A DNA stretch of 36,998 nt from Lentisphaerales bacterium (lineage in GTDB: Bacteria; Verrucomicrobiota; Kiritimatiellia; JAUXFM01), in NCBI GenBank assembly GCA_030622955.1, contig JAUXFM010000013.1, forward strand, positions 1-36,998. Reading direction: 5' to 3'. The notes below the pieces were generated by a model. It was not told the DNA's origin, did not search any database, and was given only the letters and a program-made list of their open reading frames with translations. Position 1 is the stretch's first letter. Each line of letters begins with the position of its first letter. This document shows, piece after piece, positions 1 through 36,998 of this stretch. The position numbers and the translations under genes are program-made.

Positions 1-1240
1 ACAGAACGACATGGCTACGATCCGACTTCTTGTTTCTGCGACTTACACCTTCTACCAGAATTTCCATCTCCAGCCCAACAAGCTTTTTATTTATCTGCTG
101 GCTCCGCGCATCCTGCGCCTCCAGGAGTTCGTGGTTGCGACGTAGTTTCTCCTCTGAACTCACATCATCTCCCCATTTCAGCGCAGCAGTGTTGGGCCTT
201 GGCGAATACTTGAAAATGAAGGAATTATCGTACGTCATCTCCTCCATGAAATCGCTGGTGGCATCGAAATCACTCTCTGATTCTGTCGGGAATCCCACAA
301 TTATGTCCGTGCTAAGCGCGATCTGAGGGCGCACTTCACGCAAGGCGGTGACGACACGGCGATAGTCTTCTGTGCTATATTGTCGCTTCATCATCTCCAG
401 GATTCGATCTGATCCCGATTGCAGGGGAAGATGAAGATGATCGCATATAGCGGGGAATGCTTCGTAAGCATGCACCAGCTCAGCCGTGCAACCGGAAGGA
501 TGGCCGGAAGTGAAGCGTATCCTTTCAAGCCCCTCAATGCTGCTCATCGCTTCCAGCAACCTAGGGAAGGGTTCCACGAGTGATTCACGCGAAACGTGGT
601 CCAACGGCCAGGCATCATTTGTCCTGCCATACGACATCACGCTTTGTCCGAGAAGCGTTATCTCTTTCACGCCCTTTTCGACAAGAGCTTTCGACTCGGA
701 GATAATGTCCAGCGCCGGTCGACTCTGCTCGGGGCCTCTCACCTCGGGCACAATGCAATATGTGCAACGCCGGTTACAGCCCCTGAGTATGTTTACGAAA
801 GCCGAGACACCCGAATTCACATGCCCGTCCATGCTGACCATTGATTCCGATACATTCTCAAGCGATGTATCCAGGTAGTGATTGGCTCTGCCAGTCGCCT
901 GCTCGAGGACTGATGGCAATGAATGCAATTGTCCTGTGCCAAGGGCGAAATCAAGATCGGGCAGTTTCTTGAAGATGTCACTGCCCATCCGCTGGACCAT
1001 GCATCCAACAGCACCTACGACAGGACCATCCTGTCCGCGCCCGGCTGCCACGATACGTCCCAACTTGCCCAGCGCTTTATGCTCAGCCTTCTGGCGCACA
1101 CTGCAGGTGTTAACAATGATGGCATCGGCAGAGGGTTCATTGTCAACCAGCTCGTGACCTGCCCGGACAAGAAGCGCCGCGAGGGCTTCACTATCACGCT
1201 CATTCATCTGGCAGCCGTAAGTACGTATATGGATCTTCAT
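1..1240 (-). CDS. miaB: tRNA-2-methylthio-N6-dimethylallyladenosine synthase MiaB (3' end cut by window edge)
   Basis: Radical-SAM methylthiotransferase that adds the 2-methylthio group to i6A37 in tRNAs reading UNN codons. The frame opens with MKIHIRTYGCQMN, the classic UPF0004 N-terminus whose first cysteine helps bind the auxiliary 4Fe-4S cluster. NTCSVR follows, with the second cysteine. The radical-SAM motif CNRRCTYC (CxxxCxxC) lies near 745-765 and is followed by VPEVRGPEQSR. About 413 codons are visible, reaching the start of the C-terminal TRAM domain; the family is about 440-470 residues, so only a short tail is missing. The start at 1240 fits the family N-terminus exactly, with a GGAATAAG ribosome site just upstream. 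It is divergent from the peptidase gene on the plus strand. MiaB is preferred over MtaB or RimO because of the VPxxRGxExSR context and the N-terminal motif. Confidence 0.93.
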   Translation of the reverse strand, partial: MKIHIRTYGCQMNERDSEALAALLVRAGHELVDNEPSADAIIVNTCSVRQKAEHKALGKLGRIVAAGRGQDGPVVGAVGCMVQRMGSDIFKKLPDLDFALGTGQLHSLPSVLEQATGRANHYLDTSLENVSESMVSMDGHVNSGVSAFVNILRGCNRRCTYCIVPEVRGPEQSRPALDIISESKALVEKGVKEITLLGQSVMSYGRTNDAWPLDHVSRESLVEPFPRLLEAMSSIEGLERIRFTSGHPSGCTAELVHAYEAFPAICDHLHLPLQSGSDRILEMMKRQYSTEDYRRVVTALREVRPQIALSTDIIVGFPTESESDFDATSDFMEEMTYDNSFIFKYSPRPNTAALKWGDDVSSEEKLRRNHELLEAQDARSQQINKKLVGLEMEILVEGVSRRNKKSDRSHVVL

Positions 1241-1272
1241 TCTTATTCCGGTTAGAACGTATCGACCATGAG

Positions 1273-1302
1273 TCTGTAGCAGAAAGCGGTGGCACATGTC
1301 AA
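1273..1302 (-). promoter_or_regulatory. Candidate sigma70-type promoter of miaB
   Basis: Read on the minus strand, a perfect TTGACA (1297-1302) is followed after 18 bases by TACAGA (1273-1278), a weak -10 box. The predicted transcript start would lie about 25 bases before the miaB ATG. The -35 is strong and the -10 poor. The rest of the 165-base divergent spacer also carries a TTGACA on the plus strand (1346-1351), but no convincing -10 for the peptidase gene. Confidence 0.35.
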
Positions 1303-1405
1303 AAGAAGAGGGCTCTCACGTTAGCTTTTGTCGTGCGAAATTCCTTTGACAGCATCTGCTCGAAAAGCGACACTCTATATCTTTTCAACAAGTACGGAGG
1401 TTCAC

Positions 1406-2770
1406 ATGTCACGCAGGCCCCCCAAGCAGCGCAGGAAATATCGAATCCTGACAGCAAAGATCATCTCTGAATTTGAGAAGGGCTTCATGCGCAACGCGCA
1501 GGCAAGACTCGCACAGAACGCAGCAACCGAAGTGGGTGCAGACAAGATCCTGAAGAGCCGCGATGCCATATTCGAGACGGATCATTCCTTTTCCCTGCAG
1601 CTTGACAAGTGGCAGGTCACTGCACAGGAAAAATCAGGCAGGTGCTGGCTCTTTGCCGGCCTGAACCTTATGCGTTCATCTGCCATGAAGAGGCTAAGGC
1701 TCGAGAACTTCGAGTTCAGTCAGAACTATGCAATGTTCTGGGACAAGTTTGAAAAGGCTAACTACTTTCTCGAAGCCATCATCGATACCGTTGACATGGA
1801 TACTGACGATCGCGAGGTAGCGTTCCTGCTCAATGAACCCATCAGTGACGGTGGGCAGTGGAACATGTTCGTCAATCTCATAGAGAAGTATGGTGCAGTT
1901 CCCAAATCTGCAATGCCGGAGACGGCCGGCTCGAGTAACACAGGCGCGATGAATCGGGCATTGCAGAAGCGACTCCGCGCGGGCGCATTTGAGATCAGGG
2001 ATCTTCATGGGAAGGGCGCCACGAACGATAAGCTGGGTTCGCATAAACTCCATGTACTGAGAACGATCAATGCGATTCTCAGAGTCAACCTGGGCAATCC
2101 GCCCAGCAGTTTCACCTGGCAATGGATGGACAAGAAGCGTAAGTTCACGCGCGCTGGCGAGATGACTCCCAGGCAGTTCGTGCAGCGCTACTGTCCTCTG
2201 CGCCTGAAGAACTATGCCTGTTTAGTAAACGATCCGCGCCCCTCCAATCCTTACGGCAGGACATATACTGTAAAACGTCTCGGCAACATTGTTGGTGGCG
2301 AGATTGTCCGATACCTCAATGTTGATATCGAGATTATGAAGAAAATGGCAGTGAAATCACTGCAGGCAGGAGAACCCGTCTGGATGGGCTGTGATGTTGG
2401 TCAGCAGTTCGACAGGAAGCTGGGGATCCAGGACCTGCGCCTTCTCGATTATGAAAGCGTCTACGGCGATGCGTTCGAAATGAACAAAAGCCGGAGACTG
2501 CTCTACGGCGACACAAAAATGACCCATGCCATGCTCTTTACGGGTGTGGACATCAAGAGCGGCAAGACAAGGCGCTGGCGAATAGAAAACAGTTGGGGTA
2601 AGGATCAGTGCCACAAGGGATTCATCTCAATGACGGACGAATGGTTCAATGAGTTCATGTTCGAGATCGCGGTCAAAAAAACACTTTTGCCTGCAAAGCT
2701 GCAGAAAGCAATCAACCTCAAACCTCGGATCTTGCCGCCCTGGGATCCCATGGGGTCGCTGGCGGAGTAG
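1406..2770 (+). CDS. pepC: C1B-family cysteine aminopeptidase (PepC / bleomycin hydrolase)
   Basis: Cytosolic papain-like aminopeptidase; homologues form hexameric barrels that trim peptides from the N-terminus. All catalytic elements are visible: the oxyanion Gln and Cys in QEKSGRCWLFAGLN (Cys80), His in MTHAMLFTGVD (His374) and Asn in WRIENSWG (Asn395). Its 454 residues match the family length of about 450. An upstream in-frame ATG at 1328 would add 26 residues with no ribosome site. The ATG at 1406 has GGAGG (1396-1400) five bases upstream and gives a lysine- and arginine-rich N-terminus, so it was chosen. No signal peptide is present. The stop lies five bases from the convergent stop of the AsmA-like gene, leaving no room for an ordinary intrinsic terminator. 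Stand-alone housekeeping gene with no functional link to its neighbours visible. Confidence 0.93.
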   Translation: MSRRPPKQRRKYRILTAKIISEFEKGFMRNAQARLAQNAATEVGADKILKSRDAIFETDHSFSLQLDKWQVTAQEKSGRCWLFAGLNLMRSSAMKRLRLENFEFSQNYAMFWDKFEKANYFLEAIIDTVDMDTDDREVAFLLNEPISDGGQWNMFVNLIEKYGAVPKSAMPETAGSSNTGAMNRALQKRLRAGAFEIRDLHGKGATNDKLGSHKLHVLRTINAILRVNLGNPPSSFTWQWMDKKRKFTRAGEMTPRQFVQRYCPLRLKNYACLVNDPRPSNPYGRTYTVKRLGNIVGGEIVRYLNVDIEIMKKMAVKSLQAGEPVWMGCDVGQQFDRKLGIQDLRLLDYESVYGDAFEMNKSRRLLYGDTKMTHAMLFTGVDIKSGKTRRWRIENSWGKDQCHKGFISMTDEWFNEFMFEIAVKKTLLPAKLQKAINLKPRILPPWDPMGSLAE

Positions 2771-2775
2771 GGGCT

Positions 2776-4686
2776 TTACTCTTTCTCATCCGCTTTGTCA
2801 TCATCTGATGGCAGCTCATCAGGTGATTTCTTCGCGAATATGTTGAGTTTCTTCAGCAGGTCGCTTGAGAAATTAATGAGGTACCATTCCGGAGCTGAAA
2901 CAGTGCCTTTCAACCTGAACTCAAAGAGCTTGCTTATCGGCCATACGATTTTGCCAAAGATCTTTCCTGCAATTGTATGGCTTTTCAACAGCTTCGCCTG
3001 AACGTAGAAATCCAGGCGTTGATCGAAATAGTAGCTACCCCGGCCGGTCAGACTGAAGACCCTGCCTTCAATGTGTGAATCACCGGAACCTATCCTGACC
3101 CTTCCGTTGTTGATCCTGAACTCCGCCCTAGCATCTGTCTGGTGCAACACAAAATCGAGGCCGGGCACTATCTTTGTCAGTAATTCAGAAAGACCGCCAA
3201 ACAGGGGGATTCTGTATAGTTTTCCGTCCGATATCGATATCTTGCCCGAACCCTCGGTAGTCCCGAGGAGATCCTCGACCAGTAGCCCGGTGAGTTCTAT
3301 CCTGCCGGACACCTTGCCCTCATAGTCCTCTGACTCCGCTGATCTTATCTGTCCTATAAGTTTGCGCAGGTCAACGGCACTCACAGTAGCAGCGACATGA
3401 TAGCTCATGTTGCTCGATGCCGGGTCAGGAAAGAATCTTGCACTCCCTTCGACAGTGCCCGCATGCAGGGCACCCTTGACATTATAGATGGAATAGATCT
3501 CACCCATGATGCTGGCATTGAAAGAGCATTCATCGGTAATGACTGGAGCCATGCCGATTTTTGTGCCACGCACAATGAAATCTGCCCTGTTCTTCGAGGG
3601 CTCTGAAAAATGGATCATGCCTTCCCCTGAGATACTACTTGACCCGTTGAAATCGAAATGGGATATGACCCCATGAACTGTGGGCCCGATTATCTGCGCA
3701 ACGGCCTTGGGATCGGCCGTCGAATGAGCAACAAAACTCAGTGCATCCTGCGTGAAGTTGTAGACTAGGTGCGCCCTCATAACACCTTCATCCCTGAAGG
3801 CCGTGGCATGGGCAATGGTCAACAATGAATTCGTTGCACTGTATGCGTAAGACATGTCGCACTTGCCGTACAATATCTTCACACCACGATATGTGCATTC
3901 AGGAAGTGTGACCTGGCCTTCAACATTCCAAGTTGATTCATCTGCCAAAAGAGCCTTGATGCTCAGATCCGCATCCATGCAGTCGTCACGAAACCCGAAT
4001 CTTCGCAGGGTGCGACTGAGTCCGGTGAACCCGTGCATGCGCAAGGTCGATTGCATTGCGTCAGGGATCAGCTTCATCTCGACCGAACCCGAAAGATCAG
4101 AGGTCAGCCGGTTATAACGCACATCACCCCAGAATGCCCCGTCGTCACCAGACAACGTAACATCTACATCCTTAATGATGATCACATGCCCTTCCTGCGT
4201 GAGTTTGCATGCGGCTTGCTGAACATCGGCGCCGTCCACAACAGAATCGACGAGATTGACATGAAGGTCGAGCGGAAGACCTGGCTCAGGATGGGCCTCA
4301 TCCTTTCCATGCATTGCCATAGGCGTACACAAGGTGGCGTTCTCAAGAGTAAGTGACCGGAGCCAGAGACTACGTTCACCGCCTGAGAAAAGGACGAGGG
4401 AAACCAGGGCCTTTTCAGCATCAATTATCGGGGGACCTACAACTCCCTTGCGATACAACTTTATGTTGTCACAGACAACCTTGTTCGGGAGCCTGAGTCG
4501 CAGGCGCTCTAGCTCCATTATGAAGGATCCACTATTGACCGACTCAAGGATCTTTCGAGTTAGCGGAGCGGGGAACCCCACTGTACTGGCATAGAATGTG
4601 CCACCGACAAAGATGATGAATAGTCCCCAGCAGGTTGCCTTGGTGGCACGTACCAGCCGCCTGAGCAGTGAACTCTTCTTCCGCAT
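2776..4686 (-). CDS. AsmA/YhdP-like inner-membrane-anchored periplasmic protein
   Basis: A 636-residue protein with a short basic N-terminus, one transmembrane segment (about residues 15-37, GLFIIFVGGTFYAS region) and a long beta-rich periplasmic part. The C-terminal third has the AsmA-like pattern: a GTTEGSGKISISDGKLYRIP stretch, a hydrophobic LLTKIVPGL segment, then an R-x-N-x-G-x-V strand and GRGSYYFDQRLDF. Related proteins (AsmA, TamB, YhdP) form groove-like bridges implicated in moving phospholipid to the outer membrane; that role here is inferred from the family. The C-terminus ends in an acidic/lysine tail (DELPSDDDKADEKE). Its start overlaps the stop of the DUF4340 gene by one base (TAATG), so translation is probably coupled. 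It is the last gene of the ABC/GldG/DUF4340 block. The subfamily is uncertain. Confidence 0.8.
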   Translation of the reverse strand: MRKKSSLLRRLVRATKATCWGLFIIFVGGTFYASTVGFPAPLTRKILESVNSGSFIMELERLRLRLPNKVVCDNIKLYRKGVVGPPIIDAEKALVSLVLFSGGERSLWLRSLTLENATLCTPMAMHGKDEAHPEPGLPLDLHVNLVDSVVDGADVQQAACKLTQEGHVIIIKDVDVTLSGDDGAFWGDVRYNRLTSDLSGSVEMKLIPDAMQSTLRMHGFTGLSRTLRRFGFRDDCMDADLSIKALLADESTWNVEGQVTLPECTYRGVKILYGKCDMSYAYSATNSLLTIAHATAFRDEGVMRAHLVYNFTQDALSFVAHSTADPKAVAQIIGPTVHGVISHFDFNGSSSISGEGMIHFSEPSKNRADFIVRGTKIGMAPVITDECSFNASIMGEIYSIYNVKGALHAGTVEGSARFFPDPASSNMSYHVAATVSAVDLRKLIGQIRSAESEDYEGKVSGRIELTGLLVEDLLGTTEGSGKISISDGKLYRIPLFGGLSELLTKIVPGLDFVLHQTDARAEFRINNGRVRIGSGDSHIEGRVFSLTGRGSYYFDQRLDFYVQAKLLKSHTIAGKIFGKIVWPISKLFEFRLKGTVSAPEWYLINFSSDLLKKLNIFAKKSPDELPSDDDKADEKE

Positions 4687-6467
4687 TATTCGATGAGATC
4701 CTTCATTAATGGTTCTACGGTCTCTTCGGAAATGAGGAAAATCATGTCCTGGCCCTTAATCATGGCATAGAGGGAACCGGTCCTGTATTTATGCCCGAGC
4801 AACAACGTCTTCTGCAGGCCTTCTTCGCCACGCAACAGGATTGTAAGGCTGCTACCGGGCTCACCTAGCCCATATTGGTCTGCATTCCGTGCGTCGTTAT
4901 CGACAATTCGGTCGGTTTTCAGTCGTGCGAGTCCGAGCAGCACGTCATCCACTGTTGATGATATGACCTTCCCAGGTGGGTCGGCTTCGGTCACCCATTC
5001 CTCATTATCGTTCCGTTTCACAGACTGCGCTTCGCCATCCTTAGTTCGGCTTATCCTTGTCACGCTGTCAGGTGAGATGCTCAGCACGATCCTGTCCCTG
5101 TAAATGAGAGGATCGAGTTGTATCAGGCCTAGCTGCTCGATAGGCTTAAGCGATATTTCAAAAACCCGTGGTGCACCCCGAAACTGTGCATACACAGTTT
5201 TCTTTTTCGGAATGATGCCCCCAATGATAAGCTCCGCATATGATTTCGGCGCGTTCGTCGAGCCTACTTCCAGACGACAGAGAGGGATATCAAGGTTGAA
5301 TTGTGCCAAGTTGGTTTGCGCGCCTTCTACGAACGACTCTATCCTCAGAGCAAATAGTGCCTCCACCAGTTCATCTGCGATTTCGTTGTCAGCCCGCCAC
5401 TGCGCCGGCTTGACGACAAGCCAGGAGTCGTCCTGCCTGCGAAGTGCAACAGTGGTGTCATTCTGGGAGATTTCACAGAAATCAACATCGTGGGCAGCGC
5501 CTGAAAAGACCCTGCGATCCCTGAGACTATCGGAAGCAAGCTGGAAGGAACGCGCAATATCACTCTTCAGCGTATAGATAGAATCGGTTCCCTGCAACTT
5601 GGCGTATACCTGTTCGCCCGATTCAATTTCTTTGCCCAGCATCAACCTTGTAGCAGAGTTCTTGTCCTGCCTCCAGATGGCGATTTCGACGGCAGCTTCA
5701 TCCGATCCGAGCCCATAGGGTTCAAGATGTGCATTAGTATCAGTTACGAACTGCGTAATTTCCTGGCTATGCAGAATCGAGAGGAGCTCAACAACACGAT
5801 TGTTTGAGGCTCTGTCCGATACAGGTTGCAGAAGATGCCACTGACCTTCCTTCTTGTCGAGCTGTATGAACCCGCCTGCCCTGTTCTTGATCTCAAGCCT
5901 CATAACTCGCTCTGCATTGCTGTGAAATAGTCGGCGATCCCTCATGTCAGACAGGGAAGCCGGCAGGCTGTTGAGAATGTTCGTTGATGTGGATATGACG
6001 TCATCGCTCGATCTGAATCTTACATAGAGCGAGTTGTCCAGCATTGATCCGGCCCCTATATCCAATTCTTCTGTGTGCCGTCGATATCCGAGAGCTATTC
6101 TTGCGCGTGGCTCAGACAATGCATAATCTTTGAGACTCAGCTCTCGCTTCTTCCTCGCAATTTTAGAAATCACTTCCTTCTTAGGCAGCGAATCCAGTGC
6201 CGCGAGTATTCTCTCCAGCTTGCCAAGATCAGCCCTGGCTGTGACGGGATCCGTAATGGTCCATTCGCCCTTCTTTTTCGACCACTTGACCAAAACATCG
6301 CCATTCCTGATTTTGAGGGAAAGCAGCATGTCCGTTGGCTTACGAAGCAGCAGCTTCTGCGTTCTTTCCAGCTGGCCGGATGAAGAAATCCCGGTCCTGA
6401 TAACCCACGTGGCTATTGCAAGAACACAGGCTACCGAGAGGAGCTTAATCGTTGTTGTGCTCTTCAT
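4686..6467 (-). CDS. DUF4340-domain protein with four tandem repeats
   Basis: A 593-residue protein beginning MKSTTTIKLLSVACVL, one N-terminal membrane anchor (about 7-25), then about 560 periplasmic residues. Four homologous units are visible, each with a G-x-W or equivalent strand followed by P-V-x-x-R-A and, 35-45 residues later, a Y-(A/G)-L-x-x-P/D segment. The key tryptophans are W69, W210, W349 and W491, about 140 residues apart. DUF4340 proteins commonly accompany GldG-type ABC auxiliary proteins; their biochemical role is unknown. A longer open frame starts 45 bases upstream, but the chosen ATG forms a 4-base ATGA overlap with the stop of the preceding GldG-like gene and has GGCGGA upstream. 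It overlaps the downstream AsmA-like gene by one base. Probably a periplasmic component of the same complex. Confidence 0.85.
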   Translation of the reverse strand: MKSTTTIKLLSVACVLAIATWVIRTGISSSGQLERTQKLLLRKPTDMLLSLKIRNGDVLVKWSKKKGEWTITDPVTARADLGKLERILAALDSLPKKEVISKIARKKRELSLKDYALSEPRARIALGYRRHTEELDIGAGSMLDNSLYVRFRSSDDVISTSTNILNSLPASLSDMRDRRLFHSNAERVMRLEIKNRAGGFIQLDKKEGQWHLLQPVSDRASNNRVVELLSILHSQEITQFVTDTNAHLEPYGLGSDEAAVEIAIWRQDKNSATRLMLGKEIESGEQVYAKLQGTDSIYTLKSDIARSFQLASDSLRDRRVFSGAAHDVDFCEISQNDTTVALRRQDDSWLVVKPAQWRADNEIADELVEALFALRIESFVEGAQTNLAQFNLDIPLCRLEVGSTNAPKSYAELIIGGIIPKKKTVYAQFRGAPRVFEISLKPIEQLGLIQLDPLIYRDRIVLSISPDSVTRISRTKDGEAQSVKRNDNEEWVTEADPPGKVISSTVDDVLLGLARLKTDRIVDNDARNADQYGLGEPGSSLTILLRGEEGLQKTLLLGHKYRTGSLYAMIKGQDMIFLISEETVEPLMKDLIE

Positions 6468-8026
6468 TTCCGCCTCACCAACCAGACCAAGCACCCCAGA
6501 AAGGCCGCGCATGCGGGGAGTACGCCGACAATTACGACGAACGATCCCAGCAACTGATTCTGATTCATCGTGAGCACCACCTGGTCGGGAATCTTGGGCC
6601 CGATCCCCAACATGTGGTCACGCTCCAGAAGCCAGTTGAGAGAGCTCATGAAGAAATCGACATTTCCGCCTTTGAGCAACGACTTGTTCGAAACAAACTC
6701 CGAATCACCAATCACAACAAGACGGGTAGGATGGAGTCCCAGCTGGATATCATCACCGGAGCCTTTCTCTACTGCCAGCGCCACGGGTACCGGCCCAGCC
6801 ACATCTTCTGCCGGATCAAACATGGGTGGCTGCTCATCCAGATTAGCCTCCGCCCACCCCTTAGCGGTACAGGAAGCGAGCACGCTCACTACGGGTTTAT
6901 CCGCACTCGTTACCGTTTGTGTCGCACTCACCCCGGCAGCAAACAGTGGGCGAGGCATGCAGAAGGTAGTACTGGTATTTCTCAGTTTACCCGTTATTTG
7001 ATGCAGGCCATAATCCAGAACCGTCAGATCCCTGTCAGCGATCGAGAGTTGAAAAGTGATCTCATCGGATATTTCAACCTGTACAGGCTCAACGACATTG
7101 CCACGTCCCAATTCAACATCCCACCGGTTCGCAACCGCCTCCAGGCCGGTGGATACTGCAGGATCGATCAGAAGCAGCAACCGCCCATTTCTATCAAGGT
7201 AGTTATTGATGAGTGTGAGCTCAGGTTTTGAGAAGCGCTGGTCGGGTCCGGCGATGACCAACGCACTGCAGTCTTCAGGAATCGCCCCGGAACGTGCGAG
7301 CAAGAGCGAGCTGACATCGATGTTGTCTCTCTGTATATACCTTGCTATCTCGGAATAGCCCGAATACTGATGAGCATCCTGTACGGATCGCTCGCCGTGG
7401 CCAGCCAGAAAATAGACGACCGGTGTTTCGCTCTTTGTTATGCTCTGGATCGTGGAAGAGAACACTTCCTCGCCCAGGAACTTGCTTTTGCGTCTCTTGC
7501 GGCCCGAGAGCAGTGGGAGATAATCGTACTGGACGAGATCACCAGCTCTTACGATACGGGTTCGGCCGCCAGCATCAAACACAACTATATTGACTTCTGA
7601 AATCTCGTACTTTGTCCTGAGCCATTTCGCAAGATCCATGTCCAGATTCGGATCAATGTACTCGATCGCAAGATCCAGGTTATCCATTCGAAGCGCAGTG
7701 TATTTGTACTCCTTCAGGATGCTACGCATGTCATTGTACAGCTCGTTGAGGTCATCATCCTGAGAGTGATCGGGAAAGAACACGTAAATCTTGAGGTCAG
7801 CCTTGATCGTTTCGAGTAGGTCCTTTGTCTTCTCGGACAGATTGTAGTACTTCTTCTGGCTGACATCGAAGCGAAGATAGCGCCATGCAGCGAGATAGTT
7901 GAGCAGAAGCACTATGACCAGGCCAAGGATGAGGGCCACAAAGACGTTCATGCCCTGGAACAGACGCCTCACACGTTGGCGCCTTATCCCCGCAGCTACA
8001 TTTCTATCTATTTTTGCAGCACTCAT
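6464..8026 (-). CDS. GldG-like ABC transporter auxiliary protein (ABC_transp_aux)
   Basis: A 520-residue protein with a basic cytoplasmic N-terminus, a transmembrane helix (about 26-48, NVFVALILGLVIVLLLNYLA), a large extracytoplasmic domain and a C-terminal helix (about 494-516, VVIVGVLPACAAFLGCLVWL) ending in RRK. The segment FDVSQKKYYNLSEKTKDLL followed by a strand and FFPDHSQDD is typical of the GldG/DUF4350-like family, as is VYFLAGHGERS. In Bacteroidota gliding systems GldG works with the GldA ATPase and GldF permease. In other phyla the same trio occurs without gliding, so a gliding role should not be assumed. The permease gene ends 25 bases upstream in transcription order; the DUF4340 gene overlaps its stop as ATGA. 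Confidence 0.85.
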   Translation of the reverse strand: MSAAKIDRNVAAGIRRQRVRRLFQGMNVFVALILGLVIVLLLNYLAAWRYLRFDVSQKKYYNLSEKTKDLLETIKADLKIYVFFPDHSQDDDLNELYNDMRSILKEYKYTALRMDNLDLAIEYIDPNLDMDLAKWLRTKYEISEVNIVVFDAGGRTRIVRAGDLVQYDYLPLLSGRKRRKSKFLGEEVFSSTIQSITKSETPVVYFLAGHGERSVQDAHQYSGYSEIARYIQRDNIDVSSLLLARSGAIPEDCSALVIAGPDQRFSKPELTLINNYLDRNGRLLLLIDPAVSTGLEAVANRWDVELGRGNVVEPVQVEISDEITFQLSIADRDLTVLDYGLHQITGKLRNTSTTFCMPRPLFAAGVSATQTVTSADKPVVSVLASCTAKGWAEANLDEQPPMFDPAEDVAGPVPVALAVEKGSGDDIQLGLHPTRLVVIGDSEFVSNKSLLKGGNVDFFMSSLNWLLERDHMLGIGPKIPDQVVLTMNQNQLLGSFVVIVGVLPACAAFLGCLVWLVRRK

Positions 8027-8051
8027 AACTATACAGACTTCAAAAAGGCGC

Positions 8052-8795
8052 TCACTGCTTCCATCGCCTTGCTTCTACTGCCCTAGTCGCCACGAACAAC
8101 ATCAGTGCCGTACTTGACAGGTAGAAGACAACCGGTCTCGAATCAATTATTCCCATTGAAAAATCGCTCACATGCTCTCTTATCGAAATATACAACAATA
8201 TGGATCGAATCGGACCTTCATCAAAAAGGTGATGAAAGTAGCCAGCAAAGAAGAGCACTATGATGGCCGAGAAACTCAGCACCGCAGCCATGACCTGACG
8301 ACGTGTAAGCGCTGATGCTAGGAGCCCCACCGAAATATAAAAGGAACCCACGAGCATCAGGCAAAAGTATCCACCCGCGATCTTCCCAAGATCAGGTGAG
8401 TTCAGCCCAACACTGAATGAGCGCAGCACAACAAGGAACAGCGCCGTCGGAGCAACGATAGCAAGGAAGAAGCAGAAGGCCCCTGCAAATTTTCCGAGCA
8501 CAATAGCTGCTTCATCAATAGGTGATGTCAGCAAGACTTCAATTGTTCCTGTATGCTTCTCTTCTGCAATGAGACGCATCGTGATGGCGACAGATACCGC
8601 AATGATCATCAGCCAGAGCGGGCTGGGATGAAACAGAAGCAGCTGGGGCGAGATAGGCTCACCCAGTGTCTGCCTCACGGCTCCCCAGAAGACAAGGCCA
8701 GTGACTCCCATAAATACGGTGATCGTCAGGTACGCGAGCGGCGAGAAGAAATGATGGGCCAGTTCTCGGCAGCAGATTGTAAGGAAATTCTTCAT
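8052..8795 (-). CDS. ABC-2-type permease (GldF/NosY-like)
   Basis: A 247-residue integral membrane protein starting MKNFLTICCRELAHHFFSP, with about six hydrophobic segments, matching the GldF/NosY class of ABC-2 permeases that have a conserved RELxxxFxSPxAY N-terminus. An amphipathic segment RLIAEEKHTGTIEVLLTSPI between the first helices is diagnostic of ABC-2 permeases (E-K-x-x-G-T-x-E-x-L-L-T-S-P). The longest open frame begins 81 bases earlier, but the selected ATG makes an ATGA overlap with the stop of the ATPase gene, and the family N-terminus begins exactly here. It forms the membrane channel of an exporter with the adjacent ATPase. The substrate is unknown; the GldG/DUF4340/AsmA neighbours suggest an envelope component. 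Confidence 0.9.
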   Translation of the reverse strand: MKNFLTICCRELAHHFFSPLAYLTITVFMGVTGLVFWGAVRQTLGEPISPQLLLFHPSPLWLMIIAVSVAITMRLIAEEKHTGTIEVLLTSPIDEAAIVLGKFAGAFCFFLAIVAPTALFLVVLRSFSVGLNSPDLGKIAGGYFCLMLVGSFYISVGLLASALTRRQVMAAVLSFSAIIVLFFAGYFHHLFDEGPIRSILLYISIREHVSDFSMGIIDSRPVVFYLSSTALMLFVATRAVEARRWKQ

Positions 8796-9733
8796 TCGAG
8801 CCCGGACTCTTCCGTCACCGCAACAAAGACGTCTTCGAGCGTACCATGCTCTGACCTTATCTCGCGCAACGACCAATCGTTGTTTACAACAGTCTCAAAG
8901 ATCTGCTGCCGGACATCGCTGCCGGACTGAGTTTCAACGAGGAATTTGTGCCATGCACCTTGAGGTTCACAGGAAAGCCCGGTAACGCCGCTTATTGCAC
9001 GGAGCTGCTTCATCGCAGCTTCACGCGGCGCCTGCAATTCAACGGAGAGGCGCCTGCCGCCCGTTACAGTCCCGGCCAGGTTACGAGGACTGTCAGATGC
9101 CACGACTCTGCCTTTGTTCATTATAAGCACCCGCTGGCAGACATTCTCAACCTCGGAAAGCAGGTGAGTCGAAAGAAGTACGGTGTGGGGATGACTCAGA
9201 TTTCTCAAGAGCGCCCAGAATTGCCTGCGCTGGGCAGGATCAAGACCAAGCGTCGGCTCATCAAGTATGAGAATTTCAGGCTTGTTGACCAGGCATGCTG
9301 CAAGAGCAACCCTGCGTCTGTATCCCTTGGAAAGTTGCCCGACAAGACGATGCTCAACATCGTTCAGACAGCAAGCAGAAATCACGTCATGGATTCGCTC
9401 GCTTCGTTCTTTTCTCGAATGGATACCTTTTATGCGAGCCGTGAATCGCAAGTGCTCGATCACCCTCATTTCCGGGTACAGAGGCACTCCTTCCGGAAGA
9501 TAGCCCACTATCTTCCTAACAGCCATCGAATCGGTGAATACATCGTGTCCGCCAATGGTCACATTCCCGCCCGTGGCAGGCAGGTAACAGGCCAGGATCC
9601 GCAATGTGGTAGTCTTACCCGCGCCGTTTGACCCAAGCAACCCCACAATTTCACCCTTGCCGACCTCAAAAGAAAGATCGCTCACGGCCGTCGTCTTGCC
9701 AAATCGTTTCGTAAGATGGGTTACTTTTATCAT
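8792..9733 (-). CDS. ABC transporter ATP-binding protein (GldA/CcmA-like)
   Basis: A 313-residue ABC ATPase. Walker A GSNGAGKT (34-41), signature LSKGYRRRV (134-142, with the LSKGY variant common in ABC-2 exporters), Walker B ILILDEPTLGLDP (154-166) and the switch histidine in LLSTHLLSEVE are all intact, so it should hydrolyse ATP. The C-terminal 90 residues form the extra beta-rich domain found on drug/GldA-type ATPases. First gene of the minus-strand block; its 3' end overlaps the permease start (ATGA). The 131-base spacer to the divergent DUF2851 gene must hold the promoters of both; no strong -35/-10 pair was seen there. Confidence 0.92.
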   Translation of the reverse strand: MIKVTHLTKRFGKTTAVSDLSFEVGKGEIVGLLGSNGAGKTTTLRILACYLPATGGNVTIGGHDVFTDSMAVRKIVGYLPEGVPLYPEMRVIEHLRFTARIKGIHSRKERSERIHDVISACCLNDVEHRLVGQLSKGYRRRVALAACLVNKPEILILDEPTLGLDPAQRRQFWALLRNLSHPHTVLLSTHLLSEVENVCQRVLIMNKGRVVASDSPRNLAGTVTGGRRLSVELQAPREAAMKQLRAISGVTGLSCEPQGAWHKFLVETQSGSDVRQQIFETVVNNDWSLREIRSEHGTLEDVFVAVTEESGLE

Positions 9734-9864
9734 CTATCTTGTTCAATCACGCAGAAAGGCTTTGCTAGCAGCAATATTTAGAGGTATTATGACTTATTCG
9801 CGCCAAGAGTCAACAGCACGTCCGCAGTTTTGTGACGGGTGACCTGCTAGTGTAATTCAACGAT

Positions 9865-11277
9865 ATGAAGAAATTATATCATGGCGCATCGGACTTCCCA
9901 TTCCGGGAACGTCATCTTCAATGTATCTGGTATGATGCGGACTACAGGCCATCCCAGCTCGCCGCATTAACGGGAGAGTCCGTGGTCGTCAAGAATCCCG
10001 GGAGCTGGAATCATGGAGCTGGCCCGGATTTTCTGGACGCCACTCTTGCAGTTCAACCAGATAACAGGATACTCAAGGGCGATGTGGAAATTCACGTTGA
10101 CCCATTCGATTGGGTGCGCCATGGCCACAGCGGCGATCCGGCATACAAGAATCTTGTAGCGCATGTCTACTACTCCTCAAAAGCGGCAGGTGCGCCTTTT
10201 CAGATGGATCCGAAGATTCTTCAAATCCCACTTGAACCGGCGCTCACAGGTGATTCTTCGTTCTCTTTCGAAAGCATTGATATCACAGACTATCCGCATG
10301 CGGCATGCAAACAACCGGCACCCTGCATACAGAAATTCGTCACATTGCCAGGCCGTGATGCTGGACTACTACTGGATGCGGCGGGCAGAGTGCGTATCCT
10401 TGAAAAATCTGACCGCATGCGACTCGACGCAGGAAAGAACGCAGATGAGCAGGTTCTCTACCGAGGAATCATGTCGGCTCTCGGCTACAGTAGGAACAGG
10501 AAGCCCATGATCCGTCTTGCAGAGGTCATTCCGTTAGCTGAACTCCGGGACAGGAGCGGGGGTGACATATTATGCACTTATGCACTGCTTCTCGGTGCCG
10601 CGGGACTCCTGCCTCGTAAAGCAGAGGCGGAGTGGGATGGGGCAACACGAAGCTTTCTGCGCTCGCTATGGGATTACTGGTGGCAGAACGAATCGTCTTT
10701 AGCTGACAGATCGATGCAGAGAAGTTCATGGTCAAGGGGTGCCACCAGGCCACAGAACCAGCCATTACGCAGGCTCATGGCCGCAGCAGATATCTTTACC
10801 AATGATATACCACTCGTTACTAGATTCAGCCCTGTAGCAGACGAGACACCTCGCACATTCATTGACAGAATCATGACCGATCTCGTGAGTGCAGGTGCGG
10901 GAAGTTACTGGTCACGGCGTCTTTCAATGGGCGGCAGGCCCACACAAAAGAACTCCGCACTGATCGGAGCGGGTAGGGCGGCCTCCATTCTCGTGAATGT
11001 CGTGGTGCCTTTCGCAACTGGGACGGATCGCGTCCCTGCAGATGCCCTTGACAGCCTCCTGGAGTTGCTGCCTGACGAGAAGGGCAATCATCTTGTTGAC
11101 AGGGCTTCACTCCAGTTACTGGGATCTGATCATAACCCTGCGCTTTACAGGACGACCGTGCGACAACAGGGGTTGATCCAGATCTTCATGGACTACTGTC
11201 TTAACAACAGGGCAGATTGCGCTTTTTGTGGGCTACTGAAAGCAATAGATCAAGTGCAGGAACCGGTCAAGCGCTGA
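9865..11277 (+). CDS. DUF2851 family protein
   Basis: A 470-residue soluble protein of the DUF2851 family. The N-terminal signature is clear: a basic E-R-H-L-Q-C-I-W-Y segment, then VVKNPGSWNHGAGPDFLDA and GDVEIHVDPFDWVRHGH, followed by DPAYKNLVAHV. A C-terminal cysteine pair lies in NNRADCAFCGLLKA. The acidic and histidine residues of GPDF, GDVEIH and DWxxHxH suggest a nuclease-like (PD-(D/E)XK) core, but that is inference; the family has no established function. The last 11 bases overlap the convergent lpxB 3' end, so the two genes share a tail-to-tail junction. It is not obviously linked to lipid A synthesis. Confidence 0.82.
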   Translation: MKKLYHGASDFPFRERHLQCIWYDADYRPSQLAALTGESVVVKNPGSWNHGAGPDFLDATLAVQPDNRILKGDVEIHVDPFDWVRHGHSGDPAYKNLVAHVYYSSKAAGAPFQMDPKILQIPLEPALTGDSSFSFESIDITDYPHAACKQPAPCIQKFVTLPGRDAGLLLDAAGRVRILEKSDRMRLDAGKNADEQVLYRGIMSALGYSRNRKPMIRLAEVIPLAELRDRSGGDILCTYALLLGAAGLLPRKAEAEWDGATRSFLRSLWDYWWQNESSLADRSMQRSSWSRGATRPQNQPLRRLMAAADIFTNDIPLVTRFSPVADETPRTFIDRIMTDLVSAGAGSYWSRRLSMGGRPTQKNSALIGAGRAASILVNVVVPFATGTDRVPADALDSLLELLPDEKGNHLVDRASLQLLGSDHNPALYRTTVRQQGLIQIFMDYCLNNRADCAFCGLLKAIDQVQEPVKR

Positions 11278-12406
11278 GTTCTTCGAGAACCACCGCAGCA
11301 GCACGCTCGTGTGCTCCGCGGTCACCTAACCTGCGTGTTACTTCCTCGAGGCCGGCGACCACCCTGGACTTCTCTGACTGTACGAGTAGATCCAATACGG
11401 CCGGAGCTATGTTTTCCGCTGTTGCATCGTGCTGCACAAATTCACTGCATAGTTCTTTGTCGGCAACGATGTTGACCATTCCTATGTGCTTCACCTTTAC
11501 CAGCGATTTCACGAGTAGATAGGTAAGCGCAGCGACTTTGTACGCGATAATCATGGGGCACCGCATGAGTGCCGCTTCAAGTGTTGCCGTTCCCGACGCG
11601 ACCATAGCGACATCGGCCTGTCGAAGGACCTGGCGGGTCTTGCCCGATAGGACTGAGCATTGCCCGATATTTATCCCGCTCTGAGCCAGCAACTCATGAG
11701 CAAGCAGCTCTATGCTGTCGTTCGGTGCTGCTATGATGAAGCTGGCTTTGCTATGTTTTGCAGCGATCTTCTCTGAGGCATCCAGGAATACAGGTAGAAG
11801 ACGACTGAGCTCATCGGGTCTGCTGCCGGGCAGCAGGGCTATCCTGGGTTCTCCCTGCCATGGCAGGTCTGCAGGCGCTTGAGACATCGCATCAGCTGCA
11901 GTCTCTACAAGTGGGTGCCCAACAAAATCCACCTTGAGTCCGGTTCCCTTGAAGACATCAGGTTCAAACGGAAAGATACTGATAAGTCTGTCGATTATGC
12001 GGGCCATCTTTGGAATGCGGGATCTGTTCCATGCCCATACCTGTGGACATATGTAGTAGATGACCTTGAAGCCCATGGCCTTTGCCCTTGCCGCAAACCG
12101 CAGGTTGAAACCGGGGTAGTCAACAAGTATAAGCGCATCCGGTTTTCTTTCGCGCATCACTGCAAGCAGGTTGAAGAATACACGCCTGAAGAAAAAGAAT
12201 CTTTTGAAAACTTCGGCGACACCAACGACGGCCATTTCCCGGGCATCATGGATAATCTCCATGCCCTCGGCTCTCAAGTGTTCACCACCGACACCAAAGG
12301 CAATCACACCCGGTTCGCGCACTCGGATCGCTTTCAGGAGCTTGGCGGCATGCATATCACCCGAGACTTCGCCGGCAATGATAAGCAGCTTTCGAGCTTC
12401 CGTCAT
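11267..12406 (-). CDS. lpxB: Lipid-A-disaccharide synthase LpxB
   Basis: GT19 glycosyltransferase that joins UDP-2,3-diacylglucosamine and lipid X into the beta-1,6 lipid A disaccharide at the inner face of the inner membrane. The 379 residues match family length. Visible motifs: GEVSGDMHAA (12-21), DYPGFNLRFA, YYICPQVWAWNRSRI, FVGHPLVE and LLPGSRPDELSRLLP. The C-terminal half carries the substrate loop with GTATLEAAL. The start at 12406 overlaps the stop of the Gfo/Idh gene as ATGA, giving the order lpxI, Gfo/Idh, lpxB with coupled translation. LpxB uses the product of LpxI, so the block holds two consecutive lipid A steps. lpxA, lpxC, lpxD and lpxK are not in this window. Confidence 0.96.
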   Translation of the reverse strand: MTEARKLLIIAGEVSGDMHAAKLLKAIRVREPGVIAFGVGGEHLRAEGMEIIHDAREMAVVGVAEVFKRFFFFRRVFFNLLAVMRERKPDALILVDYPGFNLRFAARAKAMGFKVIYYICPQVWAWNRSRIPKMARIIDRLISIFPFEPDVFKGTGLKVDFVGHPLVETAADAMSQAPADLPWQGEPRIALLPGSRPDELSRLLPVFLDASEKIAAKHSKASFIIAAPNDSIELLAHELLAQSGINIGQCSVLSGKTRQVLRQADVAMVASGTATLEAALMRCPMIIAYKVAALTYLLVKSLVKVKHIGMVNIVADKELCSEFVQHDATAENIAPAVLDLLVQSEKSRVVAGLEEVTRRLGDRGAHERAAAVVLEELSA

Positions 12407-13353
12407 GAACCACCATCACGAATGTGTTGGCATATTTCCGTTGCGAGCCTGAGCGCATCAGAGGCGTGCTCACCCGATACGACGGGATCATCTCGATGCA
12501 TGACACAATCAACGAACGAGGCCAGCTCGTTAACAAGTGGCTCCTCTTTCTCGATGGGCACTTCTTCTCGGATGATTCCTTTTGCTGTCTTCTTGTATAG
12601 TTCACCAGACTGCCCCTGGTAATCCAGGGAGAGATATGAGTCCTTTTCGAAGACCCTGATCTTTCGCATTCGCTCATGGCTGATACGACTGGCCGTAACA
12701 TTCGCCACACACCCGTTCTCGAAAAGCAACCGCGTATTGGCAATATCTTCAGTCGGGCTCAATACAGGCACACCAACGGCACGCACATCCTTGACCTTCG
12801 ACTTGACCAGGTGAAGTATCACTTCGATGTCATGAATCATGAGATCCAATACAACGCTGACCTCTGTTCCGCGTGGCATGGCACCCTCGCGTGGTTGTGG
12901 ATAGGAAGCCAGCCTGATCGCCTCTATGAACCTGGGCTGGCCAAGGTTGCCGTCAAGAAACTGTAACACTGGATTGAATCGCTCGACATGACCCACCTGC
13001 AGAATGACGCCCTTCTCCTGGGCTGCCTTCACCATCTTCTCTGCATCAGCAGTGTTATCGGCTATCGGCTTCTCAACAAGAAGATGAATACCCCCCTGCA
13101 TGAGGCGTGTTGATACTTCACAATGCATGTTGCTGGGAACCGCAATGCTCAGCGCTTCGACTTCATCGGCAAGTCTGTCTATCTCGTCAAATACGCTCGC
13201 GCCATATGTCGAAGCCACTTTCGCCGCGCTATCCTGGTCTATATCGTAGACACCCACGAGATCCGCAGATTCCAACTCCGAATAAATCCGCGCGTGCAAT
13301 TTACCAAGAACGCCCACGCCAACTACACCGACTTTCACCTTTCGTTCTGACAT
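12403..13353 (-). CDS. Gfo/Idh/MocA-family dehydrogenase in lipid A cluster (candidate UDP-GlcNAc 3-dehydrogenase)
   Basis: A 316-residue NAD(P)-dependent oxidoreductase. It has a Rossmann motif GVGVLG (12-17), the EKP motif (94-96) that supplies the catalytic/nicotinamide-contacting lysine, and GHVERFNP (121-128). It lies exactly between lpxI (its start abuts the lpxI stop, TAAATG) and lpxB (ATGA overlap), a position shared by homologues in other diderms. The GnnA enzyme of Acidithiobacillus, which oxidises the 3-OH of UDP-GlcNAc so that GnnB can aminate it, belongs to this family and also sits among lpx genes. GnnA is therefore the leading hypothesis. No GnnB-type aminotransferase is present nearby, so another UDP-sugar oxidation is possible. 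Confidence 0.85.
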   Translation of the reverse strand: MSERKVKVGVVGVGVLGKLHARIYSELESADLVGVYDIDQDSAAKVASTYGASVFDEIDRLADEVEALSIAVPSNMHCEVSTRLMQGGIHLLVEKPIADNTADAEKMVKAAQEKGVILQVGHVERFNPVLQFLDGNLGQPRFIEAIRLASYPQPREGAMPRGTEVSVVLDLMIHDIEVILHLVKSKVKDVRAVGVPVLSPTEDIANTRLLFENGCVANVTASRISHERMRKIRVFEKDSYLSLDYQGQSGELYKKTAKGIIREEVPIEKEEPLVNELASFVDCVMHRDDPVVSGEHASDALRLATEICQHIRDGGS

Positions 13354-14190
13354 TTACGTGGCCTGCCCTTTCATTTCTACAGCAGTGATGCAGATCCCTG
13401 CGCTATCTGCGCGCCTGACGATTTCTTCTTTCTCAAGGAAAATTGTCTTTCGTGCCTCAACGGCGAGAACTGTGGCCTTCAGTTTGACCAACAGCTTAAT
13501 TGTCCTGGTGCCGACAATGGGAATATCGAACCTCATGTCGTGACCACGCCCGGCTATCTTGACGACCACGATCGAATCACCGCCGAGTTTTGCCGCTCGC
13601 TTGATGGTAGCATCCGTTCCATCAAAGGCTTCGACGGCAAGAATCGTGCCCTGCTTTACAACAACTGTTTGCCCGACATTCAGTTCGCTTGTAGCGGAGG
13701 CAACTCTCAGGCCCAGCTGTAGGTCGTTAATTTCGCTTGGCGCAGGCTGACGCTGCGTCATAACCCCCGGCTCAGGCATTGTTGACTCCATGAAGGATGA
13801 AGCGGGAAGCAGGCTGATACCGATCTGCTGTAGTTCTTCTGCGACCGCACCAAAAATGGTGTCCGCGTTCCGCTCCTTGAGCCCGGCCAGAAGCTTTAAT
13901 ATTTTGCTGTCGAGCTTGACCCGAAACAAATGGGTGGGGGTAATCTGGCCAACCATCACAGCTGACTTGATTCCACATGACTCGAGCGCATCGAGCATTC
14001 GCTGAAACTGCCCCAGTGTCACCCAGTCTACTGCATCAACGCAATCTGCTATGACAGGATCCGTTTCCTTCTTGAAAGCTACTGCACGCAGTTTCTGCAC
14101 GCCCTGCTTCCTCGCTGATTCTGCAAGGATGCGGGGATAGGCACCTCTCCCTGCAATAATCACAAGTTCGTCTATCTTCTCATCATTCAT
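13354..14190 (-). CDS. lpxI: UDP-2,3-diacylglucosamine pyrophosphatase LpxI
   Basis: Cleaves UDP-2,3-diacylglucosamine to lipid X and UMP, the step done by the unrelated LpxH in Escherichia coli. The 278 residues match the DUF1009/LpxI family. The N-terminal domain opens LVIIAGRGAYPRILAESAR. The C-terminal domain has the GRGHDMRFDIPIVGTRTI segment, whose Asp222 corresponds to the catalytic aspartate of the Caulobacter enzyme. PGVMTQRQPA marks the inter-domain linker. First gene of the lpxI/Gfo-Idh/lpxB block; the Gfo/Idh ATG follows its stop with no gap. The spacer to the next upstream gene is 73 bases and no clear promoter was seen. Confidence 0.95.
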   Translation of the reverse strand: MNDEKIDELVIIAGRGAYPRILAESARKQGVQKLRAVAFKKETDPVIADCVDAVDWVTLGQFQRMLDALESCGIKSAVMVGQITPTHLFRVKLDSKILKLLAGLKERNADTIFGAVAEELQQIGISLLPASSFMESTMPEPGVMTQRQPAPSEINDLQLGLRVASATSELNVGQTVVVKQGTILAVEAFDGTDATIKRAAKLGGDSIVVVKIAGRGHDMRFDIPIVGTRTIKLLVKLKATVLAVEARKTIFLEKEEIVRRADSAGICITAVEMKGQAT

Positions 14191-14263
14191 AATGGATCGA
14201 GAGTCTACTGCGGCGGCATCTTATCTGAAAGCAGAAAACGCGTTTCCTTCACGAATCTCCAAT

Positions 14264-14863
14264 TCAGCCACTGTTCTCACGATCAACTTCGGCATTCGGC
14301 GGACATTGCAAACATTTCCTCAGCAGCACCAGCACCAATAAAGGCAGGGTGACCAAAGCCTCGAAGAGAACAGCTCTGAAATTGTGGAGGCTGAAGAGGT
14401 TTGCGAAACTGTCCTTGGATAGATTCGGAAAAACTGTCACATCGGGCCAATAGAAAAAGGAGTCAGAGAATGGCCAGAACAACATCATACCCCTGGGGTA
14501 TGAACAATCGGCCGTAAGAACATCAGCCAGCAGATGCCCACCGATCAGCAGGATCAACAGCACAAAGAGTCCCAGTGCGCTGCCAGGATATCTTCTGCGA
14601 AGGATAATCCATGCTGCGATCGCCACAAGAAACACCCAACCAATGCTGTGGACGTGAAGGTGATGTCCAACATTGAGATTCCCCAGCGGGATTCCGATAA
14701 GGTAATCTATGTCGGGCATATTGGCCAGAAGCACAGCACCGAGCAGGGCCAGCCTGTAATTCCATGCCGCAGCCAACAATGATCTCGGTGTCTGACCTGC
14801 AGGAATCAGCCAACCCAGGACCGTTGACAACCCAATAATGCTGTGAGCTACCGGTGAAGGCAT
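14264..14863 (-). CDS. DUF457/YdjM-type membrane-bound metal-dependent hydrolase-like protein
   Basis: A 199-residue membrane protein with four or five hydrophobic helices. It begins MPSPVAHSIIGL, and the conserved histidine (His7), the NMPDID acid motif (about 48-53), the HHLHVHSIGW histidine cluster (about 67-76) and GGHLLADVLTA match the YdjM/LexA-binding inner-membrane hydrolase family. Those His/Asp residues are the presumed metal ligands; the activity of the family is poorly defined. An upstream in-frame ATG would add 18 cysteine- and arginine-rich residues that read antisense-like and lie inside the DUF89 gene. The MPSPVAH start is standard for the family and was chosen. It overlaps the DUF89 3' end by 16 bases, implying co-transcription. 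Confidence 0.78.
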   Translation of the reverse strand: MPSPVAHSIIGLSTVLGWLIPAGQTPRSLLAAAWNYRLALLGAVLLANMPDIDYLIGIPLGNLNVGHHLHVHSIGWVFLVAIAAWIILRRRYPGSALGLFVLLILLIGGHLLADVLTADCSYPRGMMLFWPFSDSFFYWPDVTVFPNLSKDSFANLFSLHNFRAVLFEALVTLPLLVLVLLRKCLQCPPNAEVDRENSG

Positions 14864-15708
14864 TTGAAGGCTATATCTCCTAGTTCCACGCCCAACTCGA
14901 GCGCAACAACGGCACATTTGGCCTTGAGAAGGAAGTAGATGTTCTCCGGCCGATCGTCACAGGTCTCAAAATTGCCCTGTCCCTTGGAGAGGACCACATC
15001 AGCGTTCTGGAAGGCCGACAGGAACTCGGCAGAGACGTTATTCCAACAGACCCCGATATCATCCGAACCGGTCTCAATAACAGGAACAAGATCTGCAATG
15101 CCGGCAGATTCTGCATCTTCGAGCGTAGCATCATTAATTATGGGGCCGGACTTGACTGTAAACATCACTTCAACGTCATTCTTGAGCAGGAACTCGACAA
15201 GTAATCGATCGAACAGTATCTCGCCGGCGTTGTCGCCGAGATACAGAAGTTTTGCGCCCGGCCGAATTTCCTTGCGGAAGCGGTCAATCGCACTGACCGC
15301 AAAATCATTGCGCATTATCTCAAGGATCTCCGGTTCAATATTGTCCCTGTTGGTAGCGGCTATACCCAGATCTATCACATTTCCGGCAACCGCAGCATGA
15401 AGTACGAATTCAAGTGGATCCTCGGCATCTGCCAGCAATGCCCTCAATTGGGGCAACATTCCCATGGCGATCGCACCCGTTCTTTTCTTCTCCTCAAGAT
15501 AGGGATCACTGACGCCTCCCTCTTGACAAACGATCCTATAGGCTGATTTCGAAAGCGCAGCGGGTGTCTGCTCAAGGGATACACCATTCATGACCTCTGT
15601 CATGCAATCGAGCACATTACAGTGAAAAGCGGGGTCGTCTGAAACGACCCCTGCTGCGTTCAGCGCCTGGCGGTAAGCGCAGACAATGCATTCCGGCTTG
15701 GCTTTCAT
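14848..15708 (-). CDS. DUF89 (ARMT1-like) damage-control phosphatase-type protein
   Basis: A 286-residue protein of the DUF89 family, subfamily with an N-terminal C-x-x-C (PECIVC, Cys7 and Cys10). The metal-site signature YLGDNAGEILFDR lies mid-protein and VLSKGQGNFE near the C-terminus, both typical. Characterised relatives are metal-dependent phosphatases that hydrolyse harmful or over-phosphorylated sugar phosphates; the substrate here cannot be told from sequence. Two ATGs lie six bases apart. The second is chosen because AGGAG lies eight bases upstream of it but only two from the first. It heads a two-gene unit with the DUF457 protein, and is divergent from argF across 193 bases. Confidence 0.82.
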   Translation of the reverse strand: MKAKPECIVCAYRQALNAAGVVSDDPAFHCNVLDCMTEVMNGVSLEQTPAALSKSAYRIVCQEGGVSDPYLEEKKRTGAIAMGMLPQLRALLADAEDPLEFVLHAAVAGNVIDLGIAATNRDNIEPEILEIMRNDFAVSAIDRFRKEIRPGAKLLYLGDNAGEILFDRLLVEFLLKNDVEVMFTVKSGPIINDATLEDAESAGIADLVPVIETGSDDIGVCWNNVSAEFLSAFQNADVVLSKGQGNFETCDDRPENIYFLLKAKCAVVALELGVELGDIAFKCLHR

Positions 15709-15829
15709 GAACATGACTCCTTATTGGGTTGCATGATTTAAGCAGAATGTTGGAACAAAGGTAAAGAGCGAGCTGCCTTTTTCATGTCTGCAGGTTCAAG
15801 AATTGCTCTCCTGTACAAAAAAACGGTAT

Positions 15830-15857
15830 TTGATATGCCGACGCTTTTGTGTAGTAT
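15830..15857 (+). promoter_or_regulatory. Candidate sigma70-type promoter of argF-pyrB
   Basis: TTGATA (15830-15835), 16-base spacer, TAGTAT (15852-15857). The predicted transcript start is near 15864, about 38 bases before the argF ATG. No clear ARG box or attenuator hairpin is visible in the leader. Confidence 0.45.
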
Positions 15858-15901
15858 CGCTGGAATACAAGAAGCTTTAGCGAGGGGAAAGGTATTCGGG
15901 G

Positions 15902-16894
15902 ATGATCAACACCAAAGGAATGTCGGGCAGAAGCCTGCTTACCATAAACGATCTTTCGGACGGTGAACTCTTCTCACTCATCAAGCTGGCGGCAGAACTC
16001 AAAACGCACAGAAAAGCAGGCAAATCCGAGCAACGCCTGGCCGGCAGGACCGTTGCACTCATATTCGAAAAACTCTCGACCAGGACACGTTGTGCATTCG
16101 CGGTTGCTGCAGCAGAGGAGGGCGCCAACACGGAATACTTACGAGGTGGGGAAATACACCTTGGCAAGAAGGAATCTGTCAAGGATACAGCCCGTGTTCT
16201 AGGCAGGATGTTTGACGCGATCGCTTTCCGTGGTTACGAGCACAGCAGGGCTGCCGATTTTAAGCGATTTTCAGGCGTCCCTGTCTGGAATGCACTGACG
16301 GACGATCACCATCCCACCCAGGCACTTGCCGACCTCATGACCATCAGGGAAAACTTCGGGCAATTGCGGGGGATTAATGTCACATATGTCGGCGATGGTC
16401 GGAACAATGTTGCTAACTCACTTATGGCCGCATGCGCAAAAACAGGGATCAACTTCGTGAATTGCACCCCGGAAGAACTGCTGCCAGATGAAGAGCTTCT
16501 GAAAAATGCCAAAAGAGCGGCCGAACGAAACGGTGGATCCATACGCGTGACGAGCTCTGTGGCTGACGGTGTGCGTGGCACCAACGTAATCTACACAGAT
16601 GTATGGGCTTCAATGGGCGAAGAATCCGTGATGGAACAGCGCATCGAAATGCTGCGACCCTATTGTGTAAACGAGGACATGATCGAACAGGCTGGCACAA
16701 TGAAATCAAACGAACTGATATTCCTGCATTGTCTGCCCGCTTTCCACGACAACAATACCGAGGCAACCGCTCAAACAGGCGCACTTGAAGTTACCGATGA
16801 AGTTTTTGAGGCTTCTTACTCGAAAGTATTTGATCAGGCGGAAAACCGGGTCCACTCCATCAAGGCATTGATGGTGGCAACATTGGGAAGCTAA
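15902..16894 (+). CDS. argF: Ornithine carbamoyltransferase
   Basis: Transfers the carbamoyl group from carbamoyl phosphate to ornithine, giving citrulline in arginine synthesis. The 330 residues include the carbamoyl-phosphate motif STRTR (59-63), HPTQALADL (137 onward), the ornithine-specific loop DVWASMGEE (SMG at 237-239) and HCLPAFHD (276-283). The SMG loop separates it clearly from aspartate and other transcarbamoylases. AAAGG lies nine bases before the ATG at 15902. A second in-frame ATG 18 bases downstream is possible but has worse spacing. A catabolic role (arginine deiminase pathway) cannot be excluded, but no arcA or arcC is nearby. pyrB follows after 12 bases, so the two transcarbamoylases are co-transcribed. 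Confidence 0.95.
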   Translation: MINTKGMSGRSLLTINDLSDGELFSLIKLAAELKTHRKAGKSEQRLAGRTVALIFEKLSTRTRCAFAVAAAEEGANTEYLRGGEIHLGKKESVKDTARVLGRMFDAIAFRGYEHSRAADFKRFSGVPVWNALTDDHHPTQALADLMTIRENFGQLRGINVTYVGDGRNNVANSLMAACAKTGINFVNCTPEELLPDEELLKNAKRAAERNGGSIRVTSSVADGVRGTNVIYTDVWASMGEESVMEQRIEMLRPYCVNEDMIEQAGTMKSNELIFLHCLPAFHDNNTEATAQTGALEVTDEVFEASYSKVFDQAENRVHSIKALMVATLGS

Positions 16895-16906
16895 CGGAGG
16901 TAGAAC

Positions 16907-18007
16907 GTGAGTCAATTACACGACAGGGGAATAAGCGGGTTAGAGTGGCCCGCATTTGTTGATCTGTCTATCCAGGAAAAAGCAGCTTTGTTGATGGCCG
17001 AAGGCCGTGAATTCCACGTGCTGCTGGCACAGCAGTTCAACCGGAACAGGCTTGAGGTGCTCGGCAACCTGGCAACCGCTATCAGGCGCATAGCCAAATC
17101 AGAAGCCGGGATGAAGTTCCTCGGCAGCATGCTGGCGCACAGACGGGCAATGCTCTACTTCACTCAGCCCAGCACAAGAACCTTCCTGTCATTTTGCGCT
17201 GCCTGCCAGATCCTCGGTATACAGATTGGCGAAGTCCGTGATACCGCTACCTCAAGTGAATGCAAGGGCGAAACACAGGAAGATTCAGTCCGGACCTTCA
17301 GTTCCTATTTCGATGTAATAATCATGCGCTCCAAGATCGGAGGTCTGGCAGAGCGTATGGCGTGGGTGCTTTCACAATCCGAACGACCTGTCCCCATTAT
17401 CAATGCGGGGTCCGGCAAGGACCAACATCCCACACAGGCGCTGCTTGACATCTATACACTGCAGAGGAGCTTCGAAAAACGCGACGGCATCGATTCCAAG
17501 AAAATCATGTTTGTTGGCGACCTCGCACGTGGCCGTACTGTAAGATCGCTCTCATACCTTCTGACTAACTACAGCAACGTGAAGCTCTATTTCGTCGCAC
17601 CGGAACCGCTGCAGATCGGAGAAGATGTTCTCGCCATGTTGAAGGAGGCAGGAACGGAATGCGAGGTGAGATACGATTTCGATGCACTAATTCCAGAGGT
17701 CGACGCGATCTACATGACTCGAATCCAAGACGAATGGGATTCTGAGCAGGGCGCGAGCACAAAGATAGATACATCAAAGTACAAGTTCGCCGTACGCCAC
17801 CTTGACATCATGAAGCCTGATGCTGTGATAATGCATCCATTGCCGCGAAGGGATGAGATATCCACAGACGTTGATCATGATCCTCGTGCGGTCTACTGGC
17901 GACAGATGCGAAACGGCATGTGGGTGCGTGCAGCCCTTATAAGCTCAATATTTCGGCGCGATTCAGAGATCCTCAGATATCATGAAGAGCATTTCTCCCT
18001 ATCTTAG
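16907..18007 (+). CDS. pyrB: Aspartate carbamoyltransferase, catalytic chain (N-terminally extended type)
   Basis: Makes carbamoyl aspartate in pyrimidine synthesis. It has STRTFLSF (89-96), the mobile-loop KGET (120-123), HPTQALLD (174-181), the aspartate-enzyme RxQ motif in YMTRIQDEW (269-277) and HPLPRRDEI (310-318). These place it with ATCases rather than OTCases. At 366 residues it exceeds the usual 305-315; most of the excess is 40-50 residues before the STRT motif. It starts with GTG, with GGAGG six bases upstream. No regulatory pyrI chain follows. The tandem with argF puts two consumers of carbamoyl phosphate in one transcript. Confidence 0.93.
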   Translation: MSQLHDRGISGLEWPAFVDLSIQEKAALLMAEGREFHVLLAQQFNRNRLEVLGNLATAIRRIAKSEAGMKFLGSMLAHRRAMLYFTQPSTRTFLSFCAACQILGIQIGEVRDTATSSECKGETQEDSVRTFSSYFDVIIMRSKIGGLAERMAWVLSQSERPVPIINAGSGKDQHPTQALLDIYTLQRSFEKRDGIDSKKIMFVGDLARGRTVRSLSYLLTNYSNVKLYFVAPEPLQIGEDVLAMLKEAGTECEVRYDFDALIPEVDAIYMTRIQDEWDSEQGASTKIDTSKYKFAVRHLDIMKPDAVIMHPLPRRDEISTDVDHDPRAVYWRQMRNGMWVRAALISSIFRRDSEILRYHEEHFSLS

Positions 18008-18097
18008 CCGGAACGATTCATCAAAACCGGCAGCTGGTTATTGTTTGAATAGCTAATGGATATTGACGTTAACGCAGATATGGCGCAGGGGAATGGG

Positions 18098-19636
18098 ATG
18101 CACCAAATGGTGATTAAGAATAGGAAAGCACAATTCGGGACGCCTTCCGCCAGCAACGCGGCAGCTGACGGGCTGGCGCAATCTGCCACGTTTCGGCTTA
18201 GAGCCATATTGCTGCTGGTCCTTGCATTTTCCTTATCATCCAGCGCATTCGCTCTGCCCGCATTTGATCTTGGCTTTTTCGCCTCACGCGACAAGGACAT
18301 CCATGGAAAAGAGCGTTTCAGGGCGATTGGGCCACTGCTGGAGTCGCGCTCAGGTGATGATGGCTCCTCTTTCTTCGCAGCCAGGCCGCTATATTCCTTT
18401 ACCTACGAGCCCACGAACAAGGACAGGTCACTCCAGGATTTCCTTTGGCCACTGGCATCGCGAAAGGTACGGGATGGCGAGAGCTACTGGCACTTCCTTC
18501 CGGCTTTTGGCCAGGATTTCGACGATGCGGCCGCTCGAGCACGGCACCGCTGCCACATATATCCTCTGCTCTTCACCGGCAGAGACAAGGACGACGAACC
18601 CTATTTCGCATTGTTTCCTTTGGGGGGAACGATCCATGAATTCCTTGGCAGGGATCGCGTTGCCTTCGCACTCTTTCCCCTCTATTGCCGCAGCACAGTG
18701 AATGATGTAGTCACGCACGATGTGCTCTGGCCCATCTTCTCAAGATCGACCGGCGATGGCGTTTACCGGTTCAAGGCATTCCCTTTCTACGGGGTATCCA
18801 AACGAGCCAACCGCTATGAACGAAGATTTGTACTCTGGCCGTTCTGGACGTCCACCCGTTACAACTTCCCTGACAACTCTGGCTACTCGTTCATTCTTTT
18901 CCCCTTGATCGGCCGTGCAAGACTGCGCGATCAGGATTCATGGACTCTTCTTCCGCCTTTCTTTAAATGGGGGCGAACCCCTACAATGATGGCCATCAAT
19001 TGCCCCTGGCCATTTCTTCAGTTCAGTTCCGGGGACGTCAACAAAGCCTATATCTGGCCACTCTGGGGCAGCCGCAAGCGGCATGATGGAAAAAGTTGGT
19101 TCTTCCTCTGGCCCATTGTTCACGGTGAGCGACGGATGATAACTGAGACAGAGGAACTGCGCCGTTTCCTGCTGGTGCCCATAATCTCTTACGAATCACA
19201 GACCGAGAAGGAGGAGGACAACAGCGTGACCGTCAAGAAAAGATATTTCAGGATCTGGCCACTTATGTCCTATAAAAGAAGCGGCGGGTCCACGCGCTTT
19301 CGTGCGCTCGCCCTCTGGCCGGGCAGGCAGGACTCACCCATGAGCAGGAACTGGCGGCCACTCTGGACGATCTATTCCAGGGATAGGAAAGGAGCACTCG
19401 TGGAAGATGAGTTCCTGTGGGGACTCTACCGTCACAGACGCAACCATGGGAAGATGCGGAAATGGTCTCTCTTCCCTCTCTTCTCATGGGAAAGCCGTGT
19501 GGCAGATCCTGAACTGGTAGAATGGAATGTTCTCAAGGGATTGGTCGGCTATCGAAACAAGGACAAGGACAAATCGTTCAGATTTCTGTATATCAGATTC
19601 GGGGTGAATGATGCTCCTGCCGAAAAAGAAGACTAA
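18098..19636 (+). CDS. Secreted protein made of W-P-(L/F) beta repeats, function unknown
   Basis: About 512 residues from this start. A hydrophobic export segment (FRLRAILLLVLAFSL) ends in SSSAFA, a likely signal-peptidase site. The mature part is built from at least fifteen copies of a short motif, (L/I/F)-(W/F)-P-(L/F/I)-(F/W/Y/x), about every 18-30 residues. Examples are DFLWPLAS, HDVLWPIFS, RFVLWPFWT, SFILFPLIG, AYIWPLWGS, WFFLWPIVH, FRIWPLMS and WSLFPLFSWES. Between them are charged turns rich in Arg, Lys and Asp. The alternation of aromatic strands and charged turns fits a beta-repeat or beta-barrel fold; this is inference. The ATG at 18098 has AGGGG six bases upstream; an upstream ATG (18056) has no ribosome site. 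mlaEFD lies just downstream on the same strand. No named family was recognised. Confidence 0.75.
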   Translation: MHQMVIKNRKAQFGTPSASNAAADGLAQSATFRLRAILLLVLAFSLSSSAFALPAFDLGFFASRDKDIHGKERFRAIGPLLESRSGDDGSSFFAARPLYSFTYEPTNKDRSLQDFLWPLASRKVRDGESYWHFLPAFGQDFDDAAARARHRCHIYPLLFTGRDKDDEPYFALFPLGGTIHEFLGRDRVAFALFPLYCRSTVNDVVTHDVLWPIFSRSTGDGVYRFKAFPFYGVSKRANRYERRFVLWPFWTSTRYNFPDNSGYSFILFPLIGRARLRDQDSWTLLPPFFKWGRTPTMMAINCPWPFLQFSSGDVNKAYIWPLWGSRKRHDGKSWFFLWPIVHGERRMITETEELRRFLLVPIISYESQTEKEEDNSVTVKKRYFRIWPLMSYKRSGGSTRFRALALWPGRQDSPMSRNWRPLWTIYSRDRKGALVEDEFLWGLYRHRRNHGKMRKWSLFPLFSWESRVADPELVEWNVLKGLVGYRNKDKDKSFRFLYIRFGVNDAPAEKED

Positions 19637-19641
19637 TCTTC

Positions 19642-19670
19642 ATAACAATCTGATTAAGCTCTGCTATACT
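19642..19670 (+). promoter_or_regulatory. Candidate sigma70-type promoter of mlaEFD
   Basis: ATAACA (19642-19647), 17-base spacer, TATACT (19665-19670), just after the stop of the repeat-protein gene. The predicted transcript start is near 19677. This would let mlaEFD be transcribed separately from the gene upstream. Confidence 0.45.
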
Positions 19671-19729
19671 CAACGACGCTGCTTACAGAGAGAGGGAGAT
19701 CCGTCATAGTTACACGTGAACCAGAATAT

Positions 19730-20518
19730 TTGCCGCCGGCCCGTGGCGCTTCCGGCAGGTTCGGCAGACAGGCTCTTCTCGGTTGCCGTGCCATGGGAAG
19801 AGGTTTTCTACTTCTCTGGCATTCCCTATTAAGTATCCGGTATGTCTTCAGGAAACGGGAGCGTCGCGAGGTAATCGTACAAATGTTCACCTGCGGCATC
19901 AAGAGCCTGGGCGTCATCACCGTGGTGGCCTTGTTCAGCGGAATGATCATGGCACTTCAGACGGGTATCGAAATGATGCGTTTCCATCTCGAAGAAAACA
20001 TAGGCACAGCAGTCATGGTCTCGATGCTCCGCGAGATGGGCCCATTCATGACAGGACTCATACTGGCGGCCAGCGTTGGTTCGGCCATAGCCGCGCAAGT
20101 GGGCACAATGGTTGTCTCCGAAGAGATTTCCGCGCTGGAAACAATGTCTATTGACCCCGTCCGCTTCCTTGTGATGCCGCGCCTGATCGCAATGGCAATC
20201 ATGACGCCAATCCTTTCGTTCTACACATGTGTTACCGGAGTGATAGGCGGTGGAATCGTCGGAGTGACCCAGCTGGGAGTGCCATGGTGGACCTATTTTG
20301 ACAACTCGACGCTGTTTGCTACTACAAAGGATCTTTATGTCGGTCTCTTCAAGGCTTTCCTTTTCGGGATCATCATTGTCATTGTGGCCTGTCACGAAGG
20401 ATTCTCGGCTTCACAGGGAGCTGTCGGGGTGGGCATTGCCACGCGAAGATCAGTGATCGCGTCGTTCCTAGCCATCCTGATCGTAGGATATTTTGTTACG
20501 AAGATCTGCTATATATGA
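19730..20518 (+). CDS. mlaE: MlaE-family lipid ABC transporter permease
   Basis: Membrane subunit of an MCE/Mla phospholipid transporter, with about five membrane segments. Family signatures: VVALFSGMIMALQTG, LREMGPFMTGLILAASVGSAIAAQ (the conserved RE-x-GP and GSA-x-AA region) and EEISALETMSIDP. The length (262) is normal. The start is doubtful. The frame runs open from about 19658 with no ATG before 19793, and that ATG would remove the conserved amphipathic stretch SGRFGRQALLGCRAMGRG. TTG at 19730 is the nearest accepted start codon but has no ribosome site. An AGAGGGAG sits near 19691-19698, seven bases before an in-frame ATA at 19706. mlaF follows after 29 bases. Confidence 0.88.
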   Translation: MPPARGASGRFGRQALLGCRAMGRGFLLLWHSLLSIRYVFRKRERREVIVQMFTCGIKSLGVITVVALFSGMIMALQTGIEMMRFHLEENIGTAVMVSMLREMGPFMTGLILAASVGSAIAAQVGTMVVSEEISALETMSIDPVRFLVMPRLIAMAIMTPILSFYTCVTGVIGGGIVGVTQLGVPWWTYFDNSTLFATTKDLYVGLFKAFLFGIIIVIVACHEGFSASQGAVGVGIATRRSVIASFLAILIVGYFVTKICYI

Positions 20519-20547
20519 GAAACACCTGAATTATCGGTTAAGCGCGA

Positions 20548-21309
20548 ATGATAACGTTTGAAAATGTAACAAAGATCCTTGGGCAGAAAACTGTTCTTGA
20601 TGGCATTGATGTCGAGATAAAGGACGGCGAGACGTTTGTCATTGTGGGGGCATCGGGTGCTGGCAAGAGCGTGATGCTCAAGAACATAGTGAGGCTCCTG
20701 ACCCCGGATGATGGACGGGTCATGATCGATGGCGATTGCATCAGCGAAGCATCAGCTAATGAGCTGGAAACAATACGCGAGAAATTCGGTGTTCTCTTCC
20801 AAAGTGGGGCACTGCTGGCCTGGATGAGTATTGGTGAAAACGTGGCGCTACCGCTCAGGGAGAAAACCGACATGGATGAGACAGAAATAGTTGACAGGGC
20901 GCGTGAAAAACTCGCACTTGTTGGACTCGAAGATTCCTTTCACAAACTGCCATCCGAGATATCCGGAGGGATGGTGAAGCGTGCTGCGCTTGCGAGGGCG
21001 ATCGTAAGAAACCCACGTATAGTGCTTTACGATGAACCGACTTCGGGGCTGGATCCTGTCACAGCAAGAACGATCGACTCACTGATTGAACAGATGCGCA
21101 GGGAATTGGCTGTCACCAGCGTTGTAGTGACGCATGACCTGCACAGCGCACTGGCGATAGGCACCCGGATTGCAATGCTCCACAGTGGCAGGATAATTGA
21201 ACTCTCCACACCTGATGCGTTCATCCGCTCGGCTGAACCGATAGTAAAGGGCTTTCTTGAATCACAATACATTACTAAGCGAGGTTCCTGGGAAGGGGCA
21301 ACAAAATGA
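20548..21309 (+). CDS. mlaF: MlaF-family lipid ABC transporter ATPase
   Basis: Cytoplasmic ATPase that drives the MlaE permease. The 253 residues contain Walker A GASGAGKS (34-41), a Q-loop FQSGALLAWMSIGENV (the LFQ-x-GAL-x-x-x-x-V/I-x-EN pattern specific to Mla/Mkl ATPases), the signature SEISGGMVKRAALARAI, Walker B IVLYDEPTSGLDP and the switch histidine VVTHDLHSA. All catalytic residues are present. The C-terminal segment after IVKGFL is short. The stop overlaps the mlaD start as ATGA, so the two are translated together. Confidence 0.94.
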   Translation: MITFENVTKILGQKTVLDGIDVEIKDGETFVIVGASGAGKSVMLKNIVRLLTPDDGRVMIDGDCISEASANELETIREKFGVLFQSGALLAWMSIGENVALPLREKTDMDETEIVDRAREKLALVGLEDSFHKLPSEISGGMVKRAALARAIVRNPRIVLYDEPTSGLDPVTARTIDSLIEQMRRELAVTSVVVTHDLHSALAIGTRIAMLHSGRIIELSTPDAFIRSAEPIVKGFLESQYITKRGSWEGATK

Positions 21310-22097
21310 AGAAAGACTGGAGACTTAAAGAACTAACCGTCGAAGTTGTAGTGGGTGTTTTCGTGATGCTTGTCCTGCTCGGGCTTGGGATCTTCACGAT
21401 CGTATTGTCTGGCAACAACATTCTACGCCCACATTACTCTTACGACGTGTATTTCCAAGACATTATGGGGTTGCGTGAAAAGGATGACGTCGTTGTGCGC
21501 GGGATGAAGATCGGGCAGATCAAATCGCTCCGCCTTGAAAAGAACAACAGTGTCCATGTGACCATGAATCTCGACAGGAGACCTGCATTGAAGGATGACT
21601 GCAGATTCTTCATAACATCCAAATCACCGCTCGGCGGGCGCCAGATGAACATCGATGAGGGTGCCAACGCCATCCCCTGGCCGGAAGGCAAGCGGTTGAT
21701 TGGTGACAAACCTGTAGATATTCTCGCCGAGGCATCTGAGATCATAAAGGATATCCGTGAAGCCTTTATCGATGACGGGATCCTTGACGACATGAAATCA
21801 GGCGCTTCCGACATGTGTGACATTGCTGAGCGACTGAACTCGGGGAAAGGCATGTTTGGCAAGCTGCTGTCTGAGGACGAACAACTCTATGATGATATGG
21901 TCGCTTCGGTCAATTCCCTGAAGAACCTCACCGCGAAGATAGAAAGCGGGGAGGGGAGCATTGGGCGACTAGTGCAGGATGAAGACCTCTACAACGAAAT
22001 CAAGGGACTGATAGTTGAGGCACGCGCTTCTGTTGACGACCTGCGAGAAACATCCCCGATAGTCACATTCACAAGCATCTTCTTTGGAGCATTCTGA
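21306..22097 (+). CDS. mlaD: MlaD-family MCE-domain protein
   Basis: Substrate-binding subunit of the Mla transporter: one N-terminal transmembrane helix (about 13-35, VEVVVGVFVMLVLLGLGIF) and a periplasmic MCE domain (about 42-120) with YDVYFQDIMGLREKDDVVVRG and GGRQMNIDEG. The C-terminal part carries two copies of a G-x-G-x-x-G-(K/R)-L-x-x-D-E-x-L-Y-(D/N) motif: SGKGMFGKLLSEDEQLYDD near residue 180 and SGEGSIGRLVQDEDLYNE near 216. Such repeats are common in the helical tails of MCE proteins. The length (263) suits a single-MCE hexamer. mlaB and mlaC do not follow; the next gene is the convergent guaB. Confidence 0.92.
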   Translation: MKKDWRLKELTVEVVVGVFVMLVLLGLGIFTIVLSGNNILRPHYSYDVYFQDIMGLREKDDVVVRGMKIGQIKSLRLEKNNSVHVTMNLDRRPALKDDCRFFITSKSPLGGRQMNIDEGANAIPWPEGKRLIGDKPVDILAEASEIIKDIREAFIDDGILDDMKSGASDMCDIAERLNSGKGMFGKLLSEDEQLYDDMVASVNSLKNLTAKIESGEGSIGRLVQDEDLYNEIKGLIVEARASVDDLRETSPIVTFTSIFFGAF

Positions 22098-22179
22098 GGA
22101 ATGCAGTTGATGGTTCCTCGGCTCGCATTATTCAGGAGTTGATCAATCCGTTCCTGAGCACACAATAAGAAACAACTCA

Positions 22180-22197
22180 CTCGTCGGTTACGACGAG
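22180..22197 (-). terminator. Hairpin at the 3' end of guaB, possible intrinsic terminator
   Basis: A perfect 7-bp inverted repeat CTCGTCG / CGACGAG with a 4-base loop. The guaB stop codon (22188-22190) lies in the loop and arm. On the minus strand it is followed by a loosely T-rich TGAGTTGTTTCTT. On the plus strand no T run follows, so it would serve guaB rather than mlaD. The T tract is weak. Confidence 0.4.
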
Positions 22198-23681
22198 CGG
22201 TAATTCGGCGCTTCACGCATGATTTTGACATCGTGAGGGTGGGCTTCGGTTAATGCAGCATAGGATATTCTGCCGAACCGGCCGCGTTTCTGGAGTTCAG
22301 CAATAGAGGGAGTTCCTGAATAACCAAGCGCGGATCGCAGCCCGCCAGCATATTGGGTCAACACCTTCTTCAGGCTACCGGCGTAAGGAACGATCCCTTC
22401 AACACCCTGCGGGACCAGTTCCTCTTCAGCCGCATCTTTCTGTGCATAGCGATCCCTGCTACCCGTTCCTTCCTTCATGGCTGAGAGACTTCCCATCCCC
22501 CTGTAGACGACATACTGCCGACCCTGGTGGATGATTTTTTCGCCCGGACTTTCTTCGCTTCCTGCGAGGACAGAACCCATCATTATTGAATCTGCGCCAG
22601 CAACAAGCGCTTTGGGCACATCACCAGACTGGCGGATGCCACCATCGGCGATCACCGGGATCTCTCCCTTCAGCGCTGAGCATGCTTCGTAAATAGCTGT
22701 TATCTGGGGCACACCGACACCACACACGACACGCGTCGTACAGACCGAGCCCGGTCCGATCCCGACCTTGACGGCATCGGCGCCGGCCTTCATCAAATCG
22801 CTGGCCGCCTCAGCAGTACCAATGTTACCCGCTATGATATCGATCTCAGGATAATGTTTCTTTGACCAGCGAACCATATCAATGACGCCCTTGGAGTGGC
22901 CATGCGCCGTGTCCACAACAAGCACATCCACTTCCTCGTCCACCAAGGCTTCAACTCGTTTCTGGTCGCCCGGCCCTATGGCAGCACCAACCCTGAGCCT
23001 GTACTGTGAATCGCGATTGATTACGGATTCAATATTCTCGACCAATGTCCTTACATCACTATAGCTGTAGAGCCCGAGCAGTTTCCCATCTTCAACCAGC
23101 GGCAACTTACCAATCTTGTGCCGCTTCATTAACTCATAGGCTTGCTGCAAGGTCGTTTTGGGAGGGGCGGTTACGACCTTTTGGGTCATCACGTCCGCCG
23201 CCCTGGATTCAGGGCTCTCGGCAAATTTCAGATCTGCCGCAGTAACAATGCCAACCACGTTCCCAGCTTCATTAACTACGGGGAAGCCACTGAAAGAAAA
23301 ACCACGCCCCTTGATCTCCTGCTTTATCCCCTCGACAGTGTCGCTCGCCTTGAAAACGACAGGATCAACAATAAGCCCGTGCAAATGCCGTTTCACCGTA
23401 GCCACATCCGATGCCTGAGTTATGGGGTCAAGGTTCTTGTGTATAATGCCGATCCCGCCCTGCATCGCCATTGCCACCGCCATGTTGGCCTCGGTCACGG
23501 TATCCATTGCAGCGCTGACAAAGGGAATGTTGAGCTTGATGTTCCGAGTCAGTTTCGTGGTTATGTCGGCCTCATCGGGTAGAAAATCGGCGTACTGCGT
23601 AACCAGGGAGACATCGTCAAAAGTCAGACCTATCCCCCCATTAATCTTCATGAACTCTTCAAGAATTGCGTTCTTAGTCAT
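22188..23681 (-). CDS. guaB: Inosine-5'-monophosphate dehydrogenase
   Basis: Oxidises IMP to XMP with NAD+, the committed step of GMP synthesis. The 497 residues have the full IMPDH layout: N-terminal barrel part ([17 protein letters not shown]), two CBS domains (about 103-160 and 165-220), then the rest of the barrel. The catalytic loop is [20 protein letters not shown] with Cys314. The flap region [20 protein letters not shown] is intact. The longest open frame adds 17 residues, but the ATG at 23681 has GGAGGAAC eight bases upstream and starts the family N-terminus. A promoter candidate lies 41 bases upstream. Transcribed alone. Confidence 0.97.
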
Positions 23682-23721
23682 TATAGTTCCTCCAAGGCAA
23701 ATGGTCTCGTTTTGCCGACGC

Positions 23722-23750
23722 ATTTTGATCATGCCAGCTCAGGTCGTCAA
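23722..23750 (-). promoter_or_regulatory. Candidate sigma70-type promoter of guaB
   Basis: On the minus strand TTGACG (23745-23750), a 17-base spacer and CAAAAT (23722-23727), ending 41 bases before the guaB ATG. The -35 matches consensus at five of six positions and the -10 at four. Confidence 0.42.
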
Positions 23751-23808
23751 GGAAAAGCGGGCAAAATCTATGCCTGGCGACTAACCAGAAGTGGTGAACA
23801 GCGGTAGG

Positions 23809-24648
23809 TCAGGAGCGATGATAAGAACTCCGGACAAGTGGACCCGCAACGGCTGACTTGAATCCCAGCTTGAGCGCGAGCTGCTCATACTCACAAAACT
23901 CGTCAGGATGGACATACCGCTGTACCGGATAATGCTCTCTTGTCGGCTGAAGGTATTGACCGATGTAGAAGATCGAACAGCCCTGTGCAAGGGCATCATC
24001 CATCAGGCGCAAGATCTGCTCTTTACTCTCACCGACCCCCAGCATTATTGCAGTTTTTGTGGTCAGCCCGAAATCATGGGCCCGCTTCAGCAGCTCAAGA
24101 GATCGTTGATAATCCGAACTAGGGCGCAGGGCCGGATAAAGCTCGCTCACGGTTTCCAGGTTGTGTCCCAGAATATAGGGGCGAGCATCAAGCACCACTC
24201 TCAGGCACTTCCAATCCCCACCAAAATCGGGGACCAAGACCTCTACGAGCAGTTCTGGATTCACTCCCTGTGCGAGCTCAATCGTCTTTGCCCAGATTGC
24301 TGCTCCATGATCCGGCATATCATCTCGCGTAACAGAAGTTATGACGATTTGTTTCAGATGCAGCCCCTTGAGGGCCGAAGCCACGCGCTCGGGCTCATGT
24401 GGATCACAGCCGCTTGTGGGATAGGAACCAACATTGCAAAAAGTGCAGTCACGCGTACACTTATCACCAAGTATCATCACTGTGGCACGGCCGGCGTTCC
24501 AGCATTCACCAAGATTAGGACAGAGCGCCTCTTCGCAAACCGTATGAAGACCAGTGGCGCGGATGAGCTTCTTCAGTCGCACATAATCATCTCCCTGCGG
24601 CACTCTGACTCGGAGCCAGTCGGGCTTTCTTTGTTTTTCAATGGACAT
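23809..24648 (-). CDS. lipA: Lipoyl synthase
   Basis: Radical-SAM enzyme that inserts two sulphur atoms into octanoyl groups on lipoyl domains. Both clusters are present: the auxiliary-cluster motif C-x4-C-x5-C (Cys38, Cys43, Cys49, in CEEALCPNLGEC) and the radical-SAM motif CTRDCTFC (Cys64, Cys68, Cys71). The C-terminal RSSYH motif, whose serine ligates the auxiliary cluster, is present as RSSYHRS. The 279 residues are slightly short because the N-terminal extension of some homologues is absent. It lies 12 bases downstream of lipB in the same direction, so octanoyl transfer and sulphur insertion are co-expressed. Confidence 0.97.
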   Translation of the reverse strand: MSIEKQRKPDWLRVRVPQGDDYVRLKKLIRATGLHTVCEEALCPNLGECWNAGRATVMILGDKCTRDCTFCNVGSYPTSGCDPHEPERVASALKGLHLKQIVITSVTRDDMPDHGAAIWAKTIELAQGVNPELLVEVLVPDFGGDWKCLRVVLDARPYILGHNLETVSELYPALRPSSDYQRSLELLKRAHDFGLTTKTAIMLGVGESKEQILRLMDDALAQGCSIFYIGQYLQPTREHYPVQRYVHPDEFCEYEQLALKLGFKSAVAGPLVRSSYHRS

Positions 24649-24660
24649 GAGTGAAGATTC

Positions 24661-25293
24661 TCAATCGTAGCCGAAAACAGACTTGAAGCATATCATGAAC
24701 TCCCGCTTAGCCTCGTCAATAGTGATGTCGGGAAGCAGCTCATGCATTGATGCCAGGCCCCTGTCCCGGATCCCGCATGGCACGATCCCACGATAGCAGG
24801 AAAGATCGGTTCTCACGTTGATGGCGCAGCCATGTGTCGTTACGCTCTTTGCAATCCTTACACCAACCGCGGCAATCTTCCGATCCCCGATCCATACACC
24901 GCGATGTCGATGATCCCGCTGCGCTGCCAACTCGAAGTGGCACAGCATCTCAATAATGGAGCCCTCCAGCTTCCGCACGTATAGAGAAACCTCACGCGCA
25001 CGCTCGGCAAGATGCAGGATAGGGTAGCATACGAGCTGGCCGGGACCATGATAGGTTACATCCCCACCACGATCTGTCTCTACAATGTCAATGCCCATGT
25101 CCGCGATATCTTTTCTTGGTAGCAGCAGGTTCGCCTCATTTGCGTTTCTGCCCATGGTGTAGACATGAGGATGCTCGACCAGCAGAAGGGTGTCACGCAC
25201 TTCATTCGCTGCACGGCGAGCGGCCAGCTCCCGCTGAATGTTACACGATTGAGCGTACTGCATTATGCCGAGATCTATGATGTCTAACTGCAT
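24661..25293 (-). CDS. lipB: Octanoyl-[ACP]:protein N-octanoyltransferase
   Basis: Moves octanoyl groups from acyl carrier protein to lipoyl domains, the step before LipA. The 210 residues contain RGGDVTYHGPGQLVCYPI (75-92), the catalytic lysine in RKIAAVGVRI (Lys139), THGCAINV, and the catalytic cysteine in VPCGI (Cys173); the 34-residue spacing of Lys and Cys equals that of the Escherichia coli enzyme. An upstream ATG (25317) would add eight residues without a ribosome site. MQLDIIDLG matches the family N-terminus, so 25293 was chosen, though either is possible. First gene of the lipB-lipA pair; divergent from gmhA. Confidence 0.95.
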   Translation of the reverse strand: MQLDIIDLGIMQYAQSCNIQRELAARRAANEVRDTLLLVEHPHVYTMGRNANEANLLLPRKDIADMGIDIVETDRGGDVTYHGPGQLVCYPILHLAERAREVSLYVRKLEGSIIEMLCHFELAAQRDHRHRGVWIGDRKIAAVGVRIAKSVTTHGCAINVRTDLSCYRGIVPCGIRDRGLASMHELLPDITIDEAKREFMICFKSVFGYD

Positions 25294-25334
25294 GTCAGTA
25301 GCTCTACCGTATTCCATCTAGCATAAATCATCTA

Positions 25335-25369
25335 TTGCCGACAGTAGCCGAGTCGACTCGGGCCGGCAA
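25335..25369. repeat. Nested inverted repeat in the lipB/gmhA divergent spacer
   Basis: A perfect 14-base palindrome CCGAGTCGACTCGG (25348-25361) lies inside outer arms TTGCCG (25335-25340) and CGGCAA (25364-25369). No T run follows on either strand, so a terminator is unlikely. The position between divergent promoters fits an operator or a structured leader of lipB. Confidence 0.5.
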
Positions 25370-25390
25370 CCATTAAGCATTTCTTCCTAT

Positions 25391-25418
25391 TGGACATAAT
25401 CACTGTAGATGTTATGAT
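25391..25418 (+). promoter_or_regulatory. Candidate sigma70-type promoter of gmhA
   Basis: TGGACA (25391-25396), 16-base spacer, TATGAT (25413-25418). Each box matches consensus at five of six positions, the best promoter seen in the window. The predicted transcript start is near 25425. Confidence 0.55.
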
Positions 25419-25419
25419 T

Positions 25420-25437
25420 CCTCCTTAATTTGGGAGG
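25420..25437 (+). promoter_or_regulatory. Anti-Shine-Dalgarno-like inverted repeat before gmhA
   Basis: CCTCC (25420-25424) is complementary to GGAGG (25433-25437), the only ribosome site of gmhA, 11 bases before its ATG. If transcription began upstream of 25420 the hairpin could mask the site. The promoter predicted here would start inside or just after the first arm and so escape it. Confidence 0.3.
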
Positions 25438-25448
25438 CAAAGCAGAAG

Positions 25449-26036
25449 ATGCAGGACAAGAGGATTAGCAGAGAGCGTATCATGGCCCAGATAGAGGCCT
25501 CTGCGAGAACCATTTCCGGCCTCATGGACTCGATTGCGGTTATTGAACACATCGGTTCCACAATACTCGATACCTTTGAGAGTGGGGGCAAGGTGCTTAC
25601 AGCGGGCAATGGCGGGAGTGCTGCCGAAGCACTTCACATGTCCGAAGAACTCATCGGCCGCTTCCTGGGTGATCGGAAGGCACTGCCTTCGGTGGCTCTG
25701 GTTGCTGATCCAACGGTGCTGACCTGTATAGGCAATGATTACGGGTTCGACTGTGTCTTCAGCAGGCAGATAGAGGGATTGGCTTGCGAGGGAGATCTTC
25801 TTGTGCTGTTCAGCACAAGTGGAAAAGCGCGAAATCTCGAGCTGGCGCTTGATGCCGCCCGAGCGAAGAATGTAAAGGTTGTCTCGCTGCTCGGACGAGA
25901 CGGCGGCGAGCTCGCCGGCAAGGCTGACATTGAACTGATCGTGAAGGGGACGGAGACCGCAAGGATCCAGGAAGTCCATCAACTGCTCTTACATATCCTG
26001 TTGGACATTGTCGAACAAGAATGGGGTGAGAAGTAA
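25449..26036 (+). CDS. gmhA: SIS-domain sedoheptulose-7-phosphate isomerase (GmhA/DiaA family)
   Basis: Converts sedoheptulose 7-phosphate to heptose 7-phosphate, the first step to ADP-heptose of the LPS core. The 195 residues are standard. Phosphate-loop and active-site elements: GNGGSAAEALHMSEEL (53-68, with His63 and Glu67 as likely metal/catalytic residues), STSGKARNL (122-130) and RIQEVHQLLLH (172-182, His177). The alternative in this family is DiaA, a replication-initiation factor; the retained His/Glu/His set and envelope context favour GmhA. The gene product fits an organism that makes lipid A (lpxI, lpxB here), but no other heptose gene lies in the window. Its stop is directly followed by the ATG of a secreted protein. 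Confidence 0.88.
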   Translation: MQDKRISRERIMAQIEASARTISGLMDSIAVIEHIGSTILDTFESGGKVLTAGNGGSAAEALHMSEELIGRFLGDRKALPSVALVADPTVLTCIGNDYGFDCVFSRQIEGLACEGDLLVLFSTSGKARNLELALDAARAKNVKVVSLLGRDGGELAGKADIELIVKGTETARIQEVHQLLLHILLDIVEQEWGEK

Positions 26037-26822
26037 ATGAAGAGGCTCGCTATCCTGCTTTTATGCATTGTATTGCCGACAGTAGGTCTATCCCAGGTCT
26101 CACTTGTACTGAAGTTTGAGCATAAGAGCGTCCTGCAATTCGAGCCAATAATTGCGCGGGTAGTGGTGAAGAATACCAGCGGAATCCCCCTGGTAGTCGA
26201 TGGCAGCGGCGGTGGCGCAAAACTCAAGTTCCTCATAGAGCAGCAAAGGCATGTGCAATTGAAGATCGTGGGCACAAAGCGCCTTGTACCACTCATGGTC
26301 CTGCGCCCCGGCGACTTTGAAGCAGTCCAGGTTGATATACGTGACAGGTACTCCATGAACAAAATGGGGCAATATCTGGTAAAAGCCGTCATCGATATTG
26401 GTTACGCGTCGTACGCATCAGAGTTCGCAATAGTCGATATTGTCCGCGGAATATTTCTAAAAAAGGAAGCCCGGGGAGTAATCGGCTCCTCTTCGGAAAT
26501 GAGACTATATTCTCTTCGCTATTGGCGCAGAGACGGCATGCGCCACCTTTTCCTTACGGTGTCGGACCTCAAGGAAACGATGAATTACGGGGTTTTTGAC
26601 CTCGGTGAATACCTGGGGATATTTGAACCTGAGATTGAGTTTGACGGCAAGGGAAACATGACAATAATACATCAATCTGGAAATGAGGTCTATACGAGGA
26701 CTGTCTTTAATACGACAATCAAGGCCATTACGCTTGCGGCGCAGACACAACAGTATGCAGACGGGGCTCCGTATCCCGCGAGCGAGGTAAAGAGGAGCCC
26801 GAAGAAGGCTGACAAGAAATAG
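26037..26822 (+). CDS. Secreted protein of unknown function downstream of gmhA
   Basis: A 261-residue protein with a clear signal peptide (MKRLAILLLCIVLPTVGLSQ, cleavage near 19-20). The mature N-terminal half (about 22-130) is beta-rich, with LKFEHKSVLQFEPIIARVVVKN followed by a glycine turn, the pattern of an immunoglobulin-like or 'intracellular proteinase inhibitor'-like sandwich. The second half has a YSLRYWRRDGMRHLFLTVSD segment. The C-terminus is basic (KRSPKKADKK). No membrane helix or lipobox is present. It starts with zero spacing after gmhA (TAAATG), so it is co-translated with it. No family was recognised with confidence. Confidence 0.75.
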   Translation: MKRLAILLLCIVLPTVGLSQVSLVLKFEHKSVLQFEPIIARVVVKNTSGIPLVVDGSGGGAKLKFLIEQQRHVQLKIVGTKRLVPLMVLRPGDFEAVQVDIRDRYSMNKMGQYLVKAVIDIGYASYASEFAIVDIVRGIFLKKEARGVIGSSSEMRLYSLRYWRRDGMRHLFLTVSDLKETMNYGVFDLGEYLGIFEPEIEFDGKGNMTIIHQSGNEVYTRTVFNTTIKAITLAAQTQQYADGAPYPASEVKRSPKKADKK

Positions 26823-26835
26823 TTTTTTTGACTGT

Positions 26836-26922
26836 GCACCCGTGGTGAAATTGGCATACACGCAAGGTTCAGGACCTTGTGGCCGCAAGGCCGTGGAGGT
26901 TCGACTCCTCTCGGGTGCACCA
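26836..26922 (+). tRNA. tRNA-Leu (CAG), with encoded CCA
   Basis: An 87-base class II tRNA. The acceptor stem GCACCCG pairs with CGGGTGC (26912-26918), followed by A and an encoded CCA. TG at positions 8-9 precedes a D arm GTG...CAC. The anticodon stem CAAGG/CCTTG encloses the loop TTCAGGA with anticodon CAG (leucine, CUG codons). A long variable arm (GGCC-GCAA-GGCC) and a GAGG-TTCGACT-CCTC T arm complete the fold. It lies between the secreted-protein gene and ilvE, 14 bases after the former. Confidence 0.95.
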
Positions 26923-26950
26923 TTTTTAACTCCCCAACAAGGAATATAGC

Positions 26951-27820
26951 ATGAAGATCTGCATGAATGGCCGATTGGTCCCAGAGAGTGCGGCGAAAAT
27001 CTCGGTCTTTGACCACGGCCTGCTTTACGGCGATGGTGTTTTTGAAGGCATCCGCTCCTATAACGGGAGAGTCTTCGCTCTCGACGAGCACATTGACAGG
27101 CTTTACCGGTCCGCCAAGGCAATAGCCCTTGAGATCCCTATTAGCAAGCAACAGATAACCAAGGATGTTATACGCACTTGCAAGGCGAACAAGACGATGA
27201 ACGGTTATATCCGACTGGTAGTCACCAGGGGTGTGGGCACACTGGGACTAAACCCTTTCATCTGCAAGACACCGCAGATCATCATTATAGCGGCCAAGAT
27301 TCAGCTTTACCCGAAGAAGCTGTACGATACGGGCTTGAAGGTGATCACGGCCGGAACCATACGGAACCATTCAGAGGCATGCAGCCCCAGCCTGAAAAGC
27401 CTGAACTACCTGAATAACGTATTGGGAAAGATAGAGGCCATCAATGCGGGCTGTATAGAGGCTATCATGCTGAACCAGCAGGGATTCGTTTCCGAAGCCA
27501 CCGGCGACAACATATTTGCAGTCACTAACGGCTGCCTGCGGACGCCGCCGACACATGCTGGCATACTGGACGGCATCACCAGGAAAGTAGTTATGGAGCT
27601 GGCAACCCAGAACGGATACGAGGTCGCCGAAGAGACGCTGATGCGCTATGATCTGTATACTGCGGATGAGGTCTTCTTGACCGGCACTGCCGCCGAGGTC
27701 ATAGCGGTCGTAGATATCGACCGGCGCAAGATCGGGGCCGGTCAGCCGGGCATCATAACGAAAAAGCTCGCGAAGCAGTTCACTGCCTACGCGCGATCAG
27801 TCGGCACACCAATCAAATAG
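26951..27820 (+). CDS. ilvE: Branched-chain amino acid aminotransferase (class IV PLP)
   Basis: Interconverts Leu, Ile and Val with their 2-oxo acids using glutamate. The 289 residues are the length of the short bacterial/archaeal IlvE type. N-terminal FDHGLLYGDGVFEGIRSYNG and the PLP lysine in SLKSLNYLNNVLGKIEA (Lys149) are diagnostic, as is EATGDNIFAV (phosphate-binding glutamate) and FLTGTAAEV near the C-terminus. D-amino-acid transaminase and aminodeoxychorismate lyase are related, but the GIRSY and KSLNYLNN motifs favour IlvE. AAGGA lies nine bases before the ATG. It follows a leucine tRNA and precedes mcsA by 13 bases; the link to mcsAB-clpC looks like operon convenience. Confidence 0.9.
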   Translation: MKICMNGRLVPESAAKISVFDHGLLYGDGVFEGIRSYNGRVFALDEHIDRLYRSAKAIALEIPISKQQITKDVIRTCKANKTMNGYIRLVVTRGVGTLGLNPFICKTPQIIIIAAKIQLYPKKLYDTGLKVITAGTIRNHSEACSPSLKSLNYLNNVLGKIEAINAGCIEAIMLNQQGFVSEATGDNIFAVTNGCLRTPPTHAGILDGITRKVVMELATQNGYEVAEETLMRYDLYTADEVFLTGTAAEVIAVVDIDRRKIGAGQPGIITKKLAKQFTAYARSVGTPIK

Positions 27821-27833
27821 GGCACTTACTACC

Positions 27834-28349
27834 ATGCAGTGTGATGGATGCGATAAAAGAGAAGCAACTGTTTACCTGACACAGGTTATCAGCGGTCAGG
27901 TACAGAAGATCCAGCTCTGTCACGAATGTGCCGAACAGAGCGGGCTGGGGCTTGCATCAGGCCCATCACTGACAGAAGCGTTATACGGGACATCCAGCGA
28001 GGAAGAGCTGAGAAAGGACGCCATGGAGAAGAGTTGCCCCAAATGTCACCTCAGGCGCAGTGACTTCAGAAAGACTTCACGCCTGGGTTGTCCAGCCTGC
28101 TACACGATGTTCGCAACAGAGCTTGAAGGACTATTCAAAAGCATCCACAAATCGACAAAACATGAGGGCAAGATTCCTGCCAGTCGACAAATGACGTCAC
28201 AGGAAACCATGATGCAGCAGCGACTCCAACATGCAATATCCAAGCAGGACTTCGAAGAGGCCGCAAAGCTGCGTGACCTCCTCGCAGCCGCACAATCCAC
28301 TCCAGGTAAGCGGCGCAAGAATGCCCGGAGCGTTCAACATGAAGGTTGA
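27834..28349 (+). CDS. mcsA: McsA, zinc-binding activator of the arginine kinase McsB
   Basis: A 171-residue protein with four C-x-x-C pairs (Cys3/6, Cys29/32, Cys68/71 and Cys86/89) forming two zinc sites, and a C-terminal UVR motif (about 127-160, with HAISKQDFEEAAKLRDLLAA). In Bacillus and Staphylococcus McsA binds and activates McsB. The 3' end overlaps mcsB by 11 bases, so the two are translationally coupled. A lysine/arginine tail (GKRRKNAR) follows the UVR motif. ctsR, which commonly precedes mcsA in Firmicutes, is replaced here by ilvE. Confidence 0.94.
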   Translation: MQCDGCDKREATVYLTQVISGQVQKIQLCHECAEQSGLGLASGPSLTEALYGTSSEEELRKDAMEKSCPKCHLRRSDFRKTSRLGCPACYTMFATELEGLFKSIHKSTKHEGKIPASRQMTSQETMMQQRLQHAISKQDFEEAAKLRDLLAAAQSTPGKRRKNARSVQHEG

Positions 28350-29397
28350 AGAACTGCTGGCTAGGCAGGGCGCATGGCTTTCCCCAAAGAAGTTCGACGG
28401 CACAATCATCAGCAGCCGATTGAGGTTGGCTCGCAACATCAGGGGTGTAGCGTTCCCCGGCTGGGCCGGGGCCAGAGAATCTGCCTCGCTTTGCGAAGAA
28501 ATCAGGAATACCATCTCATCAGTGCAAGCACTGCGCGATGCGGAATTCCTCCATACCGGTGATCTGGATGGCCTCGACAAGCTCGTGCTCCACGAGCGAC
28601 AGCTCCTGAGTCCTGAATTGATGGAAAGAGACAACGGAAGTGGTGTCTTCATTACCCCGGATCAGAGGATTGTGCTAATGATCAATGAAGAGGACCATAT
28701 CCGGCTGCAGGTCATTTCACCGGGCATGGACCTGATGAAGGGCTGGGAGATGATCTCTTCAATTGATGATGAACTCGAAGAAGTCCTGGAATATGCCTTC
28801 TCTCCTGAGTTGGGCTACCTGACGGCCTGCCCTACAAATGTAGGCACTGGCTTGCGGGCAAGTGTCATGATGCATCTGCCTGGCATGCACCTGATGAAGG
28901 AAATAGATCCCATGATCAGGGGTTTGAACAAGATGGGTTATGCGGTGAGAGGAATATCCGGCGAGGGGTCGGAAGCTTTCGGGAATATGTTCCAGATATC
29001 CAACCAGATGACGCTCGGATACTCAGAGGAATCGATCATACAGAGTCTAACGATCATTGTTGACGAGGTCAAAAACCACGAAAACAACGCCCGGGACCAA
29101 CTAATGGACGATAAACAGGAGTACATCCGCGATTATGTGGGAAGATCCATGGGCGTACTACTGCATGCGCATCTACTTTCATCAAAAGAGGCACTTGATC
29201 TGCTTTCGGCTTTTAGACTCGGGCTTGAGATTGGTATGCTCAGCGGAATTCAAATCCCGCAGATCGATGAACTTATGCTCTTGACGCAAGCCGGACATCT
29301 TCAGAAAATAGAAGGGAAAGTACTTTCTCCCGACCATAGAGATAGAGCAAGAGCACGCGTTATCAGGGAACGACTGAAAGATGCTCTGATGTATTAG
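28339..29397 (+). CDS. mcsB: Protein-arginine kinase McsB
   Basis: Phosphorylates arginine side chains, tagging proteins for ClpC-ClpP. The 352-residue guanido-kinase has the ATP-binding arginine motif SSRLRLARN (25-33), NEEDHIRLQ, the catalytic-loop cysteine in CPTNVGTGLRAS (Cys164) and RGISGEGS. The C-terminal RDRARA (334-339) matches the RDxxRA phosphoarginine-binding motif that separates McsB from creatine and arginine kinases. The open frame extends upstream to 28231 within mcsA, but ATG 28339 has GGAG eight bases upstream and gives the normal McsB N-terminus. An in-frame ATG at 28321 is a second choice. clpC starts 11 bases after its stop. Confidence 0.96.
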   Translation: MKVEELLARQGAWLSPKKFDGTIISSRLRLARNIRGVAFPGWAGARESASLCEEIRNTISSVQALRDAEFLHTGDLDGLDKLVLHERQLLSPELMERDNGSGVFITPDQRIVLMINEEDHIRLQVISPGMDLMKGWEMISSIDDELEEVLEYAFSPELGYLTACPTNVGTGLRASVMMHLPGMHLMKEIDPMIRGLNKMGYAVRGISGEGSEAFGNMFQISNQMTLGYSEESIIQSLTIIVDEVKNHENNARDQLMDDKQEYIRDYVGRSMGVLLHAHLLSSKEALDLLSAFRLGLEIGMLSGIQIPQIDELMLLTQAGHLQKIEGKVLSPDHRDRARARVIRERLKDALMY

Positions 29398-29408
29398 AAG
29401 GAAAGAAT

Positions 29409-31874
29409 ATGACTAACTTTAGCAATTTCACCCCTCGCGCGCAGCAAGTGGTCCAACTTGCAAGGCAAGAGGCAGAGCATTTTAATCATCCTTACGTGGG
29501 GACAGAACACCTGCTGCTAGGGCTCGTCGCCCTGGGTGAGGGCGTGGCCGTCAGCGTGATGGAGAAGATGGGTATCTCGCTCGACAGCGTGCGGCTGGAG
29601 GTCGAGAAGATGGTGGGGCAGGGCCCCGAAACAAAGACAGTTGGAGAGCCGCCATTCACACCACGGGCCAAGAAGGTCCTTCATCTGGCAGCAGCGGAAG
29701 CACGTTCGCTGAACCATTCTTATGTCGGCACAGAACATATACTCCTGGGCCTGCTCCGCGAAGGGGAAGGCGTCGCGGCACATGTTCTCGAAAACCTCAG
29801 CGTGGATCTTGATACTGTTCGCGTCGAGATTATGAAGGAACTTGATCCCAATTTTGACCCGCAATATGTCGAACAGGAACCACCCAAAGCAGCAAAACCG
29901 CAGGCCAAGTCAAAGACTCCCGCACTGGACGCATTCGGACGTGATCTGACGGAGATGGCCGCCAAGTCCCAGCTTGACCCGGTAATCGGTCGCTCGGAAG
30001 AGCTTGAAAGAGCCATCCAGATCCTCTGCCGACGGACAAAGAACAACCCCGTGCTCCTCGGAGAAGCGGGGGTCGGCAAAACTGCGATTGTAGAGGGACT
30101 CGCGCAGGCTATATCCGATGGCATCATACCAGCAATGGTCCGCGACAGAAGGGTCATAGCTCTTGACCTCGCCCTCATGATCGCCGGGACCAAGTATCGT
30201 GGCCAGTTTGAAGAACGCATAAAGGCCGTAATGGACGAGATCAAGCGGGCCGGGAACATCATTCTCTTTATTGACGAACTACACACGATCGTCGGTGCAG
30301 GATCTGCTGAAGGTGCAATGGACGCCTCCAATATCATCAAGCCCATGCTTGCGCGCGGAGAGCTGCAGTGCGTCGGAGCCACCACGATGGACGAATACAG
30401 GAAGCATATTGAAAAGGATTCCGCCCTGGAGCGAAGATTCCAGTCAATCCTCGTTGATGAGCCGAGCGTCGATGAAACGGTGCAAATCCTCAGGGGTGTC
30501 GGCGAAAAATACGAGCAGCATCACCATGTCATCTACAGTGACGAGGCGCTTGAATCTGCTGCGCGCCTTGCCGATCGCTACATCACCGGCCGCTTCCTGC
30601 CGGATAAGGCAATTGATGTTATCGATGAAGCAGGCTCGCACGCGAGGATCGCCGCAACAACCTACCCGCCATCACTCAAGAAGCGTGAGTCCAGCATAAA
30701 GGAAATCTGCCGCAGGAAAGAAGAGGCCATCAGCAATCAGCGCTTTGAGGATGCCGCCGAACTCAGGGACAAGGAAAAGAAAGAACGAAACGCCCTTGAC
30801 GAGAGCATTACAAAATGGCGAGAGAAGAGCGAAGAGAAGAAGATCAAGATTTCTGCTGAGGATATGATGGCCATTGTCTCAAAATGGACCGGAGTTCCTC
30901 TCAAAAAGATGGATCGCCGCGAACTTTCGCGACTGTTGGATATGGAAAATCAACTCGCCAAGAATGTCATAGGCCAGACTGAGGCCATAGGCAGCATCTG
31001 TCGCGCATTGCGTAGGTCGCGAGCAGACCTCAAGGATCCTGCGAGACCAATAGGCTCTTTCATATTTCTGGGGCCAACAGGTGTTGGCAAGACTCTACTG
31101 GCCAAGGCACTGACGGAATTCATGTTCGATAATGCTGACTCACTCATCCAAATCGATATGTCTGAGTTCATGGAGAAATTCACGGTCTCCAGGCTTGTCG
31201 GATCGCCGCCTGGCTACATCGGCCATGAAGAAGGGGGTCAGCTTACCGAACGTGTACGCAGACGCCCTTATTCAGTGGTCCTGTTTGACGAGGCCGAAAA
31301 AGCGCATCCGGATCTTATGCACATCCTCCTGCAGCTCCTAGAGGAAGGAAAAGTGACTGACAGCCTTGGCCGACACATCGATTTTCGCAATACAGTGGTC
31401 ATATTGACCTCGAATCTGGGCGGCCAACACGTCAAAAAGGGCAGCGGGCTGGGCTTTTCCGATGCTTCCGGAACCACCAATCATGAGCATCTGAAGGGCA
31501 AAATGCTCGAAGAGGCCAAGAAAGTTTTTAAGCCTGAATTCATGAATCGGTTTGACGACATCATCGTTTTCAGGCAGCTTACCAAGGCTGATGTTGAGAA
31601 GATCCTGGATCTCGAGCTTGCAAAGATAGGCGGACGCCTTGCCAGACAGGGCATCAAGCTGGAGCTTAATAAGTCGGCTAGGACGTTTCTGATCAACAAG
31701 GGCTATGACGAAACCCTCGGTGCCCGGCCATTGCGGCGGGCAGTCGAGAAATACGTGGAAGATCAGCTTGCCGAAGAGATTCTCAGGGGCAGCCTGCAGA
31801 AGGACAAGGTTGTCAAGGTTGATGTCGGCAAAACTGGGCTTACATTTAAACAGCCGGCCACGGCGAATAAGTAG
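29409..31874 (+). CDS. clpC: ATP-dependent Clp protease ATP-binding subunit ClpC
   Basis: AAA+ unfoldase of 821 residues that feeds substrates to ClpP. Order: double Clp_N repeat (about 1-145), first AAA domain with Walker A GEAGVGKT (218-225), a middle domain carrying a UVR-like segment (RKEEAISNQRFEDAAELRDKE, about 435-458) that identifies ClpC rather than ClpA or ClpB, second AAA domain with GPTGVGKT (555-562), and the D2-small domain. Each Clp_N repeat keeps the GTEH motif. Glu33 and Glu109 align with the Bacillus ClpC glutamates (32 and 106) that bind phosphoarginine. AAGGA precedes the ATG. ClpP is not in the window. Confidence 0.97.
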   Translation: MTNFSNFTPRAQQVVQLARQEAEHFNHPYVGTEHLLLGLVALGEGVAVSVMEKMGISLDSVRLEVEKMVGQGPETKTVGEPPFTPRAKKVLHLAAAEARSLNHSYVGTEHILLGLLREGEGVAAHVLENLSVDLDTVRVEIMKELDPNFDPQYVEQEPPKAAKPQAKSKTPALDAFGRDLTEMAAKSQLDPVIGRSEELERAIQILCRRTKNNPVLLGEAGVGKTAIVEGLAQAISDGIIPAMVRDRRVIALDLALMIAGTKYRGQFEERIKAVMDEIKRAGNIILFIDELHTIVGAGSAEGAMDASNIIKPMLARGELQCVGATTMDEYRKHIEKDSALERRFQSILVDEPSVDETVQILRGVGEKYEQHHHVIYSDEALESAARLADRYITGRFLPDKAIDVIDEAGSHARIAATTYPPSLKKRESSIKEICRRKEEAISNQRFEDAAELRDKEKKERNALDESITKWREKSEEKKIKISAEDMMAIVSKWTGVPLKKMDRRELSRLLDMENQLAKNVIGQTEAIGSICRALRRSRADLKDPARPIGSFIFLGPTGVGKTLLAKALTEFMFDNADSLIQIDMSEFMEKFTVSRLVGSPPGYIGHEEGGQLTERVRRRPYSVVLFDEAEKAHPDLMHILLQLLEEGKVTDSLGRHIDFRNTVVILTSNLGGQHVKKGSGLGFSDASGTTNHEHLKGKMLEEAKKVFKPEFMNRFDDIIVFRQLTKADVEKILDLELAKIGGRLARQGIKLELNKSARTFLINKGYDETLGARPLRRAVEKYVEDQLAEEILRGSLQKDKVVKVDVGKTGLTFKQPATANK

Positions 31875-31891
31875 TTATGGAGATGCAGTAA

Positions 31892-32155
31892 ATGTCAGTG
31901 AAGATCAGACTGAGACGAACGGGCGCCAACAAGGACGTCTGCTACAGGATTGTCGCCGCCGATACAAGATCGCCGCGTGATGGGCGATTCCTTGAAATCC
32001 TTGGATGGTATGACCCGAAACAAACAGGCGTGAATTTCAAGCTTAAGCTCGATCGCATTGAGCATTGGCTCAGCAAAGGCGCATTACCAAGCGATACGGT
32101 CAAGAGATTGATGCGCCAGGAACGAAAGAATGCCGCAGCAAGCCAAACGGCCTGA
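31892..32155 (+). CDS. rpsP: 30S ribosomal protein bS16
   Basis: An 87-residue ribosomal protein, MSVKIRLRRTGANKDVCYRI at the N-terminus and YDPKQ in the middle, as in other S16 proteins. GGAG lies nine bases upstream. It begins the conserved rpsP-trmD-rplS order, with trmD six bases downstream. The usual rimM gene between the two is absent. Confidence 0.96.
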   Translation: MSVKIRLRRTGANKDVCYRIVAADTRSPRDGRFLEILGWYDPKQTGVNFKLKLDRIEHWLSKGALPSDTVKRLMRQERKNAAASQTA

Positions 32156-32161
32156 CCAGAC

Positions 32162-32845
32162 ATGAGCAGCCCGCTGCTTATCGACCTGGTCACCATCTTC
32201 CCCGGGATGCTTAGGGGTGTGCTTGAAGAAAGCATGATTGGGCGTGCTGTAGCTGCTGGCTTGGTCAACATCAGGTTCATCAACCCCCGCGATTTCACGA
32301 ATGACGTGCATCGGACTGCCGATGATCGTCCTTACGGTGGCGGACCGGGAATGCTGATGAAACCAGAACCCATCTTCGCAGCCGTCGAATCTGTGAGAAC
32401 CGAGAACTCGCGTGTTATCCTGATGACCCCGCAAGGCGAGGCATTCAAACAGGTGAAAGCCCGAGAATTGGCAAATGTAGGACACCTTATCCTGATCAGT
32501 GGCCATTACGAGGGCGTCGACGAAAGAATAAGACAGCACATTGTAACAGATGAAATATCGATAGGCGATTACGTGCTCACAAATGGTACAATTGCTGCCG
32601 GGGTCCTGATAGATGCCGTCGTAAGGCTACTGCCCGGCGCCCTGGGTGCAGAAGAGGCCACTCGCCAGGATAGCTTCACCGAGGGGCTCCTGGAATTCCC
32701 TCAATATACTCGCCCTCAGCTATTTAGAGACATGGAAGTGCCTGAAATCCTGCTTTCCGGCGATCACGAGAAGATTGCTGCCTGGCGGCGAAAGCAGGCT
32801 GAATTACGGACTAGAGAACGCCGGCCTGACCTCTGCGACGACTAG
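32162..32845 (+). CDS. trmD: tRNA (guanine-N1-)-methyltransferase TrmD
   Basis: Methylates G37 of tRNAs, protecting the reading frame. The 227-residue SPOUT enzyme has [28 protein letters not shown] and the knot segment [12 protein letters not shown], plus EFPQYTRP, which contacts tRNA. The SAM pocket and the catalytic aspartate in the C-terminal part (RQDSF) are intact. It starts six bases after rpsP and is followed by a 96-base spacer with an AGGAGG site for rplS. rimM is missing from its usual place upstream. Confidence 0.97.
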
Positions 32846-32941
32846 AATAAATGGCTGATCTCAACTTTTCCTTAAAACTAGGCTTGATGTTTCACGAACT
32901 GCGTATAGGGTAATACCTACTTTTTCAGGAGGCGAAAGAAT

Positions 32942-33301
32942 ATGATGCATTTATCGATATTGGACAAGATCAGGCAGGAGAACCTGAAACAGGATCAGGT
33001 GCCCGAATTTGAGGTCGGCGATACTGTCAAGGTGCATGTGAAGATCAAGGAAGGCGACAAAGAACGCGTGCAGCTATTTACCGGTACAGTCATAGCACGC
33101 CGTGGCGGCGGCTCGACTGAGACCTTTACCGTCAGAAGACTTTCGCATGGCGTCGGCGTGGAACGTGTCTTCCCCGTGCATTCACCACAACTCGCGAAGG
33201 TCGAAGTTGAGAGATCGGCACGCGTGAGACGTAGCAAGCTCTATTATTTGCGATCACTGTCTGCAAGGAAGACGCGCCTCAAAGAACGCAAGAAGAACTG
33301 A
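32942..33301 (+). CDS. rplS: 50S ribosomal protein bL19
   Basis: A 119-residue protein with the L19 patterns FEVGDTVKVHVKIKEGDKER, FTGTVIARRGGG, FTVRRLSHGVGVERVFP and a basic C-terminus (RRSKLYYLRSLSARKTRLKE). AGGAGG (32927-32932) lies nine bases before the first of two consecutive ATGs, which decides the start. rnhB starts three bases after its stop. A short TAGG...CCTA hairpin followed by CTTTTT lies in the leader, too weak to call as an attenuator. Confidence 0.97.
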   Translation: MMHLSILDKIRQENLKQDQVPEFEVGDTVKVHVKIKEGDKERVQLFTGTVIARRGGGSTETFTVRRLSHGVGVERVFPVHSPQLAKVEVERSARVRRSKLYYLRSLSARKTRLKERKKN

Positions 33302-33304
33302 CGG

Positions 33305-33979
33305 GTGTGCGATTTGCTCGACTTCGAACGTCAGGCATGGGGCCAGAACTACAACTTGGTCGCCGGCATCGACGAAGCGGGAAGGGGACCTCTTGCGGGC
33401 CCTGTAGCAGCTGCTGCGGTAATCCTCCATCGCGACAAGCTTCAGAATTCTGAACTCGACGGTCTGACCGACTCGAAGAAATTGACCCCCAGACGCAGAG
33501 AGTTCTTCTATCAGCTACTCATGAATTCAGACATTGCCGATGCAGGTGTCGGACTCTGCGAGCATGACGAGATCGATCGGATAAACATACTTAAAGCCAC
33601 CCACCGTGCAATGGCAGGAGCTGTTGCAGCCCTTCCCGTTCCGCCCGACTGCATTCTCGTGGATGGGCTCCCCGTGCCGGGTCTGCCATGCCATTCACAG
33701 GCCATCGTAAAGGGCGACCAACAGAGCCTCTCTATCGCCGCGGCCAGCGTTGTCGCGAAGGTCACTAGAGACAAGATCATGGTGAAGATGCATGAACAGT
33801 ACCCGCAGTACGGATTCGACAGGCACAAAGGATACCCTTCGAAACAGCATATCCAAGCCCTCTACGAACATGGGCCCTGTCCCATACACAGGATGAGCTT
33901 TAGACCGGTCAAAGAAATAGGTAACACTCGCGACTGGACCGAAAGCAATGATGGGAATCCTCAGAAAGCTAATATCTAG
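33305..33979 (+). CDS. rnhB: Ribonuclease HII
   Basis: Removes ribonucleotides from DNA and RNA from RNA-DNA hybrids. The 224 residues contain GIDEAGRGPLAGP with catalytic Asp23 and Glu24, ILVDGLPVPG with Asp120, KGDQQSLSIAAASVVAKVTRD with Asp138, and HKGYPS. The full acidic set is present. GTG start, three bases after the rplS stop. Its last 32 bases overlap yraN. The C-terminal tail after RPVKE is longer and probably disordered. Gene order rplS-rnhB-yraN is widely conserved. Confidence 0.96.
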   Translation: MCDLLDFERQAWGQNYNLVAGIDEAGRGPLAGPVAAAAVILHRDKLQNSELDGLTDSKKLTPRRREFFYQLLMNSDIADAGVGLCEHDEIDRINILKATHRAMAGAVAALPVPPDCILVDGLPVPGLPCHSQAIVKGDQQSLSIAAASVVAKVTRDKIMVKMHEQYPQYGFDRHKGYPSKQHIQALYEHGPCPIHRMSFRPVKEIGNTRDWTESNDGNPQKANI

Positions 33980-34370
33980 AATACGCAGGTCGCCCATGAA
34001 TACGGGGGAATGGGGCGAAACAGTAGCTTGCCGATTCCTGCGTTCAAGGGGCTGGAAGATTGTCGGGCGCAGGGTTCGAATACGGCGCGATGAATTGGAT
34101 ATTGTTGCAGGTGATGGCAAGATTATTGTTTTCGTGGAAGTCAAAACCCGGCGAACCGAAAGGTTCGGACTGCCTGCTACGGCGGTAGATGCAGCTAAGC
34201 AGCGCAGGATCTCCAGGGCAGCTGTACGATACCTGAAGAAATTGCGGAACAGATCAGTCTTTTTTAGATTTGATATCGTGGAAGTGATAGGCGAACAGGG
34301 AAAAGGTTCGCCGGAGGTACGGCATATCCCTAACGCTTTCACACTTCATCGAAACTATCGTTATCCTTGA
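33948..34370 (+). CDS. yraN: YraN family (UPF0102) endonuclease-like protein
   Basis: A 140-residue protein of the UPF0102 family, which has a restriction-endonuclease-like fold. Visible core: GEWGETVACRFLRSRGWKIV, then the nuclease-type signature RDELDIVAGDGKIIVFVEVKTRR (E/D-L-D ... E-V-K). Function is unproven but the gene often accompanies rnhB. The frame has two ATGs at 33948 and 33951 and another at 33996 (MNTGEWGE), which also fits the family N-terminus. The first overlaps rnhB and is kept provisionally. Confidence 0.87.
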   Translation: MMGILRKLISRIRRSPMNTGEWGETVACRFLRSRGWKIVGRRVRIRRDELDIVAGDGKIIVFVEVKTRRTERFGLPATAVDAAKQRRISRAAVRYLKKLRNRSVFFRFDIVEVIGEQGKGSPEVRHIPNAFTLHRNYRYP

Positions 34371-34439
34371 TTCCTGCCTCAACCAGTGTATCCTTAATAT
34401 GTAAATACTCAATTACCGCCATATGGAGGGCTGTTACGC

Positions 34440-36293
34440 ATGAAAACATATCTGCTGGCCGGATGCTTACTGGCTATACTCTTCACCATCATCGTGCCAG
34501 CCGAAGCCCTGCAACGCGAGGAGCTTTCCGACAAAGCCCAGGCGCTGATCCCCGACCTCAGGATGGTAACCATCAAATTCAAGGGCAGGAATAAGACTCT
34601 TAACGCTCAGCTTACGAGTGAGACTCCCGACAAGATAGTCGTGCTTATCTCCAAAGAGACAATGAACTACACCAAGACGATCTCGCGGACAATCATCGAA
34701 TCAATGGAGCCATCCGACAGATCAACAGAATTCGCTGTAGCCCTTAAGGACTACAAGCCAGATGAAAACACCAGCCTTACAAAAGAAGAATATAGCGAGG
34801 CCATAGAACTTCTGTCTGAATTTGCGCAGAAATGCGGTGGACATACGATGCAGTCCGACGTTCGTTATAGACTCAACAGCCTCCGCGACGAGTTCAGGAA
34901 GTTCCAGCGTGGCGAAAGAAAGATAGAAGGCGAGTGGTTTACACCCGTCAGAGCGGTTGTAAAGGAGTTCCTGGCATGTAACGACAAGTTGGCCGAATTG
35001 ACCAAGCAGAATTCCAGGCTCTCAGACAGGAGCTATAACGGGAATCCTGAGCTCCGTGAGGAGTACGACAAGCACTGGGAATTGCGCAAAGATGCCGCGA
35101 GACGCCTGCCGAAGATAATGACAGACCGAGTGCCGGAAATGATAAGGAAGAAGGATTTCGAACAGGCAGCAATCGAAACAACAACCTTTCTGCAGTTTTA
35201 TATTAACCACGTGGTGATGAGCGACAAGCAGGTCGCGATCGATATTAGCCAGATGGATTTCGGTTACATTCTCCGATTGCAGGACAAGATAATGGCCGCA
35301 TATGTCGAGGAAGAAGCAAGGAAGACGAAGAAGCCACCGCGGAATATCGACAAGGACATGGTGTATATCCCCGGTGGGTTCTTTCTCATGGGAAAACGGG
35401 ATGCCGGCCCGGGCGACAGTCAATTCCCCATGCACATCGTATATGTGAGCCCCTTCCTCATGGATAAGTACGAAGTGCCTAATGAGAAATACCGCAAGTT
35501 TGTCGAATACGTAAAGAAGACAGGCGATTCCTCGATGGAGCACGCCGACGCTCCACCCTTGAAGGAGCATTCGCCGGAAAGCTGGAAGTTTGACAACTTG
35601 GCCGGGGCCAGACAGCCTGTCATTGGGGTGGACTGGTACGATGCATATGCTTTCGCCAAGTGGAGCAAGAAACGATTGCCCACTGAGGCCGAATGGGAGC
35701 TGGCTGCACGTAGTGCTGACGGGCGTCTATATCCCTGGGGCAACGAAGCTCCCTCCAAGCGCGCGATCAATTCCTCAAAGGGCCGCACATTTATCGCGGA
35801 AAAGTGGGAATCGGACAGTCCATTGCCTCCCCCTGAAGAGGAAGATGCACACGCGGGCTGTGGCTGCATATCGACAGAGGCAGTAGAGAACAGGAAGCCA
35901 GACAAGCCCAAACGCACATTAGGTGCGGTAACGTGGGCTGTAGACAAGCACCTTCCTGCCCAGCCATTGAACGACCCGGATTTTCAATGGCGCCAGGAAA
36001 CGCCGAGTCCTTATGGCTGCCTGCACATGGCCGGAAATGCCGCAGAATGGGTTTACGACTTCTATTCACCAAGATATTACTCAATTTCCGACGTCAAGAA
36101 CCCCAAGGGCCCGGCAAGGGGGCGCAAGGGGCATGTTATTCGCGGAAGTTCGTATATGGGAGCTGGCGATGAGGGACTAAGAACCTATGCTCGGGGCTTT
36201 CCCGTCGATCAAAAAATGAAAGAGGGCTGCAACAGAGCCGGCAAGCCCTTCGTAGGCTTCCGCTGCGCAAAATCATTGGGCTTCACGCTGTAG
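34440..36293 (+). CDS. Secreted SUMF1/FGE-sulfatase-domain protein
   Basis: A 617-residue exported protein. Signal peptide 1-23 (MKTYLLAGCLLAILFTIIVP, cleavage after AEA). Residues 24-300 are helical and charged and not recognised. From about 307 (DMVYIPGGFFLMGKRDAG) runs a formylglycine-generating-enzyme-like domain with MDKYEVPNEKYRKF, GVDWYDAYAFAKWSKKRLPTEAEWELAAR, YPWGNE (431-436), GCLHMAGNAAEWVYDF (526-541), RGSSY and the terminal GFRCAK. The CxxxxC copper-cysteine pair of true FGE is absent (the region reads LRTYARGFPVDQ), so formylglycine formation is unlikely. About 60 extra residues, including AGCGC (472-476), sit between YPWGNE and GCLHMAGN. GGAGG lies ten bases upstream. Stand-alone gene. 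Confidence 0.88.
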   Translation: MKTYLLAGCLLAILFTIIVPAEALQREELSDKAQALIPDLRMVTIKFKGRNKTLNAQLTSETPDKIVVLISKETMNYTKTISRTIIESMEPSDRSTEFAVALKDYKPDENTSLTKEEYSEAIELLSEFAQKCGGHTMQSDVRYRLNSLRDEFRKFQRGERKIEGEWFTPVRAVVKEFLACNDKLAELTKQNSRLSDRSYNGNPELREEYDKHWELRKDAARRLPKIMTDRVPEMIRKKDFEQAAIETTTFLQFYINHVVMSDKQVAIDISQMDFGYILRLQDKIMAAYVEEEARKTKKPPRNIDKDMVYIPGGFFLMGKRDAGPGDSQFPMHIVYVSPFLMDKYEVPNEKYRKFVEYVKKTGDSSMEHADAPPLKEHSPESWKFDNLAGARQPVIGVDWYDAYAFAKWSKKRLPTEAEWELAARSADGRLYPWGNEAPSKRAINSSKGRTFIAEKWESDSPLPPPEEEDAHAGCGCISTEAVENRKPDKPKRTLGAVTWAVDKHLPAQPLNDPDFQWRQETPSPYGCLHMAGNAAEWVYDFYSPRYYSISDVKNPKGPARGRKGHVIRGSSYMGAGDEGLRTYARGFPVDQKMKEGCNRAGKPFVGFRCAKSLGFTL

Positions 36294-36295
36294 GA

Positions 36296-36437
36296 TGCAG
36301 CCCAAGCCGAGAGCTGCGATTTAACAGTCGGACAGCATCTTTCCTGAAGCCGTCGCCATATTTGTCCGTGTGTTTTCATAGTAGACATAGTCTTCCCCCT
36401 TTGCCGCACAGGTGTCTACCTTTACCGGACAGGCTCA
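36296..36437 (-). mobile_element. Possible IS3-family left-end remnant
   Basis: On the minus strand, starting at 36437, the sequence runs TGAGCCTGTCCGGTAAAGG then TAGACACC, resembling IS3/IS150-type ends (TG...TG-x-CCC...AAAGT-x-GACA). About 55 bases on, after GGGGGAAGAC, lies an ATG. The coding that follows, after a one-base frame slip, reads KYGDGFRKDAVRLL, which resembles the start of an IS3 OrfA (Y-x-x-x-F-K/R-x-x-A-V-R-L). It breaks off at the end of the SUMF1-domain gene. Short and degraded, so tentative. Confidence 0.35.
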
Positions 36438-36530
36438 TAGAGTGGAGATGCCCTTGTGTGGATGGCGTAAGATATATTGCATGTCCCCTATCGCATGCCA
36501 GAAAGTTACGCGTCCGGCTCGTAAAGATAC

Positions 36531-36629
36531 TTAAAACATAGGATTGTGCAGGCGGGATTTCTCCGCCAGTTTCCGGTTGATATCGGCCAGAAACTCTTCT
36601 CTATTGGGTTCTTCATTTATCCAGATCAT
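36531..36629 (-). CDS. Small ORF, 32 residues, unknown
   Basis: Begins MIWINEEPNREEFLADINRK and ends at a TAA after HNPMF. It is acidic then basic, with one probable amphipathic helix (about 9-26) and no signal peptide or membrane segment. GGGAGGAGAAT lies at ideal distance upstream, the strongest ribosome site in this part of the window, which argues that it is translated. It could be a small protein, or the stub of a longer truncated gene; no family was recognised. Confidence 0.4.
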   Translation of the reverse strand: MIWINEEPNREEFLADINRKLAEKSRLHNPMF

Positions 36630-36691
36630 GATATTCTCCTCCCAGTATTGATACTTTTTCGTGATTTTGCCATTTAGAAATAGTGAGGTGG

Positions 36692-36765
36692 CTTTTCTAA
36701 ATCTCGCCAGAAATGACGAACAGATCGCTCATGACGGACCTGTTCGCCGCTTTTGGCGAGAAAAG
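36692..36765. repeat. Large nested inverted repeat upstream of the XRE-type gene
   Basis: From outside in: CTTTTCT (36692-36698) with AGAAAAG (36759-36765), CTCGCCA (36703-36709) with TGGCGAG (36754-36760), and CGAACAG (36717-36723) with CTGTTCG (36740-36746), around a 16-base centre. Arms are separated by unpaired bases. It could be a regulatory site, a strong RNA hairpin or a small transposon-derived element. Confidence 0.5.
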
Positions 36766-36777
36766 GACTCTTTTGCG

Positions 36778-36799
36778 AATTCGTCATGTCTGACGAATT
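36778..36799. promoter_or_regulatory. Perfect inverted repeat, candidate operator of the XRE-type regulator
   Basis: AATTCGTCA (36778-36786), 4-base spacer, TGACGAATT (36791-36799), 41 bases before the regulator's ATG. The half-site TGACGAA recurs at 36714-36720. HipB/XRE repressors typically bind such palindromes in their own promoters. Confidence 0.5.
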
Positions 36800-36821
36800 A
36801 TCTTGCATATAAGCCAGGTAT

Positions 36822-36837
36822 TCGCCTATAGTGGCGA
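36822..36837. promoter_or_regulatory. Short inverted repeat enclosing a -10-like box
   Basis: TCGCC (36822-36826) and GGCGA (36833-36837) flank TATAGT, a good -10 box match. Transcription from it would start almost at the ATG (36840), giving a leaderless message. The -35 (TTGCAT, 36803-36808, 18-base spacer) is weak. A second possible -10, TATAAG, lies at 36808-36813. Confidence 0.3.
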
Positions 36838-36839
36838 CT

Positions 36840-36998
36840 ATGAAAACAGAAGAGTACCTGGGTGACGAAGCTATACTGTCTGAGTTGGGTCGCGCTTTGG
36901 CGGAACGCCGTATCGGTAAGAGACTTACACAGGCTGAACTGGCGAAGCAGGCGGGGATAGGCAAACGAACGCTTGAGCGGATCGAAGGAGGAAACTCA
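36840..36998 (+). CDS. XRE/HipB-like helix-turn-helix regulator (3' end cut by window edge)
   Basis: The first 53 codons are visible. After MKTEEYLGDEAILSELGRAL the protein has a complete Cro/C1-type helix-turn-helix: LTQAELAKQAGIGKRTLERIE (about 30-50), ending EGGNS. The arrangement (20-residue leader, then SELGRALAERR and RTLERIEGG) resembles HipB-type antitoxins that precede hipA kinase toxins. That the next gene beyond the edge is hipA is inference only. No good Shine-Dalgarno lies before the ATG. The upstream region is rich in palindromes, consistent with autoregulation. Confidence 0.75.
   Translation, partial: MKTEEYLGDEAILSELGRALAERRIGKRLTQAELAKQAGIGKRTLERIEGGNS

Follow-up and report, generated by a model that had tools for sequence, protein, structure and literature searches.

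We identified a gene for an exported W/F-P hairpin-repeat protein (WP), comprising about 20 hairpins, upstream of mlaEFD in a 36,998-nucleotide stretch of a Lentisphaerales bacterium genome (contig JAUXFM010000013.1; hereafter, the window), and this protein is probably the periplasmic or outer-membrane partner of MlaEFD, a dedicated Verrucomicrobiota-type Mla component replacing MlaC and MlaA. The reading is built on an export signal, operon conservation, distribution among genomes, a correlation with the MlaD C-terminal tail, and the prediction of an all-beta ribbon (Table 1). Judging from the sequence comparisons, WP very likely belongs to the MlaEFD machine and likely acts on its outer side, and its replacement of both MlaC and MlaA appears probable. 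The partnership is strongly supported because adjacency is conserved, WP is complementary to MlaA and MlaC, and the MlaD tail type matches. WP-mlaEFD is a known kind of system (an MCE/Mla transporter) with a new component. The first-pass annotation had proposed an envelope partner for an MlaEFD lacking MlaC and MlaA; adjacency, complementary distribution, and the MlaD tail uphold the partnership, and the transmembrane barrel form suggested for it was not sustained.

Table 1: Positions in the window of WP, the mlaEFD genes, and their segments
Feature	Position	Strand	Description and basis
WP (W/F-P hairpin-repeat protein)	18098..19636	+	512 aa; ORF; motif statistics; no named family
Sec signal segment of WP, TFRLRAILLLVLAFSLSSSAFAL	18188..18256	+	sequence; N-termini of relatives
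Mature region of WP	18275..19606	+	AlphaFold model m834f9a6407af; turn map; composition around turns
mlaE, ABC permease of the Mla/MCE system	19730..20518	+	PF02405, E = 2.5e-67
mlaF, ATPase	20548..21309	+	PF00005, E = 5.7e-30; MlaF model PRK11831 was the second-best NCBIfam match
mlaD, MCE protein with TM helix, MCE domain (aa 43-119), helical rod, and hydrophobic C-terminal tail RETSPIVTFTSIFFGAF	21306..22097	+	PF02470; alignment; model
MlaD C-terminal tail codons, segment occurring with WP	22041..22094	+	tail counts over MlaD loci

The mla operon and its genome

The Mla/MCE core is encoded in a single operon (19730-22097), and Pfam matches downstream of WP confirmed the identities first assigned to mlaE, mlaF, and mlaD. 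As originally described, WP lies ~94 bp upstream of the mlaE start on the same strand. The promoter candidate annotated between the 2 genes does exist as promoter-like hexamers (19642-19670), but consensus matches were not above shuffles, with 1 site found versus 1.6 expected by chance. Neither mlaC nor mlaA was identified anywhere in the genome assembly of the window (G000, 91% complete), which extends to the entire assembly an absence previously claimed for the neighborhood; an Escherichia coli-type 6-component Mla system, including MlaC and MlaA, is thus not encoded in this 91% complete assembly. LptD and Omp85 are encoded in the same genome, and the bacterium, therefore, has a true outer membrane.

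WP is exported and built of regular W/F-P turns

The WP frame is open from the ATG at 18056 to the stop codon ending at 19636, with possible starts at 18056, 18080, and 18098, and the true start among these candidates is uncertain. A hydrophobic Sec segment (RLRAILLLVLAFSLSSSAFA) precedes the W/F-P-filled mature chain, in agreement with the signal peptide first reported. Judged by eye, an N-terminal signal segment fitting Sec export was recognized across the family, and the N-termini of relatives carry an ordinary signal in some cases and a lipobox in others (LFSAGC and LLAAGC among them). The window WP has no lipobox with its Cys, unlike L001, L002, L010-L016, and some other relatives.

The strict motif [LIFVM][WF]P[LFIV] was found 10 times in WP and a relaxed form 13 times, the latter mostly spaced by 17-22 residues, compared with means of 0.27 (maximum 3) and 1.4 (maximum 7), respectively, in 2,000 shuffles of the mature chain. 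The "more than fifteen" motifs counted at first exceed both of these numbers and are reached only when every aromatic/hydrophobic-Pro turn is included (FPF, LPPF, PWPF, and others), giving 17 turns. Across 16 aligned relatives, the turn Pro was invariant at 15 of the 17 turns and present in 15/16 and 10/16 sequences at the remaining 2. Along the chain, W/F-P-L turns alternate with short charged turns, as the earlier description of charged turns between motifs had it. The predicted ribbon is, by composition, amphipathic from edge to edge, because hydrophobic and aromatic residues are enriched at positions -5 to +2 of the turn Pro, and the charges lie farther out, with most positions beyond being 25-57% charged. 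No DNA-level tandem repeats were found in the gene.

Single and profile searches returned no family match for WP in Pfam, NCBIfam, PHROGs, PADLOC, or PDB sequences, consistent with the initial impression that no nameable family fits. WP has no PF04333 match and is thus not a member of the MlaA family. A match to Expansin_C (E = 0.032) fell below the cut-off and was treated as chance. The plasmid collection contained no match, and literature searches retrieved nothing on a protein like WP.

Larger W/F-P hairpin proteins (L143, L144, L145, L146, and L147), secreted or lipobox-bearing and up to ~1,400 aa long, are encoded away from mla; L147 (G000:C190:14865-15893, cut by the contig end) belongs to the window's own genome. 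Weak profile matches to proteins of 800-1,400 aa were assigned by sequence to these larger repeat proteins and excluded from WP counts. The W/F-P hairpin fold seems to be part of a wider Verrucomicrobiota repertoire.

Predicted fold of WP

AlphaFold2, using 16 sequences, predicted ~45 short antiparallel strands for WP, nearly all of 5-6 residues, placing the W/F-P turns along one edge and the charged turns along the other. The model had a mean pLDDT of 83.5 (240 residues at 90 or more) and a pTM of 0.66, and mean pLDDT over the 5 models ranged from 83.5 down to 53.9. The predicted global shape is uncertain because of this pTM and the wide spread among the 5 models, and the modeled chain could be extended, coiled, or ring-closed.

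A Foldseek search against the PDB gave no global match, with weak local matches only, to single-layer sheets or propeller-type proteins; these included the CPAP TCP10 domain (4bxp; prob 1.00, TMt 0.44) and OspA mutants. The CPAP TCP10 domain and the central sheet of Borrelia OspA are free-standing antiparallel sheets, as predicted for WP, but they have no sequence kinship to WP, serve unrelated functions, and match only part of it. We know of no W/F-P turns in either sheet. A propeller was rejected for WP, as the long Foldseek alignments had an rmsd near 30 Angstrom and a TM of about 0.1. A transmembrane beta-barrel was likewise rejected since membrane-spanning strands in outer-membrane beta-barrels have about 8 or more residues and nearly all predicted WP strands have 5-6. 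Structure prediction gave an all-beta ribbon and did not support the classical outer-membrane barrel suggested earlier, the only Foldseek matches being weak ones to isolated single-layer sheets and propeller-type proteins.

Distribution of WP and its adjacency to mlaEFD

Among 84,980 species genomes scanned, 16 contained a WP relative, with 31-44% identity over the best segments, in records titled Kiritimatiellia, Verrucomicrobia(ota), Lentisphaerae, PVC group, or uncultured bacterium. In 10 of the 16 (L001-L009 and L011; the L004 sequence ends inside mlaE), mlaE directly follows WP on the same strand, in most cases accompanied by mlaF and mlaD, and the genes farther upstream differ in most of them. 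No mlaE was found next to WP within the available stretch of the other 6 (L010, L012-L016).

We searched 289 Verrucomicrobiota genomes with a profile of the 16 sequences (E < 1e-20), and this search detected WP in 128 genomes, comprising 92 of the 97 genomes of the window's class and 36 from other classes. The surroundings of WP were examined for 125 carriers, 124 of which had enough downstream sequence. In 104 of these 124, spanning 38 families, mlaE lies directly downstream on the same strand, which clearly contradicts the refuting possibility that homologues never occur near mla genes; WP lies away from mlaEFD in the other 20, and a sample of such genomes inspected by eye had no recurring alternative neighbor. 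The WP-mlaEFD order was kept in the distant families f39, f55, f52, and f57, at 23-27% identity to the window WP, and distant flanks vary while WP-mlaE adjacency stays. WP and MlaE also co-occurred, with MlaE encoded in 128/128 carriers versus 140/161 non-carriers (Fisher 3e-6, treating as independent genomes that are related).

WP trades places with MlaA and MlaC

MlaA was identified in 12 of 128 WP carriers versus 101 of 161 non-carriers, again counting related genomes as independent. Since phylum-wide tests carry this assumption, the pattern within family f39 is the better argument. Of its 24 genomes, 18 had WP without MlaA, 5 had MlaA and MlaC without WP, 1 had WP and MlaA, and none lacked both. 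MlaC was absent from 18 of the 19 WP genomes, as was MlaA, with 1 carrier (G155) giving a weak MlaC match. In the window's class, 2 WP-less genomes (G098 and G260) encode MlaA, MlaC, and a single MlaE. In carriers G101, G178, and G210, MlaA/MlaC are encoded in a separate region, a second mlaEF(D)-C(-A) cluster with a short MlaD-type protein.

MlaEFD also occurs without either WP or MlaA, as in most of family f37; a partner is, therefore, not obligatory for every MlaEFD, and other solutions must exist. In 4 carriers of family f41, WP is found together with a MlaA domain protein. We also noted a 708-aa protein combining an N-terminal MlaA domain with an alpha/beta-hydrolase domain (L161 2247-4373, G043). 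Many ORFs of 600-880 aa with MlaA matches were present in families f35, f41, and f47, and WP-less genomes often contain frames of comparable length.

A hydrophobic MlaD tail accompanies WP

MlaD of MlaC/A-linked operons is short, about 147-175 residues where cleanly read. The WP type is long, as a rule 300-370 residues (the window protein has 263); it contains helical repeats, and its hydrophobic C-terminus reads ...RETSPITTFSSIFFGAF in the window's class and ...GPITAVGVVANALF in f39. WP-less Verrucomicrobiota also have a long MlaD, but its C-terminal end is charged or polar. WP carriers had the hydrophobic tail at 96 of their 97 MlaD loci (93 by the strict rule, 3 with 1 basic residue), non-carriers at 0 of 24 loci, and MlaC/A operons of carriers at 0 of 3, counts that are slightly inflated if a few loci represent one genome in 2 collections. 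The sole tail-less locus among carriers is the second MCE operon of G065. The tail is kept in carriers whose WP lies unlinked, and it is missing from the WP-less G025, though this genome shares its genus with carrier G089. The tail may, however, be the signature of a MlaEFD lineage passed down alongside WP and not a contact surface.

A low-confidence model of the window MlaD comprises a TM helix, the MCE domain, helices, and a disordered tail; with helices and a low-confidence tail only, it is not of the Veillonella barrel type. The helical repeats of WP-type MlaD (GEGTLGKLLSDD.LY.D; e.g., L007 11048-12097) vary in number, so that MlaD length differs among relatives while the tail is kept.

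Proposed role of WP and alternatives

In the mechanism we propose, WP would be exported across the inner membrane and lipid-anchored in part of the family. It would fold into a long antiparallel beta-ribbon of small width, with the W/F-P-L tips lined up along one side as a continuous aromatic, hydrophobic edge. The MlaEFD engine would drive phospholipid along the long MlaD hexamer, and its 6 hydrophobic C-terminal tails would dock on WP at the outer-membrane side, where the aromatic edge would dip into that membrane's inner leaflet or line a lipid groove; WP and the long MlaD would jointly do the work of MlaC and MlaA. The physical WP-MlaD contact, the outer-membrane location, lipid binding, and the direction of transport are what we infer here. 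The chance that WP binds the MlaD tails is about even, and WP may reside within the outer membrane, at its surface, or unattached in the periplasm. The fullest version, in which WP is a new family and fold (a W/F-P hairpin ribbon) forming the outer half of an MCE transporter, capturing the tails of the MlaD hexamer and passing phospholipid to or from the outer-membrane inner leaflet instead of MlaC/MlaA, falls slightly short of an even chance. Any single model of how WP handles lipid is doubtful.

One such model makes WP a periplasm-spanning slide or bridge, LptA- or TamB-like in principle, with lipid fed by MlaD and moving on the aromatic edge. At 4.8 Angstrom per strand, ~45 predicted strands would reach roughly 200 Angstrom if extended, about the width of the periplasm, and the continuous hydrophobic edge suits a slide, as does the fact that WP stands in for MlaC as well as MlaA in distribution. 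However, a long MlaD equipped with a helical rod might be enough on its own to bridge the gap, strands of 5-6 residues give a narrow sheet whose shape may be extended or coiled, and no bridge-type protein (LptA, TamB) was among the 50 Foldseek matches listed, so we regard a bridge as unlikely. Lipid passage through a true outer-membrane barrel, single or oligomeric, is very unlikely. WP is an exported, aromatic-rich, all-beta antiparallel meander, and a barrel domain is used by the MlaD of Veillonella (PMC10665443), but WP strands are too short to cross a membrane and frequently bear charged residues away from the turns, several members are lipoproteins, and porins and LptD match WP only at E > 0.03 and TM < 0.16 (Foldseek).

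The remaining alternatives deny WP a part in lipid handling. A regulator, chaperone, or envelope-stress sensor sharing the operon would agree with the 20 carriers in which WP is unlinked and with the larger secreted paralogues found away from mla, including the one in the window's genome; regulation alone would hardly explain why WP and MlaA/MlaC exclude each other or why the MlaD tail matches, and we consider this role quite unlikely. That WP is an ordinary neighbor with no functional link, its adjacency and distribution reflecting shared ancestry, is hardly credible: although every carrier found belongs to 1 phylum and the tests ignore relatedness, WP-mlaE adjacency persists across 38 families at ~25% identity with other neighbors changed, and unlinked WP/MlaD pairs retain the matching MlaD type.

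Comparison with known systems and significance

WP occupies the same distribution slot as MlaA (PF04333) and MlaC (PF05494) of E. coli, envelope partners encoded with or alongside MlaEFD, but neither matches WP in sequence, and their operons carry a short MlaD, unlike the WP type. MlaA and MlaC also differ from WP in fold, MlaA being helical. TGD4 is the plastid outer-envelope partner of the TGD1-2-3 MCE transporter and is, likened by description only, a separate beta-rich partner on the outer-membrane side of an MCE transporter, as proposed for WP.

Veillonella parvula has a long MlaD with a C-terminal beta-barrel and no MlaA or MlaC, and a direct bridge was proposed (PMC10665443). The WP-type system shares the long MlaD and the lack of MlaA/MlaC; however, the outer-membrane part is fused to MlaD in V. 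parvula, whereas the WP type has a short hydrophobic MlaD tail and a separate all-beta protein. A survey of 1,083 genomes concluded that in most diderms MlaEFD may work alone by means of a long MlaD, and found the MlaD C-terminal barrel completely absent in the PVC group (PMC10665443). WP would be an extra component missed by that survey, plausibly for want of a family model. WP, which trades places with MlaA/MlaC, is a concrete candidate for the component that lets MlaEFD reach the outer membrane in their absence; the MlaD tail is a defined contact to test, and cultured Verrucomicrobiota exist. If the proposal is true, WP would add an unnamed repeat fold to envelope biology.

Other genes in the window

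A carbamoyltransferase-type gene pair (15902-18007) lies upstream of WP in the window and adjoins WP-mlaEFD in L001, L002, L018, L065, and L066 as well. The window also harbors a mcsA-mcsB-clp cluster (27834-31874), encoding a protein-arginine kinase, its activator, and a ClpC/ClpB-like ATPase, an arrangement best known from Firmicutes.
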